DNA of 64,000 bases. Origin: an uncultured Bacilli bacterium (lineage in GTDB: Bacteria > Bacillota_I > Bacilli_A > RF39 > UBA660). Positions 1-64,000 of the stretch are shown here, one piece after another. Below the pieces are notes generated by a model. The model saw nothing but the letters and a program-made list of their open reading frames with translations, searched no databases and was not told the DNA's origin. The position numbers and the translations under genes are program-made. The stretch lies in contig CALWAL010000001.1 of assembly GCA_944373145.1 (NCBI GenBank), positions 1-64,000 on the forward strand, given 5' to 3'. The number at the start of each line of letters is the position of its first letter. Position 1 is the first letter of the stretch.

Positions 1-3
1 CGT

Positions 4-77
4 GTAAGATCTATATGCTCGCAAACCCTTTATTTATAAGGATTTCTTGGAGGGGTTAAATAAATTGGTATCAAGCA
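4..77. repeat. Accessory-region repeat, copy R1
   Basis: This 74-base stretch differs from the copy at 2621-2694 at only three positions. It ends, on the + strand, in the core GGTTAAATAAATTGGTATCA, which is shared in degraded form at 1431, 2525 and 3594. On the minus strand TTTATTTA and TAAATAAA form an inverted repeat inside it. It lies on the 3' side of the leftmost minus-strand gene block. Confidence 0.8.
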
Positions 78-193
78 TTGAATTGGATTATTATTCATTT
101 TCATCACTTCCTCATAAATCTATTATATTATATCATGTTTTTACTCAAAGAAAAAAGTAGATAAAAATCTACTCGATAAATTGTAATTTGTCT

Positions 194-730
194 TTATTTT
201 TGTATTTCATTAGCTATCTTATCTAAACTAGAAAAATCAATAAAATTAACCTTTTTGTTATAAGTTTCTATCATTGCTCTATCTTCAGCTGTTTGCTTTT
301 CATTTGGTAAATTCTTAACTGCATTATAAAGCAATTTCATCATAGTTTTATGGGCAAAGTTTAATTTTGAATAATCTATTCCACCTCTTAAATGGAAGAT
401 TTTTGCTTTTTCAAGAACTTCTTTTGGTATCTGATTTTTTATATTATTCCTTATATTATTTTTATTTACTTCATCCGTTGGGTCCGAAAGACCAACTGTT
501 GCAATAAGAATTTTTTTGTTTGAAATATTATTTAATTTTTTTAGTGTTTTTGACATCCCTAATACTCCACCGGCATACAAAGCACCTAAATAAATAATAT
601 TATCATAATCATTTATTTGTTGATTAAATTTTTTAAAAGAAATTGCTTTTATATTAGTTCTTTTTGAAAGTTCTTCTGCGTATTGTTTTGTTGTTCCATA
701 GTGAGAACCATATATTATAATACTATTCAT
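194..730 (-). CDS. Flavodoxin-domain protein
   Basis: A 178-residue flavodoxin-fold protein expected to bind FMN and carry electrons in the cytoplasm. The N-terminus reads IIIYGSHYGTTKQYAEEL, the strand-loop-helix that holds the FMN phosphate; a second FMN loop is at YLGALYAGG near residue 50. The whole resembles the Flavodoxin_5 group that includes HemG-like protoporphyrinogen oxidases, but no heme genes are nearby, so the partner is unknown. ATG 730 follows GGAGTTTCT at good spacing. It is the last gene of a minus-strand block (small ORFs at 748 and 931 lie just upstream) that ends at repeat R1, so it may be horizontally acquired. The flavodoxin fold is secure; the specific reaction is not. 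Confidence 0.8.
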   Translation of the reverse strand: MNSIIIYGSHYGTTKQYAEELSKRTNIKAISFKKFNQQINDYDNIIYLGALYAGGVLGMSKTLKKLNNISNKKILIATVGLSDPTDEVNKNNIRNNIKNQIPKEVLEKAKIFHLRGGIDYSKLNFAHKTMMKLLYNAVKNLPNEKQTAEDRAMIETYNKKVNFIDFSSLDKIANEIQK

Positions 731-747
731 AGAAACTCCTTTTTTAT

Positions 748-903
748 TTACTTTTTAAATACTAAAATTGCTTTTGCCGTTCCTGTAATTGACATTGTAA
801 CTAACTCATAGCCATTTTCTAACATTTCATTTGCTTTTTCTTCTACTTTTTGTGCCATATTATCTGCTTTTGGCGAATAATCTATAACAACTGTTTTATA
901 CAT
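748..903 (-). CDS. Small DUF4177-like protein
   Basis: A 51-residue ORF beginning MYKTVVIDYSPKADNMAQKV and ending ITGTAKAILVFKK. ATG 903 is preceded by GAAAGGAAAGGTGACAAAAA, a good ribosome binding site. The pattern of a basic beta strand, a helix, then 'ENGYELV' and a final hydrophobic strand resembles DUF4177-type small proteins, whose function is unknown. It lies 17 bases upstream of the flavodoxin gene and probably shares its transcript. Recognition rests on overall pattern, not on a diagnostic residue. Confidence 0.6.
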   Translation of the reverse strand: MYKTVVIDYSPKADNMAQKVEEKANEMLENGYELVTMSITGTAKAILVFKK

Positions 904-930
904 TTTTTGTCACCTTTCCTTTCTATATAA

Positions 931-1131
931 TCATTTATTTTTTTCATTTTTTGAAATATATAGTACCAATAATATTATTCCTGTTAAATTAATTCCTATT
1001 GATAAACCTAATAACAAACCTGAACTAAATTCACTAAATGGTGTAACTTCATTACCACAAAATAAGGTATAAGCCAAGTACAATATATTTCCTAATATTA
1101 TTAATAATATTCCAGTTTTTCCTTTATGCAT
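931..1131 (-). CDS. Small two-helix membrane protein
   Basis: A 66-residue protein with two hydrophobic segments (about residues 7-24 and 35-58) joined by a short polar loop and ending in a lysine-rich tail (SKNEKNK), consistent with both termini in the cytoplasm. ATG 1131 follows GTGAGGATTACAT. I do not recognise the family. It is the first intact gene of the block that also holds the DUF4177-like and flavodoxin genes; the spacing (27 and 17 bases) suggests one transcript. Confidence 0.55.
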   Translation of the reverse strand: MHKGKTGILLIILGNILYLAYTLFCGNEVTPFSEFSSGLLLGLSIGINLTGIILLVLYISKNEKNK

Positions 1132-1154
1132 ATGTAATCCTCACTTTCAAATTA

Positions 1155-1356
1155 TTATTTATCTATTTCTTCTAATAATAAATCAAAATCTGATTTATCA
1201 TCTTGTTTTCTCTAGAACTTCTGTCGGAAATTCCGACGGAAATCCCTTCTTTAAATTAACCACTCTTTTAAAATATTGTTGATATATTCTGTAATAATGC
1301 TTCGTTTTATTTCAAATAATTCAGCAATCAAATCTTGTATGAACCATAAATCATTA
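1155..1356 (-). pseudogene. RhuM-family remnant
   Basis: Reading the minus strand from about 1356 gives DLWFIQDLIAELFEIKRSI and then NNILKE before a stop at 1251. This matches the N-terminal DNA-binding part of the intact RhuM protein next door (LWLTQKGMAKVFDCSVDNIS then LKNIFKE). After a frame change the sequence reads GFPSEFPTEVLEKTR, and a last short piece ends DFDLLLEEIDK at 1155. No start codon or full domain remains, so this is a decayed paralogue. It contains its own short palindrome (1223-1237) at roughly the position where the intact gene has one. Confidence 0.6.
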
Positions 1357-1430
1357 TTAATTAAAATTACACTAACTTAAAATCACTATTACTATATTCA
1401 TAAGTAACACTTTCTTTCTAATTAATGTAA

Positions 1431-1453
1431 AGGTTAACATTACGATATCAAGC
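1431..1453. repeat. Repeat core, degraded copy R2
   Basis: AGGTTAACATTACGATATCA matches the GGTTAA...GATATCAA core of R1/R3 with the spacer one base shorter. It lies just past the stop codon of the RhuM gene, as the other copies lie past their genes. Confidence 0.5.
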
Positions 1454-1464
1454 TGTTGATTGAA

Positions 1465-2490
1465 TCATTGTTCATTTTCATCACTCACTTCATTATTTTC
1501 CCTTAAATATTTATCATAAAATTCATCCATAGTAGAAATATAATGTTGATCCTGAATCAACCTATACTTTTCATATTCATTTTCTGCTTTTTCCATAGCT
1601 TGCTGATGAGAAATAGTCCCTGAATTTTTTAATACACTTTTTCTTCTAAATTTCAACAAATCATCTGTAGCATTAATCCAATTCTGCATAGTCATAATGT
1701 GTCTTTCCTTAGCTTCGTCTTCTGCAAAAACCAAAAACATATTTGTTAAATCATTTAATTTATTTAATTCTTCTTCGTTTAAATAATTTTTAGCAATCAC
1801 AACATCATACTTGTATATTAGTCCATCAGGTGAGTTCTTCCAGTTAGTGAGACCCATATGTTCTTCTCGATGATTAGCCCTACTATAAATAAGTTCTGCT
1901 GCAGTATGACCAGTTATTGCATAGTGAAGTTTATTTTGAACAATTTTAAAGAAAGTATAAGCTTCTTCACTTTTAGGATTATAATCTACTGATGTTGCAA
2001 TAAATAAATCTGTGATTTTTTGATAAGACATTCTTTCACTTACCCTAATCGTTTTAATTCGTTCTAATAATTCATCAAAATATTTTGCATCATACTTATT
2101 TCCTCTAATAAATCGCTCATCATTTAATACAAACCCTTTAATCATATACTCTTTTAATATTTTAGTTGCCCATATTCTAAATTCTGTTGCCTTTTTAGAA
2201 TTAACACGATACCCAACTGCAATTATTGCGTCTAAATTATATATTTTGGTTTTATAGTTTTTACCATCAGAGGCAGTTATCGAGGTTTCCTCGATAACTG
2301 AATTTTCATTCAGTTCTTTCTCTTTAAAAATATTTTTCAAATGTAATGATATATTATCCACACTACAATCAAAAACTTTAGCCATCCCTTTTTGAGTGAG
2401 CCATAAAGTTTCATCTTTATATATTGCATCAACTACTATATTTCCACTTTTGCCTTTATAAATTAATAAGTTATTTTGTTCATTTAACAT
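1465..2490 (-). CDS. rhuM: RhuM-family protein
   Basis: A 341-residue member of the RhuM family, named for a gene in a Salmonella pathogenicity island and common on mobile DNA; its molecular role is not established. Residues 1-60 hold an HTH-like segment (LWLTQKGMAKVFDCSVDNIS). The family hallmark follows at about 90-130 (TASDGKNYKTKIYNLDAII, then GYRVNSKKATEFRIWATKIL). The C-terminal half is helical and charged. ATG 2490 is preceded by GGAGATGAAAGATAT. The gene is flanked on both sides by repeat cores (R2 and 2525-2548) and sits next to a decayed paralogue, consistent with a mobile cassette. A strong palindrome (2274-2300) lies inside the reading frame. Confidence 0.85.
   Translation of the reverse strand: MLNEQNNLLIYKGKSGNIVVDAIYKDETLWLTQKGMAKVFDCSVDNISLHLKNIFKEKELNENSVIEETSITASDGKNYKTKIYNLDAIIAVGYRVNSKKATEFRIWATKILKEYMIKGFVLNDERFIRGNKYDAKYFDELLERIKTIRVSERMSYQKITDLFIATSVDYNPKSEEAYTFFKIVQNKLHYAITGHTAAELIYSRANHREEHMGLTNWKNSPDGLIYKYDVVIAKNYLNEEELNKLNDLTNMFLVFAEDEAKERHIMTMQNWINATDDLLKFRRKSVLKNSGTISHQQAMEKAENEYEKYRLIQDQHYISTMDEFYDKYLRENNEVSDENEQ
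2274..2300. repeat. Perfect palindrome inside rhuM
   Basis: CAGTTATCGAGG and CCTCGATAACTG are perfect 12-base arms around TTT. They encode the SVIEETSIT linker between the HTH region and the ASDGK motif. A hairpin this strong inside a coding region is unusual in such AT-rich DNA. Confidence 0.85.
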
Positions 2491-2524
2491 ATATCTTTCA
2501 TCTCCTTTCTCGTCAAAATATTAT

Positions 2525-2548
2525 GGGGTTAACCTTGTGGTATCAACT
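2525..2548. repeat. Repeat core, degraded copy R3b
   Basis: GGGGTTAACCTTGTGGTATC continues to CAACT and matches the GGTTAA...GGTATCAA core. It lies just upstream of the rhuM ribosome binding site and about 75 bases from the full copy at 2621. Confidence 0.5.
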
Positions 2549-2620
2549 AAAAACAAATACCTAATTTTTAGCTATTTTTGATTGCTTTTTATTATTTTTT
2601 ACCTTTTTTTGAAAAAATGC

Positions 2621-2694
2621 GTAAAACCTATATGCTCGCAAACCCTTTATTTATAAGGATTTCTTGGAGAGGTTAAATAAATTGGTATCAAGCA
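2621..2694. repeat. Accessory-region repeat, copy R3
   Basis: Near-identical to R1 (three differences in 74 bases). It lies between the 3' end of the GNAT gene (stop 2741) and the rhuM start. Such identity between non-coding segments 2.6 kb apart implies recent duplication or maintenance by recombination. Confidence 0.85.
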
Positions 2695-2740
2695 ATTGAT
2701 ATTTATTTTATTTTCATTTATATATATCACTTCCTTTTAA

Positions 2741-3355
2741 TTATTTCGTAACCCTATGCTCATAATTTCTATAAATAAAATTAACATACTTATTTTTATA
2801 TTTTTTAAGCGATTCATCTACATTAATCCAATATACGCTTGTTAATATTCCATCATATGGATCAATTTCTGTCCTTTCTAATTTTCCACCTAATGCTTCC
2901 ACAGTTTTACTTGATCCTAAATTTTCTACATCGCAATCTAACATTACTTTATCTAATCCTATTTTTTGTGCTTCAATTAGCCCAAGATATAAATTAATCT
3001 TGTTATATCCTTTTCTTCTTTCTGTAGGCCTTATTCCGTATCCTATATTTCCACCAAATTGTTTCATCTCTTCTGTTAAATTCCATCTAACATTTATAGT
3101 CCCAATTATTTTATCATCATTCTTTCTAATTAATAAAAAGGTCTTGCTTTGACACCTACTAAGTTTTTTTGCATATTCTTCATATTGCATATTTAAGCAT
3201 CTTTCAAGGGCTTGTTCAAATGTATATCCATCCAATATCTTATCTAACCCTCCTGTCCCATTAATATCTGATTTATATTGTACAAATTCATTTATGTAAT
3301 CTAATATTTCGTTTTTTCGTTCTAACGATGGCATTTCCAAATAAAAAAATTCCAT
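2741..3355 (-). CDS. GNAT-family N-acetyltransferase
   Basis: An acetyl-CoA-dependent acyltransferase of the GNAT superfamily; the substrate is unknown. The acetyl-CoA loop is at GGNIGYGIRPTERRKGYNKI (about residues 100-122), followed by a helix (LGLIEAQKIGL) and the strand VMLDCDVENLGSSKTVEALG. These match the usual beta4-alpha3-beta5 arrangement with the N-x-x-S/A-x-x-x-x-E tail. An ATG also occurs at 3361, but GGGAGGGAG lies only a few bases from it; ATG 3355 has a better gap and starts with the usual MEFFYLEMPS. The gene stands alone between repeat copies R3 and R4. Confidence 0.85.
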   Translation of the reverse strand: MEFFYLEMPSLERKNEILDYINEFVQYKSDINGTGGLDKILDGYTFEQALERCLNMQYEEYAKKLSRCQSKTFLLIRKNDDKIIGTINVRWNLTEEMKQFGGNIGYGIRPTERRKGYNKINLYLGLIEAQKIGLDKVMLDCDVENLGSSKTVEALGGKLERTEIDPYDGILTSVYWINVDESLKKYKNKYVNFIYRNYEHRVTK

Positions 3356-3540
3356 TGGCATTCTCCCTCCCTATTTCAATTAATTTTATTTTCTTTGATA
3401 AGGCCTCCAATTCAACTTATTTATATCATACCTATTTAATAAAATATAGGGTGGGATTATCACCTCTTACTAAAAAGACTTAAAAATACGATATTTTTAT
3501 CGTTTTTACTCAATTTCAGTCAATTTTCACATAAAATAGT

Positions 3541-3613
3541 ATAAGATCTAAAATCTTATAATCCCTTTATTTATAATAATTTATGCAAGTGGTTAAATAA
3601 ATCGTAATCAACC
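3541..3613. repeat. Accessory-region repeat, diverged copy R4
   Basis: It keeps CCCTTTATTTATAA and GGTTAAATAAAT of R1/R3 and the internal TTTATTTA/TAAATAAA inverted repeat, but differs between them (a shorter GGATTTCTTGG part). It lies just past the uracil-DNA glycosylase stop, the same relation to its gene as the other copies. Confidence 0.7.
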
Positions 3614-3645
3614 AGTTAATCGAAGGCTTGGAAAATTTTTCTTCA

Positions 3646-4218
3646 TTACTCATTTTTATCACTAACTTTTATGTTTAATTTTTTAAATATTTCAACATTT
3701 CCTTTATAACCCATAGGAGATATAGGGCTCGGATGATATATTGGAATAATCTTATATCCATTTAGTTCAAATGTTTTTCCAACTACATCCTTAAATTTCT
3801 TATATTTTAAGTTCAAAACCGATCTAGTTGCTGCGTCTCCTAACGATAATATTATTTTAGGTTTAATTATATCAAGTTGCTTTATTAAATAATTTTTACA
3901 ATTAACACCACATTTGATTAAAAACTTTCTATCTTTCGGATAACATTTTATAGCTTCTAAAAAATATATGTCTTCTATTTTTAAATTTATTTCATCTAAT
4001 AATTTTTGTAATACAACACCAGAAGGCAATAATTTATGATTTACATCATACCATGCAATTCCGCTTTTTCTCCATCCATTATTTGCAGGCGCTTCGCCTA
4101 ATATAACAATATCATTCCTAGTTCCTATAGACACTGTTTTACTGTTTGGAAATTTTTCGACCATACTACCGCATAGGTTACATTTATATATTTCATTATC
4201 AACATCTATTAATTGCAC
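3646..4218 (-). CDS. Uracil-DNA glycosylase superfamily protein
   Basis: A 190-residue protein of the uracil-DNA glycosylase superfamily, expected to remove uracil (or a related damaged base) from DNA. Motif 1 is VILGEAPANNGW (about residues 54-65), and motif 2 is the HPSPIS segment near residue 165. Cysteines in CNLCG at 13-17 and in KCYP/CGVNC at about 95-110 could bind an iron-sulfur cluster as in type 4/5 enzymes. The usual GEAPGxxE is changed to GEAPANNGW with an insertion, so this is a divergent branch. The start is GTG 4218 behind GGAGGTAAGGTA. It is a solitary gene followed by repeat R4. Confidence 0.75.
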   Translation of the reverse strand: MQLIDVDNEIYKCNLCGSMVEKFPNSKTVSIGTRNDIVILGEAPANNGWRKSGIAWYDVNHKLLPSGVVLQKLLDEINLKIEDIYFLEAIKCYPKDRKFLIKCGVNCKNYLIKQLDIIKPKIILSLGDAATRSVLNLKYKKFKDVVGKTFELNGYKIIPIYHPSPISPMGYKGNVEIFKKLNIKVSDKNE

Positions 4219-4480
4219 TACCTTACCTCCTTATTGTAATTATCATATTACATATTTTTTAATTCAATCTTTATATTTTACTAGTAATTTAATATTTAAC
4301 CAGTTTATTATTTTCAAAATATTTATAACAATTTTTCCTTACAAAAACAAATATAAATAAATACCTTGATGAATAAAATATACAATTTGAATTATTAACA
4401 TCTATCATATTTCCATTATGTAAGAATTTTTTATAAATTCATCTATTTTAATAGTCTATTGTATATGTCATTTCATTAAA

Positions 4481-5212
4481 TTATGTAATTTTTATTACAT
4501 TGTCAAAAAAACGTGTGCTAGATTTTTGAACAATTTTTATTTTATTATTTTCAATTAATCTATCTATCAAATATACATACAAACTATCTATTAAATAAAT
4601 ATCACTCATTAGATTTGCAACAAACGATGATAATTTAATAGGACCTAATAATCTTAATTTTTCAAGAATCATAAAATCATAATAGTCAATTGATACTGAT
4701 TTAACAATTCCATTTTCTAATATTCGCATTTCAGAATTAATGTCTATAATTTTTTGCCATATATTAGAAAAATTTAATATTTCTTCTTGGGTCAATTTAT
4801 GTTCAAATTTAGTTAGCTCATTTAATTCATTAGGTTGCATTATGCTAGGTGAAAAATATTTATGACTCATACGGTCACTATAAATGACATATAGTTTATC
4901 ATAATATTTATTAATAAGATTACAGATATATAGCATTATTAGATATGAATAAATGTGATAATGACTAGTCCAAATTCTTATTTTATAACCATTATTTATA
5001 GCTTCATTCATAGCTAGAATTTCTTTTTTAAAATAATAATTGCTTTCTTCATTGTACAATTTAATAGGAATATTCATTTTATAAGAATTAATATTAGATA
5101 AATCGCCGACATTAAGCAATGCATTAAATAATAATATATCATTATTTTTTAAATCACTTTTTTTCATGGTGTAATAACATGAATTACCAAAAACTATTTC
5201 TAATGTTTTCAT
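4481..5212 (-). CDS. DUF1835-domain protein
   Basis: A 243-residue protein that starts LEIVFGNSCYYTMKKSDL, the strand and loop that open DUF1835 proteins. RIWTSHYHIYSYLIMLY lies near residue 96. The C-terminal ~75 residues look like the DUF3658 partner (a helical winged-helix-like end: LRLLGPIKLSSFVANLM). Its function is unknown. ATG 5212 follows AGGTGATATAAA. Only 22 bases separate it from the ABC exporter gene upstream, so the two are probably co-transcribed. The 262 bases between it and the glycosylase gene show nothing beyond AT-rich DNA. Confidence 0.7.
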   Translation of the reverse strand: MKTLEIVFGNSCYYTMKKSDLKNNDILLFNALLNVGDLSNINSYKMNIPIKLYNEESNYYFKKEILAMNEAINNGYKIRIWTSHYHIYSYLIMLYICNLINKYYDKLYVIYSDRMSHKYFSPSIMQPNELNELTKFEHKLTQEEILNFSNIWQKIIDINSEMRILENGIVKSVSIDYYDFMILEKLRLLGPIKLSSFVANLMSDIYLIDSLYVYLIDRLIENNKIKIVQKSSTRFFDNVIKIT

Positions 5213-5234
5213 TTTATATCACCTATCAATTATT

Positions 5235-7010
5235 TTAATTTAATTTTCCATAATACATATCACTAAAAATTCCATTTTGCTCCACTAATTCATTAAACTT
5301 TCCATCCTCTTCTATTTTTCCCTTATTAAGAACAATGATACGATCACAATTTTTTAAAGTAGTTAAACGGTGGGCTATAGCAATAATTGTAGTGTTATTT
5401 TCTTCCTTTAATTTTTCTATTTCTTGTTGAATATATTTTTCTGAAGTGTTATCTAAAGCAGCGGTTGCCTCATCTAAAATTAATATTTTAGGTTTACGTA
5501 AAAATATTCTGGCTATGGCAATTCTCTGTCGTTGTCCACCAGATAAATTATTACCACCTTCAGATATTTGTGAATTAAATTTTTCTGGTAAACTATCAAT
5601 ATAATCTAAAATCCGTGCTTTTCTAGCTGCTTCCCTAACCTCCTCTAAAGTAACATCTCTATTAATCCCATATATAATATTTTCATAAATAGTTCCTGCT
5701 ATTAGGAATGGAGTTTGAGGAACTAATGCAATGATATCTGCAATATCATTACGACTTAAATTATCAATATTTGTGTCGTCTAATATTATTGTTCCATCCC
5801 CTTTTTCTAACTTACATATTGCTTTTATTAAAGATGATTTGCCACAACCAGATGGTCCAGCAATTCCTAAATACATGCCTTTTTCAATATCAATATTTAA
5901 TCCATCTAAAATTAGTTTATTTTCATTTTCGGAATAATGAAAATTTAAATTTTTAATATTAATTATTTCAGGAGTTATTTCATTGTTTTTAATATTCAAT
6001 ACTTTGTCATATGAAAAATCATTAGGTATTTCTACCATTTCAAAAAAATCGCTTGCTAGTACTGTACATTCTGACACTTCATCAAAAATTCTATGAAGTT
6101 CTTCTAACGGTTTAATTAGCTGATTAAAGCACAAATAAGCCGTTAAAACAGCTCCAATAGAAATAATTCCTTTAGTAGCTAAATAAGTTGAAAGTCCAAT
6201 AATTAAAACAGTAAAAACAGCTTGATTAATAAATTTTAAACAATCGTACATAGCCATAGATTTATGATGTTTCATTTCTTTATTTCGTAAGAATTCTGAC
6301 TTATTATCAAAACGATTCAACTCAAAATCAACACTATTACAAATTCTAATAACTTCTATACCATTTATTAATTCCACAATTGTACCATCCATAGCTGATT
6401 TACTTTCTAATAATTCTACTCTTATTCCTCTTTGACTATTAACTTGTTTTAATACAATAAAGACACCAATAGGTATCACTAACATCATTGGTAATGCAAG
6501 TTGAAAAGGTAAAGTTAAAAAAATTGTAATAATAGCGGCCATACCATTAAATATTGCCGGGACAAAATCCATAAATAATAATTTTTCTAATTTTATTGTC
6601 CCGTCTAAACATCTATTTAAGCGACCATGAATATTTCCTGTCATATTTTTTCTAAAATATGACAATGGCGCCATTAATAATGATTTTATAACCAAACCGC
6701 GAGCTTTCTTTTCTGTACTAGTAGCTACATCTTCAACCATAACACGTCGTAGTATTTTAATAATTTCATTACCAACATTAACAACTAAAATAAGAATTAA
6801 AAATGGTACAACTTTAGAAAATGACACTTCATTTACGCTCAAAACATCATCAGTAAGCCAACCGATTGCCTTTGGAGTTAGCTGTGTTAATCCTGCTGAA
6901 ATAATCATTATAATAATTATTATTATAAATTTAGCCTTTTGTTTTTTTTCAAGTAATTTATAAAGTTTTTTTAATATACTACTCATATTCTTTTTCTTCA
7001 TTTTATCCAC
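5235..7010 (-). CDS. ABC exporter, fused permease and ATPase
   Basis: A half-size ABC exporter of 591 residues, expected to act as a dimer. Six hydrophobic segments occupy about residues 20-310. The ATPase follows, with Walker A GPSGCGKSS (about 385), Q-loop LVPQTP, signature LSGGQRQR (about 495) and Walker B ILILDEATAALD. The substrate cannot be read from sequence; it could be a lipid, drug or peptide. No C39 peptidase domain is present, unlike the transporter at 21.4-23.5 kb. The first codon may be GTG 7010 (after GGAAGAAGTTAT) or ATG 7001. It is followed closely by the DUF1835 gene. Confidence 0.9.
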   Translation of the reverse strand: MDKMKKKNMSSILKKLYKLLEKKQKAKFIIIIIIMIISAGLTQLTPKAIGWLTDDVLSVNEVSFSKVVPFLILILVVNVGNEIIKILRRVMVEDVATSTEKKARGLVIKSLLMAPLSYFRKNMTGNIHGRLNRCLDGTIKLEKLLFMDFVPAIFNGMAAIITIFLTLPFQLALPMMLVIPIGVFIVLKQVNSQRGIRVELLESKSAMDGTIVELINGIEVIRICNSVDFELNRFDNKSEFLRNKEMKHHKSMAMYDCLKFINQAVFTVLIIGLSTYLATKGIISIGAVLTAYLCFNQLIKPLEELHRIFDEVSECTVLASDFFEMVEIPNDFSYDKVLNIKNNEITPEIINIKNLNFHYSENENKLILDGLNIDIEKGMYLGIAGPSGCGKSSLIKAICKLEKGDGTIILDDTNIDNLSRNDIADIIALVPQTPFLIAGTIYENIIYGINRDVTLEEVREAARKARILDYIDSLPEKFNSQISEGGNNLSGGQRQRIAIARIFLRKPKILILDEATAALDNTSEKYIQQEIEKLKEENNTTIIAIAHRLTTLKNCDRIIVLNKGKIEEDGKFNELVEQNGIFSDMYYGKLN

Positions 7011-7278
7011 ATAACTTCTTCCTTTTTCAATTATATTTTATCATATCATCAATTTCTTTACTATTTATAATTTCATATTTGTAGCAATTTCTCTTTATAT
7101 AAGGTGAGCTGCTTTAAACGGATTATTTTTTATACATTTTTTTAATTTGAATAAATATTTATTTTTTTCCAATCTTAATTTTTACTTTATCAATCTATAC
7201 ATACATCTTTTTTAGATAATTATTTTTGTTAGTAATTTCGTTAAATAATTTATTTATTCCATCTTTATTAACCGCCTA
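7011..7278. other. AT-rich intergenic stretch
   Basis: Between the ABC exporter start and the small ORF at 7279. I see no convincing gene here. It should hold the exporter's promoter, but no clear -35/-10 pair stands out. The AGGTGAGC near 7102 on the + strand is followed by no ORF. Confidence 0.4.
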
Positions 7279-7404
7279 TTATTTTTTATCATCCCATACG
7301 ATTTTATATAACTCATGCATTTCTATATTATATTTTATAGATAACTTTTTGACTAAAATCGTTTCCACACTTCCAATCGGCCTAGTTATATAAATTCTAT
7401 TCAA
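7279..7404 (-). CDS. Possible 41-residue protein
   Basis: A short frame reading NRIYITRPIGSVETILVKKL and ending YKIVWDDKK. It would start at TTG 7404 behind GTAGGTGCTTTT. The amphipathic pattern is protein-like, but it could be the tail of a decayed gene. I do not recognise the family. It lies between the YgjV-like gene and the ABC exporter. Confidence 0.3.
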   Translation of the reverse strand: MNRIYITRPIGSVETILVKKLSIKYNIEMHELYKIVWDDKK

Positions 7405-7433
7405 AAAAGCACCTACTTGCTTCAAATATAAAA

Positions 7434-7466
7434 TAAAAGCAATATGAATTATCGCTTTTATTATGC
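7434..7466 (-). terminator. Terminator after the YgjV-like gene
   Basis: On the minus strand AAAAGC pairs with GCTTTT around an imperfect inner stem, followed by TTTTATTTTA. It overlaps the stop codon of the gene ending at 7461. Confidence 0.55.
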
Positions 7467-7970
7467 CATTACTGGTTTAACACCATTTTTAATATCATTT
7501 TTATATACAGCTATAACACCAGCAATTAATAAAATTAAATAGCCCAAAACCATAAACCACCCTTCATAATACACATAATAAAGGCCATAAAAAAGGCCTG
7601 TAGTAATTCCTGATAATCTAACATATTTCATATTAGATTGCCATAAGCAATATGTTCTAATTACAGAGCCTATTGTCGGTAATAAAGAAATTACACCATT
7701 CCAAACCAAAATGCAGTTAAATATAACCAGTGTTTCAAAGATTAATAATATTATAAAATAAATATTTTTGTTAAACTTATTCTTATTTATGTATATACAA
7801 GTTCTAATAAAATTTATTATGCCTAAAACGGCACCAGTATAAGCGGATATTATAAAATCATAAATTCCTTCACATATACAATTGAAAGATTGTACACACA
7901 AAGATTTTTTTCTGTCTGTAATACAAACACTAATTGTAACTGCTATAAATGCTAAAACACTAAATATCAT
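7461..7970 (-). CDS. YgjV-family inner membrane protein
   Basis: A 169-residue membrane protein with about five to six hydrophobic helices. Its pattern matches the Imp-YgjV family: an N-terminal helix, the CICEGIYDFIISAYTGAVLG segment, then LPTIGSVIRTYCLWQSN, then GLFYGLYYVYYEGWFM. Its function is unknown. ATG 7970 follows AGGTGAATGAAGT. It is a single gene ending in its own terminator, with 213 bases of AT-rich DNA upstream before the acyltransferase stop. Confidence 0.75.
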   Translation of the reverse strand: MIFSVLAFIAVTISVCITDRKKSLCVQSFNCICEGIYDFIISAYTGAVLGIINFIRTCIYINKNKFNKNIYFIILLIFETLVIFNCILVWNGVISLLPTIGSVIRTYCLWQSNMKYVRLSGITTGLFYGLYYVYYEGWFMVLGYLILLIAGVIAVYKNDIKNGVKPVMA

Positions 7971-8145
7971 ACTTCATTCACCTAGTCTACTAAATTCTGT
8001 TTTTTCGTATATTAGTATACAAATATATTTGAAAAATTTTAATTAAATTATGATCAAAAGCCCTTATAGAATCTTCTTTTCATAACCTTATAATGTATCT
8101 TACCATTATATTCTATCAGTAATTATATCATACATTACATTCAAG

Positions 8146-8183
8146 GTATATAAAAAGCAAATTATATTTATACATAATTTGTT
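8146..8183 (-). terminator. Terminator after the acyltransferase gene
   Basis: On the minus strand CAAATTAT and ATAATTTG form an 8-base stem followed by CTTTTTATA. Confidence 0.6.
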
Positions 8184-9410
8184 TTAAATAGGTAATTTTA
8201 TATACTTTTTTAACTTAATAATTAAAATAGTAATAATGTGAGTTACTAATAAAGTTATAAATATATTTATGTAAGGATGATTGTATATTTGACTGGATAA
8301 AACAGAAATAATGAAAATAACCATTGGATGTATTAAATAATAATATTTGGATAATTGCCTAAAAGAAAGAGAAACTTTGATGTTATTACTAATATATATG
8401 GTCGAAATGAATAGATAATAAACAAGAGGAACACAAGCAACTAAAATATTACTATTTAAACGTTTTGTATCATGTAATAATATTACTTCAAATACTAATA
8501 TAAAAATAGAAATAATTAATTTTTCAAAGCAATATTTAGAATATGGAGACTTTTTTAATCCCATAATATATCCTAACACAACATAAAATAAACCAAAGAA
8601 TAAACAATTTCTTGTGGTAAAAAAGATATTATAATAATATGCTAATAAATTTTTTATCATTGATGGTAAAACTCCATAATATGTTTCTGTAGCACCAAAC
8701 AACAATAAAACAAAAGAAATAGCTAACAAATATTTAATATTAAATTTTTGTTTCCATTTTTTTAAAATTAATAATGAAAAAATTAAAGCTGGAAAATACC
8801 ACAAATGATAATAAACACCTGTATAAATTAGAGCTATAAAAATAATAAATGGTAAACTTACAATTAACAAAATAATAAATATTGGTATACTAAAATTAAA
8901 TTTAGATATATATTCCATAATAATTGGAAAATATTTAATTATAGTTCCAATTACTACTGGAACATAAATTAAACTCCAGACTAAATATAAGTGAATTATT
9001 TTCCTTATATAATTATTAATGTAGTTAAAATCCTTTTTTTCATTTTTCGCAACAAAATACCCAGTTATTAAGAAAAAAATAGGTACACAAATACGACTAA
9101 CAATATTATTAAATGCTAAATCTAATTCATTACAATAATTAATAAATGGTCGTAAATGTAAAATTATAATTGTTATAGCAGCCAAATACTTTAATATATC
9201 TAAGTTTTGATAATATAATTTCTTTTTTTTATGATTCTTATCTATATTTTTTTGAATATATATAGCACTAAAAGAAAAAACAATAACTAACAAAACCATG
9301 GTTGAAGGTTTTCCAAGATCATTTTCTACTTGCAAAACATTTATAAGGTTTAGGAATAAAATCAACAAACTAATTATAACTGTAATAATTATTTCATTTT
9401 TATATTTCAT
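8184..9410 (-). CDS. Acyltransferase 3 family membrane protein
   Basis: A 408-residue polytopic protein (about ten helices) of the acyltransferase 3 family, which O-acylates cell-surface glycans or lipids using a donor from the cytoplasmic side. The family signature starts at LDILKYLAAITIIILHLRPF (about residue 72), with the expected helix-1 His, followed by SRICVPIFFLITGYF. Two extra hydrophobic helices precede it. ATG 9410 follows GAAGTGATGAG. The gene at 9440 ends 29 bases upstream, so the pair may be one operon. The acceptor substrate is unknown. Confidence 0.85.
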   Translation of the reverse strand: MKYKNEIIITVIISLLILFLNLINVLQVENDLGKPSTMVLLVIVFSFSAIYIQKNIDKNHKKKKLYYQNLDILKYLAAITIIILHLRPFINYCNELDLAFNNIVSRICVPIFFLITGYFVAKNEKKDFNYINNYIRKIIHLYLVWSLIYVPVVIGTIIKYFPIIMEYISKFNFSIPIFIILLIVSLPFIIFIALIYTGVYYHLWYFPALIFSLLILKKWKQKFNIKYLLAISFVLLLFGATETYYGVLPSMIKNLLAYYYNIFFTTRNCLFFGLFYVVLGYIMGLKKSPYSKYCFEKLIISIFILVFEVILLHDTKRLNSNILVACVPLVYYLFISTIYISNNIKVSLSFRQLSKYYYLIHPMVIFIISVLSSQIYNHPYINIFITLLVTHIITILIIKLKKYIKLPI

Positions 9411-9439
9411 CTCATCACTTCTAACTTTCTTATTTTGGC

Positions 9440-9925
9440 TTATCTTTCAATTTTTTTAAAAAATAAATAGTAAATAAGAATTATATTTATTATAAAATCA
9501 TATATTCTTAATCTATCAAATAAAATAATACTCGACAAAACAGAAACCAAAATGATACATATGCTTATTATTTTAAAAAGCACCCCATTTTCTTTTGTCA
9601 TCCAAGTAAAATAAGCCAATAATGGAGAACAAAAAGCAAAAATAGTCCAGCCGGCAATAATAATATTACTATAAAAACCTTTTGTAATAAAAGCTATAAA
9701 ATAATATGTTGTAAGCATCCCTATACAAAATGTAAATATATTTAACATTGCTTTTTCTTTAGATTGACTGTATATTGAAATTAACACACCAAATAAAATC
9801 CATATCGCCATTTCTGATAAAATATTACCTATGTTTTGCGTATATATATCAGCTAATCTACTTACAACACCTAATATAAGTCCCAATATAAATAAACTAA
9901 TTGGATTTAAAATAATTTTTTTCAT
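9440..9925 (-). CDS. Five-helix membrane protein, DUF6518-like
   Basis: A 161-residue hydrophobic protein with helices near residues 8-28, 40-52, 64-82, 88-108 and 118-155, ending FFKKIER. The order of helices and the WTIFAFCSPLLAYFTW segment fit small uncharacterised membrane proteins such as DUF6518; this identification is tentative. ATG 9925 follows AAAAGGTGAAAAA. It is co-directional with, and 29 bases from, the acyltransferase gene. Confidence 0.55.
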   Translation of the reverse strand: MKKIILNPISLFILGLILGVVSRLADIYTQNIGNILSEMAIWILFGVLISIYSQSKEKAMLNIFTFCIGMLTTYYFIAFITKGFYSNIIIAGWTIFAFCSPLLAYFTWMTKENGVLFKIISICIILVSVLSSIILFDRLRIYDFIINIILIYYLFFKKIER

Positions 9926-10081
9926 TTTTTCACCTTTTAATAATTTTAATATTTAATATTTATCCAAATTATATCACATTTATATCAAAGTAAGGTTATC
10001 TATAATATATTTTACTTGTTTAATATAGTTTAACAAGTTTAATTTAATAAATCAAAATATCTTTTTTTCATTTCTAAAGTA

Positions 10082-10090
10082 TGATATAAT
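10082..10090 (+). promoter_or_regulatory. Extended -10 promoter for the Cys leader
   Basis: TGATATAAT fits the extended -10 form TGnTATAAT. A -35 near 10062-10067 is poor, as expected for an extended -10 promoter. Transcription would begin near 10097, at the leader peptide's ribosome binding site. Confidence 0.6.
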
Positions 10091-10112
10091 TTTTTCAAGG
10101 AGATGAGCTTAT

Positions 10113-10166
10113 ATGGAAAAAAATTTTTTATATTGTTGCTACCGCAAAATTATTTTTTTCATATAA
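10113..10166 (+). CDS. Cys-containing leader peptide
   Basis: A 17-codon ORF, MEKNFLYCCYRKIIFFI, with adjacent Cys codons UGU UGC at positions 8-9. AAGGAG lies 10 bases before the ATG. It sits 150 bases upstream of the cysteine synthase gene, and its stop codon (10164-10166) lies inside the 5' arm of a predicted antiterminator. By analogy with trp/his-type leaders, ribosome stalling at the Cys codons would report low Cys-tRNA. Too short for normal gene callers; the role is inferred from the arrangement. Confidence 0.7.
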   Translation: MEKNFLYCCYRKIIFFI

Positions 10167-10237
10167 ACTCATAGTATAATTAGATTATTAAAATCTCCTA
10201 TATGATGAGTTTATTATCATTGTATTGGAGGTTTTTT
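10163..10237 (+). promoter_or_regulatory. Predicted cysteine attenuator
   Basis: Alternative stems can form. Antiterminator: ATAAACTCAT (10163-10172) with ATGAGTTTAT (10205-10214), a perfect 10 bp. Terminator: AAATCTCC (10191-10198) with GGAGGTTT (10227-10234), eight pairs including one G-U, closing an inner stem ATGATGA (10202-10208) with TTATCAT (10214-10220), then six U (10232-10237). The inner stem uses bases of the antiterminator's 3' arm, so the two exclude each other. ATGAGCTTAT (10103-10112) is a third, 9/10 complementary partner for the first arm. Confidence 0.7.
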
Positions 10238-10285
10238 ATGTTCATAAAACTAGTCAATAGTATACGATGTTACTTCTCTATTTAA
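10238..10285 (+). other. Possible second mini-ORF in the leader
   Basis: MFIKLVNSIRCYFSI starts at ATG 10238, seven bases after GGAGG (10227-10231), which is also the 3' arm of the terminator. It would only be translated on read-through transcripts. It holds one Cys codon. It may be coincidental. Confidence 0.3.
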
Positions 10286-10303
10286 TATAATACATTAAAT
10301 AGA
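10277..10303. promoter_or_regulatory. Inverted repeat before cysteine synthase
   Basis: TCTATTTAAT and ATTAAATAGA are perfect 10-base arms around a 7-base spacer. A TATAAT (10286-10291) lies across the left arm and spacer, and the repeat ends a few bases before the ribosome binding site. No U-run follows, so it is not a terminator; it could be a repressor site or an mRNA hairpin. Confidence 0.5.
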
Positions 10304-10316
10304 AAGAAGGATTAAC

Positions 10317-11282
10317 ATGAGTATAGATAAATTAATTGGAAATACACCAGTTATTAAATTAAAAGTCAAATATAAAGAAAAAATTATCAATGTTTTTGCA
10401 AAATTAGAATATTATAATTACACAGGAAGTATTAAAGATCGCTTAGCTTTATATATTATTAAAGATGCTACTAAAATTGGAACATTAAAGGAAAATATGC
10501 CCATTATTGAAGCAACAAGTGGAAATACAGGCATATCATTTGCCGCTATAGGAGCTTATTATAAACACCCTGTTCATATCTTTATGCCAGACTGGGTCAG
10601 TCACGAACGGATTTCTATCATGAAATTGTATGGAGCAAATGTCCACTTAGTTTCTAGAGAAGATGGAGGATTCAAGGAGGCTATTAAGCGCGCTGATACT
10701 TTAGCGCAAAATATAAATGGCTATAGACCTAATCAATTTGCAAATTTACAAAATATTAACGTTCATTATTTGACGACGGGTCTAGAAATTATTAAGCAAG
10801 TTTCAAAAATTGATCGTTTCATAAGTGGAATTGGCACTGGTGGAACATTAATGGGAGTTGCAAAAAAGATAAAAGAATATCACCCAAAAGCTGAAATTGT
10901 CGCTTTAGAACCACAAGAATTACCAATTTTATCACAGGGTATTACTAATGGTAGTCATAAAATTGAAGGAATTGGAGATGATTTTATCCCCAATATTGTT
11001 GATAAAACTTTGATTGATAAAATTATAACTATTCACGATGAAGATGCTATTAATATGTCACGAATATTAGCCAAACGATTTGGTCTTGGAGTTGGAATTT
11101 CAAGCGGTGCCAATTTATTAGGAGCTGTTTTGACTTCTCAACATAATGATAATGTTGTAACTATTTTTGCTGATGATTTTAAAAAATATCTATCAACTGA
11201 CTTAAGTAAAACAATAGATTATAATAATAAATCTTTAATATCTAATCAAATTGAAATTATACAATTAGATTACTACAACTAA
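10317..11282 (+). CDS. cysK: Cysteine synthase (O-acetylserine sulfhydrylase family)
   Basis: A 321-residue PLP-dependent enzyme of the CysK/CBS family, expected to make cysteine from O-acetylserine and sulfide. It starts at once with IDKLIGNTPVIKL. The PLP lysine is in YTGSIKDRLA (about residue 43); SGNTGIS (about 69) binds the substrate carboxylate; GIGTGGTLMG (about 180) holds the PLP phosphate; SSGANLLGA is the C-terminal loop. The YYNYTGSIKDR version (Y where many have NPxGS) and the divergent C-terminus leave a cystathionine beta-synthase or other beta-replacement role possible. AGAAAGAAGG precedes ATG 10317. Regulation is probably by the Cys-leader attenuator upstream; a terminator follows. 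Confidence 0.85.
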   Translation: MSIDKLIGNTPVIKLKVKYKEKIINVFAKLEYYNYTGSIKDRLALYIIKDATKIGTLKENMPIIEATSGNTGISFAAIGAYYKHPVHIFMPDWVSHERISIMKLYGANVHLVSREDGGFKEAIKRADTLAQNINGYRPNQFANLQNINVHYLTTGLEIIKQVSKIDRFISGIGTGGTLMGVAKKIKEYHPKAEIVALEPQELPILSQGITNGSHKIEGIGDDFIPNIVDKTLIDKIITIHDEDAINMSRILAKRFGLGVGISSGANLLGAVLTSQHNDNVVTIFADDFKKYLSTDLSKTIDYNNKSLISNQIEIIQLDYYN

Positions 11283-11318
11283 TTTTAATAATAAAATAAT
11301 TTTGATTAAAAATAAAGT

Positions 11319-11343
11319 AAAAGAGTTTTAAAACTCTTTTTTT
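11319..11343 (+). terminator. Terminator after cysK
   Basis: AAAGAGT and ACTCTTT flank TTTAAA and are followed by a run of T. Confidence 0.75.
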
Positions 11344-11370
11344 ATGTTACAATAATAATAGGAGGTATTT

Positions 11371-12156
11371 ATGAAATTAGAAAATAAAGTTGCCGTCATA
11401 ACTGGTGGCGCAATGGGAAACGGACTAGGTATTGTTAATGTTTTTTTAAGGCATGGTGCTAGTGTAGTTATACTAGATTATGCTGACATAACAGAAGATA
11501 TTGTAAAAAAATTTCAAACTGAAGGAAAAAGCGTCATAGGTTATAACGTGGATATTCGAAATAAAGATAATGTTTTAAGTGCAATTAATGATGCTAAAGA
11601 AAAATTAGGTCATATTGACATCCTTGTTAATAACGCTGGCGTTTGCCGTTTAGAAACGTTTGAAAATATGAGTGATGATTTAAGAGATTTTCATTTTGAC
11701 ATCAATATTAAAGGAGCGTGGAATGTCACAAAAGCATGTTTACCTTTTCTAAAAGAAACTCAAGGTTCCATTGTCAATTTATCTAGTGTAACTGGTCCTA
11801 TGGTTGCTGATAGCGGGGAAGTTGCTTATGCAACAACCAAGGCTGCTCTTTTAGGTTTTACTAAATCTTTAGCCATTGAATTAGTTGAAAATAATATTCG
11901 AGTTAATGCTATTTTACCAGGATATATTAGGACACCAATGGTAGATGGGATGGCAAAAGAAACCAATCCAACTAACCCAGAAGAAGTAATTTTAGGAATT
12001 GCCTCTGGAATACCAATGAAACGTTTAGGAACAATGGAAGAAGTTGGTGAGTTAGCCGCTTTTTTAACTAGTAATGAAGCGAGTTATATTACCGGACAAG
12101 GTATTGTTATCGATGGTGGAAGTACCTTACCTGAAACAGTATCAATGGGAGTATAA
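11371..12156 (+). CDS. Short-chain dehydrogenase/reductase
   Basis: A 261-residue NAD(P)-dependent SDR. The nucleotide loop is GGAMGNGLGIVNVFLRHG (residues 12-29, TGGxxGxG type), with VVILD ending the second strand; Asp there suggests NAD preference. NNAGVC is at about 89, the catalytic Ser in NLSSVTGP at about 140, and YATTK (about 155) supplies Tyr and Lys. GGS near the end closes the fold. It resembles FabG/UcpA-like oxidoreductases; the substrate is unknown. AGGAGGTATTT precedes ATG 11371. It follows cysK on the same strand but after a terminator. Confidence 0.9.
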   Translation: MKLENKVAVITGGAMGNGLGIVNVFLRHGASVVILDYADITEDIVKKFQTEGKSVIGYNVDIRNKDNVLSAINDAKEKLGHIDILVNNAGVCRLETFENMSDDLRDFHFDINIKGAWNVTKACLPFLKETQGSIVNLSSVTGPMVADSGEVAYATTKAALLGFTKSLAIELVENNIRVNAILPGYIRTPMVDGMAKETNPTNPEEVILGIASGIPMKRLGTMEEVGELAAFLTSNEASYITGQGIVIDGGSTLPETVSMGV

Positions 12157-12187
12157 AAAAAGAAAGTCAAACTTTCTTTTTTTATTT
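12154..12187. terminator. Bidirectional terminator
   Basis: GAAAGT and ACTTTC flank CAA, with an A-run on one side and a T-run on the other. It serves the SDR gene (+) and the convergent DUF5680 gene (-). Confidence 0.8.
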
Positions 12188-12634
12188 TATTAAGCCTCCA
12201 GAACATTTTAATTCATAAACTTTTACACCATTTTTATAAATAGTTTCAACCCCATAAAAAAGATTTAAATCTCCTTTAACAACAAAAGTATATGTATATT
12301 CACCATTAACAAATTTTTGGGGTCCTCTAACCGGAATAATCTCATCATTACCAACCTGCATTAAAGCTGGTCTTAATGCTTTATCCATAGCATCTTCACC
12401 TAAAGTTTCATCTATAGTTACACCGTGATAATTCATAGCCCAATATGCCTTATTATCAATATATACAACTTCTTCGCCAATAAAATTAGTGCCACCAAAA
12501 TAAGTATCATGATACAAATAATTACCCTTTTGATATTCATAATCTTTAGAATCTGCCCTTGTACTCGCAACCTTTTTTACTTTTTCATTAGCATAAGTAC
12601 TCTTCTTAGCTTCAATTAAAAAATCTTTTAACAC
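12182..12634 (-). CDS. DUF5680-domain protein
   Basis: A 150-residue protein whose LKDFLIEAKKSTYA start, YHDTYFGGTNFIGEEVVY centre and YTFVVKGDLNLFYGVETIY end match the uncharacterised DUF5680 family. The frame is open further upstream to an ATG at 12658. GTG 12634 follows AAGGTGTGATAAA at good spacing and places LKDFLIEAKK at the N-terminus as usual for the family. No catalytic residues are obvious. It is the last gene of a loose minus-strand run with the ASCH protein and the CmpB-like membrane protein. Confidence 0.75.
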   Translation of the reverse strand: MLKDFLIEAKKSTYANEKVKKVASTRADSKDYEYQKGNYLYHDTYFGGTNFIGEEVVYIDNKAYWAMNYHGVTIDETLGEDAMDKALRPALMQVGNDEIIPVRGPQKFVNGEYTYTFVVKGDLNLFYGVETIYKNGVKVYELKCSGGLIK

Positions 12635-12693
12635 TTTATCACACCTTCTAGATATCATTAAGTTTATCTAAAACTTATTGTCATTCTCAAAAT

Positions 12694-13029
12694 CTATATT
12701 TTTCTTATTTTTATTCCCAATACACCATATTTAGCCTGTTGTTCTTTTGTATAGTACAATTCCATATCTTCAGGATTAACACTTTCACCTTCTGCATAAC
12801 CTAATGAAATTGGATCAAAATCGTGATACAATTCTGCAAAATTGGCATATTTATAAAGTTTTTCTATGCGGACAATAATTTTTTCGCCTGTTTGACGATT
12901 ATTAAATTCAATTAAATCTCCTTCTTTAATCATTTGCCTCTTTTCATCATTTAATCTTAATTCAATTGTTTTCGTTCCTTTTTTTATTAAATTAAATGGT
13001 TTATCATGTAAATTCATAATATATAACAT
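12694..13029 (-). CDS. ASCH-domain protein
   Basis: A 111-residue ASCH-domain protein, a PUA-like beta-barrel thought to bind RNA; some members are hydrolases acting on modified nucleosides. The pattern is complete: MNLHDKPFNLIKKGTKTIEL with the conserved Lys and Glu, RLNDEKRQMIKEGDLIEF, then IVRIEKLYKYANFAEL, and finally YGVLGIKI. ATG 13029 follows GGAGGATATGAT. It lies 14 bases from the membrane-protein gene upstream, suggesting one transcript. The substrate is unknown. Confidence 0.85.
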   Translation of the reverse strand: MLYIMNLHDKPFNLIKKGTKTIELRLNDEKRQMIKEGDLIEFNNRQTGEKIIVRIEKLYKYANFAELYHDFDPISLGYAEGESVNPEDMELYYTKEQQAKYGVLGIKIRKI

Positions 13030-13043
13030 ATCATATCCTCCTT

Positions 13044-13685
13044 TTAAGATTTAAATGTAATATAACGTAAGCCAATTTCTTTATATAAATCAGAAGCACG
13101 TGGCCATGATAAAACACGAGCAATTATTAAATTATATATTTCATCAAACAAAAAGATTGAACAAATGCTAATACTCAAAATCAAAAAAAGATTTTTAGGT
13201 AATTTACGTGCTAATAAGAAGCAAATAGGAACGATAATATATATCAGCAATAAACTAGATAAACCAAAAAATAAAACACTTCTAAGGCAAACAAAGCCAT
13301 GGATATTTCCAAAATTCAATATTTCTGTATTGTAATCCCAGCATCTAAAGCCATTACCAATAATATACATACCAAGCCCAGCTATATATTCCAAAATTCC
13401 GGTAACTATAGTACTTATAAAGAAAACTTTTAATGGCTTACATCTATATTTATAAGTCAACCAATAGACAAATAAAGCTCCTATCGCATATATATTAATC
13501 CACGGTAAAAAATTTCCACCACGCCAATAAAAAAATTCCATACCTTCGTTAAAGTAATAAAAAATAAATTCATATAAAAAGCCAAATATCCCTGCTATTA
13601 CTATAATAAGTGCAAATATTCCAATCATCGTTTTCTTATCAAAATTGTGGTTTTCGTGAAGAAATCTTCTATAAAAATTTTTCAT
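13044..13685 (-). CDS. CmpB-like putative ABC-type membrane protein
   Basis: A 213-residue membrane protein with about six helices. FGFLYEFIFYYFNEG, YWRGGNFLPWINIYAIGAL, TGILEYIAGLGMYIIG and the RCWDY and GFVCLRSVLFFGL blocks match the family annotated as putative ABC-transporter type IV (ABC_trans_CmpB). No ATPase gene is adjacent, so a transport role is unproven. ATG 13685 follows a weak GAAAGAAG. It sits between the 511-residue coiled-coil protein and the ASCH gene on the same strand. Confidence 0.8.
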   Translation of the reverse strand: MKNFYRRFLHENHNFDKKTMIGIFALIIVIAGIFGFLYEFIFYYFNEGMEFFYWRGGNFLPWINIYAIGALFVYWLTYKYRCKPLKVFFISTIVTGILEYIAGLGMYIIGNGFRCWDYNTEILNFGNIHGFVCLRSVLFFGLSSLLLIYIIVPICFLLARKLPKNLFLILSISICSIFLFDEIYNLIIARVLSWPRASDLYKEIGLRYITFKS

Positions 13686-13707
13686 AAATTTACTTCTTTC
13701 TCTTTTA

Positions 13708-15243
13708 TTAAGCTGCTTTTTTAACTTTTACTTTATTAATTTCATATTGTCGACTTAAATCAGCTTGCATTGTTTTAACATCGTTTTGTTTTCTCTCTAG
13801 TTTTTTCTTTAAATTGGCAATTTGTTTTTCTAAATGGCCATACTCAGGAATTAGACTACTATAATCTTTAAATTTACTTTTAAATTCTTCATCAAATAAT
13901 TCTAATTGATATAGTGAATCTTCAATAAGTAATGATGTATCTCTAACATGATCAATGCTTTTCAAAATTTCTGATTCAACACTAGTATAACTATGAACAA
14001 TTTCTTGTTTTTTTACGTATTCAGGTTCTAAACTTGCACGTAAATCGCGAATACCTTTATTTAAAAGTTGGACTCCTAAATATGTACCAAAAACATTACG
14101 TCCAGAAAATGGTGCTGTTAAAATACCAGCAGCAATGCGCAAAAATGATCCAAATAATTTTTCAGTATGAAAAACAACATTTGTAACTTCCACAATATCG
14201 GTTTTAAAATTAGCTAGTTTAACTTCAATCTCAGCAATCATCCTACGTTGTTCAGCTGCTTCACAAGCAATCTTTTTTTCTAAATCATCTAAATAGATAA
14301 CACCGGTTTGATTATTTTGAAAATCTTTTTCTCGCTTTATGATTTTTTTTTCTTGTTCTTCAATATCTTCGCTAGCATGAATTGCTTGCTCATGCTCAAT
14401 AACGATACCATCAATTTGTTCAATTTCATCTTTACAAAACTCAACTAGTGTTTCAACTTCATCTAATGTCGCTAAATTACGGTATTCTTCAATTGCTGAC
14501 ATCATTTTAATATTATCTAGCAAATGAAAATCTTCAAAATTATATTTATGACTAACTGCTTCGTATTGTGCCTTTAATTTATCAATTTTATCTTTTATCA
14601 ACGCATAACGAGTCTGAATCTCCGCCATTTGTTCTAGAGTATATTGTTCTTTGACATCTCTACGTAAAGTCTCAACATCTGTCTTAATTTCCTCTAAAAG
14701 TTCACGGCTATCGTCAATAAATTCTTCTAACTCTTCAACAATTGTAATTTCATCATCAACTTTTGTGATTTCCTTATCTACATCAATAATTTCTGAGGAC
14801 GGCATTTCACTTATTTTAGCACCTTTACCAATTACTTGATAGTAATCATAATTATCAAAATCAAACGAAGTTAATTGAGGTGTTTGAACCATTTGTTCAC
14901 TTAATGCATGCAACGTTTCACTAGCACTATCATTGCCATAATGAATATTTGCAGTTTTTGTTGATACATCTGCTAATACATTTAAAGTTTCGGCATTTTC
15001 TCTATCAATAATTTTAATATCGTTAAGAGCTTCATCAACAACTAAAGTATCAGTATTATCTAAATCATATGTGCCATCTGCAATATCAAAATTTTGAACA
15101 TATTTTAAGTAATCTAGTTCTCTTCTTTTCATCGCCAGAGCATAAGCTTCTTTTTTTAGTTGATATTTTTTATACCTATTTCGATACATCATACTAATAA
15201 GTCTATCATTAATAGAACCTTTAGCACCTCGTCCTCCATTCAT
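13708..15243 (-). CDS. Coiled-coil protein of unknown function
   Basis: A 511-residue, mostly charged helical protein that I do not recognise. Residues 1-50 are basic. Long heptad-like helices occupy about 160-330 and 395-505 (IANLKKKLERKQNDVKTMQA). A glycine-containing hydrophobic segment lies between (FLRIAAGILTAPFSGRNVFGTYLGVQLLNKGI), which may be a membrane-touching loop or hinge. ATG 15243 follows GAGGTGATTTT. The codon use and strand match its neighbours, and it is separated from lepB by a terminator. The arrangement (two coiled coils around an amphipathic segment) suggests a structural or scaffold protein; that is inference only. Confidence 0.6.
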   Translation of the reverse strand: MNGGRGAKGSINDRLISMMYRNRYKKYQLKKEAYALAMKRRELDYLKYVQNFDIADGTYDLDNTDTLVVDEALNDIKIIDRENAETLNVLADVSTKTANIHYGNDSASETLHALSEQMVQTPQLTSFDFDNYDYYQVIGKGAKISEMPSSEIIDVDKEITKVDDEITIVEELEEFIDDSRELLEEIKTDVETLRRDVKEQYTLEQMAEIQTRYALIKDKIDKLKAQYEAVSHKYNFEDFHLLDNIKMMSAIEEYRNLATLDEVETLVEFCKDEIEQIDGIVIEHEQAIHASEDIEEQEKKIIKREKDFQNNQTGVIYLDDLEKKIACEAAEQRRMIAEIEVKLANFKTDIVEVTNVVFHTEKLFGSFLRIAAGILTAPFSGRNVFGTYLGVQLLNKGIRDLRASLEPEYVKKQEIVHSYTSVESEILKSIDHVRDTSLLIEDSLYQLELFDEEFKSKFKDYSSLIPEYGHLEKQIANLKKKLERKQNDVKTMQADLSRQYEINKVKVKKAA

Positions 15244-15268
15244 AAAATCACCTCATTCATTATATCAT

Positions 15269-15314
15269 AAAAAAAAGAATATTTGGTTATTATTCGAACA
15301 AATATTCTCTTTTA
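15269..15314 (-). terminator. Terminator after lepB
   Basis: On the minus strand GAATATTTG pairs with CAAATATTC, flanked by AAAAGA and a long T-run. Confidence 0.75.
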
Positions 15315-15854
15315 TTTTAATTTTCCAAATTTGCCAAATGGATATAATCTTGTTGAAACGGTTCCCTTAATCTGTGATTCGTGAATTAAACCAATACGTT
15401 TATCTCTACTATCCGAAGAGTTTTCTCTATTATCTCCTAAAACAAAATAATATCCGTCTGGTATTATTAAATAGTCATATAGATTTTCTAAAGAAAAATC
15501 TAAAGTTGTACAATCTTTCACAAAATCATCAATTGGCTTATCATTAATATATAATTGACAATCTTTGTATGCAACTGTCTCACCTGGTAAACCAATTACC
15601 CTTTTAATAATTTTAGTATTATTAACATCTACAACAACAATATCAAAACGCTCATAAGAGGAATCAAGTTTATTTAAAAGTAAAATATCTCCTTCTTCTA
15701 AATAAGGTGACATTGATGCACCATTTACGCGAACTGGTGTCATTATAAATGTTCTAATCACAACAACAACAATTACAATCACTATATAAGGAATTAATTC
15801 CTTAATAGCTCTAAAAGCTCTAGTTTTATCTTTATATTTTTCCTCTAAATTCAT
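15312..15854 (-). CDS. lepB: Signal peptidase I
   Basis: Signal peptidase I (about 180 residues) cleaves signal peptides from exported proteins at the outer face of the membrane. One N-terminal helix (YIVIVIVVVVIRTFI) is followed by the catalytic Ser in NGASMSPYLEEGDILL and the catalytic Lys in IIKRVIGLPGE. GDNRENSSDSR is the conserved box E. ATG 15854 after GGTGATATT is preferred to the upstream ATG 15872. It lies 41 bases after rplS, an arrangement seen in other Firmicutes, and ends at a strong terminator. Confidence 0.95.
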   Translation of the reverse strand: MNLEEKYKDKTRAFRAIKELIPYIVIVIVVVVIRTFIMTPVRVNGASMSPYLEEGDILLLNKLDSSYERFDIVVVDVNNTKIIKRVIGLPGETVAYKDCQLYINDKPIDDFVKDCTTLDFSLENLYDYLIIPDGYYFVLGDNRENSSDSRDKRIGLIHESQIKGTVSTRLYPFGKFGKLK

Positions 15855-15894
15855 AATATCACCATCTAACAAAATAAGGCTCTTTGCAGAAGCC

Positions 15895-16248
15895 TTATAC
15901 TCTTTCTTTAATCTTAGGAGTTTTCTTTAATTTTCTAATGTAGTTTAATTTAGCTCTTCTAACTTTACCTTTTCTTACTACAACAATTGTATCAATAGTT
16001 GGTGAATTTACTGGTAATGTCTTTTCAACGCCAACATTTCCTGAAACTTTTCTAACTGTGAAAGTTTTACTAACGCCTGAACCTTTTATAGCCATTACTA
16101 AACCTTCAAATGCTTGAATCCTAGTCTTCTTATTTCCTTTTGCATCTACATCATCAATTTTTAAGTCAACTCTTACAGTATCTCCAACTCTAAATTCTGG
16201 AAGATCTGTTCTAATTTGACTACTAGTTATCTTTTCAACTAAGTTCAC
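15895..16248 (-). CDS. rplS: 50S ribosomal protein L19
   Basis: Ribosomal protein L19, at the 30S-50S interface. [18 protein letters not shown] (about residues 14-31), [21 protein letters not shown] and [11 protein letters not shown] are diagnostic. The frame is open to ATG 16281, but L19 proteins start MNLIEK-like; GTG 16248 (VNLVEKI) has GAAGGAGAG at the right distance and gives the normal length of 117. A promoter at 16314-16341 leaves a leader of about 60 bases where Bacillus carries an L19 leader RNA; I cannot confirm that structure here. Confidence 0.95.
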
Positions 16249-16313
16249 AATGTCACTCTCCTTCTCTAAAACTATGATCATAAGTATTACTCAGCGGATC
16301 ACGTCGAAATTAA

Positions 16314-16341
16314 TTTTAACACATTTTTTATTATTATACAA
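16314..16341 (-). promoter_or_regulatory. rplS promoter
   Basis: On the minus strand TTGTAT is separated by 16 bases from TTAAAA, with TG just before the -10. It points at rplS and lepB. Confidence 0.5.
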
Positions 16342-16348
16342 GTTTTTT

Positions 16349-18463
16349 TTAATTGAATGCTTTAAATTGTTTAATTTTTGCTTTTTCTTCTTTTGCTAGC
16401 AAATCTTTTAATTTATGACTTTGTCCCTCTACATCAATAAGAGTACATTCTAGATTGTCAGTAATGCTCGCACTTCCCAAAATAATTCCGCGATAAGTAC
16501 CCAAATTATCCAAAACAGCCCAACGTGCTTCCTTAACAGATTTTTCTACCGCACTTTTTAAAGAGCGAGCACCTGTTTTTAAACTTAATGCTTGATTAAT
16601 TAATGCTTCAATATAACCAGATGTCCATTTTAATTGAACACCAATTTTAGCTAATTTCTGTTGTTCAGCTAAAAGAGCGCTACTTTCTGATTCTGTCAAA
16701 ATTCGCTTTAAGCTAACCTTAGTATGTCCTTCAAGTTGAGTTATTACTGGAATACGTCCTAATAATTCTTCTGGGATATTTCCATATTGTGCTAAAATCT
16801 CTCCTGTTAATTTAGGGTATTTAATATCTTCTTTAGAATCACTTACTTTATTATCAGTAGCAAATCCAATTGGCTTTTTGCTAGCACCTTTTTCTTCTTG
16901 AAGTTTTTTCACAGCTTCTGTAAAAGCTCCAGTTGCAAATATTGTTAATTTAGAAGTATTAAATGGTACTGTTTTGCCATTATATTTTACTTGATAAGTA
17001 GTTCCTTGAATAAATGATAATAATGTATTTAGTACACCGCGACCTGAAATATCACCATTTTTCTCACTACCTTTTTTATCAATTTCGTCAAAACTGACAA
17101 CCCCTTCTTCAGCTCGTTTAGTATCACCACCAGCTTTATCAATCAAATTACTCAAGCAATCTTCTATGGAACCACCAACATAACCTGGCATTGTTAATTG
17201 GGTTGTATCTATAATCTCCACAGGACGATCTAAATATTTAGCTATTGTTGATATAATTAATGTTTTGCCACTACCCGTCGGACCAACCAACAAACATGCA
17301 TTACGATCTTCGGGATTATCTGATAAACTATTCATAATTAAAGCAGAAATAATATCTTTTTTAGCCTCATCTTGTCCAACAACATGATGATCTAAAAAAG
17401 ATTTCATATCTCGTGCACTCATTAAATCAGCTGTGTCAACAGTTTTTGATGTTTTTTGATTTTTTCTTTGTTCCAAAAATATTTGATCATATTTGTCAAA
17501 ACATGAAGCAGTTTGTTTAATATTTAATATTTCCTTTGCTTGTATTTCAGCAATGGATGCCTTTACAACAGCTAAATCATTTTCTTTCAATAAATCTTCT
17601 AAATCACATATCAAACGTTCCATAAAATCAATTGCAGCTTCAGCATAATCAACGTCTTCTGTACCGTCACTTCTTTTTTCTAAAATAGTCATAATATTAA
17701 TTAGTTCCCCATTAAAGCTATCAACTATTTTTTTCAATTCTTTAAGAGATCTTAACATCAACACTTGCTCACAAAAAGAATTAAACATCGCAACAATAGC
17801 ATCACCTGTAAGTTTATTTGAAACGATTTGAGAACCTTTTTTTCTTTTTGGCTCTTGCATTAAAAAATGAGTATTTAATTCTATTGTATCATCTACTAAT
17901 TTTTGTAATTGTTTTTTTATAACATCAATTTTTCCTGATCTAATAATGTTCCTTAATTGTTCTATTGGAACAGCAACGATTTCATCGCCATCCATTTTAT
18001 CTAACAGATCAGAAAGAGATGATATATCTAATTCTTCACTATCACATTTTTCAGATAAACCAAGATATGTGTCTGCATAGTTTCTAGCAATCATTTCAGC
18101 TAAATCAATTGAAATAATACCAATTTTATCATTAATTATGCTTTCAGCACTATAAAAATGTACTGAACTACAAATATGATTAAAAAACTTAGCTCGAGCT
18201 GCATTAATAGTTTCACTTGAATATTTTTCCATCAATTCTTCTTCAGATAATAGAAAAGCTACTGATGTATTAACTTCAAATAAAATAGTATTTGTATCAT
18301 CTGAAAGATAGTATTCGTTTTTCATGTCGTCAATTAATTTTAAACCAATATCATCTTGAACAACTGTTCCTGAAATAACATATTTAGGTTTTAAAATAAA
18401 TATTTGTGAATCAATAGCTTGACGATCCATCAAAATTCCATAATTTTTTACACCTATTTTCAT
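16349..18463 (-). CDS. ClpX-like AAA+ protein with unusual N-terminal half
   Basis: A 704-residue protein whose C-terminal half is a ClpX-type unfoldase: Walker A GPTGSGKT (about 400), pore loop GYVGGSIEDCL, Walker B VVSFDEID, Arg finger in ELLGRIPVI and sensor 2 in TGARSLKSAVE. KKPIGFATDN lies where ClpX carries its IGF loop for docking on ClpP, so protease partnership is possible. The first ~370 residues contain no ClpX zinc finger and match nothing I recognise; they are helical and charged. ATG 18463 follows GGGGGATTTT. Normal ClpX is ~420 residues, so this is a fusion or a separate paralogue. It has its own transcription unit between two terminators. Confidence 0.8.
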   Translation of the reverse strand: MKIGVKNYGILMDRQAIDSQIFILKPKYVISGTVVQDDIGLKLIDDMKNEYYLSDDTNTILFEVNTSVAFLLSEEELMEKYSSETINAARAKFFNHICSSVHFYSAESIINDKIGIISIDLAEMIARNYADTYLGLSEKCDSEELDISSLSDLLDKMDGDEIVAVPIEQLRNIIRSGKIDVIKKQLQKLVDDTIELNTHFLMQEPKRKKGSQIVSNKLTGDAIVAMFNSFCEQVLMLRSLKELKKIVDSFNGELINIMTILEKRSDGTEDVDYAEAAIDFMERLICDLEDLLKENDLAVVKASIAEIQAKEILNIKQTASCFDKYDQIFLEQRKNQKTSKTVDTADLMSARDMKSFLDHHVVGQDEAKKDIISALIMNSLSDNPEDRNACLLVGPTGSGKTLIISTIAKYLDRPVEIIDTTQLTMPGYVGGSIEDCLSNLIDKAGGDTKRAEEGVVSFDEIDKKGSEKNGDISGRGVLNTLLSFIQGTTYQVKYNGKTVPFNTSKLTIFATGAFTEAVKKLQEEKGASKKPIGFATDNKVSDSKEDIKYPKLTGEILAQYGNIPEELLGRIPVITQLEGHTKVSLKRILTESESSALLAEQQKLAKIGVQLKWTSGYIEALINQALSLKTGARSLKSAVEKSVKEARWAVLDNLGTYRGIILGSASITDNLECTLIDVEGQSHKLKDLLAKEEKAKIKQFKAFN

Positions 18464-18481
18464 AAAATCCCCCAATAATAA

Positions 18482-18525
18482 AATTAAAATAGTTCACAAC
18501 TACTTGTCATGAACTATTTTTTAAA
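18482..18525 (-). terminator. Terminator after the gene ending at 18576
   Basis: AAATAGTTC and GAACTATTT are perfect arms with a 15-base loop; a T-rich tract follows on the minus strand. Confidence 0.65.
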
Positions 18526-18575
18526 TAACATCACAACGACATTATAATATCATATTTAATAACATTTTTCTATAT

Positions 18576-19028
18576 TTATTTAACAAAGAATTCTTTTTTT
18601 TCCATTTCCTCATTTACCTCATTAGCAATACTTACTAGCTCATCAAATCCAATAGGTCTAATAGTAAGATTCTCATTAGTAAGGCAGGCTTGTTCTAAAA
18701 AATGCCAAGACTCTCTAACATTAAAACCTTTTGTTTTATCTAAAAATTGTGCTAAAACAGGAAATTGAGCACGTAAATAACGCCCTACAATAGGATCAAC
18801 ATCTTTAGTTGAATCATCATACATTTCCCATAACGATCGTTTCATATTATATGGAACACTACTCATAACATGTATATACAAAGCATCTTCCTTTATTTCT
18901 TTAAGACTGCGCTGTCTATATTCCTCAGGTGCATCTTCCCTAATAAAAACATGTCCAGACATTGAGAATAATACTGTTGTTTGAGTAAATTCTTTTAAAT
19001 CATTTAAATTGGATAATTCCTTACTCAT
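18576..19028 (-). CDS. Conserved hypothetical protein
   Basis: A 150-residue soluble, acidic, mostly helical protein (LKEFTQTTVLFSMSGHVFIR, later YLRAQFPVLAQFLDKTKGF, end NEVNEEMEKKEFFVK). I do not recognise it. ATG 19028 is placed behind GAGGTGG; the longer frame to 19040 would need a TTG start. The ribosome binding site overlaps the stop region of the Nudix-regulator gene upstream, so the two are probably translationally coupled and may work together. Confidence 0.6.
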   Translation of the reverse strand: MSKELSNLNDLKEFTQTTVLFSMSGHVFIREDAPEEYRQRSLKEIKEDALYIHVMSSVPYNMKRSLWEMYDDSTKDVDPIVGRYLRAQFPVLAQFLDKTKGFNVRESWHFLEQACLTNENLTIRPIGFDELVSIANEVNEEMEKKEFFVK

Positions 19029-19036
19029 ATTCCACC

Positions 19037-19711
19037 TCAAAAAACTTTTTTACTTTCTATAGTATCTTTAAATTTATACAATTTAGCAGGTTTTTTACCC
19101 TCAAATTTACCAGTTTTATTTGTATCCTCAATTAAATCTAAACTTAATAATTTTTTACGAAAATTACGACGATCAAACTTTTTATTTAAAATAGCTTCAT
19201 AAGTTTTCTGAATTTCAGGGATTGTGAATTCATTTGGAAAAAGAGCTTTTAGAATATCAGTAGTGACAATCTTGCTTTGCAAATATAATAAAGCTTCTTT
19301 CAAAATTTCTTCGTGATCAAAACCTAAACCTGGTATTTTATCAATCGGAAACCAATCGGCATTACTTGTATTATTAGTTTCTCGAATTATTTTAACCCTA
19401 CTTGAGTCAATAACACCAATATAAGCAATAGCTACCATGCGCATTACTGGCGAACGATCAACTTTACCAAATGCCTTAAATTGTTCTATTGAAATATCCG
19501 TAATCCCTGACTTTTCAAAAATTTCTCTTTTAGCACCATCCTCTAAATCTTCATTATTATATAAAGCTCCACCAGTTAAAATCCAATCGCCTTTATATGG
19601 CTCATTTTTTCTTTTAACTAACAAAACTTTTGTGATTCCAAACTCTACAGTAAAAATAGCAGTTATAACATGAATACCTTGATTTTTATATAGTGCATTA
19701 TTCTTTTTCAT
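19037..19711 (-). CDS. Nudix-domain protein with winged helix, NrtR-like
   Basis: A 224-residue protein: a Nudix fold (about 10-145) followed by a winged-helix end (YEAILNKKFDRRNFRKKLLS, about 170-215). This order is that of NrtR-type regulators, which sense ADP-ribose-related ligands and often control NAD metabolism. The Nudix box GGALYNNEDLEDGAKREIFE continues KSGI: the usual REUxEExGU has Lys in place of the second Glu, so hydrolysis may be weak or lost. ATG 19711 follows AGGGGATAGTAG. No NAD gene is next to it; its targets are unknown. The gene downstream is coupled to it. Confidence 0.75.
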   Translation of the reverse strand: MKKNNALYKNQGIHVITAIFTVEFGITKVLLVKRKNEPYKGDWILTGGALYNNEDLEDGAKREIFEKSGITDISIEQFKAFGKVDRSPVMRMVAIAYIGVIDSSRVKIIRETNNTSNADWFPIDKIPGLGFDHEEILKEALLYLQSKIVTTDILKALFPNEFTIPEIQKTYEAILNKKFDRRNFRKKLLSLDLIEDTNKTGKFEGKKPAKLYKFKDTIESKKVF

Positions 19712-19714
19712 CTA

Positions 19715-20161
19715 CTATCCCCTATTAGATATTTTTTCTTTCACCATTTTACTAACTAAACTCATATCGGCACGGCCTTTTAATTTTGGAGTTACAATTC
19801 CCATAACCTTTCCCATATCACTTGGGGCTTGTGGATTTACTTCATTAATTACTTCATCAATTGTCTTAATAATTTCTTCTTCTGATAATTGTTCTGGCAT
19901 ATATTCCTCTAAAATAGAAATTTCACTTTTAGTCTTTTCAACCAAATCATTGCGATTGCCTTTAACAAATTCCGTAATAGATTCTCTCCGCGTTTTTATT
20001 TGTTTAGAAACTACAGCAATAATATCATTATCATTTAACTCTTGCTTTTTGCTAATTTCTTCCAATTGAATAGCGCCTTTAACCATTCGAAGTACAGCTA
20101 ATCTTTCCTTATTTTGACTTTTCATAGCTTCTTTAATATCATTCATTATTCTTTCTCGCAT
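19715..20161 (-). CDS. yqeY: GatB/YqeY-domain protein
   Basis: A 148-residue YqeY protein: an N-terminal helical part (MNDIKEAMKSQNKERLAVLRM) and the C-terminal tRNA-binding-like domain also found at the end of GatB (LSEEEIIKTIDEVINE, then APSDMGKVMGIVTPKLKGRADMS). Its exact role is unknown; it may bind tRNA. The frame is open to 20185, but ATG 20161 follows AGAGAGG with the right gap and gives the family start. As in many Firmicutes, it is just downstream of rpsU, here with a terminator in between. Confidence 0.9.
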   Translation of the reverse strand: MRERIMNDIKEAMKSQNKERLAVLRMVKGAIQLEEISKKQELNDNDIIAVVSKQIKTRRESITEFVKGNRNDLVEKTKSEISILEEYMPEQLSEEEIIKTIDEVINEVNPQAPSDMGKVMGIVTPKLKGRADMSLVSKMVKEKISNRG

Positions 20162-20177
20162 TTTATCATTCCTCTCT

Positions 20178-20212
20178 AAAAACAAAAAAAGGGTATCTAA
20201 TCCCCCTTTTAT
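20178..20212 (-). terminator. Terminator after rpsU
   Basis: On the minus strand AAAAGGG pairs with CCCTTTT, followed by TTTGTTTTT. Confidence 0.7.
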
Positions 20213-20214
20213 GA

Positions 20215-20412
20215 TTAATAATTGTTTCTTTCTCTCTTACGAGTATTTTTAATACCTTCGTTTTTCTTTTCTCTTCTGCGTTCTCCAGGTTTTTTATATC
20301 CATCCTGACGTTCACGAACTTTCTTTAGGAGGCCATCTCTAGCATTTTTTTGTTTCATAGTACGTAAAGCACCATCAACATTACCATTTCTAACTACTAC
20401 CTTTGACATCGA
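20215..20412 (-). CDS. rpsU: 30S ribosomal protein S21
   Basis: Ribosomal protein S21, which sits by the anti-Shine-Dalgarno end of 16S rRNA. SKVVVRNGNVDGALRTMKQK is followed by the very basic tail (KKPGERRREKKN). At 65 residues it has normal length. ATG 20412 is preceded by GGAGGGGAATCG; the five upstream codons to 20427 are not needed. It is followed by its terminator and yqeY, the usual order. Confidence 0.95.
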   Translation of the reverse strand, partial: SMSKVVVRNGNVDGALRTMKQKNARDGLLKKVRERQDGYKKPGERRREKKNEGIKNTRKRERNNY

Positions 20413-20510
20413 TTCCCCTCCTTTCACAAACTAACAGTATTATAGCACTATTAATATTTGTTTTCAACATAAAACTTCATTTTTTTCAAAAAATTAAAGG
20501 CTTTTAATCC

Positions 20511-20545
20511 AAAATAAAAGGAATATCAGAATAAACAGATATTCC
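20511..20545 (-). terminator. Terminator of the bacteriocin operon
   Basis: GGAATATC (20538-20545 on the minus strand) pairs with GATATTCC (20520-20527), followed by TTTTATTTT. The hairpin includes the last codons and stop of the small membrane protein gene. Confidence 0.8.
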
Positions 20546-20696
20546 CTTCAGCTACATAGCGAGCAACTGTACCTAAATAACGTCCAAGGTTAAGCAAAAT
20601 ATGCGAACCAAATGTTACTAAAAAGAAAGCAATAAGGTAGGCAAAAAAATATGAAATGAATTTTAAAATTTTATTATTACTAATTAAATGGAGCAT
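20526..20696 (-). CDS. Small membrane protein, candidate bacteriocin immunity
   Basis: A 56-residue protein: a basic N-terminus, a hydrophobic segment (FISYFFAYLIAFFLVTFGS, about 13-31), and a C-terminal 22 residues that share the motif GRxxGxxxRxxxxGNxC exactly with the mature part of the precursor at 20684. It has no double-glycine leader, so it is not secreted by the same route. Position last in the bacteriocin operon and size fit an immunity protein; copying the toxin's own motif suggests it competes for the target or pairs with the toxin. Its ATG (20696) lies 13 bases inside the preceding gene, with only a weak RBS (AAGTGG), so translation is probably coupled. Confidence 0.6.
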   Translation of the reverse strand: MLHLISNNKILKFISYFFAYLIAFFLVTFGSHILLNLGRYLGTVARYVAEGNICLF

Positions 20697-20848
20697 TTAT
20701 TACCACTTATAAGTCTTCGCAGCGCAGAGCCAACACTTCTTCCCACATCTAAAAAAACGCTTACGCCTCTTACAATTGCATTTATTAAGGTTGCTGTAAT
20801 TGCACCACCAGTAATATTCAATAATTGTTCTTTACTTAATTCTTTCAT
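20684..20848 (-). CDS. Bacteriocin precursor B, double-glycine leader
   Basis: A 54-residue precursor. MKELSKEQLLNITGG is a textbook double-glycine leader (Leu, Leu, Ile at the conserved positions before GG), cleaved by C39 peptidases like the one encoded upstream. The mature 39 residues are cationic and amphipathic (AITATLINAIVRGVSVFLDV), with a GxxxG motif in GRSVG and an end RRLISGNKCSI that has the peptide's only Cys. ATG 20848 follows AGGAGGTTTT. It lies 8 bases after precursor A, consistent with a two-peptide (class IIb-like) bacteriocin. Size and leader are secure; activity is inferred. Confidence 0.8.
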   Translation of the reverse strand: MKELSKEQLLNITGGAITATLINAIVRGVSVFLDVGRSVGSALRRLISGNKCSI

Positions 20849-20856
20849 AAAACCTC

Positions 20857-20997
20857 CTAATTACATTTAAGTGGTCTAAGATATCCATCAATAACTCCAA
20901 CTATAAATGATATCCCCATTGGTAGAAAAGCCAATAATGACGTTGAAATTCCTCCACCACTTATCTTTTTTAATTCATCATGTGTTAATTGTTTCAT
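20857..20997 (-). CDS. Bacteriocin precursor A, double-glycine leader
   Basis: A 46-residue precursor. MKQLTHDELKKISGG is the double-glycine leader. The mature 31 residues (GISTSLLAFLPMGISFIVGV and on to LRPLKCN) are hydrophobic, with a GxxxG motif in GVIDG and one Cys two residues from the end, as in precursor B. ATG 20997 overlaps the TGA of the accessory-protein gene in an ATGA junction, and AAAGGA lies upstream. The tight coupling with transporter and accessory genes supports a real bacteriocin gene despite its small size. Confidence 0.8.
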   Translation of the reverse strand: MKQLTHDELKKISGGGISTSLLAFLPMGISFIVGVIDGYLRPLKCN

Positions 20998-21440
20998 TGT
21001 CTCAGTCCTTTCTTAATTTTTTTCATAATATCTTTATATAAGGTTGTTTCTTTGTATAAAAATCTTAAAGTTAATCTATTATTTTCTATTTTCATTTTAG
21101 GTTCTAATTCAACGTTTAAAACAATGCGCCAATACTCAGTATTTCCTGAGTCATAAGAGTATTCTTCAATAGCTACTATATCGTACTTTAAAACTTCATT
21201 ATTAATCATAACTTTATTTTCTGATTTTTTAGTAAAAAAATCTTTATTTGCATAAAATTCCACATAATTATTTTTAACAATACCAATATAAGTTAAATAA
21301 GTCTTATATTTAAATAAAGTTGAATAACTAATAAATACCAAAAAGCTTACAATTAAAATACTTACCCAAGAGTAAATCTTAAATGGTGTTCTACTCATTC
21401 CTTTAATGTTTGAATAATTATAAATATCAATACTATCCAT
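20994..21440 (-). CDS. Short HlyD-like bacteriocin secretion accessory protein
   Basis: A 148-residue protein with one N-terminal membrane helix (IYSWVSILIVSFLVFISYST, about 22-41), then a small beta-rich domain (about 45-140). This is the topology of HlyD/LcnD-type accessory proteins but without their long coiled-coil hairpin; normal members are 2-3 times longer. ATG 21440 follows AAGGATG and overlaps the transporter stop by 8 bases. It ends in an ATGA overlap with precursor A. I place it as the accessory subunit by context; sequence similarity alone is weak. Confidence 0.6.
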   Translation of the reverse strand: MDSIDIYNYSNIKGMSRTPFKIYSWVSILIVSFLVFISYSTLFKYKTYLTYIGIVKNNYVEFYANKDFFTKKSENKVMINNEVLKYDIVAIEEYSYDSGNTEYWRIVLNVELEPKMKIENNRLTLRFLYKETTLYKDIMKKIKKGLRQ

Positions 21441-23508
21441 GACGTATAACATCCTTATATATGCATCCATCTTTTATTTGAACATGATGATTAAATAAGT
21501 CGCCATTATCTAATCGGTGTGAAATAACAATAATAGTTTTATTGTTATAACGCATAAATATCTTTTTCAAAATTCTTCTTTCCATGTCTGTATCAACTTG
21601 GCTTAATCCCTCATCAATTATTAAAATATTAAATGGTCTTATAAGAGCACGTGCTAAAGCAATTCGCTGTCGCTCACCACCTGACAAATTAAAGCCGTTT
21701 TCTTCAATTAACATAAAATAGCCTAAGTTATTATTTTTTATAATATCATCAATTTCACATAATATAAAAATATCATTAAGTTTTTTAGAATCAATTTTAT
21801 CATTTAAAGTAATATTATTATATAAAGAATCAGTAAATAAAAATTCTATCTGATTTATATATATAATATCTTTACTACTTTGATAATCATTTATATCTTT
21901 ATCTCCTATCTTAATACAATTACGCTTAACAGAATAATATTTTTTCAACAATTTAAGTAAAGTACTTTTCCCACTTCCACTTTTCCCTATTAACAGTACT
22001 TTTTCTCCTCTCTTTATTGTCAAATTAATGTTCTTTAAAATAGTTGTAGTTTTATTATAAGTATAACTTAAATTTTTAAATTCAATATCACCGTTCATCG
22101 GTATATTAAGATATCCAATACGCTTTTCTTCAATAAATAATTCTTTTAATCTAATTATAGCTTTGTTCATATTTTTAGTATCAGCATCCAAATCAACTAA
22201 TTCGCGTACAGGAGTTAAAAAATAATTCATAAGGCTTTGGAAGGTCAATAAAACTCCTAATGTCATAGTTTCTTTATTAACTGCACAACAACCTAAATAA
22301 AAAATAACTAAATAACCACCATTTTCAATTAATTCTTTAAAATAATTTTCTAAAATAGATATTTTTTGAAATTTATGTAAACTTGTTAAAAAAATATTTT
22401 CTTGGTTATCAATATTTGCTCTAATTTTTTCTTTAATACTCAACCCTTTAATAGTTTCGAAAGCATTAATTGCTTCAATTTGATTAGATGTTAAAGTCGA
22501 ATTTTCTTTATGACATTTTGTAATTACATTTTCTAAGGGGTGATGAAATATTTTTAATATAATCCAATATAAAAAGAAGATTATAAGAGTAATGAGTGCT
22601 AAAGAATAATTAATTTTAAAAAGGATAATAAATGATATAAGCATTAAAGGTAAATCAACAATCCAAATCATAATCCATTTACTCAAAGTATCTCTAATAA
22701 TAGTGATATCTTTAATTCGAGCTAAAATATCACCAGTACTATGATTTCGATAGTAGCTATAGGGAAGTGATAAAATTTTATTGAAAGAATCTGTTGTTAT
22801 CATTAATTCCATGCGTTGAGTAATATAAATAAAAATAATATTTCTAAAATACTCACTTGTTATTTTTATAATTGCTATAATTAGAAAAAATACAAATAAA
22901 CAGGTTAGATAATTTATTTCTAGAAATAAATTATCTAATAAAATTTGACTATAAAATGATATTACAACAGAATAAATAATAACAAATGTTGATAAAAAGA
23001 AAATATTAATAAAAAAAGATTTATTATGATACACAAGAGGAAAAAAATCACTCCAATTAATTGTTGTTTTATTCATAAATGGGATTTTAGTTTTGGGGTA
23101 TAGTAGTAGAATAAATCCATTATATATTAAATTAAATGAATCGAATGATATCTTCTTTAATTTATCAGCGGGGTCAGCTACAAAAATTTCTTTTTTTCGA
23201 TAATTAATATCATAAATAACAACGAAATGTGTAAATGATTTATTAATAACAACATTTGCAATTAAGGGAAAATTTACTTTTTCTGTTTCAAACTTGTCTA
23301 AAGGACATTCATAGCCCTTAGCTTCAAAGCCAATTTTTTTTGCACCTTCAATAATATGATAAGCAGAGGTTCCGTCTTTGCCAACATTGACTAATTCACG
23401 AATCTTTTCTATATTTAAATAGCCTCCATAATACTTAATAATCATTGATAAACACGACGCTCCACAATCTTTTATATTTTCTTGCTTATCAAACGGAAAT
23501 TTTTTTAT
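21433..23508 (-). CDS. C39-peptidase ABC transporter for bacteriocin
   Basis: A peptidase-containing ABC transporter (about 691 residues) that cuts double-glycine leaders and exports the peptides. Domains: C39 peptidase (about 1-135; catalytic Cys in QENIKDCGASCLS at residue 15, His94 in FTHFVV, Asp112 in VADPA), six-helix membrane region (about 155-440), ATPase with Walker A GKSGSGKST, signature LSGGERQR and Walker B ILIIDEG. The first ATG (23445) would remove the catalytic Cys. The frame continues to ATA 23508, which lies at ideal distance behind GGAGGTGATAAA; no ATG, GTG or TTG occurs between. It is the first gene of the operon. Confidence 0.85.
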   Translation of the reverse strand: MKKFPFDKQENIKDCGASCLSMIIKYYGGYLNIEKIRELVNVGKDGTSAYHIIEGAKKIGFEAKGYECPLDKFETEKVNFPLIANVVINKSFTHFVVIYDINYRKKEIFVADPADKLKKISFDSFNLIYNGFILLLYPKTKIPFMNKTTINWSDFFPLVYHNKSFFINIFFLSTFVIIYSVVISFYSQILLDNLFLEINYLTCLFVFFLIIAIIKITSEYFRNIIFIYITQRMELMITTDSFNKILSLPYSYYRNHSTGDILARIKDITIIRDTLSKWIMIWIVDLPLMLISFIILFKINYSLALITLIIFFLYWIILKIFHHPLENVITKCHKENSTLTSNQIEAINAFETIKGLSIKEKIRANIDNQENIFLTSLHKFQKISILENYFKELIENGGYLVIFYLGCCAVNKETMTLGVLLTFQSLMNYFLTPVRELVDLDADTKNMNKAIIRLKELFIEEKRIGYLNIPMNGDIEFKNLSYTYNKTTTILKNINLTIKRGEKVLLIGKSGSGKSTLLKLLKKYYSVKRNCIKIGDKDINDYQSSKDIIYINQIEFLFTDSLYNNITLNDKIDSKKLNDIFILCEIDDIIKNNNLGYFMLIEENGFNLSGGERQRIALARALIRPFNILIIDEGLSQVDTDMERRILKKIFMRYNNKTIIVISHRLDNGDLFNHHVQIKDGCIYKDVIRHG

Positions 23509-23561
23509 TTTATCACCTCCTACCTTATTATTATTTTTTGATTTATTATTTCCTTGTTCAA

Positions 23562-23590
23562 AATAAAAAAACTCAAATAATTTGAGTTTT
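23562..23590 (-). terminator. Terminator after the U32 peptidase gene
   Basis: ACTCAAAT and ATTTGAGT form a stem with almost no loop, followed on the minus strand by TTTTTTATTTT. It separates this gene from the bacteriocin operon. Confidence 0.75.
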
Positions 23591-25747
23591 TTAATATCTT
23601 AACCAATTAATACCTAAATCAAAATAAGCATCTTCATCACTTACTTTTAATTTTTTAAAATGATAAATATAAGTTAAGTTATCTTTTTCAACAACAGAAA
23701 AATTATTTTTATATTTATCTTGTAAAGTAACTTTACCTTTAGTTTTATAATTAGAAAGCAATCTATATTTAAGTATCATTGCTTCCACTTTTCCAGCGAC
23801 AATCACCTCTAAATTAGGATGAACCTTATAACGTTCATGATATGCTTTAATTAATTTTATAATTTGATGCTTATTAAGTTCATAAGAAAGCGTTACCTTC
23901 TTAACACCAAGTGTATGAAGAAGAGCAACCGAATATGAATTAACAACATTCAAAGAAAAATCCGTAATAACATTAGAATATTTATTAACACTTCCAACTT
24001 CTCCAACTAATAAACGTTGATTATATTCCAAATGATGTTCTAATACACGAGGTATTTTAAGAATTTTTCTTTCGTCATCAATTATATCATATATATCTTT
24101 CGGCATATAAATAATTTCATAATTATTATTTTTTATTTTATTATATTCTTCTAATGTATCAATCATAATACTTCTACCATGATATAATTCATAGTTTTCT
24201 GGTTTTCTTAAATATTTACCTTTAATTATCGGTAAAGGATAAATTCTTTTTTCATTCAATTGTTCAATAGCGTCGCGCCGTATTTCATTCAAATTTTTAA
24301 CAGGAACAAAAACATCAGAATCACAATTAATAACTAGCTTACTTAAACTATAAACTGTATTTCCTAATTTTGAAATTTGCTTTTTTATCACATCTTCTGT
24401 AATTGGATAATTTTTACTTTGTTCTACTATATGATTGCCTTCAACTCTAATATAATTTATATCATCAGTTAAATCTAATATTATTTTTTTATTTTTCCGA
24501 ATCGTAATTGTTGCCTTTATAGCAACTTTACGTTTTTTTTCTTGAATTAAATTTTGAATTTCTTTTAATTGTAAGCTATCTGTTGTTTTTAAAACTGTAG
24601 TTCCCTCTTTTATTTTTTTAGTTACTGGAATATCAACGATTTCGCCACTTAATGCAAAATCAGTGTTTCTATCTTTTTTTAATATTTTTAAAACAGTTAA
24701 TCCAAAATCTTCATCATCCATTAAAAAGCGAATTCCATCTTGAACATGTAAAGTTTCGGACAATTTTATAGTTACTTTTTTATCCGTTGAATTTATAACT
24801 TTTCCTAATTTCACTCCTATATGATTAGGACGGAATGTATTAATAAAAGCTGAATTATTTTCGTGAAATATAAAACCTTTTGTAAATTCACGATTAAATA
24901 TTTTTTTCAACTCATAAATTTTATTTTTATCAAAAAGTGTTTTACCATGAGTGTAAAAAGAATCAACTGCTTCGCGATATATCTTTGTAACTAAATAAAC
25001 ATATTCAGGTCTTTTCATACGTCCTTCAATTTTTAAACTGTCTACACCAATTTCCAATAATTCATCTATATGCTCTAAAGTATTTAAATCTTTAGCACTT
25101 AAAACATATTGTTCTTGATTTAAAACTTTATCATTATCAAAAAGTTTATATGGTTGTCTACAACACTGGGCACATGTGCCACGATTACCACTTCTACCCC
25201 CAATTAAGCTGCTCATTAAACATTGTCCAGAATAACTTATACATAATGCTCCATGCACAAAAACTTCAAGTTCTAAATTAGTTTGATTGCGAATTTCTTG
25301 AATTAATTCAATAGGTGTTTCCCTAGCTAAAACAACACGACTTGCACCTATTTTTTCAGCAAATTTAACTCCTTCTAAATTGTGAATATGCATTTGTGTT
25401 GAAGCATGAATTTCTAATGAGGGATAAGTTTGCTTTAAAAGATCCATCATTCCAATATCTTGTACAATTACCGCATCAACATTTATTTTTTGCAAATATT
25501 CAATATATTTCAAAAAATTTTTAACTTCGCTTTCATAAATTAAAATATTCACCGTTACATAAACACGTACGCCATATAAATGAGCATATTCAATAGCTGT
25601 TTTCAATTCTTCATCACTAAAATTAGTAGCATAACTGCGAGCTCCATATAAATTACCTGCTAAATAAACGGCATCACAGCCACCTTCAATAGCTGCTATC
25701 AAACTTTCCATACTACCAGCTGGTGCTAAAATTTCTGCCTTTTTCAT
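23591..25747 (-). CDS. Peptidase U32 family protein (RlhA/TrhP-like)
   Basis: A 718-residue U32 protein. Relatives in E. coli and Bacillus (RlhA, TrhP) hydroxylate pyrimidines in rRNA or tRNA rather than cut proteins. ILAPAGSMESLIAAIEGGCD opens the TIM-barrel-like domain. FVHGALCISYSGQCLMS followed by GNRGTCAQCCRQPY (about 165-200) holds the conserved cysteines. KSLKIEGRMKRPEYVY lies at about 238. The C-terminal ~350 residues correspond to the extra domain of the large U32 members. ATG 25747 is close behind a weak GGAGATGG. The large form argues for an RNA-hydroxylase role, but which RNA cannot be read. Confidence 0.85.
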   Translation of the reverse strand: MKKAEILAPAGSMESLIAAIEGGCDAVYLAGNLYGARSYATNFSDEELKTAIEYAHLYGVRVYVTVNILIYESEVKNFLKYIEYLQKINVDAVIVQDIGMMDLLKQTYPSLEIHASTQMHIHNLEGVKFAEKIGASRVVLARETPIELIQEIRNQTNLELEVFVHGALCISYSGQCLMSSLIGGRSGNRGTCAQCCRQPYKLFDNDKVLNQEQYVLSAKDLNTLEHIDELLEIGVDSLKIEGRMKRPEYVYLVTKIYREAVDSFYTHGKTLFDKNKIYELKKIFNREFTKGFIFHENNSAFINTFRPNHIGVKLGKVINSTDKKVTIKLSETLHVQDGIRFLMDDEDFGLTVLKILKKDRNTDFALSGEIVDIPVTKKIKEGTTVLKTTDSLQLKEIQNLIQEKKRKVAIKATITIRKNKKIILDLTDDINYIRVEGNHIVEQSKNYPITEDVIKKQISKLGNTVYSLSKLVINCDSDVFVPVKNLNEIRRDAIEQLNEKRIYPLPIIKGKYLRKPENYELYHGRSIMIDTLEEYNKIKNNNYEIIYMPKDIYDIIDDERKILKIPRVLEHHLEYNQRLLVGEVGSVNKYSNVITDFSLNVVNSYSVALLHTLGVKKVTLSYELNKHQIIKLIKAYHERYKVHPNLEVIVAGKVEAMILKYRLLSNYKTKGKVTLQDKYKNNFSVVEKDNLTYIYHFKKLKVSDEDAYFDLGINWLRY

Positions 25748-25767
25748 ACAATCACCATCTCCATTAT

Positions 25768-25796
25768 ATCAAAAAAAAACTGTTTTACCAGTTTTC
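25768..25796 (-). terminator. Terminator after the gene ending at 25785
   Basis: AACTG and CAGTT flank GTAAAA; a run of nine T follows on the minus strand. It overlaps the last codons. Confidence 0.65.
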
Positions 25797-26612
25797 ACTT
25801 AAATGATCTTCTAAATTAGCAATTGTATAGCCTCGCGATTCAATATATGAAATAATATTAGGTAATTCATTAATCAGTTCATCTGTTATTGTAAATGTAA
25901 AGATTTGACCTGCTTTTAACTCTTTTTTTACATTTTTCAAAGGTTGACTGTTTATTAACTGTTTTGAAACTACCGTATGTTTTTTCTTTGTTTTACAACT
26001 TTCTAGAAAGTTATCATTATAATTTAAATTATAGCAATAATAATTATCTATTCCTATAGATTTAAGTTTTTGTACAATTAGATTGAAATTTTGATTGTTA
26101 TCAATTTTGATTGCAATACTATTATCAAGATTATTAACTATTTGTAAATTACCTATTTGATTATCAAAATTATAGTTTTCAATAACATACGTAACAGGAA
26201 TTTGACCGATAATATTCTGAATATCTTTTATATTTTTATTTTCAACTAAGAAAACTAAACTAACCATATTTTTTTTAGAATTACCACTAATGATATATTT
26301 ATTATAATTATTATCAATACTTATCGATGGTTTTATCTCATCATAAACATAGAAAGAAGAATCATATAACCCCTTTTCCTTCATATTATTATAGCTTTTA
26401 TCTACGTTAACTTCTTTACTAACTAATCCCGGAATAATAGTATTACCTTCTATTTTAGCATCAATTCCTTCGATTGCATATTTTTCCATTTCACTTTTAA
26501 TCTGAATCATAATATCATCAACTTCTTTAACCACCAATGCCGTTTGCTCTGTAAGAAAAAAGCTAAAACAAATTAAGCTTAAAAGTCCCAAATATTCAAA
26601 TATTTTTTTCAT
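25785..26612 (-). CDS. Exported degenerate polysaccharide deacetylase-like protein
   Basis: A 275-residue protein with an N-terminal signal helix (YLGLLSLICFSFFL). The order of strands resembles NodB-type deacetylases, especially the end ELKAGQIFTFTITDELINEL followed by IISYIESRGYTIANLEDHL, which parallels the usual LKPGDIILLH... end of that fold. The catalytic D-x-x-H-H and H-P motifs are not visible, so it is probably not an active deacetylase; a binding role is possible. ATG 26612 follows AGGTGG; a longer frame to 26645 has no ribosome binding site. Family assignment is tentative. Confidence 0.5.
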   Translation of the reverse strand: MKKIFEYLGLLSLICFSFFLTEQTALVVKEVDDIMIQIKSEMEKYAIEGIDAKIEGNTIIPGLVSKEVNVDKSYNNMKEKGLYDSSFYVYDEIKPSISIDNNYNKYIISGNSKKNMVSLVFLVENKNIKDIQNIIGQIPVTYVIENYNFDNQIGNLQIVNNLDNSIAIKIDNNQNFNLIVQKLKSIGIDNYYCYNLNYNDNFLESCKTKKKHTVVSKQLINSQPLKNVKKELKAGQIFTFTITDELINELPNIISYIESRGYTIANLEDHLSENW

Positions 26613-26701
26613 AAACCACCTATTAAAATATATGATACAGGCCATTTTTGTAGCACTAATTTATGTTATTTGTCATATCATAATATGAAAGGAGTCTATA
26701 T

Positions 26702-26932
26702 ATGAATACTAATCCTTATTATACAAGTATGTACTTTAATAACTATGGTAGGCACATAAGACCTAATATGCCTAACCATAATAATGATGAGCGTTTTGGC
26801 TTTTTAGGTCCTTTCCTTTTAGGAGGAATTACTGGTGGTTTGGTAGCACCATTATTTGCACCACGACCATATTATCAACCGCCATATTATACTAATAATT
26901 ATTATTATCAATATCCACCCTACTATTATTAA
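26702..26932 (+). CDS. Small Tyr/Pro/Asn-rich protein
   Basis: A 76-residue protein with an Asn-rich start (MNTNPYYTSMYFNNYGRHI), a hydrophobic glycine-rich middle (FLGPFLLGGITGGLVAPLF) and a tail made almost only of Tyr, Pro and Asn. Such composition is seen in spore-coat-like proteins; with sporulation genes elsewhere in this window that is a reasonable guess but not proof. ATG 26702 follows GAAAGGAGTCTATAT. It is transcribed away from the deacetylase-like gene. Confidence 0.65.
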   Translation: MNTNPYYTSMYFNNYGRHIRPNMPNHNNDERFGFLGPFLLGGITGGLVAPLFAPRPYYQPPYYTNNYYYQYPPYYY

Positions 26933-26969
26933 TCTTTTTTTGATACAATAGTTATTGGGTGATAAAAAA

Positions 26970-27611
26970 ATGGCATCAGCAATTATACACATATGTGTTG
27001 CAAAAGAGATAAATAAAAAGCTAAAAATGAATGAAAAAGAATTATATTTAGGCGCTATTGCTCCTGATATCAGTAAACAAATTGGAGAAAATAAAAACAA
27101 GTCACATTTTTTGACAACATCAGAAGAAGATGTTCCTAATATTTATCAATTCTTAAATAAATATAAACATGAATTAAATAATCCTTTTAACATGGGATAT
27201 TTTATTCATCTCTATACTGATAAAATTTGGTTTGCAGAATTTTTACGTAGTAAACTTTATGAAAATTGTATAAAATTATTAGATGGAACTTCAGTTAATA
27301 CTACACAGCAAGAAAAATTAAGAATTATTTACAATGATTATACCAATTTAAATATTCAATTAATTGATGATTATGAACTTGATTTATCACTCTTTTATGA
27401 AAAATTTAAAAAACCACAAACAACAATTGAAGAAATACCAATTGATAGATTGCCAATTTTACTGGATAAAATGAGCCTCATTATCATGGAAAGTAAAAAA
27501 GAAAAAGTATATGTATTTGATGAGCTAGCTATTAAAAATTTTATTAACTATTGCACTGATAAGATTTTAAGAAAAATTGAAGAATATAAAATAAAAGTAC
27601 ATATTGATTGA
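26970..27611 (+). CDS. Zinc-dependent phospholipase C-like protein
   Basis: A 213-residue protein related to the zinc-dependent phospholipase C/S1-P1 fold family found in many Firmicutes; the substrate is unknown. Metal-ligand candidates are His near the start (ASAIIHICVAKEI), Asp in LGAIAPDIS (about 27), His in KSHFLTT (about 41), and His and Asp in GYFIHLYTDKIW (about 73-78). No signal peptide is visible, so it is cytoplasmic, unlike secreted phospholipases. ATG 26970 follows GGGTGATAAAAAA; the TTG five codons upstream is unlikely. It ends in TGA inside a terminator. Confidence 0.75.
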   Translation: MASAIIHICVAKEINKKLKMNEKELYLGAIAPDISKQIGENKNKSHFLTTSEEDVPNIYQFLNKYKHELNNPFNMGYFIHLYTDKIWFAEFLRSKLYENCIKLLDGTSVNTTQQEKLRIIYNDYTNLNIQLIDDYELDLSLFYEKFKKPQTTIEEIPIDRLPILLDKMSLIIMESKKEKVYVFDELAIKNFINYCTDKILRKIEEYKIKVHID

Positions 27612-27622
27612 TATGTACTTTT
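27593..27622. terminator. Bidirectional terminator
   Basis: AAAAGTACATAT and ATATGTACTTTT are perfect 12-base arms around TGATTG. It serves the convergent phospholipase-like and DUF3592 genes and includes coding ends of both. Confidence 0.85.
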
Positions 27623-28328
27623 ATTTTATACCGTAATTACTTTTTAATGTGTCTATATTTACATAGTATTCATCATAATTATTTGGATTAACATAAACTA
27701 ATACTTTTCTTATATTATTAGCTTGTAAATTATACGTTATATCTTCAAAAAAATATTCACTTTCAAATATATGCAACATTCCATTTTTAGGTGAAATAGC
27801 CGTTGCAATTAATATATATGGATGACGACCATTAATACTGATATTTGATTTTAATTCCACATTTTTTATATCTGCTTCTATTAAATAATTATATTTAATA
27901 ACTCTTTTTTTCACCATGCTTTTACGAATATTAATAATTAAGAAAATTAAGCCAATAGCAGTAAAAGCAAATCCAATAATTCCAGCAATAATTATACCAA
28001 TTTCAAAATTATTACTTCTAAAATTATTCGGATTATCTGGATCATAATATATTTTTACTTGATCGCCGATGTTCATACTTGAAGTATAATAATTTAATTC
28101 ACCATAATAAATTTTTCCATCGACGTTAAAAGTAACATAAACATTATAATCTATATCTTCATTGCGATATTCTGATTGAATATCAATAATACGTGCTTCT
28201 GTTTGTTTTGCATTTTCTTTAAAAGATTGTGTATTAATATATAACCATACACCTAGTCCTAATGTTATTAATCCAATAAAAGTAAATAATGAACCCAAAA
28301 ATATCATAATTTTTCTAACCGATTTCAT
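27621..28328 (-). CDS. DUF3592-domain membrane protein
   Basis: A 235-residue protein with two membrane helices (about 6-28 and 116-140). Between them an extracytoplasmic beta domain carries the DUF3592 pattern (TEARIIDIQSEY, YNVYVTFNVDGKIYYGEL, GDQVKIYYDPDNPNNF). Its function is unknown. ATG 28328 follows GGAGATGATAGACAA; the frame upstream to 28415 has no binding site. It stands alone, divergent from mgtE. Confidence 0.8.
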   Translation of the reverse strand: MKSVRKIMIFLGSLFTFIGLITLGLGVWLYINTQSFKENAKQTEARIIDIQSEYRNEDIDYNVYVTFNVDGKIYYGELNYYTSSMNIGDQVKIYYDPDNPNNFRSNNFEIGIIIAGIIGFAFTAIGLIFLIINIRKSMVKKRVIKYNYLIEADIKNVELKSNISINGRHPYILIATAISPKNGMLHIFESEYFFEDITYNLQANNIRKVLVYVNPNNYDEYYVNIDTLKSNYGIK

Positions 28329-28427
28329 TTGTCTATCATCTCCTATTTTTATTATAACATACCGTAATGTAAAAACAATGTATAAATATAAATTATTAAC
28401 AAATGATATACACAAGAAATTATTTTG

Positions 28428-28436
28428 TGTTATAAT
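28428..28436 (+). promoter_or_regulatory. mgtE promoter, extended -10
   Basis: TGTTATAAT fits TGnTATAAT and lies 27 bases from the start codon. ACACAA (28410-28415) and TTGTGT (28425-28430) form a small inverted repeat across the upstream spacer, a possible operator. The leader is too short for an M-box riboswitch. Confidence 0.45.
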
Positions 28437-28462
28437 TGAGAAACGGAGAAGGAGTGATAAAA

Positions 28463-29794
28463 ATGAAAAAGATTGAAAAATTAATATTAGAAAAGAAATA
28501 CACAGAATTCAAAAAAGAAATATTAAATTTTGAAGAAGCTGATATTGCAGAAATTTTAAATGAATTAAATGATGAACTTTTAGTGAAATTTTTTAGGTTA
28601 TTGCCTAAAGACATAGCTGCAAAAACTTTTGCATTTTTAGAACTTGATAACCAACAAACAATTATTAATTCTTTAACAGATAAAGAAGCTGCGAAAATTA
28701 TTGATAATATGTTTGCAGATGATGCAACTGATCTTTTAGAGGAAATGCCGGCCAACGTAGTTCAACAAATTTTATCTAAAACGACGCCAGAAACACGCAA
28801 AGATATTAATCATCTTTTAATGTATCCAGCGGATTCTGCAGGTAGTATTATGACCGTTGAATTCATGGATATTAAGGAATTGATGAATGTTAAAGAAGCT
28901 ATTAACAAAATAAAAAAAGAAGCAGTTGATAAAGAAACTATCGATTTTTGTTATGTTTTAGATAATTCTCGAAAATTAGTTGGTATTGTTTCTTTAAAGC
29001 AACTTATTTTGGCAACTGATGAAATGTTAATCAAAGATCTTATGGAAATTGAGCCTACCGTTGTAAACACCTTAACAGATCAAGAAGAAGTTGCTAATAT
29101 GTTTAAAAAATATGATTTAACAACAATGCCTGTTGTAGATAGCGAAAATCGTTTAGTAGGAATCATTACCATTGATGATATCGTTGACATAATTGAAGAA
29201 GAAACAACAGAAGACATTGAAAAAATGGCCGCTATTACACCAACTGATAAACCTTACTTAAAATTAAGTTTACTGGATATTTATAAAAGTCGAATGCCTT
29301 GGCTACTATTTTTAATGATTAGTGCAACCTTTACTGGTAAAATTATTTCAAGCTATGAGACTGCATTAGCTAGTTATGCTATACTAACTGTTTTTATTCC
29401 AATGATTATGGGTACAGGAGGAAATGCTGGTGGTCAAGCTTCAGTAACAATAATCAGGGCTTTATCATTGGATGAAGTAGAATTTAAAGATATTTTTAAA
29501 GTGCTACTTAAGGAATGCACAATTGGCTTAATTTGTGGAATAACATTAGCTGTTTGTAATTTTATTAAGTTATTAGTCGTTGATCAAGTGTCAGTAACAT
29601 TCGCATTAATCGTTTGTTTAGCATTATTACTCACAGTTTTGATTGCTAAAATTATTGGAGCTATTTTACCAATTTTAGCCGATAAAATTCACCTCGATCC
29701 TGCGGTTATGGCTAACCCAATTATTACAACTATTGTTGATGCTTTATCACTTGTCGTTTATTTTCAAATTGCTAGTTCAATTTTAGGCATTTAA
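28463..29794 (+). CDS. mgtE: Magnesium transporter MgtE
   Basis: A 443-residue Mg2+ channel/transporter. The cytoplasmic N domain (about 1-120, helical repeats with LLEEMPANVVQQIL) is followed by two CBS domains (about 130-245, DLMEIEPTVVNTLTDQEEVA and MPVVDSENRLVGIITIDDI). Five membrane helices follow, with the pore segment FIPMIMGTGGNAGGQASVTI and the end helix containing DPAVMANPIITTIVDALSL. CBS domains close the pore when Mg2+ is high. ATG 28463 follows GAAGGAGTGATAAAA; the upstream frame to 28436 lies across the promoter. A terminator follows. Confidence 0.95.
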   Translation: MKKIEKLILEKKYTEFKKEILNFEEADIAEILNELNDELLVKFFRLLPKDIAAKTFAFLELDNQQTIINSLTDKEAAKIIDNMFADDATDLLEEMPANVVQQILSKTTPETRKDINHLLMYPADSAGSIMTVEFMDIKELMNVKEAINKIKKEAVDKETIDFCYVLDNSRKLVGIVSLKQLILATDEMLIKDLMEIEPTVVNTLTDQEEVANMFKKYDLTTMPVVDSENRLVGIITIDDIVDIIEEETTEDIEKMAAITPTDKPYLKLSLLDIYKSRMPWLLFLMISATFTGKIISSYETALASYAILTVFIPMIMGTGGNAGGQASVTIIRALSLDEVEFKDIFKVLLKECTIGLICGITLAVCNFIKLLVVDQVSVTFALIVCLALLLTVLIAKIIGAILPILADKIHLDPAVMANPIITTIVDALSLVVYFQIASSILGI

Positions 29795-29817
29795 GAAACC
29801 ATAGTTTCTTTTTTTTA
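29793..29817 (+). terminator. Terminator after mgtE
   Basis: AAGAAAC and GTTTCTT flank CATA and are followed by a T-run. Confidence 0.75.
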
Positions 29818-29821
29818 TGAT

Positions 29822-30930
29822 AATTTGTCAAATTAAGTGCAACATTGAGAAATATATTCATCAATTAACTCATTTGGTGTTTTATAATTTATACATTTTC
29901 TAGGTCTATTGTTTAATAGGTCTAGTTTTTCTTTTAATTCAATATTATTTGTTTTTGACAAATCCATTCCTTTAGGATAATATTCCCTTAATAATCCATT
30001 AGAATTTTCATTTGTTCCTTTTTGCCATGCACAATAAGGATCAGCAAAGTACATATCACAATTTAATGATTCTTCTATTTTTTTCCAACCTGCAAATTCT
30101 TTGCCTCTATCACAGGTTATGGTTTTTACTAATTCTTGGGGGAATTTACTTAAAAGTTCTATAATTGCTTTTGTTACATTTTCTTCTTTTCTGTCTGGTA
30201 ATAATTTACATATATAAAATCTTGATTTTCTTTCTGCTAATGTTACAAAACAATATTTACTTTTTCTTTGATGATCTATTCTTCCTGATTCTACTGTATC
30301 AGCTTCCCAATGACCATAAGTAGTTCTATTATATACTTCTTTAGGGCGTTTTTTTATTGTTTTTCCTATATTAAATTTTCCTCGTTTTTCCGCAGGTCTT
30401 TTAAACTTTCCTTTTCTTCTTAGATTTTGCATTGTTATTTTATTTAATAATCCCATATGTATCCAACGATATATTGTACATACACTTGGAAAGTTAATAG
30501 GTTTTATATCTTTATAATTTACAATTTGTTCTGGAGACCAATTTTTATTTAATTTATCTTCTATATATTCTTTTACTTTACAATCCATATTTATTTTTTT
30601 ATGTGAATTAAGTCTTCTATTTTTATATTTACGATGAGCATCTATAGGCATATATCTTTTTATAGAGTAATCTTTTCCTGTTTTATAACTATTTCTTTTT
30701 AATTCCCTGGAAATTGTAGACGGACTCCTATCTAAAAGTTTAGCCATTTCTCTAATCGATAAATTCATTTCTTTAAATTTTGATATACAAGCACGTTCTT
30801 CTATGGTAAGATGGTTATAGTTCATATTATTTACTCCTTAATGTTTGATTAGACACCAACATTATATCATGAGTAAATTTATGAACTTTTTATTTTGTCT
30901 TTTTTAGTGTTGCACTTGTTATTATAAATT
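29822..30930. mobile_element. IS30-family insertion sequence
   Basis: About 1.1 kb with imperfect terminal inverted repeats. The left end, AATTTGTCAAATTAAGTGCA to 29844, and the complement of the right end (30909-30930, AATTTATAATAACAAGTGCA) agree at about 18 of 23 positions, including the inner AAGTGCAACA. A 2-base AT on each side may be the target duplication. It lies between the mgtE and rny terminators without breaking a gene. Confidence 0.8.
29833..30825 (-). CDS. IS30-family transposase
   Basis: A complete 330-residue transposase. The N-terminal HTH (LTIEERACISKFKEMNLSIR, then LDRSPSTISRELKRN) recognises the inverted repeats. The DDE core follows: Asp in HWEADTVESG (about 173), Asp in TITCDRGKEF (about 237) and Glu in NENSNGLLREYYPKG (about 283). 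The stop lies within the left inverted repeat, as usual for compact insertion sequences. No frameshift is visible, so it may still be active. Confidence 0.95.
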   Translation of the reverse strand: MNYNHLTIEERACISKFKEMNLSIREMAKLLDRSPSTISRELKRNSYKTGKDYSIKRYMPIDAHRKYKNRRLNSHKKINMDCKVKEYIEDKLNKNWSPEQIVNYKDIKPINFPSVCTIYRWIHMGLLNKITMQNLRRKGKFKRPAEKRGKFNIGKTIKKRPKEVYNRTTYGHWEADTVESGRIDHQRKSKYCFVTLAERKSRFYICKLLPDRKEENVTKAIIELLSKFPQELVKTITCDRGKEFAGWKKIEESLNCDMYFADPYCAWQKGTNENSNGLLREYYPKGMDLSKTNNIELKEKLDLLNNRPRKCINYKTPNELIDEYISQCCT

Positions 30931-30935
30931 ATCTT

Positions 30936-30964
30936 ATAAAAAAGAAGCTATTACTTAGCTTCTT
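30936..30964 (-). terminator. Terminator after rny
   Basis: AAGAAGCT and AGCTTCTT flank a 7-base loop, followed by TTTTTATAAG on the minus strand; it includes the rny stop. The insertion sequence ends just beyond it. Confidence 0.75.
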
Positions 30965-32504
30965 CAACTGCTCTAGTTTCTCTAATGACTGTAACCTTTA
31001 TTGTACCTGGATATTGTAATTGAGCTTCAATTTTATTTTTAATGTCATGAGCCACTTTGTAACTTGTTAAATCATCTATTTCTTCAGGCTTAACTACAAC
31101 ACGTAACTCTCTTCCTGCTTGCATTGCATAAGCTTTATCAACACCTGAAATATCATTAGCAATATTTTCTAATTCGTGCAAACGCTGAACATAATTTTCT
31201 AAGGAATCATTTCGAGCTCCTGGACGACTAGCTGATAAGGCATCAGCAATTGCTACTAGTGAAGCAATAACACTTGTTGGTTCTGCATCACCATGATGAG
31301 ACTCAATAGCATTAATAACAATTTCATTTTCATTAAATTTCTTTGCCAAGTTTGCACCTAACTCAACATGACTACCTTCCATTTCATGATCAATTGCTTT
31401 ACCAATGTCATGAAATAATCCCGCACGTTTAGCTAGCATAACATTTTCTCCTAATTCGCTAGCTAATAACCCCGCTAATTGTGCAACTTCAATTGAATGA
31501 GTTAACACATTTTGACCATAACTAGTTCTAAAATGTAGACGTCCTAAAAGTTCAATTAATTCTGAATCAACTTTAGTTATACCTAATTCAAATAAAGCAG
31601 ATTCCCCATATTCAATAATTTTAGCTTTCATTTCTTTAGATGTTTTATCATATAGTTCTTCAATTCTTGATGGATGAATACGACCATCTTTAATTAATGT
31701 TTCAATTGTCACCCTAGCAATTTCCCTTCGAAGTGGGTCAAAACTAGATAAAACAATTGCTTCAGGTGTATCATCAATAATCAAATCCACTCCAGTTACT
31801 GCTTCAATTGTTCTAATATTTCGGCCTTCACGTCCAATAATTCGTCCTTTCATATCTTCATTCGGCAAATCAACAACTGTAATGGTTTGTTCTGACGAAA
31901 CATCACTGGCATAACGTTGCATAGATGAAACCAATAAATCTTTAGCTTTGCGATCTGCAACTAATGAGGCTTCAGTTTCTTTTTCTTTAATATAAGAAGA
32001 AATTTCTAAAGCCATTTCTTCTTCAACCTTGGCCATAACTATTTCTCTAGCCTTCTGTTTTGTATAACCTGCTATTTTATGCAATAAATCAAATTGTTCT
32101 TTCTTAATTTCCTCCACTTTTGCTTGTTCTTCTTGGATAATATTTTGTTTATCAATAAGACTATTTTCTTTTTCTTCAAGAAGATTTTCACGATTTTGAA
32201 GCATTTGATCACGCCTATCAATATTTTCTTCTCTCGAATCTAAGCGTTGTTCAGTTTTCTTTAATTCGCTCTTTTTTTCGCGAATTTCTTCTTCCACTTT
32301 ACTCTTTAATTCACTAATCTCTTCTTTACCCTCACTTAAATAATCTTTTTTTAACTTTTCAGCATCTAAACGAGCTTTTTCTAATATATTATCAGCTTTT
32401 TCGGCCGTTTTAATACCTTTTATGTAATGAAATACAAACATTACAATTATTCCAATAATAAATCCTACTAGGACTAGCAAAATGGAGATTGATATATCAA
32501 ACAT
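30951..32504 (-). CDS. rny: Ribonuclease Y
   Basis: RNase Y (517 residues) starts mRNA decay in Firmicutes and is anchored in the membrane. N-terminal helix ([20 protein letters not shown]), long coiled coil (about 30-195), KH domain ([20 protein letters not shown], about 215) and HD domain ([13 protein letters not shown], then [14 protein letters not shown], about 330-360). ATG 32504 follows GGAGGAAGATGAT; the codons to 32519 are the binding site. It is next to recA as in many Firmicutes, with a recA terminator between. Confidence 0.97.
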
Positions 32505-32596
32505 ATCATCTTCCTCCATTTCATGAATGAATGATTATTATTAATCACTCTATTATTATTGTAAATTGTATTCAACTATATGTCAAGAAAAAATGC

Positions 32597-32626
32597 CGAA
32601 AAAAGCAAAAGGCTTTTTTCTTTTGC
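32597..32626 (-). terminator. Terminator after recA
   Basis: GCAAAAG and CTTTTGC flank an 8-base loop; TTTTTTCGGC follows on the minus strand. Confidence 0.75.
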
Positions 32627-32637
32627 ATAATTAATTA

Positions 32638-33669
32638 TTATCCTATACTTTCTTCTTTTCCAATGGTTAAAGAAGAATTATTCTCATAAAATTTGCGCAC
32701 TTTAGATTCAATTTCAGCACTTATATCTGGATTTTTCTTTAACCATTCTTTAACATTTTCTTTTCCTTGACCAACTTTATTGCCTTCATAAGCATACCAA
32801 GAACCGCTTTTTTCTAAAATACCTGCCTCTGTTCCTAAATCGACAATTTCACCGTTTTTAGAAACACCTTCACCATACATAATATCAACCGTACACGTCT
32901 TAAAAGGAGGAGCCATTTTATTTTTTACCACCTTAATATTAGCTTTGTTACCAATAATGTCAGTGCCTAATTTAATTTGTTCGCCACGCCTAATTTCTAA
33001 TCGTACAGATGAATAAAATTTTAACGCACGACCGCCTGGTGTTACTTCTGGATTGCCAAACATAACGCCAACTTTTTCTCGCAATTGATTTATAAATATA
33101 CACACTGTATTGGTTTTATTAATAATACCTGACAATTTACGCAAAGCTTGACTCATCAAACGAGCTTGAAGTCCAACATGAGAATCTCCCATTTCACCTT
33201 CAATTTCAGCTTGAGGTACTAAAGCAGCTACTGAATCTATAACAATAACACTAATCGCACCGCTTCGAACTAAAGCTTCACATATTTCTAATGCCTGTTC
33301 GCCATTATCTGGTTGACTCAATAATAATTCATTAATATTAACCCCTATTTTTGATGCATAAATAGGATCTAAAGCATGTTCAGCGTCTATAAAGGCAGCC
33401 CTGCCACCCTTTTTTTGCGCTTCGGCAATTGCATGAAGTGCAAATGTTGTTTTACCACTTGATTCAGGACCATAAATTTCAATAATTCTTCCTTTAGGAT
33501 ATCCACCAATTCCCAAAGCAGCATCTAAAGAAATAGAACCACTTGATATCGTATCGATTTTTTGATGTGCTTGCTCACCTAATTTCATAACTGCGCCTTT
33601 ACCAAATTGTTTTTCTATATCTAACATAACTTGGTCTAGCGTTTTGTCTCCTGTTGTCGATTTTACCAT
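32638..33669 (-). CDS. recA: Recombinase RecA
   Basis: RecA (343 residues), the ATP-dependent strand-exchange protein and SOS co-protease. Walker A is GPESSGKTT (about 68), the MAW-like [10 protein letters not shown] Walker B follows at about 143, loop L1 at [20 protein letters not shown] and L2 at [20 protein letters not shown]. The length is normal. GAGGAGG precedes ATG 33669. A consensus promoter and a LexA-type box (33739) lie upstream, so SOS induction is likely. Confidence 0.99.
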
Positions 33670-33700
33670 TGTTTTTCCTCCTCTATTTGTTCTTAATTAA

Positions 33701-33729
33701 ATTATACTATACGCAGAGATGGTTGTCAA
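33701..33729 (-). promoter_or_regulatory. recA promoter
   Basis: TTGACA (complement of 33724-33729) and TATAAT (complement of 33701-33706) are both perfect and are separated by 17 bases. Confidence 0.9.
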
Positions 33730-33738
33730 GAGTTTTAA

Positions 33739-33752
33739 CGAACATTTGTTTG
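33739..33752. promoter_or_regulatory. LexA/DinR-type SOS box upstream of recA
   Basis: CGAACATTTGTTTG matches the Gram-positive SOS consensus CGAAC-N4-GTTYC except at the last base and one inner base. It sits about 10 bases upstream of the -35. Nearly the same 14-mer occurs at dinB (53307). Confidence 0.75.
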
Positions 33753-33754
33753 AA

Positions 33755-34261
33755 TTATTTTTTTACTAATTTAATAATATTACTTTTATGTTGATTTTGA
33801 AATATATTGTATAATGAAAAATAACTAACAATAAAAAATATATAATTGATAATAAGACTTTTTATATAATTATTTATTAATAACTGCAAATTAAAGTTAA
33901 TAAGATCTGAAACACTATAACATAAACAAACTGAAAATTGATAAAAAATAATAATGATATTTATCCATACAAACATGTTAAAAAAATTATTAGTAAAATT
34001 TTTAAATATTTGTTTTGTTAGCCAAATATTCGCAACAAACAATAAAGTGTTCATAAAAAGTGAATTCATAAAAACAATATCATATAATAGGCCAAAAACA
34101 ATTGCTGCAATGTACAAACTTTTAATTTTATTTTGATAATAAGGAAAAATAATGGTTAGTACTAACAAGGAAAATAATGGAATAACAACTTCATTGATTG
34201 TAGTCATACTCAATATAATACCATCCAATATAAATGATACAAACAATATAAAGTAAATCAT
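33755..34261 (-). CDS. mreD: Rod shape-determining protein MreD
   Basis: A 168-residue membrane protein with about five helices and the MreD pattern (FPYYQNKIKSLYIAAIVFGL, then LLYDIVFMNSLFMNTLLF). MreD is part of the elongasome that places new lateral wall. Its ATG overlaps the mreC stop in an ATGA junction, so translation is coupled. mreB is not in the window. It ends just before the recA promoter region; no clear terminator hairpin is seen there. Confidence 0.85.
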   Translation of the reverse strand: MIYFILFVSFILDGIILSMTTINEVVIPLFSLLVLTIIFPYYQNKIKSLYIAAIVFGLLYDIVFMNSLFMNTLLFVANIWLTKQIFKNFTNNFFNMFVWINIIIIFYQFSVCLCYSVSDLINFNLQLLINNYIKSLIINYIFFIVSYFSLYNIFQNQHKSNIIKLVKK

Positions 34262-35115
34262 TCACTTATCGCCTCTCTTTTTAAAACACTAACATAGCGA
34301 ATATTGTTAATATCAATACTTGGTGTTACCATTACAACTTTATTTAAATCGTAACTATCTGTATTAACGCTTTTAACACTACCTATAATAATACCAGCTG
34401 GAAATTTATGAGTTAAACCTGTCGTAGTAACTAAAGATCCAACTGGAATATCTTTATAATCACTAATTCCCTCTAATATATATACACCATTATCGTCATC
34501 AAAACTGTAAAGTAAACCATACACATATTGCTCCGGTTTAATTTCGATCTTAACTGATATTTTATTAACAAGATTAGTATTAGTTAAAAGCTTAATTGTA
34601 CTAGTATATTTGCTAGTATTTGATACATATCCAATTAGGTTATCATTAATAACAACAGCCATGTCATTTTCAATTCCTTCATTTTTTCCTTTATCAATTG
34701 TAAATTCTTCTAACCAATTATGCGAATTGCGGTGAATAACCGTTGCATTGATTTTTTCATAGTCAACAATAGTAGCTTTTAAATCTAATAAACTTTTAAG
34801 TTCCTTAATCTCATTCTTTAAAGTTTGAATCTTATCTTCAGCTTGCTCATTTCCATCAACTTCTTCTTTTAACTTTTGATATTCATCAAGAATCTTTTCC
34901 GCTTGAAAAAGAAGACTCCATTTATCTTCCAAATAATGAAATGGTTTACTAATAACATTTATAACAGAAGAAAAAGTATCCTTTACTATATTTTCAAGCA
35001 TTGTCGGTTGACGGTTATATTTCATTGATATAATAGTAAAAAAGCTTAAAAATACAAATAAAATGATTGTGCAAATCTTAAATAATCTTTTTTTCCTGTC
35101 TTGATTATAATTCAT
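34258..35115 (-). CDS. mreC: Cell shape protein MreC
   Basis: A 285-residue protein: an N-terminal helix (LFKICTIILFVFLSFFTI), a coiled coil (about 60-110, ILDEYQKLKEEVDGNEQAED) and two beta-barrel domains outside the membrane (VIHRNSHNWLEEFTIDKGKN, about 128; VGSLVTTTGLTHKFPAGIII near 230-250). It forms filaments that organise wall synthesis together with MreD. ATG 35115 follows TTAGGTGATTTT. It is 8 bases after radC and overlaps mreD, as in the usual radC-mreC-mreD order. Confidence 0.92.
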   Translation of the reverse strand: MNYNQDRKKRLFKICTIILFVFLSFFTIISMKYNRQPTMLENIVKDTFSSVINVISKPFHYLEDKWSLLFQAEKILDEYQKLKEEVDGNEQAEDKIQTLKNEIKELKSLLDLKATIVDYEKINATVIHRNSHNWLEEFTIDKGKNEGIENDMAVVINDNLIGYVSNTSKYTSTIKLLTNTNLVNKISVKIEIKPEQYVYGLLYSFDDDNGVYILEGISDYKDIPVGSLVTTTGLTHKFPAGIIIGSVKSVNTDSYDLNKVVMVTPSIDINNIRYVSVLKREAISE

Positions 35116-35123
35116 AAAATCAC

Positions 35124-35813
35124 CTAACTTTTTAAATCGCCATTTTCTAATAAACTATAATATTGCTTATTACCTATTATAATATGATCTAATAATTTAA
35201 TGCCTAATATATGTCCAACCTGCGCTAAATCATTCGTTAATTTTAAATCTTCAGGGCTTGGAAAAACATTTCCTGAAGGATGATTATGAACGCAAATAAG
35301 CGCACTTGCCGACAATAAATAAGCCTCTTTAAATACTTCTCGTGGATGAACTACACTATAATTGATTGTTCCAATAAAAAGTAATTTATCATCAATAATT
35401 TTTTTAGCATTATCTAAATAAACAACGTAAAAATGTTCTTGCTTTTTATTTCCTATTTTTGAAGCATAGTATTCAAAAACCATTTTACTACTATTTAATT
35501 TGTGTTTTTTGATTTGAACTCTTGCTAATTCAACGCGTTTAGCTAATTCAAAAGTTGCCAATAAAATAGCTGCTTTACTCATTCCTATGCCTTTAATTTT
35601 ACATAATTCGCTATATTTCAATTGTGTCAGTCCAACAACACTTCCTGCTTTTTTCAAAAGAATATTTGCTAAATCTTTTGAAGAAATATCACGATACCCA
35701 GTTTTTAAAAGAATTGCTAATAACTCTTCGTTCGATAAAGCCTCAACGCCATAATAAGCTAACTTTTCATAAGGACGCTCTTCTTTAGGTAAATCTTTAA
35801 TTTTTAGAACCAT
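35124..35813 (-). CDS. radC: RadC-family JAB-domain protein
   Basis: RadC (about 229 residues): an N-terminal helix-hairpin-helix region (LSNEELLAILLKTGYR, then KIKGIGMSKAAILLATFELA) and a JAB1/MPN metalloprotease-like domain with LICVHNHPSGNVFPSPEDLK (HxHP...S..D zinc motif, about 178-190). Despite the name, a repair role is not proven. ATG 35813 follows GGAGTTGGTTA. It overlaps the end of the gene upstream, consistent with one operon through mreD. Confidence 0.93.
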   Translation of the reverse strand: MVLKIKDLPKEERPYEKLAYYGVEALSNEELLAILLKTGYRDISSKDLANILLKKAGSVVGLTQLKYSELCKIKGIGMSKAAILLATFELAKRVELARVQIKKHKLNSSKMVFEYYASKIGNKKQEHFYVVYLDNAKKIIDDKLLFIGTINYSVVHPREVFKEAYLLSASALICVHNHPSGNVFPSPEDLKLTNDLAQVGHILGIKLLDHIIIGNKQYYSLLENGDLKS

Positions 35814-36264
35814 TAACCAACTCCTCATATTTTTCTAAAACTAGACTGCTTACTGAAGATAAGACAACTTCATCATCCGTACTAGCTATAATGGTATCAA
35901 AATTTAAAAGTTCTTCTAAAAATTCTTTATTTGTTACTAAAAATTCTTCTGTAATTGTCTTATATCCTAAAGAACTATAATAATTATTAAGTTTAATCAA
36001 ATTATCATTATTACCAGTTATTCCAATATAAACATAGTATTTTTCATCAACAACTTTATAGATATAATTGACTAAAGACAAAGTTTTTTCTTCCATTTCC
36101 TCTAAGCTATCATAAATATCATATCTAATAAAATATAACATATCACCATTATTAGACGTAAATTTTATTCCTTCATAAGAATCGTACTGTTTCAAAAAAA
36201 TATTGCCACATAAGGCGCCTATTAACAAAGCTATAATTATTGAAAATATATATTTTTTCATCAT
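35797..36264 (-). CDS. Membrane-anchored hypothetical protein
   Basis: A 155-residue protein with one N-terminal helix (YIFSIIIALLIGALCGNIFL) and an outside domain of about 130 residues (SSLGYKTITEEFLVTNKEFL). I do not recognise it. The single anchor plus small soluble domain resembles SPOR-like or sporulation membrane proteins, but no motif settles this. ATG 36264 or 36261 follows GGTGAT. Its stop overlaps the radC start, so it may belong to the cell-shape operon. Confidence 0.55.
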   Translation of the reverse strand: MMKKYIFSIIIALLIGALCGNIFLKQYDSYEGIKFTSNNGDMLYFIRYDIYDSLEEMEEKTLSLVNYIYKVVDEKYYVYIGITGNNDNLIKLNNYYSSLGYKTITEEFLVTNKEFLEELLNFDTIIASTDDEVVLSSVSSLVLEKYEELVNGSKN

Positions 36265-36382
36265 ATCACCAAATTTATTATACTTAAAAAGTGAAACGTA
36301 TTTTGTCGAAAAAAATATATATGAATTATTCACTAGTAGTATAACAAACTATAAAATTCAAAGTCAATCATAATTTTTGCAC

Positions 36383-36408
36383 AAAAAAAGATACAAAAAG
36401 TATCTTTT
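36383..36408 (-). terminator. Terminator after ftsK
   Basis: AAAAGATAC and GTATCTTTT flank TTTTT; a T-run follows on the minus strand. Confidence 0.75.
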
Positions 36409-38671
36409 ATTCATCAGAAATGTTATTTTCTTCATATTTTACTAAAACTTCACGTGGTTTTGAACCATTTTGTGGTCCTATTATGCCTCTTTCTTCTAGT
36501 AAATCAATACACCTAGCAGCACGATTATAGCCTATTTTAAATCTTCTTTGTAATAGTGATGTACTAGCTTTTCCTTGCTCAATAATGAAATCAACAATTT
36601 GATCGTATAATGGCTCCTCAAATGCATCACTGCCTGGTTCTGTACCCGTAATAGCATGAGCCTCTTCTTCAGTTTGATCTAAAGATTTATCATAATTTGC
36701 TTTTTGTTGTTTACAAACAAAATCAACAATTGCCTTTGTTTCTTCTTCTGAGATAAATGTTCCTTGAATTCGCATTGGCGTATTAGTACCTTGAGGTAAA
36801 TATAACATATCACCTTTACCAAGTAATTTCTCAGCACCAACCATATCCAAAATAGTACGAGAATCAATTCCAGAAGATACAGCAAAAGATATACGAGAAG
36901 GAATATTGGCTTTAACAACACCAGTAATTACATCAGTCGATGGTCTTTGTGTAGCGACAATTAAATGAATACCAGCAGCACGAGCCATCTGAGTAATACG
37001 CATAATTGAGTCTTCAACTTCTTTGGCTGCCACTAACATTAAATCAGCTAACTCGTCAATAATAACCACGATATATGGCATTAATTTATTACGATCTTCT
37101 GGAGCCTTGTTCTCATTTTCATGCATTATTTTTTCATTATAACTAGTAATATTTTTAGTACCTGCATGTTCAAATTTTTCATAACGGTTTTCCATTTCAA
37201 CAACAATTTTTTGCAAAACAATATTAGCTTTTTTAGGATCCGTTACAACAGGTGTTAATAAGTGTGGAACTCCATTATAAACTGACAATTCAACCTTTTT
37301 AGGATCAACTAGAACTAATTTTACTTCATCTGGTTTTGTTCGCATTAAAATACTTGCCAAAATACTATTAATGCAAACTGATTTACCAGATCCAGTGGAA
37401 CCAGCAACTAATAAATGAGGCGTTTTATTAATTTCCATCGAGCAACATTCACCCTCAATGTTTTTTCCTAAAACAGCTAATAGTTTTTTATTTAATCCTT
37501 TATCTTCTTCGTTAACCTTTTGTAAAACTTCACGTACACCAACCATTGATATTTTGGCATTTGGTAATTCAATACCTACCGTACTTTTCCCAGGGATAGG
37601 AGCTTGAATACGGACATCTTTAGCTGCTAAAGATAATGCAATTTCACGATTAAGCCCTAAAATTTTACTAACACGTGTCCCTGCTTTTATCTCTAATTCA
37701 TACTGCGTTACAGCCGGTCCAACTCGAACACTAACAACCTTACCTTCAATACCAAAATCACGTAAAACCTGTTCAAGTGTTGGAATATTACGCTTAATAG
37801 CTTCTTGATTTTCTTTATTGCTATTTTTTTCCGTTTTAGAAAGTAAATTAATTGGTGGATATTCCCAGTGAACATTAGTTGACGGAATATAATCATCATA
37901 ATTATTATCTTCAACTTTTTCTTCAGTTTGTACCATACCGTGCAACTCTTCTTTAGAAATAGTTCGACGACTATCTTTAACTTCTTCCTCTTCATCATCA
38001 CTTTCATCACTTTCAGCATATACTTTTGGCTTAGATGATTGACTAATACCACTTTTTAAATGTTTCATTTTATCCTTAGTATTAACTAAAATATCATGGA
38101 TAGAAATACCCGTAAACATAATAAAGCCAAAAATAACTAACGCAATTGAAACAACATAAGTACCATTAAGTGTTAATAACGCTACAAAAATACCACTGAA
38201 AGCAGCACCTATTACACCGCCACCTAAATTTTTCATTGCAGGCATTAAAGTCCCACTATCACTTTTAACAAATGTCATAACACTGTTAACAGTTTCTTCA
38301 ACGACTTTCCAAGTATCATCAACAATATCAAACTTATTAATATCAATTCCATCAATAACTTTAATATAAGTTGTATGTGATAAAATCAAAATTGCTAAAA
38401 GCATAATATATAAACCGAAAAATTTAGCATCAAGAAAATTTGGTTTTTCACGTTTAATAATCATATATATGCCGCAAATACCTATGAATACTAAAAAAAT
38501 AGCCCACCAAGTACCAACAATAAATGCTGAAAATCCCTTAATAACATCGGCAACAGGCCCAAATGGGCAACAACCAATAATGGCTATTAGAAGAAGTCCA
38601 AAACCTTTTAGTTCAGCCAAATTATTAGGATTTTTTTCTTCTGCATTTTTTCTTTTCTTTTTCTTTCCCAT
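36407..38671 (-). CDS. ftsK: DNA translocase FtsK/SpoIIIE
   Basis: A 754-residue DNA translocase that pumps chromosome ends through the division or sporulation septum. Four to five N-terminal helices (about 20-190), an acidic linker, then the motor: alpha/beta domains from VSVRVGPAVTQYELEI (about 315), Walker A GSTGSGKSVC (about 430), Walker B YIVVIIDELADLM and the RPSTDVITGVVKANIPSRI block (about 580). The C-terminal gamma winged helix (LLQRRFKIGYNRAARCIDLL) reads polar DNA motifs. In a spore former this could act as SpoIIIE. RBS AGGTGATATAAAA precedes ATG 38671. Confidence 0.95.
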   Translation of the reverse strand: MGKKKKRKNAEEKNPNNLAELKGFGLLLIAIIGCCPFGPVADVIKGFSAFIVGTWWAIFLVFIGICGIYMIIKREKPNFLDAKFFGLYIMLLAILILSHTTYIKVIDGIDINKFDIVDDTWKVVEETVNSVMTFVKSDSGTLMPAMKNLGGGVIGAAFSGIFVALLTLNGTYVVSIALVIFGFIMFTGISIHDILVNTKDKMKHLKSGISQSSKPKVYAESDESDDEEEEVKDSRRTISKEELHGMVQTEEKVEDNNYDDYIPSTNVHWEYPPINLLSKTEKNSNKENQEAIKRNIPTLEQVLRDFGIEGKVVSVRVGPAVTQYELEIKAGTRVSKILGLNREIALSLAAKDVRIQAPIPGKSTVGIELPNAKISMVGVREVLQKVNEEDKGLNKKLLAVLGKNIEGECCSMEINKTPHLLVAGSTGSGKSVCINSILASILMRTKPDEVKLVLVDPKKVELSVYNGVPHLLTPVVTDPKKANIVLQKIVVEMENRYEKFEHAGTKNITSYNEKIMHENENKAPEDRNKLMPYIVVIIDELADLMLVAAKEVEDSIMRITQMARAAGIHLIVATQRPSTDVITGVVKANIPSRISFAVSSGIDSRTILDMVGAEKLLGKGDMLYLPQGTNTPMRIQGTFISEEETKAIVDFVCKQQKANYDKSLDQTEEEAHAITGTEPGSDAFEEPLYDQIVDFIIEQGKASTSLLQRRFKIGYNRAARCIDLLEERGIIGPQNGSKPREVLVKYEENNISDE

Positions 38672-38732
38672 TTTTATATCACCTAACTAATAACATTATA
38701 TCAAAAAATAAATATGTTGCAAAGAAAAAGAA

Positions 38733-38903
38733 CTATTTATTAGTAGCTCTATCTTCAACATCATCTAAATTATTATCAGCAATCTCAAAAATCTTTGGTG
38801 CTACAAAGATGACTAATAACACAATTATAACCACAATTAAAATAAATTTAGGCATCGGATTTTTCATATGTGGATCTTTAACACTGCCCATATTATCATG
38901 CAT
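38733..38903 (-). CDS. Small single-helix membrane protein
   Basis: A 56-residue protein: a polar N-terminus (MHDNMGSVKDPHMKNPMPK), a strong membrane helix (FILIVVIIVLLVIFVAPKIF) and an acidic tail (DNNLDDVEDRATNK). ATG 38903 follows GGAGGTATGAATA, an excellent binding site. It begins 13 bases after the eno stop and is probably co-transcribed with it. I know no function. Confidence 0.65.
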   Translation of the reverse strand: MHDNMGSVKDPHMKNPMPKFILIVVIIVLLVIFVAPKIFEIADNNLDDVEDRATNK

Positions 38904-38916
38904 TATTCATACCTCC

Positions 38917-40161
<1,245 letters not shown>

Positions 40162-40258
40162 TTACTTTTACATTTTAACATATTTCCTATTAAAATTGAA
40201 TATTTTCGCATAAATTTAAAATTTTTTAATATAATTTAGTAAAACTAGGAGGAATAAT

Positions 40259-40756
40259 ATGATAAATAAAAAAGGCGTATGGTTTTTAACATTGTTTAGT
40301 CTAATCCTTGTATTAAGTGTCTACTACATTACAATGCCACCAGAATTGCTAATTACACCTAACACAAACAATGAAAATGAGGAATCGACTCCAGTTGTAA
40401 ATATGGAAGAAAGTAGTATTTTAGTAGCTTTACGCGTTGAAGCTGACGAAGAATTAGAAACACAAATAAGTGAATTAAAAAAAATCGTAAGCGATGCTGA
40501 CAGTTCTGTTGAAGATAAAAATGAAGCTTTTGAAAAAATTAAAGAATTAAACAGTAATCGTAGTAATGAAGAAAATTTAGAAAAAAAAATCAACGATGAA
40601 TTTGAACTACAGGCTTTTGTTAAAATTGAAGGAAATAATATTGAAGCCCTAGTTAATGCTGAGAAACACGATATCAATTTAGCTAATAAGATTATGCGTC
40701 TTATCCAAGCAGAATTTGATACATCAAAAAACATTACTGTTAAATTTCAAAAATAA
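40259..40756 (+). CDS. SpoIIIAH-like protein
   Basis: A 165-residue protein with the SpoIIIAH pattern. The N-terminal helix begins KKGVWFLTLFSLILVLSVYY, then a charged linker, and a YscJ/FliF-like ring-building domain occupies the C-terminal ~90 residues (EDKNEAFEKIKELNSNRSNE, ending INLANKIMRLIQAEFDTSKN). In Bacillus SpoIIIAH sits in the mother-cell membrane and binds SpoIIQ to form the channel to the forespore. The rest of the spoIIIA operon is not adjacent. AGGAGGAATAAT precedes ATG 40259. It supports spore formation in this organism. Confidence 0.8.
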   Translation: MINKKGVWFLTLFSLILVLSVYYITMPPELLITPNTNNENEESTPVVNMEESSILVALRVEADEELETQISELKKIVSDADSSVEDKNEAFEKIKELNSNRSNEENLEKKINDEFELQAFVKIEGNNIEALVNAEKHDINLANKIMRLIQAEFDTSKNITVKFQK

Positions 40757-40778
40757 CTTTCTTAGTTATTTTTTTAAT
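40750..40778 (+). terminator. Terminator after the SpoIIIAH-like gene
   Basis: AAATAACT and AGTTATTT flank TTCTT and are followed by a T-run. Confidence 0.75.
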
Positions 40779-40845
40779 ACACAAAAATTCTTTTCTTTCA
40801 TAAGATAATATGAATATTATAAACCACCCTATAGGAAGTGAGGGA

Positions 40846-41055
40846 ATGATGAAAAATAGTATTTTAACAAGCCGTGAAAAAGAAGTTTTTAATTTATTAA
40901 TTATGAATTATACGACAAAAGATATTGCTAATAAATTAGAAATAAGCGAAAAAACCGTTCGTAATCATATTTCAAACGCTATTCAAAAAATTGGTGTTAA
41001 AGGGCGTGCTGCTGCAGTTGTTGAACTTTTAAGGCTCGGAGAAATTTCTTTATAA
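40846..41055 (+). CDS. GerE-like LuxR-type regulator
   Basis: A 69-residue protein that is only a LuxR-type HTH: LTSREKEVFNLLIMNYTTKD then IANKLEISEKTVRNHISNAI. It matches GerE of Bacillus in size and architecture; GerE tunes late mother-cell genes including coat genes. ATG 40846 (or 40849) follows GGAAGTGAGGG; the frame back to 40810 has no binding site. The next gene is gerM, and a SpoIIIAH-like gene precedes it, so a sporulation role is likely, although lone LuxR HTH proteins can serve elsewhere. Confidence 0.75.
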   Translation: MMKNSILTSREKEVFNLLIMNYTTKDIANKLEISEKTVRNHISNAIQKIGVKGRAAAVVELLRLGEISL

Positions 41056-41079
41056 AATGCATTTATATGCATTTTTTTC
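41055..41079 (+). terminator. Terminator after the GerE-like gene
   Basis: AAATGCAT and ATGCATTT flank TTAT and are followed by a T-run. Confidence 0.75.
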
Positions 41080-41101
41080 ATATTATTTAATGAGGTGTCC
41101 T

Positions 41102-42058
41102 ATGTTAAAAAGAATATCAATAAAAAAGATTATTACATCTTGCATTGTTTTGAGCATCGCTTTTTTAATTTGTTTTATTCCAAATGACCAAGAAGAAGAA
41201 AAAAACTATAATTATGAAGTAAATTACGTAAATAAAGATATTAAAACACATACCATTTATCTTCTAGATAGCAATAATTATATAAGTAAAACCAATATTA
41301 GAGTTACATCTGATAAACCAGAAGAGTTAGCTAAAGAATTAATTGAAGCATTAATAGAAAATAGTTCAAAACAAGATGCTATTCCAAGTGGCTTTAAATC
41401 TCTAATTAATAGTAATACCAAAATTAATTCGTTAAAGATTGATAACGAAACAATTAAAGTTGATTTATCAAAATCATTATTAGACACTACCAAGGAACTA
41501 GAAGAATCAACAATTGAAGCTTTAGTATATACACTAACTAGTATAGAAAATATTGACTATGTTATTATATATCTAGACGGAAATATTTTAACTAAACTAC
41601 CACAAAATAACATAAATTTACCATCTACTTTGTCGCGCGATATTGGAATTAATAAAAAATACGATTTAAATAGTACTAAAAATATTACTAATACAACAAC
41701 TTATTTTATTAGTAAATTTAACGATAATTATTATTACACACCTATTACTACTGTTAGTAATGATGAACGAGAAAAAATTGAAATTATTATTGATTCATTA
41801 AGTAGCAGTGCAATTGACCATAATCTAATGAGCTTCATGAATAATAACGCTACCCTTTTAAATTTTGAAATTGAATCGGATACAATTACTGTTAATTTTG
41901 ATGAAAATATTTTAAACAATTTAGAAGAATATAAAATACTTGAAGAAGTCTTATATACTATTTCATTATCAATTTATGATAATTATCATGCTAAAGAAGT
42001 CATTTTTATGGTAAATAATGAAAAAATAACAGAAACAACATCAAAATCTCTTGAATAA
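41102..42058 (+). CDS. gerM: GerMN-domain protein
   Basis: A 318-residue protein with an N-terminal signal/anchor (IITSCIVLSIAFLICFIPND) and two GerMN domains (about 50-155 and 180-300; first domain SKQDAIPSGFKSLINSNTKI then ILTKLPQN). GerM is needed for the SpoIIIAH-SpoIIQ ring and for germination in Bacillus. There is no lipobox Cys at the usual place, so it may stay anchored by the helix. ATG 41102 follows GAGGTGTCCT. It is next to the GerE-like gene and 0.4 kb from the SpoIIIAH-like gene, forming a sporulation group. Confidence 0.88.
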   Translation: MLKRISIKKIITSCIVLSIAFLICFIPNDQEEEKNYNYEVNYVNKDIKTHTIYLLDSNNYISKTNIRVTSDKPEELAKELIEALIENSSKQDAIPSGFKSLINSNTKINSLKIDNETIKVDLSKSLLDTTKELEESTIEALVYTLTSIENIDYVIIYLDGNILTKLPQNNINLPSTLSRDIGINKKYDLNSTKNITNTTTYFISKFNDNYYYTPITTVSNDEREKIEIIIDSLSSSAIDHNLMSFMNNNATLLNFEIESDTITVNFDENILNNLEEYKILEEVLYTISLSIYDNYHAKEVIFMVNNEKITETTSKSLE

Positions 42059-42104
42059 TAACTTTTTTTATTGTATAATGTACTTGTTCCTTTGGAACGG
42101 GTAT

Positions 42105-42181
42105 GTCCCAGTAGCTCAGCTGGATAGAGCATCGCCCTTCTAAGGCGAGTGTCAGGAGTTCGAATCTCTTCTGGGACACCA
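42105..42181 (+). tRNA. tRNA-Arg (UCU)
   Basis: The cloverleaf is complete: acceptor GTCCCAG/CTGGGAC, anticodon loop CTTCTAA with anticodon TCT, T-arm AGGAGTTCGAATCTCTT, and encoded CCA. A bidirectional terminator follows. Confidence 0.97.
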
Positions 42182-42215
42182 CTTATATGAATTTTAACTC
42201 ATTTTGAGTATAAAT

Positions 42216-42247
42216 AAAGCGACTTTTAATAAGTCGCTTTTATATTT
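42216..42247. terminator. Terminator between tRNA-Arg and murE
   Basis: AAAGCGACTT and AAGTCGCTTT flank TTAAT, with T-rich tracts on both sides. It serves the + strand tRNA and the minus strand murE. Confidence 0.8.
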
Positions 42248-42254
42248 TTTTAAC

Positions 42255-43610
42255 TTAAACCTGCACTTTTTCATCAAGTAATTTCAATACTTCTTTTCTA
42301 TCATTAAAAGGAATCTTATTATTACCAACAATAATAAATTCTTCGTGACCTTTCCCTAAAATTAAAACAATATCATTTTTAGTTAGACACCGAATAGCTT
42401 GTGCTATGGCCTTACCACGATCTTTTTCAACTAAATAATGATTTTGATGATTGTTCTTTAGCATATCAGTAACAATTTGTTCAAAATCTTCTTCATGTAA
42501 ATCATCACTTGTCACAAAAACATAATCAGCATTATTCAAAGCTAGTTGCATCATAATTGGTCGTTTAAGGCGATCTCGACTTCCAGTACAGCCAAAAACA
42601 ATATATGTTTTATGATGTTTTATTTCTTTAACTGTATTTATAATATTTTCCATAGCATCTGGCGTATGTGCATAATCGATAATAATTGCATTATCTCGAT
42701 ATTTAATAATATCCATTCGTCCCGGTGGTGCAACAATTAATGACATTACATGCTCAATTTTTTCCTTTGAATAATTTAAAATATCTAAAACTATTAAAGC
42801 ACATAACGCGTTATATATATTATATTTTCCTAACAATTGTGTTGTTATTTTGTAATTCAAAACCTCAAAGTAGCTACCATTTGCACTCAACTTATAATTT
42901 TTTATTTGATAATCACTATCTTTAAAACCATAAGTTAAATAATGCCCAATACGATAATAATCACAATATTCATCATCAATATTAATTATTCCAACGCCAT
43001 TTTTTTTCAACTGATGAAATAATTTGGTTTTAGCAAGGGCGTAATTTTCCATAGTCTTATGATAGTCTAAATGATCTTGCGTTAAATTTGTAAAAATAGC
43101 TAAATCAAAAGGGATTTTATTTAATCGACCATAAGCTAAACCTTGACTGCTTACTTCCATTACAATATATTTATAATCAGATTCATAAGCTTCAATAATC
43201 ATTTCATATAAATCACATATATCGGGGCTAGTATTTGGCAAATCACAAACCTTATCTTTGAGATAAAAGCCAACCGTTCCAATGTATCCACACTTGGCAC
43301 CCAAATTATTTAAAGCTTCATAAATTAAAAAACAACTTGTCGTCTTTCCATTAGTCCCCGTAATTCCAATAATTGTCATTTCGTCTAGCATATCATGATA
43401 TTTTTCATATAATAAATTTTCTAAATATATCCTAGTATCAGGTACAATCATTGTAGGAACACTATATTTTCCTTCTTCTGCTACAATATTAATTGCTCCA
43501 GCCTTAATAGCCTCTTCAACATATTTATGACCATCACTATTAATTCCTCTCAAAGCGACAAAAGTATCTCCCTTTTTTATTTTTTTTGAATTAGTTTTAA
43601 TTTTGAGCAT
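42255..43610 (-). CDS. murE: MurE, UDP-MurNAc-tripeptide synthetase
   Basis: A Mur ligase (451 residues) that adds the third stem-peptide residue to UDP-MurNAc-Ala-Glu using ATP. N-terminal domain VALRGINSDGHKYVEEAIKA; ATP loop GITGTNGKTT (about 80); YIVMEVSSQGLAYGR and NLTQDHLDYH are MurE-typical; C-terminal IIIDYAHTPDAMENI and FGCTGSRDRLKRPIM. The specificity loop reads VTSDDLHEEDF instead of DNPR (diaminopimelate) or DNPA-like (lysine) forms, so the third residue cannot be assigned. ATG 43610 follows GAGGTGTTAGAAA and overlaps the gene upstream by 14 bases. Confidence 0.92.
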   Translation of the reverse strand: MLKIKTNSKKIKKGDTFVALRGINSDGHKYVEEAIKAGAINIVAEEGKYSVPTMIVPDTRIYLENLLYEKYHDMLDEMTIIGITGTNGKTTSCFLIYEALNNLGAKCGYIGTVGFYLKDKVCDLPNTSPDICDLYEMIIEAYESDYKYIVMEVSSQGLAYGRLNKIPFDLAIFTNLTQDHLDYHKTMENYALAKTKLFHQLKKNGVGIINIDDEYCDYYRIGHYLTYGFKDSDYQIKNYKLSANGSYFEVLNYKITTQLLGKYNIYNALCALIVLDILNYSKEKIEHVMSLIVAPPGRMDIIKYRDNAIIIDYAHTPDAMENIINTVKEIKHHKTYIVFGCTGSRDRLKRPIMMQLALNNADYVFVTSDDLHEEDFEQIVTDMLKNNHQNHYLVEKDRGKAIAQAIRCLTKNDIVLILGKGHEEFIIVGNNKIPFNDRKEVLKLLDEKVQV

Positions 43611-44331
43611 TTTCTAACACCTCTTCACCTATCATTTCATCATTTAAAATTTGATAACTATCATAATCTTTTTCATATGATGAAATATTATTAATATTTG
43701 TTAAAGATAGATTAACTTCAAACTGACTACAATTCAAACCTTTATTATTTAAATAATCAACTAGATTAAAATTAATATTTTGAATAAAATTATCTTTTTC
43801 TGTTGTTTTGAATTCAATCGTATAACCTAAATCACTTTGAAAAAAGTATGTTACATTTTTCTCACCATCATTATATTCAATTGTTTCCGTTATTGTTGCA
43901 TTTTCTAACCAGGTAGCAATCATATCATGACTTATATCATTTAAAGGAATTTCTAAAGAGTTTTCATCAATTTTTGTTAAAGTTCTATTAATATTGTCAA
44001 CAACATATAATTTTTCATTATCGTAATATGGTTGATTATTAATAGTGAAATATTGCTTTTTATCAAAAAATACCCCTTTAATAGTAAAGTCGAATTGATT
44101 ATACTTAATATTATACTCGTATTCATAATTATTCATTTTCAAATAATTAATAATAGAATTTTCTTCTTCTGTTTCATTTGCACTACGATATTGATATTTT
44201 GGAGCAAAAACTCCTAAACACGCTAATAAATACAGTGTTGCAAAAAAGATAAACCAGCAAAAAAGTTGATATAAAGCACGATGACGAGGGTTTTTCTTCC
44301 ATTCTTTAAAAGCTCTATATTTTTCCTTCAA
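43597..44331 (-). CDS. Membrane-anchored hypothetical protein
   Basis: A 244-residue protein with a basic N-terminus (KEWKKNPRHRALYQ), one membrane helix (FCWFIFFATLYLLACLGVFA) and a beta-rich outside domain of about 190 residues (FTIKGVFFDKKQYFTINNQP). I do not recognise it. It lies between fmt and murE, 8 bases from the first and overlapping the second, so it is probably co-expressed with wall synthesis genes. ATG 44331 has weak spacing to GGTG. Confidence 0.6.
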   Translation of the reverse strand: MKEKYRAFKEWKKNPRHRALYQLFCWFIFFATLYLLACLGVFAPKYQYRSANETEEENSIINYLKMNNYEYEYNIKYNQFDFTIKGVFFDKKQYFTINNQPYYDNEKLYVVDNINRTLTKIDENSLEIPLNDISHDMIATWLENATITETIEYNDGEKNVTYFFQSDLGYTIEFKTTEKDNFIQNINFNLVDYLNNKGLNCSQFEVNLSLTNINNISSYEKDYDSYQILNDEMIGEEVLENAQN

Positions 44332-44339
44332 AATACCAC

Positions 44340-45278
44340 CTATCCTAATCTTTTCCCAATTAATTCATCTTTTTGAATACCATTTAGATAATCTCGGGCC
44401 AACATTTTTTTCTTACCTTCTGGTTGAATTATCGTTAAAATAATTTCCCCATTTTTAGTTTGAACATGAATACCTTCATTTGAAATTTTTATAATCGTTC
44501 CCTCTTCACAATTAGAATTGCCACTACCAACTCTTGATGCCCAAACTTTTATTCTTTTATTATTTAATTTGGTGTATGCAACTGGCCAACTATTCAAGCC
44601 CCTAATTTGGTTATACACTACTTGGGCATCTTGATTAAAATCAATAATTTCATCTTCTGGTTTTATATTATATGAAAATGTTGCTTCACTTTCAATTTGT
44701 TTTGTTGGTATAATGTTACCGTTTAAAATTTGTGGTAATGTCTCGATTAAAAATGTAGCTCCTAATTGTGATAATTTTTCAAATAATGTCTCAGCAGTGT
44801 CTTCATTGGTAATTGGGATAGCACTTTGAGCAATAATATCTCCATTATCCATTCCATAATCCATATACATAATAGTAATACCAGTTTCTTTATCACCTTC
44901 CATAATTGCCCTATGTATAGGCGCTCCACCACGATGACGCGGCAATAAAGAAGCATGAACATTAATGCAGTGATACTTTGGATAATCAATTATTTCTTTT
45001 GGAACAATTTGTCCGTAAGCACAAGTAATAATTAAGTCTGGTTTTAAAGCAAGAACTAAATCTGATTCTTTGCGTAATCGTTCTGGCTGTATAACTGGAA
45101 TATTATATTTTAAACTTAATTCTTTAACGGGGGTCATCCGTATTTCTCCGTGACGCCCTACTTGCTTATCAGGCTGTGTAACTACACCAATAACATTATA
45201 ATTTTTTATCAAGGCTTCTAAAACAGGAACACTAAAATCAGGCGTCCCCATAAAAACTATCTTAATATCTTTATTCAT
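44340..45278 (-). CDS. fmt: Methionyl-tRNA formyltransferase
   Basis: Fmt (312 residues) formylates Met-tRNA for translation start. IVFMGTPDFSVPVLEALIK opens the Rossmann-like domain; VQPERLR then DLIITCAYGQIVPKEIIDYP; the catalytic region CINVHASLLPRHRGGAPIHR (about 107) and GITIMYMDYGMDNGDI. The C-terminal OB-like domain starts near 205 (PEDEIIDFNQDAQVVYNQIR). RBS AGGTGATTTT precedes ATG 45278. def is not adjacent. Confidence 0.97.
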   Translation of the reverse strand: MNKDIKIVFMGTPDFSVPVLEALIKNYNVIGVVTQPDKQVGRHGEIRMTPVKELSLKYNIPVIQPERLRKESDLVLALKPDLIITCAYGQIVPKEIIDYPKYHCINVHASLLPRHRGGAPIHRAIMEGDKETGITIMYMDYGMDNGDIIAQSAIPITNEDTAETLFEKLSQLGATFLIETLPQILNGNIIPTKQIESEATFSYNIKPEDEIIDFNQDAQVVYNQIRGLNSWPVAYTKLNNKRIKVWASRVGSGNSNCEEGTIIKISNEGIHVQTKNGEIILTIIQPEGKKKMLARDYLNGIQKDELIGKRLG

Positions 45279-45314
45279 AAAATCACCTAATGATATTATA
45301 ATATATTTTTAATA

Positions 45315-45343
45315 CAAAAAAAAGAAGTAATTACTTCTTTATT
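45315..45343 (-). terminator. Terminator after the ferredoxin-flavodoxin gene
   Basis: On the minus strand AAAGAAGTAATTACTTCTTT is self-complementary and a T-run follows. Confidence 0.65.
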
Positions 45344-45377
45344 TAATAGGCTAAAAAATACTTTTCACAACTTTTAC

Positions 45378-46106
45378 TCATAAATATTCATCAATGTTAT
45401 ATCTACCACGCTTAGCCGTTTTTTTACCATATTGAATTGCTACTTGAGGACACTTATTAATACATCGCAAGCACCGATAGCATTTATCATTCCAAGTAGG
45501 TTTTCCATTATGCATTTCAATTGTATGAATTGGGCACATTGTAGCACATAATCCACATCCATTGCACTTTTCTTTATTAACATAAAAATGATTTGTAGAT
45601 CGAGCAAATTTATTAAAACCTTTATTTATAAATGTAGATTTAATAATAGGAAACATTCCTTCTTTTACAAAATAGCCATTTTTTTGTTCAATAATATTTT
45701 GAGAGATTTTATCAATATCATTCTGGGCATTCTTTAATTTTTTTAAAATAATTGATTTTTTTTCTAATTCAGAACCAATAATATAATTATTAGGCATAAT
45801 AACACTATAGCTACTATCAAGATGATATATGCTAGATAATTTTTTTAATGCAAGACCTGCATTAGCACCACAAGTACAAACAGCAAAAGTAAAAAGATTT
45901 GTTTTTTTTAATTTTTTTATAAATAAATTCATTGGCTCCGGAACGCCCCAAGCATAAATTGGAAAAACAAAACCAATTTGCTTTTCATAACTTAATTTTG
46001 GAATATCATTTAATTCTGAAATATCATATGCTTTATCACAAATTTTTTCAGCTATTTTATCTGCTACCCATTTAGAATTGCCTGTACCCGAAAAATAAAA
46101 AATCAT
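45378..46106 (-). CDS. Flavodoxin-ferredoxin fusion (EFR1 family)
   Basis: A 242-residue electron carrier: an N-terminal flavodoxin-like domain (IFYFSGTGNSKWVADKIAEK, about 1-20) and a C-terminal pair of 4Fe-4S motifs, CNGCGLCATMCP and CYRCLRCINKCP (about 183-225). This is the EFR1-type architecture common in anaerobes; the redox partner is unknown. ATG 46106 follows AAAGGATTTCTTT and places the FMN loop at the N-terminus; the longer frame to 46145 is not supported. It fits an anaerobic lifestyle. Confidence 0.88.
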   Translation of the reverse strand: MIFYFSGTGNSKWVADKIAEKICDKAYDISELNDIPKLSYEKQIGFVFPIYAWGVPEPMNLFIKKLKKTNLFTFAVCTCGANAGLALKKLSSIYHLDSSYSVIMPNNYIIGSELEKKSIILKKLKNAQNDIDKISQNIIEQKNGYFVKEGMFPIIKSTFINKGFNKFARSTNHFYVNKEKCNGCGLCATMCPIHTIEMHNGKPTWNDKCYRCLRCINKCPQVAIQYGKKTAKRGRYNIDEYL

Positions 46107-46222
46107 AAAGAAATCCTTTCTTTTTATAACATCTAAATAATACAAATAATTTTAAATATAAAATATAGATTTTAATAATTATTTAAAAAAATTTAGCACC
46201 AATTAAATCTTAAATACAAAAA

Positions 46223-46298
46223 TGGTGTCCCCAGTAGGATTCGAACCTACCTTTCATCCTTAGGAGGGATGCGCACTATCCAAATGTGCTATGAGGAC
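46223..46298 (-). tRNA. tRNA-Arg (CCU)
   Basis: The minus strand has acceptor GTCCTCA/TGGGGAC, anticodon loop CTCCTAA with anticodon CCT, T-arm GTAGGTTCGAATCCTAC and encoded ACCA end. Confidence 0.95.
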
Positions 46299-46331
46299 AT
46301 CTATAAATAGTTTACCACAAAGTTTACAAAA

Positions 46332-46369
46332 TGAAAATAAAAAAAAGAATGTTATTAAAACACTCTAAT
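46332..46369 (-). terminator. Terminator after the HD-domain gene
   Basis: AGAGTGTT pairs with AACATTCT (one G-U), followed by TTTTTTTATTTT on the minus strand; it overlaps the last codons. Confidence 0.6.
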
Positions 46370-46876
46370 TAAATTAAGCAAAAATAGGAACATAATATTT
46401 GTTGAATATTTAAATTGATAAGTAAATTTACGGCCAAACTCGGCTGTACTTACTCCCTTATCAACTAAACTAACAATCCAACTTTCAGCATATTTAGGAA
46501 CTTTTACATCGACTGGAAACATATGCGTCCTAATAATATCTTCTTCTTTTTCACTAATATTAAACAAACGACGAGCATTCTCAACCGCTGCCTTTGGATG
46601 ACTTACTGTGTATAATGAAATTTTATCTTTAATAGATTTCTGATCATACACACTATCTAAATAATAATCATGTAATAAACCACCACGAGCCACTTCTACA
46701 TAATCTAATTTTAACGTTTTTGCTATTTTATAAGCTTTATACGATACTTTCAACATATGATTTAATCTAGTACTATCATGATGCTTTATGTTCTCCATTT
46801 GACTTATAAATTCATCATTTGACATTATTGACGCTACTATGTTTTGATACTCTTCATCACATTGCAAATAATTCAT
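46355..46876 (-). CDS. HD-domain hydrolase
   Basis: A 173-residue HD-superfamily protein, expected to be a metal-dependent phosphohydrolase. HDSTRLNHMLKVSYKAYKIA (about 33) gives the first His, ARGGLLHDYYLD (about 63) the HD pair, and RTHMFPVD (about 115) a further His. The substrate is unknown. ATG 46876 follows GAGGAGAGATTAGA. It ends LFLLNLIRVF, a hydrophobic tail that may touch the membrane. The terminator overlaps its end. Confidence 0.8.
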   Translation of the reverse strand: MNYLQCDEEYQNIVASIMSNDEFISQMENIKHHDSTRLNHMLKVSYKAYKIAKTLKLDYVEVARGGLLHDYYLDSVYDQKSIKDKISLYTVSHPKAAVENARRLFNISEKEEDIIRTHMFPVDVKVPKYAESWIVSLVDKGVSTAEFGRKFTYQFKYSTNIMFLFLLNLIRVF

Positions 46877-46939
46877 TCTAATCTCTCCTCAAGACTAACT
46901 CATTATATCATATTTAAAAAAAATTGCAAATTGACGGTT

Positions 46940-48004
46940 TTAGCTGATTGTTAATTCCCTGTTTAATGGTTGAATTTGGATGTATGTATTTCCATCATTA
47001 ACTTTGATTTCTTCACCATTTAAATAGCGATAAACTGTTTTTGAACCACGCTCTCTTTTTTCCCAAGTAATTGGTACAGCATAACCATTAGTTATATAAT
47101 AACCAGAGCCACCGCCAATATTTTCTAAAGCTTGACGATCTTGACTATCAATACTATAACTTTTTACTTGATAGGTAATAATATTTTTAGCTGTATAGGG
47201 TTCTTTTGTTTCATAATCTAAATGCTTATAATTTCCATTAGCTGTTCCTTGACTTCGTACATAAACTTTTTTTTCTGAATCATAGTCATATGTAGTTGAA
47301 CGACTATATGAATAATCAATAAAAACTTTATTAGCTGGTATGGCACCATTCATTTGACTAAGATTTATTTCATCTACACTATAATTAAGCACCGTTTTTG
47401 AATCAGTAGTTGTTCGATAATTTTTAGATGCAACTGCTTCTCTAATCTTTTCCATTGATGTAAAAGCGGTATGTTCTGTAGCCAATCCTAAGTCCCAATC
47501 ACGCCAAAAAGCCTTATCATAGTACATACCATTTACATTATTTATTCCTAAATCTTTAATATCTTTCTCTGCTTGACTACTAGCCCCAAAATGAATATAT
47601 AAAGCATCATTTTCTAATGCGTAATCAAGAAAATATGGACGAGCACTTCGAACACTACCAATTCGTGTTGTATCCGTATCCTTAAAAATAGCCATTAATC
47701 TAGTATAACCACCTTCAACAATTATTTCATATACCAAATAAGCATCTTGTAACCCCGATTGATAATCCCATACCGTTGAAATATTATTATACATAACAGC
47801 AATATTGCGACTATTAGAATCTTCATCAATAATATTTAATTTTTTAACTGGTTCTTCTTTAATTGTTTCCTCTTTCTGCTTTTTTGGATTTTCTTCATGA
47901 TTAAAGATAAACATACTTCCTAATATTATACCTATAACCAGTATTATTAAAAATAAAACCAATAAAATAATTTTTTTCTTTTTATTTTTCCTTTTTTTAT
48001 TCAT
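46940..48004 (-). CDS. DUF3048 (YerB-like) exported protein
   Basis: A 354-residue protein with a lysine-rich start, one membrane helix (IILLVLFLIILVIGIILGSM) and an outside DUF3048 domain: NIAVMYNNISTVWDYQSGLQ, then YEIIVEGGYTRLMAIF, RIGSVRSARPYFLDYALEND and YIHFGASSQAEKDI. YerB of Bacillus is a lipoprotein of unknown function; here no lipobox Cys is seen. ATG 48004 follows TAAGGTGGAAAA. It is a single gene, with a 155-base AT-rich gap upstream that holds a small hairpin at about 48043-48080. Confidence 0.88.
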   Translation of the reverse strand: MNKKRKNKKKKIILLVLFLIILVIGIILGSMFIFNHEENPKKQKEETIKEEPVKKLNIIDEDSNSRNIAVMYNNISTVWDYQSGLQDAYLVYEIIVEGGYTRLMAIFKDTDTTRIGSVRSARPYFLDYALENDALYIHFGASSQAEKDIKDLGINNVNGMYYDKAFWRDWDLGLATEHTAFTSMEKIREAVASKNYRTTTDSKTVLNYSVDEINLSQMNGAIPANKVFIDYSYSRSTTYDYDSEKKVYVRSQGTANGNYKHLDYETKEPYTAKNIITYQVKSYSIDSQDRQALENIGGGSGYYITNGYAVPITWEKRERGSKTVYRYLNGEEIKVNDGNTYIQIQPLNRELTIS

Positions 48005-48144
48005 TTTTCCACCTTACTTTTATTTTATTATAGCAACACTGGTAAAAAAAGGAAATAATTATCCTTTTTATTTTACATATATTATACAATAAATAGACAA
48101 CAATTTATTTTGATACTATTATATATGCCGTTTATAAAGATTTT

Positions 48145-48175
48145 ATTAAAAAAACTTCATTATTTATGAAGTTTT
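48145..48175 (-). terminator. Terminator after ddl
   Basis: AAAACTTCAT and ATGAAGTTTT are perfect 10-base arms around TATTT; TTTAATAA follows on the minus strand. The ddl stop codon lies in the loop region. Confidence 0.8.
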
Positions 48176-49353
48176 CCTTTTGCACCTTTAATTCCTTTTG
48201 CACCCATAACATAGCCACTTAAAATATTACTGTCAAAAGAATAATTCTTTTTACTTTTATTTTTATAATCTTTAATTGCTAAATTAATTAAATCATCTAA
48301 CAATTCGCGATATGGTTTACCTGCTGGTTCCCATAAATAAAATGATAAACTACCAGGAATTGTATTTGGTTCATTAATAAATACTTCTCTTGTTTCTTTA
48401 TTAATTAAAAAATCAATTCGACAAACACCGCTTAGATTAAGTGCTCTAAATGCGGACATCGCAATTGTTCGCACTTTCTCTTCTGTATCTTGACTAATTC
48501 GTGCCGGAATTATTCTACTAGCGCTGGCCATTCCCTTACTTCCTTTACTTTTATTACCGCCAATATATTTATCTTGGTAACTCAATAAATCTTTTGATGA
48601 TAAAACTTCTTCTATCTCACTTGTTTCTTGATATGTATAATTACCTAAAACACTACAATTAACTTCAACTAAATTTGGAACCGCTTTTTCAACAATAATT
48701 TTTTCATCATAATTAATTGCATCTTCAATAGCACCAACTAATTCTTTTTCATTATGTACGTAAGTTATTCCTACACTACTTCCCAAAGTTGCCGGCTTAA
48801 CAACTACAGGGTAGCCTAATTTGTTTATTGATTTTATAATATCGTCTGGTGTTTCTAAATATTCATTTTCAAAAAACCACACATAATCAACAATTGGTAA
48901 ACCCATTGCTTTAAAAACTTGTTTCATAATTACTTTATCTTGTCCTAAAGCAGAGCCTAAAACCCCACTTCCAACTGTTGGAATGCCAACAGTCTTTAAA
49001 TATCCATGAATAGTACCGTCTTCCACATTATTACCGTGAACAATTGGAAAAGCAATATCTAATTCAGTAATATCTTTTCGAAAAATTCCTGTTGTCTTTT
49101 GTAAATAAAAATTACCTTTTTTATTAACTAAAGTACATGGTGTAGCATAACGTTTTAAATCATTAAAATCTTTATAAACGTCAATATCAAACAACATGTG
49201 TCCAGTATACCATATCTTATCTTTACTGATATAGATTGGTACAATATCATATTTAGTACGATCCATATTTTCAATGGCTTGTAACGCCGAGATAATACTA
49301 ACTTCATGTTCAACTGTTTCTCCCCCAAAAATAACACCAACTTTTAATTTCAT
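48160..49353 (-). CDS. ddl: D-alanine--D-alanine ligase
   Basis: Ddl (397 residues), an ATP-grasp ligase that makes D-Ala-D-Ala for the wall. KLKVGVIFGGETVEHEVSII opens the protein; FPIVHGNNVEDGTIHGYL at about 93, then VVKPATLGSSVGITYV (about 175), RIDFLINKETREVFINEPNT (about 320) and GSLSFYLWEPAGKPY. ATG 49353 after GGAGATGTAAT is preferred to the start at 49392, which would overlap murF further. It overlaps the murF stop region slightly, so murF and ddl are one operon. Confidence 0.95.
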   Translation of the reverse strand: MKLKVGVIFGGETVEHEVSIISALQAIENMDRTKYDIVPIYISKDKIWYTGHMLFDIDVYKDFNDLKRYATPCTLVNKKGNFYLQKTTGIFRKDITELDIAFPIVHGNNVEDGTIHGYLKTVGIPTVGSGVLGSALGQDKVIMKQVFKAMGLPIVDYVWFFENEYLETPDDIIKSINKLGYPVVVKPATLGSSVGITYVHNEKELVGAIEDAINYDEKIIVEKAVPNLVEVNCSVLGNYTYQETSEIEEVLSSKDLLSYQDKYIGGNKSKGSKGMASASRIIPARISQDTEEKVRTIAMSAFRALNLSGVCRIDFLINKETREVFINEPNTIPGSLSFYLWEPAGKPYRELLDDLINLAIKDYKNKSKKNYSFDSNILSGYVMGAKGIKGAKGKLHK

Positions 49354-49363
49354 ATTACATCTC

Positions 49364-50947
49364 CTATTCATTAAATAAATCTGGTAAATCATTCTCTAAT
49401 AATACATAAGTTTCTCCATCACTCAATTTACGCATCAATGGGAATGCTTCTTTGACATCATTCAAAATAAATATTTTATCAATAGCAAAACCTTTACTTA
49501 TTAAACCATCATAAATAGGTTTTGTCTGTTCGTGACCTATTAAAATAGCATAATCAACATTATCAGCAATGTATGTTCCAAACTGTTTGTTTAAATTATA
49601 TTGTTCTTCACCTAACTCAATCATTCCTGGTGTAACAATAATTTTCATTCCTGGCATAAGACCCAAAACTTCAACAGCAGCTTTAGAACCAACTGGGTTA
49701 GAATTATAGGCGTCATCAATTAGATGAATATCACCTAATTTTTTTAATTCCAAGCGATGTTCAATCGGCTTAACTTTACTAACCCCTCGTTGTAGCTCAT
49801 TAATATTCATTCCCAAAAGATAACCCAATAAAATGCCGTCTAATAAATTATATACATTATGTTTTCCTAATAATTTAGTGTTAAACTCATATACTTCATC
49901 CAAATTCTTGAATTTAACCTTAAAATTTGTCCCCATATGTGATAATTGAATGTCAAAAGCATATAAATCAACATCATGATTTTCAACACCAATCCAATAT
50001 ACTTGACAATCATTTTTTAACCGATAATCAACTTGAAATGGATCATCACCATTTAAAATAGCAATCCCATTACTTGGTAAAGATTCGATAAGTTCGAATT
50101 TACCCTCTTGAATATTTTCTTGACTTCCAAAACTTTCTAAATGTGCTTGGCCAATCGTCGTTAAAATACCATGAGTTGGTTTAACAAACTTACAAGATTT
50201 TCTAATTTCGCCTTTCTTAAAAGCACCCATTTCCGCAATAAATAAATTACTAAATTTATCTAAATAATTATTTATAGTTAAAATTAAACCATACGTTGTA
50301 TTATAGTTTTTAGGTGTCGCAAAGGTATTAAATTTAATACTTAAAATATCATTAACAATGTTTTTACTACTTGTCTTTCCATAACTACCGGTAATACCAA
50401 TTACTGGTATATTAATTTGCTTTAACTTTTTTGAAGCTTTGTACTTATATGATAAATAAACTAATTTTTCAATTGGTTTATTAATAATATTAGCAATAAA
50501 TACTATAAAATAATTTAAATAACCCAAAATACCTAAAAATAAATAATATAAATATAAATGCGTTTCATTATAAAAGTGCATTATCAATATTGTAATTATC
50601 ATATAGATAATTGTTATAGTTAAATATAATCTTCTAATACGAGCAGTAGTTACTAAAGGTTTTTTTACTTGCTCCGCTTTAATTTTACGTGTATAAAAAA
50701 ATGTTAAACCTAAATAAAATCCTATAAAAATAAATAAAGATATATCAAAAGTAATAAAATATAAAAGGCCTAAAAAAACAAAAACAATATCTAATTCTAA
50801 CCATACTTTCTTAGGATTCTTAACAATCCACCAAAAATATCGTCCTGATTCATCGTAATAATTTTGTTGTAACATGTGTAATGACTTCCTAGTCTTACAT
50901 ATAATAAATAAAAAATAAGGCAATAACGATCCAAAAAATAACCACAT
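49364..50947 (-). CDS. murF: MurF ligase with membrane extension
   Basis: UDP-MurNAc-tripeptide--D-Ala-D-Ala ligase (527 residues). The Mur ligase core starts near residue 190: ATP loop IGITGSYGKTSSKNIV, IAEMGAFKKGEIRKSCKFVK, ILNGDDPFQVDY, LLGKHNVYNLLDGIL and IDDAYNSNPVGSKAAVEVL. Ahead of it lie about 185 residues with five or six hydrophobic segments, absent from standard MurF (~450 residues). A membrane-bound MurF could channel precursors to MraY. ATG 50947 follows AGGTGATTGATT. It is between an alpha/beta-hydrolase gene and ddl. Confidence 0.92.
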   Translation of the reverse strand: MWLFFGSLLPYFLFIICKTRKSLHMLQQNYYDESGRYFWWIVKNPKKVWLELDIVFVFLGLLYFITFDISLFIFIGFYLGLTFFYTRKIKAEQVKKPLVTTARIRRLYLTITIIYMIITILIMHFYNETHLYLYYLFLGILGYLNYFIVFIANIINKPIEKLVYLSYKYKASKKLKQINIPVIGITGSYGKTSSKNIVNDILSIKFNTFATPKNYNTTYGLILTINNYLDKFSNLFIAEMGAFKKGEIRKSCKFVKPTHGILTTIGQAHLESFGSQENIQEGKFELIESLPSNGIAILNGDDPFQVDYRLKNDCQVYWIGVENHDVDLYAFDIQLSHMGTNFKVKFKNLDEVYEFNTKLLGKHNVYNLLDGILLGYLLGMNINELQRGVSKVKPIEHRLELKKLGDIHLIDDAYNSNPVGSKAAVEVLGLMPGMKIIVTPGMIELGEEQYNLNKQFGTYIADNVDYAILIGHEQTKPIYDGLISKGFAIDKIFILNDVKEAFPLMRKLSDGETYVLLENDLPDLFNE

Positions 50948-50957
50948 AATCAATCAC

Positions 50958-51692
50958 CTAACTTTCTAAAAAGATACGAACAACATTAACCGTTTGTTGT
51001 AATCTCTCTAAGTATGCATAGTGAGTACATCCATCATAGATGACAACCCCAGCATCAGGAATTAGCTTTTCCAATTCATATGCCGATTCTACAGATACTG
51101 CTTTATCTAAAGTTCCCCAAATAATTAAAGTCGGACACTTTATTTTTCTTACTTCATCTGTAATATCTAAATTAACAGTATTAACTAAAACTTCTCGCAT
51201 TAATGGGGAAGCATTACGATAATCAGTCGAACCGATATGTTTTTTAGCAACCCCCTCTAATTTATTTAAAACTGGTACTTTTTTTAATTTTTTAAGTATT
51301 TTAGTTTTGAGTGATAACTCTTTTACCTCTTTTTTAAATGGGCTACCAAAAACAATCAATTTAGTAACATTATATTGGCTAGCATACAATAAGCCAATTT
51401 TTCCACCATATGAATGACCCATAATAATTACATTCTCAACTTTTAGTTTTTGTAAAAAAATATGAACCATATCAACATAATCATGGACTGTCCATGCATA
51501 TTTAGGTTCAGTACTATCTCCAAATCCTGGAAGATCCATAATCAAAATACGATATCTATTAGCATAACTATCACCAAGTGATTTCATCATTTCAATATTT
51601 TGTCCCCAACCATGAAGTAAAAGAATCGTTCCATCTTTTAAATTACCATAATCAATATAATTAATTTTAACATTCTTAATATCTATCTTCAT
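50958..51692 (-). CDS. Alpha/beta hydrolase
   Basis: A 244-residue alpha/beta-fold hydrolase: ILLLHGWGQNIEMMKSLGDS with the oxyanion-hole HG (about 26), nucleophile elbow IIMGHSYGGKIG (Ser about 95), Asp in IIWGTLDKAVSVES (about 192) and His in YDGCTHYAYLE (about 221). The triad is complete. There is no signal peptide; the substrate is unknown. ATG 51692 follows ATGGTGATCTG. It lies 5 to 10 bases upstream of murF and is probably co-transcribed. Confidence 0.88.
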   Translation of the reverse strand: MKIDIKNVKINYIDYGNLKDGTILLLHGWGQNIEMMKSLGDSYANRYRILIMDLPGFGDSTEPKYAWTVHDYVDMVHIFLQKLKVENVIIMGHSYGGKIGLLYASQYNVTKLIVFGSPFKKEVKELSLKTKILKKLKKVPVLNKLEGVAKKHIGSTDYRNASPLMREVLVNTVNLDITDEVRKIKCPTLIIWGTLDKAVSVESAYELEKLIPDAGVVIYDGCTHYAYLERLQQTVNVVRIFLES

Positions 51693-51721
51693 CAGATCAC
51701 CATATACTTATTATACCACAT

Positions 51722-51754
51722 AATAAAAAGAAAACATTATTTTTTCTTGTTTTC
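51722..51754 (-). terminator. Terminator after the NfeD-like gene
   Basis: GAAAAC and GTTTTC flank a 13-base loop and are followed by TTTTTATTA on the minus strand. Confidence 0.55.
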
Positions 51755-52024
51755 TTTTCTTTTATTAAGTTTACTACTACTAATATATTTATTAACTTTA
51801 TTAAATATTTTCTTATATAAGATTAAAATAAACGGACGAATTAATATTGCTAATAAAATACCGGCAATTAAAAAAACACCTACTTGAGTTAAATAATCAT
51901 CTGTAAATTTTGTAAGAACAGCACTTATTATAGCACCTAAAACAAAACAAAGAGCCGTAGCTTTACGTGATAAAATTTCCGCTAAAAGTAATACTATTAT
52001 AATTCCACGCCATATCCAGATCAT
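51737..52024 (-). CDS. NfeD-like small membrane protein
   Basis: A 95-residue protein with three hydrophobic segments (WRGIIIVLLLAEIL, ATALCFVLGAIISAVLT and VGVFLIAGILLAILIRPFIL) and a very basic tail (SSKLNKRKENKKK). The helix pattern resembles the membrane part of NfeD proteins without the OB domain. ATG 52024 follows GGGTGAGTAAA; a GTG at 52033 is the alternative. Its function is unknown. Confidence 0.6.
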   Translation of the reverse strand: MIWIWRGIIIVLLLAEILSRKATALCFVLGAIISAVLTKFTDDYLTQVGVFLIAGILLAILIRPFILILYKKIFNKVNKYISSSKLNKRKENKKK

Positions 52025-52073
52025 TTTACTCACCCAATTTTATTATACTAGACTGAGATTATAAATTCAACCT

Positions 52074-53282
52074 TTAATCAAACTTTTTAAAAATATTATT
52101 ATCCATTAAAGAGGCTTTTTTTACAATATCCGAACCATACTGTTCTTTTAATTTATCTAAAACTTTATCTAATTTTGAATCATTTTCCATTATCTCATCA
52201 CTTTCAAATAATGATAATTGCCTCTTTTTATTATTGGATAAATGGCTTAAAGATATTCCTAATAATCTAATTGGTTCTAAATCCCAAGCCTCATGAAAAA
52301 GTTTTTTTATTTCATTAAAAATTTCAGTGGTATTGTCCGTTGCATTTACTAACTTTCTCTGTTTCGAATAAGTATGAAAATTTTTATCTTTAATGGTAAC
52401 ACCAACAACATTAGCATATTTTTGTTCACGCCTTAAAGCTATACACACATTTTCGACTAAAGCTTGTAAACTACGATAAATAACATTTAAATCACTTAAA
52501 TTATAAGAAAATGTTGTGGAATGACTAAGTCCTTTTCGTGCTTCTGTTTCCGCATTTACTAAACTGTTATCAATTCCTTGTGCCTTTTGAATTAAAATTT
52601 CAGCTTGATTTTTAAATATTTTTTTTAAAATATATACATTAGTATGGGCTAAATCACCAATTGTTTTAATTCCTAAATCAACTAATTTAATTGAACTTTG
52701 TTTACCAATTCCATATAATTCACTAATGGGTAAAGGATACATCTTCTTTTCAATTTCTTCTGGGTATAAGGTATGAACCTTATTAGGTTTTTCAAAATCA
52801 GAAGCCATTTTTGCACAAAGTTTATTTTCAGCAATTCCAACATTAACCGTAAATTTTAAAGTTCGATAAATTTCATCTTTAATTTTATAAGCAAACTTTA
52901 TTGGATCACCATATAAATTATAAACATTTGTATAATCGACAAAGCATTCGTCAATCGAAACAATCTCAATATCAGGTGTATATCGGCGAATAATATCAAA
53001 AACAGCTTCTGACATTTTTTTATATAAACGATAATCCGGAGGATAAACTTTCAAATTGCGGCATTTACGGCGAGCTGACATTAATGTTTCAGCTGTTTTT
53101 ACTCCTTTTTTTTTGGCAACAGGTGACTTAGCTAATACTATTCCATGTCGCATAGCCTCATCGCCTCCGATAACTGATTCAATTTTTCTAATATCTATTT
53201 TATACCCTTTATTTAACAAATCAACTGCAGTCCATGATAGAAAAGCATTATTCACATCAATATGCATAATTATTCTTTTCAT
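52074..53282 (-). CDS. dinB: DNA polymerase IV (Y family)
   Basis: A 402-residue Y-family translesion polymerase. IIMHIDVNNAFLSWTA holds the first metal Asp; VSIDECFVDYT (about 109) the catalytic Asp-Glu; palm, thumb (YGIGKQSSIKLVDLGIKTIG) and little finger are complete. Asn in VNNAFLSW and the spacing fit the PolY1-like group of Firmicutes. The C-terminal RQLSLFESDE matches a beta-clamp binding motif (QLSLF). An SOS-box-like palindrome lies in its promoter at 53307. ATG 53282 follows TTGGTGATATT. Confidence 0.94.
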   Translation of the reverse strand: MKRIIMHIDVNNAFLSWTAVDLLNKGYKIDIRKIESVIGGDEAMRHGIVLAKSPVAKKKGVKTAETLMSARRKCRNLKVYPPDYRLYKKMSEAVFDIIRRYTPDIEIVSIDECFVDYTNVYNLYGDPIKFAYKIKDEIYRTLKFTVNVGIAENKLCAKMASDFEKPNKVHTLYPEEIEKKMYPLPISELYGIGKQSSIKLVDLGIKTIGDLAHTNVYILKKIFKNQAEILIQKAQGIDNSLVNAETEARKGLSHSTTFSYNLSDLNVIYRSLQALVENVCIALRREQKYANVVGVTIKDKNFHTYSKQRKLVNATDNTTEIFNEIKKLFHEAWDLEPIRLLGISLSHLSNNKKRQLSLFESDEIMENDSKLDKVLDKLKEQYGSDIVKKASLMDNNIFKKFD

Positions 53283-53306
53283 AATATCACCAATTTCATT
53301 TTATCA

Positions 53307-53320
53307 CAAACATTTGTTTG
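53307..53320. promoter_or_regulatory. SOS-box-like palindrome at dinB
   Basis: CAAACATTTGTTTG is symmetric except for the two centre bases and differs from the recA box at one position (A for G). On the minus strand it fills the spacer between TTTACT and TAAAAT, where a bound repressor would block polymerase. Confidence 0.75.
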
Positions 53321-53333
53321 AGTAAATATTAAA

Positions 53334-53358
53334 ATAAAAAAGGAATAATTCCTTTTTA
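53334..53358 (-). terminator. Terminator after the ZIP gene
   Basis: AAAAAGGAAT and ATTCCTTTTT form the stem, followed by TATTTTAATA on the minus strand. Confidence 0.7.
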
Positions 53359-54123
53359 ATGGTGATGACCACCCAAAGTTACACTAAAAAAAATAATTAA
53401 AAGGCCGACAACTACACCAATTATTGTCATCACTTTATCTTTACTATGGCGCATTTGCCCAAACAATTCCATCATAACTAAATAAATTAACATTCCTAAT
53501 GTCAAAGCAATTAAAATTCCTATGACAAAATCATTTAAAGGACTAACCACACTCATAATAATACCACCAACAAAAGTTGAAAAAATCAAAATAAATGTTG
53601 CAATCAACGATTTCTTTTTATCTTTCAACATATTAGCTACAACGATTCCCATTGGGATATTGTGCAATCCAATACCAACGCATAACAAATACCCTGCGTG
53701 TATAGATGAAAGTGCAGTAGCATATAAAGTCATTCCCTCAATTAAATTATGAATAAATAGTGCAGTTGTTGCTAAAACGCCAACATGACCTAAATGTTCA
53801 TTATGACAAGTATCATCAGTGTGTTGATGGTGATGTTCATCTTCATGTTCGTGATGGGGAACAAATTTGTCCAAAATTTGCATTAGCATAAACCCAACTG
53901 CACTCATGATTATTAACATAATAACTGTACGAACATTAGAGCTAAATTCTAAGTGTTCGTATGCTTCTGGTATTAATTCCATCACTATTAATGCTACAAT
54001 AACACCAAAAGCTCCTCCTATTGAAAAATCAACAAACTTATGTTTATTTGTTGTATAAATACCAATTAAAGTTCCAAACAAAATAAATATTCCAACTAAC
54101 AAAGTTAACATCAGTGGATTCAT
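53356..54123 (-). CDS. ZIP-family metal transporter
   Basis: A 255-residue ZIP transporter, probably for zinc or another divalent metal. About eight helices. The variable loop is very His-rich (HHEHEDEHHHQHTDDTCHNE, about 90-110). Metal-site helices are ALFIHNLIEGMTLYATAL (HNxxEG, about 122-140) and GIGLHNIPMGIVVANML (HNIP, about 152). It ends in GGHHH. ATG 54123 follows AAGGTGATAGT, 4 bases after the P-type ATPase stop, so the two are one operon and may share metal homeostasis. Confidence 0.93.
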   Translation of the reverse strand: MNPLMLTLLVGIFILFGTLIGIYTTNKHKFVDFSIGGAFGVIVALIVMELIPEAYEHLEFSSNVRTVIMLIIMSAVGFMLMQILDKFVPHHEHEDEHHHQHTDDTCHNEHLGHVGVLATTALFIHNLIEGMTLYATALSSIHAGYLLCVGIGLHNIPMGIVVANMLKDKKKSLIATFILIFSTFVGGIIMSVVSPLNDFVIGILIALTLGMLIYLVMMELFGQMRHSKDKVMTIIGVVVGLLIIFFSVTLGGHHH

Positions 54124-54127
54124 ACTA

Positions 54128-56428
54128 TCACCTTACAATTCTATCAGCATATTTAAAAATCTTCTTTTCACAAAGATATGTTAATATTCTAAAAATGGAA
54201 ATGTCCAATAAACATAAGCTTGCAATAAAAATAAACATAAACGGGGTCAACAAGACAAATTCAAATAATTTATTTAAACCAATTGCACTTCCTAAGAAGA
54301 TTCCAATAAGTGCTCCATATAAAATACCACGAGTATAATTAAATGGATAGCAAATTTTAAACAATAAAAGGAAACCAGTAAAAGCTACTAAAACAATACA
54401 CATTGTAGAAATATAATCCCCACTAAAGTCAAAAATAGATGAAAAAATCATAATGCCAACAATATTAATAATAATTGTTAAAGCTGCTGGAATAGATTTC
54501 CTAATGACATTAATAATAAAGACTCCCCTTATTTTATCACTATTTGGTTCTAATGCCAATACAAAAGATGGAATTCCTATCGCAACCATATTAGTTAAAC
54601 TTAATTGTATAGGTTGAAATGGATAATTCATGTTAACAAACAAGAAAATAATAGCTAATAATGTTGAATAAATGGTTTTAGTTAAAAACAACGTTGCCGA
54701 ACGTTCAAGGTTGTTAATTGATCTTCTTCCTTCATTAACAATTTTGGGAATTGCATCAAAATTTGAGTCAAGTAAAACCAACTGGCTTGTGCTTTTAACA
54801 GCATCACTTCCACTCGCCATTGCCAAACTACAATCAGCCTCTTTAAGCGCTAAAACGTCATTGACACCATCTCCAGTCATAGCAACTGTATGACCATTTG
54901 CTTTTAAAGCCAATACTAAATCTTTTTTTTCACTTGGAGAAACACGGCCAAAAACATTATATTCTTCCACAATCTTTTTTAAATTAACATCTTTACCAAG
55001 TTTTGACATATCAATTGCTTTAATATTTTTTAATTCAATACGCTCAGCTATTTTTTCAATTGTATGAATATTATCACCAGAGATAATTTTAACATCAACA
55101 TCCTGAGCTTTAAAATAAGATAATGTTTCTTTAGCATTACGACGAATTCTATCATCAATTAAAATTAAAGCTAAAGGAATATTAGTAACTCCTTTATGTA
55201 CTAGTAACAAAACACGATGTGATGAATAATTGTGGACTAATTTCAATACATCTTGATTATTTGTCAAAAATTCTGGAGCTCCAATTAAATAAGTTCCTTC
55301 TTCAAAAACCATACCTGAAGTTTTATTTTTAGAAGAAAATGGTATAGTTTTTTTCAAATGATAACTACTATCACCTACATATTTTTTCTTTAAAGCTCGG
55401 GCCGTAGCATTATCATCTGTATTAAAATGCATCATTGAAATTAATATTTCTTCAATTGGATAATCACTAGTAAGTGGAATAGTATCAAAAACATCCATTT
55501 CCCCTTCTGTAATTGTTCCTGTTTTATCTAAACAAACTGTATCAACGCGTGCTAATGTTTCAATGCAATAAATTTCTTGTACCAAAACTTTTTTCTTTGC
55601 TAAACGAACTGAACTAATTGCTAAAACTGTACTTGTCAAAAGAATTAATCCTTCAGGGATCATTCCAATAATTGCAGCTACCGTATTGATAATACTATCA
55701 TTTAAGGTTGCTTTTTCTAAACTCATTTGTTGCATAAAAAGTAAAATACCTAGTGGAATAATTACAATTGAAATTACTTTAATAATTTTTTTCATTGTTT
55801 TCATTATTATAGAATTAGGTTTTTTAATATATTTAGCCTCTTTAGATATCTTATTTGTATAATTATCATTTCCAATATGTTCAACTGAAGCTAAACAATG
55901 ACCACTAACAATAAAACTGCCAGATAAAAGCATATCACCTTTTTCTTTAACAACAGTATCCGCTTCGCCAGTAATAAAAGACTCGTCAACCTCAACACTA
56001 CCTTCTTTAACAATTGAATCAACAATTACTTGATTACCTAATTTATACTTAATAATATCATCTAAAACTATCTCATCGATTGAATAAGAATCTTCCCTAC
56101 CACTTCTTATTAAATTAACTTTAGTACTAGCAATAATTGATAATTTATCAATTATTCTTTTAGCATGTATTTCTTGGTACATACTAATAATAGTATTACA
56201 AAATGCTACTCCTAAAAATAAAAGATTCTTATAAGAACCCGTAAGTAGAATAAGAAAACCGAGTATTAAATTAATAATATTAAAAAGAGTAATAGAATTG
56301 GTTAATATAATTTCTTTAACACTTTTAGTTCTAATAGTTGTATTATTATGGACTAAATTATTATCAATTCTATTTTGAACTTGTTCATTATTTAAACCCA
56401 TATATATATTTGGTTCATATCGTTCCAT
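54128..56428 (-). CDS. P-type cation-transporting ATPase
   Basis: A 766-residue P-type ATPase. TGEADTVVKEKGD (about 165) is the actuator region with SFITGEAD; MIPEGLILLTSTV (about 255) carries the PEGL ion-site motif; CLDKTGTITEGEM (about 300) the phosphorylated Asp; VAMTGDGVNDVLALKEADCS (about 520) the hinge. About eight to ten helices. It resembles the CtpE/E1-E2 group implicated in Ca2+ in other bacteria; the ion here is not certain. ATG 56428 follows GAAGGTGTTGCT; an in-frame ATG at 56464 lies 12 codons earlier. It is in an operon with the ZIP gene. Confidence 0.9.
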   Translation of the reverse strand: MERYEPNIYMGLNNEQVQNRIDNNLVHNNTTIRTKSVKEIILTNSITLFNIINLILGFLILLTGSYKNLLFLGVAFCNTIISMYQEIHAKRIIDKLSIIASTKVNLIRSGREDSYSIDEIVLDDIIKYKLGNQVIVDSIVKEGSVEVDESFITGEADTVVKEKGDMLLSGSFIVSGHCLASVEHIGNDNYTNKISKEAKYIKKPNSIIMKTMKKIIKVISIVIIPLGILLFMQQMSLEKATLNDSIINTVAAIIGMIPEGLILLTSTVLAISSVRLAKKKVLVQEIYCIETLARVDTVCLDKTGTITEGEMDVFDTIPLTSDYPIEEILISMMHFNTDDNATARALKKKYVGDSSYHLKKTIPFSSKNKTSGMVFEEGTYLIGAPEFLTNNQDVLKLVHNYSSHRVLLLVHKGVTNIPLALILIDDRIRRNAKETLSYFKAQDVDVKIISGDNIHTIEKIAERIELKNIKAIDMSKLGKDVNLKKIVEEYNVFGRVSPSEKKDLVLALKANGHTVAMTGDGVNDVLALKEADCSLAMASGSDAVKSTSQLVLLDSNFDAIPKIVNEGRRSINNLERSATLFLTKTIYSTLLAIIFLFVNMNYPFQPIQLSLTNMVAIGIPSFVLALEPNSDKIRGVFIINVIRKSIPAALTIIINIVGIMIFSSIFDFSGDYISTMCIVLVAFTGFLLLFKICYPFNYTRGILYGALIGIFLGSAIGLNKLFEFVLLTPFMFIFIASLCLLDISIFRILTYLCEKKIFKYADRIVR

Positions 56429-56478
56429 AGCAACACCTTCTACATGAGTATAACATTTTTTCATAAAAATAAAAAGAC

Positions 56479-56679
56479 TTAATCACCCGATTTTAAGCCC
56501 CTCTTAACTAGTTCCTTTTCAATCATTTCATCTATTTTTAAACAACTTTGATAATAAGCTAATTCATATTCCTCTAAAAGCTTTGCTAATTCCTGATCAT
56601 TTGTGCGTGCAACTTCTCGCCGCAATTCATTTCTTGGTTTTTCAATAAACATTTCTATTGTATCTATATACTTTTTCAT
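56479..56679 (-). CDS. Small helical protein of unknown function
   Basis: A 66-residue charged, all-helical protein (MKKYIDTIEMFIEKPRNELR, LAKLLEEYELAYYQSCLKID). I do not recognise it. ATG 56679 follows GAGGTTGAAAA. It has a consensus promoter (56699-56727) whose spacer carries a palindrome, and it is divergent from an Xre-type regulator gene, which may control it. It lies 50 bases upstream of the P-type ATPase and may be its first operon gene. Confidence 0.6.
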   Translation of the reverse strand: MKKYIDTIEMFIEKPRNELRREVARTNDQELAKLLEEYELAYYQSCLKIDEMIEKELVKRGLKSGD

Positions 56680-56698
56680 TTTTCAACCTCTTTCTCTC

Positions 56699-56727
56699 AT
56701 TATAGTGGTTATACAACCAATAGTCAA
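56699..56727 (-). promoter_or_regulatory. Promoter with operator-like palindrome
   Basis: On the minus strand TTGACT, 17 bases, TATAAT. The spacer contains TGGTTATACAACCA (56706-56719 on +), with 5-base arms. A repressor there would block this promoter; the Xre-like gene on the other side is the obvious candidate. Confidence 0.7.
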
Positions 56728-56780
56728 GCAAGTACTATAATTGATATTATTAAATTATAAAAATAAAGGTGGTGAAGCGC

Positions 56781-57017
56781 ATGGTAAAAGTTGATGTTGA
56801 AAATGGCTATTATCTATTTAAACTTGACGATTTACTTGAATCCGATAATATTAGTAAAAATAAATTGATGCGCGACACCAATACAGACTTTAAAGTTTTG
56901 CAAAGAATCATTAATGGCGAAATTACCAAATTAGATGTAACTGTTTTTGCACGACTATGTGATTACTTTGATTGCAAACTTGACGATATTGTAGAATATG
57001 TTCACAAAGATGATTAA
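56781..57017 (+). CDS. Xre/Cro-type HTH regulator
   Basis: A 78-residue HTH protein of the Cro/C1 type: YLFKLDDLLESDNISKNKLM followed by NTDFKVLQRIINGEITKLDV and LCDYFDCKLDDIVEYV, the pattern of short one-domain Xre proteins. It probably binds a palindrome as a dimer. ATG 56781 follows GGTGGTGAAGCGC; the in-frame GTG at 56769 is part of the binding site. It is divergent from the 66-residue gene with an operator-like site between them. A terminator follows. Confidence 0.85.
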   Translation: MVKVDVENGYYLFKLDDLLESDNISKNKLMRDTNTDFKVLQRIINGEITKLDVTVFARLCDYFDCKLDDIVEYVHKDD

Positions 57018-57042
57018 AAAATCATCTTTTTTTATTTTTTTA
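57006..57042 (+). terminator. Terminator after the Xre-type gene
   Basis: AAAGATGATT and AATCATCTTT flank AAAA and are followed by TTTTATTTTTT; the 57043-57237 region beyond is very AT-rich with no gene seen. Confidence 0.8.
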
Positions 57043-57237
57043 AACTTGCACAACAATGCCTATTAATTATAACAATATCACGAATAAATAAGCAACACGA
57101 AAATTTAAATAAAATAAAATTTATTTTTTTATTATTAAATTTTTTATTTTAAATAATAAATAAGAAACATTTTGTTCCTATAAAAATTTAATTATCATAA
57201 TATGACAAAATATAATTAATGAGATATTATACCATAC

Positions 57238-58926
57238 ATGAACGATTTTGAAGGAAATAGTTACATCTCTATTAAAAGCAAAGAAAAAGTTAAAAATTCT
57301 CTTAAAAAAGAAATACAAAAAATTAAATACAGACCCTATTTAATATTTTTAAAAAAATATTGGATTCTTTTAAAAATTTATTTAAATATTAATAAATTAG
57401 TTGAACACAATAATAATATATATCTTTATAAAATGGAACAAAGCAATTATGATTTATTAAGCAATATCAAAGGATATCCTTTAGATAAAGAACAACGAGA
57501 TTGTGTCTTAAATGAAGAAGAAGCTATACTTGTTATTGCAGGAGCAGGAGCAGGTAAATCTTTAACTATTATTGGAAAAGTAAGATATTTAATTGAAGCT
57601 AAATATCTAGAGCAAAAGGAAATTCTTTGTATATCTTTTACTAAAAAATCAGCGCAAAAGCTGAAAGATGACTTATATAAAACATACCAGTATAATGTTA
57701 ATGTTTGCACTTTTCATAAATTAGCTCTTACTATTTTAAAAGATAGTGGTTTAAACTTTTCACTAAATAATGATGATACTTTAATTTATTTAGTAGATGA
57801 ATTTTTTGATCATTTAATTTATAATTTTCCAAATATTATGAAATTAGTAGTTACTTATTTTTTTAATTCTAAAAATAAAAAATATGAAGATATTTCTTTA
57901 ATTAAAATTAAACAATTAAAAAATACTATTATCTGCTTTATTAATCTCTATAAAGCCAATATCTCAAGTAAAAAAACACTTATATCATTTTTAGGCAAAG
58001 TTGAAGCTAAAGATTATCCGTTGCTTGTACTTATTATAGTAATATATCATATGTATAATATAGAAATGAAAGCAAACAACGAAATAGATTTTAATGACTT
58101 AATTGTTTTAGCAACTAAACATATTCAAAAATTTGGACTCAAACGCAATTATAAATATATTATTATTGATGAATACCAAGATACATCTATTATTAGAGTC
58201 AATTTAATCAAAGAAATTATAAATAAATCAGGCAGTAAATTAATGGCAGTTGGCGACGATTTTCAATCAATATATAAATTTTCTGGATGTAAAATTGAAA
58301 CTTTTTTAAATTTTTCTACCTATTTTTCTTATTCTAAAAAATATTTTATTAAAAATAATTATCGAAATAATCAAGAAATTGTTGATGTTGCAGGTTCTTT
58401 TGTCATGAAAAATAAAAAGCAATTAAAAAAGAAAATTACGGCACATAAAAGTTTAATTAAGCCTATAAAAATTATTTATTATGAAAATCAAAGAGAAACA
58501 TTTAATATTTTAATTAAATTTTTAATAAAAGAAAAAAAAGACCATATTTTAATATTAGGTCGCAATAATAAAGATTTATTTAAACTTGTTAATAGTTATG
58601 AAGATTTAAAAAATTACTCTTTACATTTAAACTATTTAACAGTTCATAAAGCCAAAGGTTTAGAAGAAGAAAATATTATTATCATTAATTTAGAAAATGA
58701 TATTATGGGTTTTCCTAATAAACTACAATTTAATAATATTATTAAATTAATATATGAAGAAGATGAAAATATCAAATTTGAAGAAGAACGGCGGCTATTC
58801 TACGTTGCTTTAACAAGAACTAAAAACTATGCTTATCTCTTGGTAAATAAAAACAAGCCTTCACCGTTTATTCGTGAATTAATAAATGATTATCCAGATA
58901 AAATTGAAATATTGTGTATAAAATAA
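57238..58926 (+). CDS. UvrD-like helicase, helicase IV type
   Basis: A 562-residue superfamily 1 helicase. An N-terminal ~80-residue basic helical region precedes the motor: YPLDKEQRDCVLNEEEAILV (Q motif), AGAGAGKSLT (Walker A, about 102), IIIDEYQDTS (motif II, about 306), GDDFQSIYKFSGC (motif III), LTVHKAKGLEEENI (motif V) and RRLFYVALTRTK (motif VI). The order and the N-terminal part resemble helicase IV (HelD of E. coli) more than UvrD or PcrA, which are larger. ATG 57238 has only a weak binding site; an internal ATG at 57433 is possible but would lose the N-terminal part. Confidence 0.85.
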   Translation: MNDFEGNSYISIKSKEKVKNSLKKEIQKIKYRPYLIFLKKYWILLKIYLNINKLVEHNNNIYLYKMEQSNYDLLSNIKGYPLDKEQRDCVLNEEEAILVIAGAGAGKSLTIIGKVRYLIEAKYLEQKEILCISFTKKSAQKLKDDLYKTYQYNVNVCTFHKLALTILKDSGLNFSLNNDDTLIYLVDEFFDHLIYNFPNIMKLVVTYFFNSKNKKYEDISLIKIKQLKNTIICFINLYKANISSKKTLISFLGKVEAKDYPLLVLIIVIYHMYNIEMKANNEIDFNDLIVLATKHIQKFGLKRNYKYIIIDEYQDTSIIRVNLIKEIINKSGSKLMAVGDDFQSIYKFSGCKIETFLNFSTYFSYSKKYFIKNNYRNNQEIVDVAGSFVMKNKKQLKKKITAHKSLIKPIKIIYYENQRETFNILIKFLIKEKKDHILILGRNNKDLFKLVNSYEDLKNYSLHLNYLTVHKAKGLEEENIIIINLENDIMGFPNKLQFNNIIKLIYEEDENIKFEEERRLFYVALTRTKNYAYLLVNKNKPSPFIRELINDYPDKIEILCIK

Positions 58927-58964
58927 AAAAAGATGGATATTATATTAGTAATGGGAGGTATTAT

Positions 58965-59165
58965 ATGGAAACAGTGCAAAAAATTGCCTTAGTATTTACA
59001 ATTATCGGGGCTTTAAACTGGGGATTAATTGGCTTATTTGATTTTAACCTAGTAACTACAATATTTGGCGATGATTCCTTATTAACAAATATCGTTTATA
59101 TAATTGTTGGAATTACAGGTTTAATCAACATAGGAATCTTATTTAACCATTTAGAAAAAGCATAA
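58965..59165 (+). CDS. DUF378 membrane protein
   Basis: A 66-residue protein with two helices, matching DUF378 (YuzA type): KIALVFTIIGALNWGLIGLF (with conserved NWG), then FDFNLVTTIFG and IVYIIVGITGLINIGILF. Its function is unknown. ATG 58965 follows GGGAGGTATTAT. The frame extends upstream into the helicase end but has no start signal there. A terminator follows. Confidence 0.88.
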   Translation: METVQKIALVFTIIGALNWGLIGLFDFNLVTTIFGDDSLLTNIVYIIVGITGLINIGILFNHLEKA

Positions 59166-59169
59166 AAAT

Positions 59170-59198
59170 AATCGAGATTAAACTCGATTTATTTTTTT
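59170..59198 (+). terminator. Terminator after the DUF378 gene
   Basis: AATCGAG and CTCGATT flank ATTAAA and are followed by TATTTTTTT. Confidence 0.75.
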
Positions 59199-59234
59199 AT
59201 TATTATTCCGAAAAATCGGATTTAAAATCAAAAT

Positions 59235-59308
59235 TGGAGGGCCCGACCGGATTTGAACCAGCGATCAGGGAGTTGCAGTCCCATGCCTTACCACTTGGCT
59301 ACGGACCC
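59235..59308 (-). tRNA. tRNA-Cys (GCA)
   Basis: The minus strand has acceptor GGGTCCG/CGGGCCC, anticodon GCA in CTGCAAC, a T-loop TTCAAAT and the TCCA end. It is the Cys tRNA whose charging state would matter for the attenuator at 10.1 kb. Confidence 0.95.
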
Positions 59309-59413
59309 ACCTAAAAAATTATATGTTCTTCAGTGAAGATATTTCCATTTTATCTTATTTTTTTTAAAAAGTCAATCAAAGTGTTAAGTAAATCTGATTA
59401 ATTATAGATGTAA

Positions 59414-59442
59414 TTGTGATAAAGTGGTTTTTGAGGTATAAT
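59414..59442 (+). promoter_or_regulatory. Promoter of the LCP gene
   Basis: TTGTGA and TATAAT are separated by 17 bases; ATG 59460 follows GAGGTGTATC. Confidence 0.65.
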
Positions 59443-59459
59443 AGTAAACGAGGTGTATC

Positions 59460-61487
59460 ATGAAAAAAAATAAAATTAATAATGTAAAAATAAAAAATAT
59501 AAAACCTATCTTAATTATCATTATTACAGTTTTAATTGCCTTTGGCAGTATTTATACCTTGAGGGCTATATCATTATTTAGAGGTATTGAAACCCCTCTT
59601 CGAATTTGCATTGCTTTAATTATTATTGACTTAGGCTTTTTATTATCAATAATTGAATATAAAATGTATTTTAAAAAAGCAAAAAAAATATTCTATATAC
59701 TATTTATTATAATGTTTATATATTCTTTAAGCATTAGCTTTGTTTCATATAAAGTTAGTGCTAGTTTCAACAAATTAGGAAATATGACAGAAGACAATAA
59801 TAAAGAAACCCACTCAACAAGTATTGTTGTAAAAAAAGATGCCAAATATAAAGATATTGACGATATAAAAGATAAAACGATTGGAATTATAACGGACAAA
59901 AATAGTATTGCTGGTTATAATATTCCTCATCAAATAATCGAAGAAGAAGAAATTGATACTAAAAATTTGCGTGATTATGATGACTTTTATTCAATGATTG
60001 ATGATTTATTAAATGATAAAATTGATGCAATCTTCCTTCCTTCAGGATATACTACAATGTTTAGTTCTACTGATGGATATGAAAATTTAGACACAACTAC
60101 TAAAGTAATTTATACTAAAGAAACCGAAATTGTTTTAGAAAACATTGAAGAGGAACAACCTGATATTACCAAACCATTTACCATTTTAATTATGGGTGTT
60201 GATACAACTGGTACCGGTTTAACTTCTAGCTTCAATGGTGATGCTTTAATATTATTAACATTTAATCCAAATACTTTAAACACAACTATTTTAAGCATTC
60301 CTCGTGATTCATATATACCAATTTCATGTATGGGCAATAAAAAAAATAAAATAACTAATGCTGGTTGGTATGGTGAATCATGTATTATTAAATCATTAGA
60401 AAATTATTTCGAATTAAATATTGATTACTACTTTAAAGTTAACTTTAAAGCTGTTGTTGATTTAGTTGATGCTATTGGTGGTGTCGAAGTTGACGTACCA
60501 TACAGTTTTTGTGAACAAAATAGTAATAGACAATGGGGTAAAAAAACTATTTTTGTTAACGCCGGAAAACAAACATTAAACGGTGAACAAGCATTAGCCT
60601 TTGCTAGACACCGAAAAGTGACTGATTACATGGTTAATTATTGTGGATCAAAATATGTTCAAAACGCCGGTTATTGGAATGACTATACTCGCGGTCAAAA
60701 TCAACAAATAATTATTAAAGCTGTCCTAAAAAAATTAGCTGATAAAGCAACTAGTTTTTCAGTTATTGAAAATTTGCTTGATACTATCAGTAAGAATGCT
60801 AAAACAAATATGAATACCAATACAATGCTATCTTTATATAATATTGGTAAAGATATAATTGCTGAAGGAAATACTGATCAAGCCCTAAATATGCAACGAT
60901 TGTATTTAAATACTTATGATGCTCGTGTTTACTGGGATGGATGTGGAAATGTAAATGGTGTTTATGTCGGTGGCATTTATGATAAAAGTTATGAGGCAGT
61001 TTCTAAAGCTATGCGTGTTAATTTAGAATTAGAAAAGCCAACAATAATTAAAGATTTTAGTTTCTCAATAAAAAACAAATATGAAGAAACAGTTATTGGT
61101 AAAGGTTTAACTTCTGGTGTTTCTATAAAAACCATGCCTAATCTAATTGGTCAATCAGAAAGCTATGCTCGTTCATTTGCATTAAGCAATAATATTACAA
61201 TTAATGTTAATTATATAGAAGGTACTGTAGGACAAACGATAGGAACAATAACAAATCAAAGTATTAAAGAACGCACAGATTTAAGTACACTTAGTGGAAA
61301 AACATTAACTATTGATGTTATATCGACAATTCAAACACCTACCGTTCCTGAAGAACCTGAAATTCCAGGATTACCTGATGGTGATGATACTACAACTAAT
61401 CCGGAACCGATAGATCCAACAACCCCAGATCAAGGAACAGAAACCCCAAATCCACCTGAAAATAATACAGAAGAAAATCAAATATAA
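59460..61487 (+). CDS. LytR-CpsA-Psr (LCP) family protein with PASTA-like tail
   Basis: A 675-residue membrane protein that should attach teichoic acids or capsular polymers to peptidoglycan. Three N-terminal helices (about 20-110), a linker domain (about 120-225), then the LCP domain: ILIMGVDTTGTGLTSSFNGD (about 245), ILSIPRDSYIPISC (about 278), ITNAGWYGESCIIKSLENYF and GEQALAFARHRK (about 380). A PASTA-like segment (TMPNLIGQSESYARSFALSN) and a tail rich in Pro, Thr and acidic residues follow. The long linker and the tail are beyond the standard ~320-residue LCP. It is a single gene with its own promoter and terminator. Confidence 0.9.
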   Translation: MKKNKINNVKIKNIKPILIIIITVLIAFGSIYTLRAISLFRGIETPLRICIALIIIDLGFLLSIIEYKMYFKKAKKIFYILFIIMFIYSLSISFVSYKVSASFNKLGNMTEDNNKETHSTSIVVKKDAKYKDIDDIKDKTIGIITDKNSIAGYNIPHQIIEEEEIDTKNLRDYDDFYSMIDDLLNDKIDAIFLPSGYTTMFSSTDGYENLDTTTKVIYTKETEIVLENIEEEQPDITKPFTILIMGVDTTGTGLTSSFNGDALILLTFNPNTLNTTILSIPRDSYIPISCMGNKKNKITNAGWYGESCIIKSLENYFELNIDYYFKVNFKAVVDLVDAIGGVEVDVPYSFCEQNSNRQWGKKTIFVNAGKQTLNGEQALAFARHRKVTDYMVNYCGSKYVQNAGYWNDYTRGQNQQIIIKAVLKKLADKATSFSVIENLLDTISKNAKTNMNTNTMLSLYNIGKDIIAEGNTDQALNMQRLYLNTYDARVYWDGCGNVNGVYVGGIYDKSYEAVSKAMRVNLELEKPTIIKDFSFSIKNKYEETVIGKGLTSGVSIKTMPNLIGQSESYARSFALSNNITINVNYIEGTVGQTIGTITNQSIKERTDLSTLSGKTLTIDVISTIQTPTVPEEPEIPGLPDGDDTTTNPEPIDPTTPDQGTETPNPPENNTEENQI

Positions 61488-61515
61488 GCTATGAAAAATC
61501 ATAGCTTTTTTTATT
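61486..61515 (+). terminator. Terminator after the LCP gene
   Basis: AAGCTATG and CATAGCTT flank AAAAAT and are followed by a T-run. Confidence 0.8.
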
Positions 61516-61526
61516 AATCACAACAA

Positions 61527-61553
61527 AAAAAAGTCTCATTTCATTAAGACTTT
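61527..61553 (-). terminator. Terminator after tmRNA
   Basis: AAAGTCT and AGACTTT flank a 10-base loop; TTTTTGTTG follows on the minus strand. Confidence 0.7.
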
Positions 61554-61563
61554 AATAACACAT

Positions 61564-61907
61564 TGGTGGAGGCGATGAGATTTGCACTCATGTCCGAAAT
61601 AGCAATCTCTTAAACGTCTACAAGCTTAGCCAAATGGTTAAATTTCCTTAAAAAGTTGGCACTCGGCAACCCTTTTTAAGTTAGATTATCAATATTCATA
61701 ATTGTTTATAATCATCACAATTATATATCCCACTAAATTCGAGCCCTTATATTAACTTCGTGGGATAAGTTAATTAAGAGCAGCCTTCTTAAATTAAGCG
61801 AAAGCTAATTGATTTCTACTGTTTCCAGTTATTTGTTTTGTGTACTTATCGTGTACCTCCGACTTGCAGTCCAAGCAACAACTAAATCGTCGAAACTAGA
61901 CGCCCCC
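61564..61907 (-). ncRNA. ssrA: Transfer-messenger RNA
   Basis: tmRNA (about 344 bases) rescues stalled ribosomes. The 5' end GGGGGCG pairs with CGCCTCC before ACCA to form the tRNA-like acceptor, and the T-arm TGCAAATCTCATCGC-like end is present. The reading part gives a tag ending SRNQLAFA before TAA (61794-61796); LAFA-type ends mark proteins for ClpXP. The pseudoknot segment GGGTTGCCGAGTGCCAAC is visible. TGTTATAAT lies just upstream on the minus strand. Confidence 0.95.
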
Positions 61908-61946
61908 ATGTACACAAATTATAACATACCTCAATGTAAAATGCAA

Positions 61947-62168
61947 TTATACAGCTTTGACTAAATATATTTTTATATTTTTCATAATAATATCACTATA
62001 TGAAAAGCAACGAGTTAAACTATGATCATCAACAATAAAAACATGATTATATAACCTTTTTAAAACTACACGATATGTTTCAAATTTATTACGCCCTAAA
62101 TTATATTTAATGACGATTTCTTCACCAAGATGTTTTTTTAAATATTTAATAACCGTAGTTTTACTCAT
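61947..62168 (-). CDS. veg: Veg-family protein
   Basis: A 73-residue member of the Veg family (DUF1021): LGEEIVIKYNLGRNKFETYR (in Bacillus Veg, GKRLTLKANGGRRK-like), then VFIVDDHSLTRCFSYSDIIM. Veg is a small cytoplasmic protein that affects biofilm and matrix genes in Bacillus; the mechanism is not settled. Its ATG overlaps the yabG stop (ATGA), so the two are translationally coupled, as the yabG-veg neighbourhood in Bacillus would suggest. Confidence 0.78.
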   Translation of the reverse strand: MSKTTVIKYLKKHLGEEIVIKYNLGRNKFETYRVVLKRLYNHVFIVDDHSLTRCFSYSDIIMKNIKIYLVKAV

Positions 62169-62944
62169 CTTGGATATCCTCGATACATAGTTCCTTTAGT
62201 AATAATACCACCTATACCATTTGAACCATATTTTGTATTTTCAATTATTTCTTTTAAATTAATATCTTTATTAATATCTGCTAAACTCATATTAGCTGCA
62301 ATAATAGCGGGATCTAATGCATGAATATTAACTCTTCTAGGTGAAGATGCAAAATTAGCACCAGCTCTTATTAATTCCTCATAATTTGACTGACAAGCTC
62401 CAGCAACAATAATTAATTTTTCATGACTACTTTCATATTTTCTGGCCTCTTTAATTGCATCAACAAAGTTTTGACTATTTTTATATGCCTCCATATTATC
62501 AATATTACCTTTAGACTTATAATAAGCATCATGACCAGTAATTACTAAAATGTTAGGTTTATATTCTTCTAATAATTGGTACATTTTAGGGGCTACCTCT
62601 GATTCTTTTTCAATAATCCCCATTGCAGCAATATTCATATCTTCATAATATGCTAAACATTTATTTAAATAATCCTTATCTCCATCAATATGTAAAATTT
62701 TTCCTGGTAAATAAAAGTATTCATCCCTATTTATTTCTCTTTTATCTTTTAATCTTTCTTGAAATACTTCCTCTAATTCAACATCTTCTTCATTATTATA
62801 TTTTCGTAAATCATCTAACGTACTATCTGCATATAAGCGAACATTAATACCCTTTAAATAATATATATCTCCTTCTATATCAACAATAGTAAATACCAAA
62901 TCATTGTCATACGAATTTCTAGTTACTAAATCACCTATATTCAC
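62165..62944 (-). CDS. yabG: Sporulation protease YabG
   Basis: YabG (259 residues), a cysteine-type protease that processes spore coat proteins late in sporulation. NIGDLVTRNSYDNDLVFTIV opens the protein; PGKILHIDGDKDYLNKCLAY (about 92), NILVITGHDAYYKSKGNIDN (about 130), IIVAGACQSNYEELIRAGAN (about 178) and FASSPRRVNIHALDPA match the family closely. GTG 62944 is the start, behind AGGTGATATC. CATATTAT upstream resembles sporulation sigma -10 elements. It supports spore formation. Confidence 0.92.
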   Translation of the reverse strand: MNIGDLVTRNSYDNDLVFTIVDIEGDIYYLKGINVRLYADSTLDDLRKYNNEEDVELEEVFQERLKDKREINRDEYFYLPGKILHIDGDKDYLNKCLAYYEDMNIAAMGIIEKESEVAPKMYQLLEEYKPNILVITGHDAYYKSKGNIDNMEAYKNSQNFVDAIKEARKYESSHEKLIIVAGACQSNYEELIRAGANFASSPRRVNIHALDPAIIAANMSLADINKDINLKEIIENTKYGSNGIGGIITKGTMYRGYPR

Positions 62945-62990
62945 GATATCACCTAATTAATAATATGCTAATCATTATAATTTATGTACA

Positions 62991-63016
62991 AAAAAAACTA
63001 ACCAATTGTTAGTTTA
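62991..63016 (-). terminator. Terminator after the surface protein gene
   Basis: AAACTAAC and GTTAGTTT flank AATTG and are followed by TTTTTGTAC on the minus strand. Confidence 0.75.
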
Positions 63017-64000
63017 ATTTTTTCCATTGAGCGACCATGGTAATATCTTTATCGGGCATTCTCATTCCCTCATGATAATTAGTCCATCCTATAAATTCGT
63101 AACCTTGCTTCATAGGATTTTCAGGCATTTCAATTATTTCATCATAGTAAAATTCACGTGTAGTAATGGTACCATTTACATTCCATGTCACAGTATAAAG
63201 GTTTGGCGTCCACCTCGCATAAACCGTTGTACTTTCTTCGACGGGATTTGGTTCCCATAAAATTGTTAGATTTTGATCAGCATACCATGTTAAAGTATGT
63301 CCGGGCTTAGTTGGTGTTGGTACAATTGGAATTTCATCAATTCCAACAGCACTTACTTTTTGTGATAAACCACTATCATCAACACCACCATTGTATTTAA
63401 AAGTAATTAAATACTGAGATATTTCATCAAAAGATATAATCTCTCCTTTAACCATCTTATAATTAACAGTTAAATTTTCTTTTTCACGATTATATTTAAT
63501 AATTAGCGAACCATTTATCTCTCCTTTACCGCTTAAAAGATTATTTATATTATTATCACGCTTTATTGTCACATTACCATTTATTTGGCCATCATTAATC
63601 AATTGATTGGTAACATAAATATTATCATTAATTTGCATTTTCAAACCGATTTTCATCTTATTATCATAACTAATATAAACTCCAGAATAATTATCATAAT
63701 CTTCAAGTGTTTGATTATTTTGAATAGTTCCTGCATTTAATTTAATTTGAGCGTTACTTTTAGCAACATCAATAGCCCCTCTTTTACTTCCTCTATTATT
63801 CTCAATTATGCCACCATTCATCTCAAAGTAGCCACCAGAATGAAGGTAAAACATGCTGTTAAAGCTGTTATCTTGTCCCATTCTTCCAATATTTTCGCTT
63901 ATGATTCCGTCATTCATGATAAATGATGAAGTATATCCATATATCATAGCAATTACCCCATCACTATTAATACTTCTATTATCCCTAATTTCTCCACTAT
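63009..64000 (-). CDS. Surface protein with repeat domain, 5' end outside window
   Basis: At least 330 residues of a cell-surface-type protein; the frame stays open to the window edge, so the start is missing. The N-terminal part shows short beta-helix-like repeats (MNGGIIENNRGSKRGAIDVA, LNAGTIQNNQ, MNDGIISENIGRMGQ), typical of parallel beta-helix proteins. The C-terminal part has two Listeria-Bacteroides (InlB-B) repeats: TKPGHTLTWYADQNLTILWE and QGYEFIGWTNYHEGMRMPDK, each ending in a WxxxPxx or AQW form. It ends AQWKKLN with no LPxTG anchor, so attachment is by another route or the gene is cut short. Confidence 0.8.
   Translation of the reverse strand, partial: SGEIRDNRSINSDGVIAMIYGYTSSFIMNDGIISENIGRMGQDNSFNSMFYLHSGGYFEMNGGIIENNRGSKRGAIDVAKSNAQIKLNAGTIQNNQTLEDYDNYSGVYISYDNKMKIGLKMQINDNIYVTNQLINDGQINGNVTIKRDNNINNLLSGKGEINGSLIIKYNREKENLTVNYKMVKGEIISFDEISQYLITFKYNGGVDDSGLSQKVSAVGIDEIPIVPTPTKPGHTLTWYADQNLTILWEPNPVEESTTVYARWTPNLYTVTWNVNGTITTREFYYDEIIEMPENPMKQGYEFIGWTNYHEGMRMPDKDITMVAQWKKLN

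Follow-up and report, generated by a model that had tools for sequence, protein, structure and literature searches.

A class IIb-like two-peptide export operon conserved in the order RF39, often with a third protein homologous to one of its peptides

Bacteriocins are usually patchy, fast-changing accessory traits. The peptides of class IIb mostly lack cysteine; those of the gallocin subgroup have two each, joined in an intramolecular disulfide (PMC10100652). Short transmembrane immunity proteins are known for the class, for example CbnZ, BrcI and AbpIM (42, 53 and 55 amino acids, respectively), and the mechanism of class IIb immunity has been called a mystery (PMC6957408). For gallocin A, one proposal is that the immunity peptide resembles the bacteriocin peptides and thereby prevents assembly (PMC10100652). 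Gallocin A (GllA1/GllA2/GIP), brochocin C, thermophilin 13 and ABP-118 all combine two peptides with a small third protein whose likeness to them is proposed to give protection, and the operon described here, from an uncultured member of the order RF39, does so as well. The class IIb architecture is already known. Its order-wide fixation, a membrane-anchored homologue of one peptide and a pair of single-cysteine peptides are, to our knowledge, undescribed within the literature searched, which held nothing relevant on RF39 and bacteriocins together. The IIBacFinder catalogue (PMC12648078) may already list individual peptides.

The window, that is, the whole 64-kb stretch of DNA analysed, carries five closely packed minus-strand frames, T, D, A, B and C, within 20526-23508. 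The features of the locus are as follows.

23512..23521, minus strand: extended, perfect Shine-Dalgarno AGGAGGTGAT before the ATA start of T (from sequence; conserved in relatives)
21433..23508, minus strand: T, C39 peptidase-permease-ATPase (PCAT-type peptide exporter), 691 aa (Pfam domains, structure match)
20994..21440, minus strand: D, accessory protein, 148 aa (AlphaFold2, Foldseek)
20857..20997, minus strand: A, precursor peptide, 46 aa, GG leader, mature part GISTSLLAFLPMGISFIVGVIDGYLRPLKCN (conservation, purifying selection)
20684..20848, minus strand: B, precursor peptide, 54 aa, GG leader, mature part AITATLINAIVRGVSVFLDVGRSVGSALRRLISGNKCSI (conservation, purifying selection)
20526..20696, minus strand: C, 56-aa transmembrane-anchored homologue of mature B without a GG leader, proposed self-protection protein (hhalign)
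20515..20553, minus strand: possible intrinsic terminator after C (GGAATATC-loop-GATATTCC, then T-rich; by eye, unscored by the consensus scan)

A first-pass annotation had drawn this five-frame unit at the same coordinates, with junctions that overlap by 4-13 bases or leave an 8-base gap. Both points were borne out when recomputed from the sequence: T and D overlap by 8 bp, D and A by 4 bp and B and C by 13 bp, and a gap of 8 bp separates A from B. The annotation had also set the unit between two terminators. Visual inspection shows a hairpin with a following T-run downstream of the U32 gene and another downstream of C, neither of which was scored by the consensus scan. No promoter for the peptide operon was clearly found. 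Between C and rpsU there is a strong promoter-like site on the minus strand (TTGAAA-17-TATAAT with TG, 20467-20439), so rpsU probably has its own promoter.

The call of a C39-peptidase ABC transporter stands, with matches to Peptidase_C39 (1.4e-31), ABC_membrane (2.2e-36) and ABC_tran (2.2e-24) in Pfam and with Cys15, His94 and Asp112, the catalytic residues, invariant within the genus. The nearest solved structure is 4ry2, an "ABC-type bacteriocin transporter" (1.7e-102), and ComA is also among the nearest. T is the sole C39 protein of the 1.29 Mb genome. Against TIGR01193, the model for peptide cleavage/export ABC transporters, it reaches 386, below the curated cut-off of 523.85. It shares domain order and catalytic residues with PCAT1 and ComA, and it differs from them in having a non-ATG start in most of the genus and an adaptor shrunk to a transmembrane helix and a barrel.

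The start of T is unusual in itself. The frame reaches 23508 only if an ATA codon (23506-23508, minus strand) serves as the start; because the first ATG, at 23445, would cost the C39 domain its catalytic cysteine, the start was placed at the ATA. A sister species (L004) has ATG at this site, and across ten members of the genus the codon reads ATA, ATG, ACG, ACG, ATG, ATA, ATT, ATT, ATT and ATT, so that eight of the ten begin T one base off ATG, behind an extended Shine-Dalgarno. ATA, ATT or ACG starts were noted at 23506-23508 and in L005, L006, L008-L012 and L109. Outside the genus, T starts mostly with ATG, GTG or TTG, with a few more cases of ATA, ATT and ACG. Such a conserved non-ATG start suggests that translation of T may be kept deliberately weak in this lineage.

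Protein D had been described as HlyD-like, which holds weakly and at the level of the fold. Pfam gave no match for it. Its AlphaFold2 model (pLDDT 88) has one transmembrane helix, a small beta-barrel domain and a C-terminal helix, and Foldseek relates it to the adaptor (membrane fusion) proteins BesA, Spr0693 and MexA with probabilities of 0.82-1.00 and weak E values of 0.03-0.2; the higher-probability matches include barrel domains of these proteins. An HlyD-type adaptor consists of a transmembrane helix with beta-barrel, lipoyl and coiled-coil domains, whereas the model of D has the helix and barrel without a lipoyl domain or hairpin. D went undetected in part of the relatives examined.

A scan of the 64 kb for the GG-leader pattern found exactly two small ORFs that fit, A and B, compared to a mean of 0.125 and a maximum of 1 in 40 first-order Markov random sequences. 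The double-glycine leaders reported earlier are conserved in relatives, and the GxxxG motifs reported for the mature peptides (GVIDG and GRSVG) are present in the window. GxxxG is carried by 89 of 90 mature A and by all 91 mature B peptides. Residues G14, G15, F31, G34, D37, G38 and C45 of A are invariant over 28 sequences, as are G36, G40, R45 and C52 of B over 30, and the mature ends are nearly fixed (...GxxDGxxRPLKCN in A, ...GRxxGxAIRRxxxxxxC in B). Mature B has a mean net charge of about +2.8. The mature parts of A and B are as conserved as their leaders. Homology of mature A to mature B was considered and rejected, as the leader region alone matches.

A cysteine lies within the last five residues of all mature A and B peptides examined. 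Exactly one cysteine is found in 85 of 90 A and 83 of 91 B peptides, those of the window included, and this holds for both peptides in 77 of 90 loci. A single C-terminal cysteine in each is predicted to permit a disulfide between A and B.

Among genus relatives, synonymous exceeds non-synonymous change in all five genes, A, B and C included, with dN/dS of about 0.1-0.4 where it could be estimated. By this measure, all five frames are under purifying selection. The first-pass annotation had named precursor frames without a synonymous excess in relatives as one observation that would count against it; this test was run, and A and B passed. A adjoins B in nearly all loci examined. In two relatives a gene is inserted between them, one for a SAM methyltransferase (L099:5290-5973) and one for an N-acetylmuramoyl-alanine amidase (L094:4849-5922). 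Two other loci have a third GG-leader ORF (MKELENNELKEINGG...) between B and C (L137, about 3402-3540; L048, about 1680-1816), suggesting precursor duplication.

How does the pair compare to described bacteriocins? On the class IIb model TIGR03949 (cut-off 21.5 bits), the window's A and B score 15.6 and 19.6, both below, and three of the four relatives of A tested pass with 23.6-32.8 bits. With the lactobin A/cerein 7B family covered by this model, the locus has in common a GG leader, a glycine-rich helical mature peptide and paired genes; B of the window matches mainly in the leader, and the known clusters of that family are patchy while the present operon is order-wide. The lactococcin G/enterocin 1071 models NF038034/NF038035 give 23.8 for A and 15.8 for B, both below 37; at profile level A weakly resembles the beta peptide, and B the alpha peptide. 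The logic of GxxxG pairing is common to both systems. Unlike A and B with their C-terminal cysteines, lactococcin G has no cysteine, and its LagC-like immunity protein has no counterpart in the present operon. Nor does the pair fit the gallocin/brochocin subgroup, which is defined by two cysteines per peptide where A and B mostly have one C-terminal cysteine each. For B and C, no model of their own was matched in the libraries searched. What the locus does have of class IIb is two precursor genes side by side, GG leaders with a dedicated C39 ABC transporter, and GxxxG in both peptides. The first-pass reading of a two-peptide export operon is supported by these features together with the invariant catalytic residues, the conservation of the paired peptides and the relatives of A that pass the class IIb model.

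The 56-residue frame at the end of the operon had been called a small membrane protein. Protein C does have one hydrophobic, transmembrane-like segment and is modelled as a single long helix, but there is more to it, since its C-terminal half is homologous to mature B. Profile-profile comparison (hhalign) of B with C gives a probability of 95.9 and an E value of 5.2e-9. The profile score is 41.5, against 16.4 when the profile is reversed and no more than 14.9 in any of 100 column shuffles; shuffling and reversal together rule out a GxxxG composition artefact as the source of the similarity. This similarity is limited to the C-terminal halves, and the transmembrane part of C lies outside it. 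On profile evidence, C is thus a relative of mature B fused to a predicted transmembrane helix. Whereas GIP of gallocin A resembles its peptides by model structure and is modelled as a hairpin, C is homologous to B in sequence, has its own transmembrane helix and is predicted as one long helix.

In size, transmembrane segment and position, C fits class IIb as a candidate immunity gene. It was counted by ORF position, because the C profile also matches B and raw profile counts overstate C; counted in this way, 59 of the 89 loci have it, and inspection by eye adds a few. Where present, it mostly starts 13 nt before the end of B, an overlap that points to translational coupling of C to B. In about a third of the loci, those of six genus members included, A and B are retained but no C is detectable, so protection cannot depend on C alone. 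Distances of B and C remain correlated after allowing for T (partial r 0.42), which is suggestive only, given how short the peptides are. In the clade of the genus without C (L008-L012, as against L003-L007), the GR motif of B mostly reads GQ; the link is not strict, for L013 lacks C and has GR.

The distribution of the operon sets it apart from most known clusters. In a sample of the order, whose listed genomes all belong to the window's one family, the B profile was found in 226 of 241 genomes (94%); in a sample of the family, it was found in 265 of 291 genomes and 144 of 150 genera. A class-wide sample gave B in 43 of the 46 listed members of the window's family and, outside that family, just four partial, leader-only matches among about 300 genomes. 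Peptide A shows the same pattern. Of twelve genomes that lack B, two carry the transporter at the edge of a contig, so that B may be missing there through assembly, and in five the transporter likewise gave no match at the threshold. In two near-complete 0.8 Mb genomes from another family of the class, part of a 139-aa frame matches the leader part of both profiles (G387:C1:578344-578430 and G544:C5:1470-1556); it is possibly another GG-leader protein. Searching GTDB contigs for the motif GRSLG[TS]AIRR gave 84 stretches, 81 of which are relatives. These are labelled Bacilli, Bacillales, Mollicutes, Tenericutes, Erysipelotrichaceae, Firmicutes/Bacillota or plain bacterium, and among them are Candidatus Faecisoma, Onthousia and Pelethosoma. 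Candidatus Faecisoma has been placed in order RF39 (PMC8035907), which points to RF39 as the window's order too.

The first-pass annotation had proposed conservation of the cluster as a check, and T, D, A and B do keep the same order in ten genus relatives, before rpsU and yqeY and mostly behind a U32 peptidase gene; another genome from the genus yielded no match. Overall, rpsU follows B in 50 of the 73 loci with room for it. T and its neighbour yqeY have correlated distances (Mantel r 0.75), indicating vertical inheritance. From its distribution and divergence, the operon is a vertically inherited core locus, unlike a patchy bacteriocin island. A mobile or phage origin was rejected, as at the thresholds used no relatives were found in IMG/VR (B), the PLSDB plasmids (B) or the INPHARED phages (A).

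The explanation we favour, with a probability of roughly 0.5, is a conserved class IIb-like two-peptide export system that belongs to the core genome of RF39, an order of gut Bacilli with reduced genomes, and in which the third protein shields the producer through its likeness to B. T would cut the GG leaders off A and B and export both, assisted in most lineages by D as a shortened adaptor. Outside the cell, the GxxxG helices would bring A and B together, perhaps joined by a disulfide at the C-terminal cysteines, although the anaerobic gut disfavours such bonds, and the pair would enter the membranes of competitors. C, presumably made by translational coupling to B, would sit in the producer's own membrane and occupy the partner or receptor site of B, thereby stopping assembly of the A/B pair. 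The similarity of C to B, at the level of sequence, fits this idea of immunity by mimicry. The antibacterial action of A and B, by which a bacteriocin is defined, is an inference, and the pair is a candidate bacteriocin. Near-universal vertical presence, with mature parts conserved like the leaders, is unlike diversifying bacteriocins and counts against this explanation, as does the single long helix predicted for C in place of the hairpin modelled for the gallocin immunity peptide. One other account of self-tolerance, that producers are safe for want of UppP, the target of lactococcin G, was rejected: UppP is present in 46 of 50 member genomes, so a lack of this known target is not the explanation.

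The loci without C and the near-universal conservation stand against immunity by mimicry and would suit a shared signal or kin recognition about equally well. A serious rival is that A and B form a conserved pair for signalling or kin recognition, pheromone-like or acting on contact, that kills nothing, with C as an anchored form of the signal or part of a receptor. The vertical inheritance and conserved mature parts of A and B speak for it, as do weak matches of A to the ComC and VP1 pheromone models and the lone C39 exporter of the genome. However, the operon holds no gene for a receptor kinase or regulator, GxxxG peptides of 31-40 residues with TM-like helices resemble membrane partners more than classical pheromones, and relatives of A pass the class IIb model; we consider signalling possible, if somewhat unlikely. 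A bolder proposal is that A and B form a disulfide heterodimer, with the membrane-anchored duplicate as its control in the producer, used for kin discrimination or an envelope function and not for occasional warfare. This is an unlikely and speculative reading.

Another view would have A, B and C stay with the producer as a small envelope complex, such as a channel or surface layer, with T as the delivery route. An anchored C that shares the helix of B, C-terminal cysteines, which both peptides conserve and C often has, and conservation at the level of a core gene are all consistent with it, but GG leaders and C39 processing normally free peptides and C is not found in many loci, which leaves such a complex improbable. 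Least credible of all is the implication of the first reading that this is an ordinary class IIb bacteriocin cluster of strain-level, local importance. Its architecture is textbook; still, a mostly conserved locus in 94% of the order's sampled genomes, with no matches, at the thresholds used, in IMG/VR or in collections of plasmids and phages, already contradicts it.

We know of no cultured member of the window's order. More than 90% of the sampled species in this major uncultured gut order, with genomes near 1 Mb, keep the two-peptide system, and such retention indicates that the peptides earn their place in genomes that have shed much else. The sequence homology of B and C makes the question of class IIb immunity directly testable with three short peptides, even for an uncultured producer. 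If true, a core system built on a disulfide heterodimer would put the class IIb architecture to a new use, one that is fixed in an entire order. The operon looks like the order's core weapon or signal, and not like a stray antibiotic cluster.
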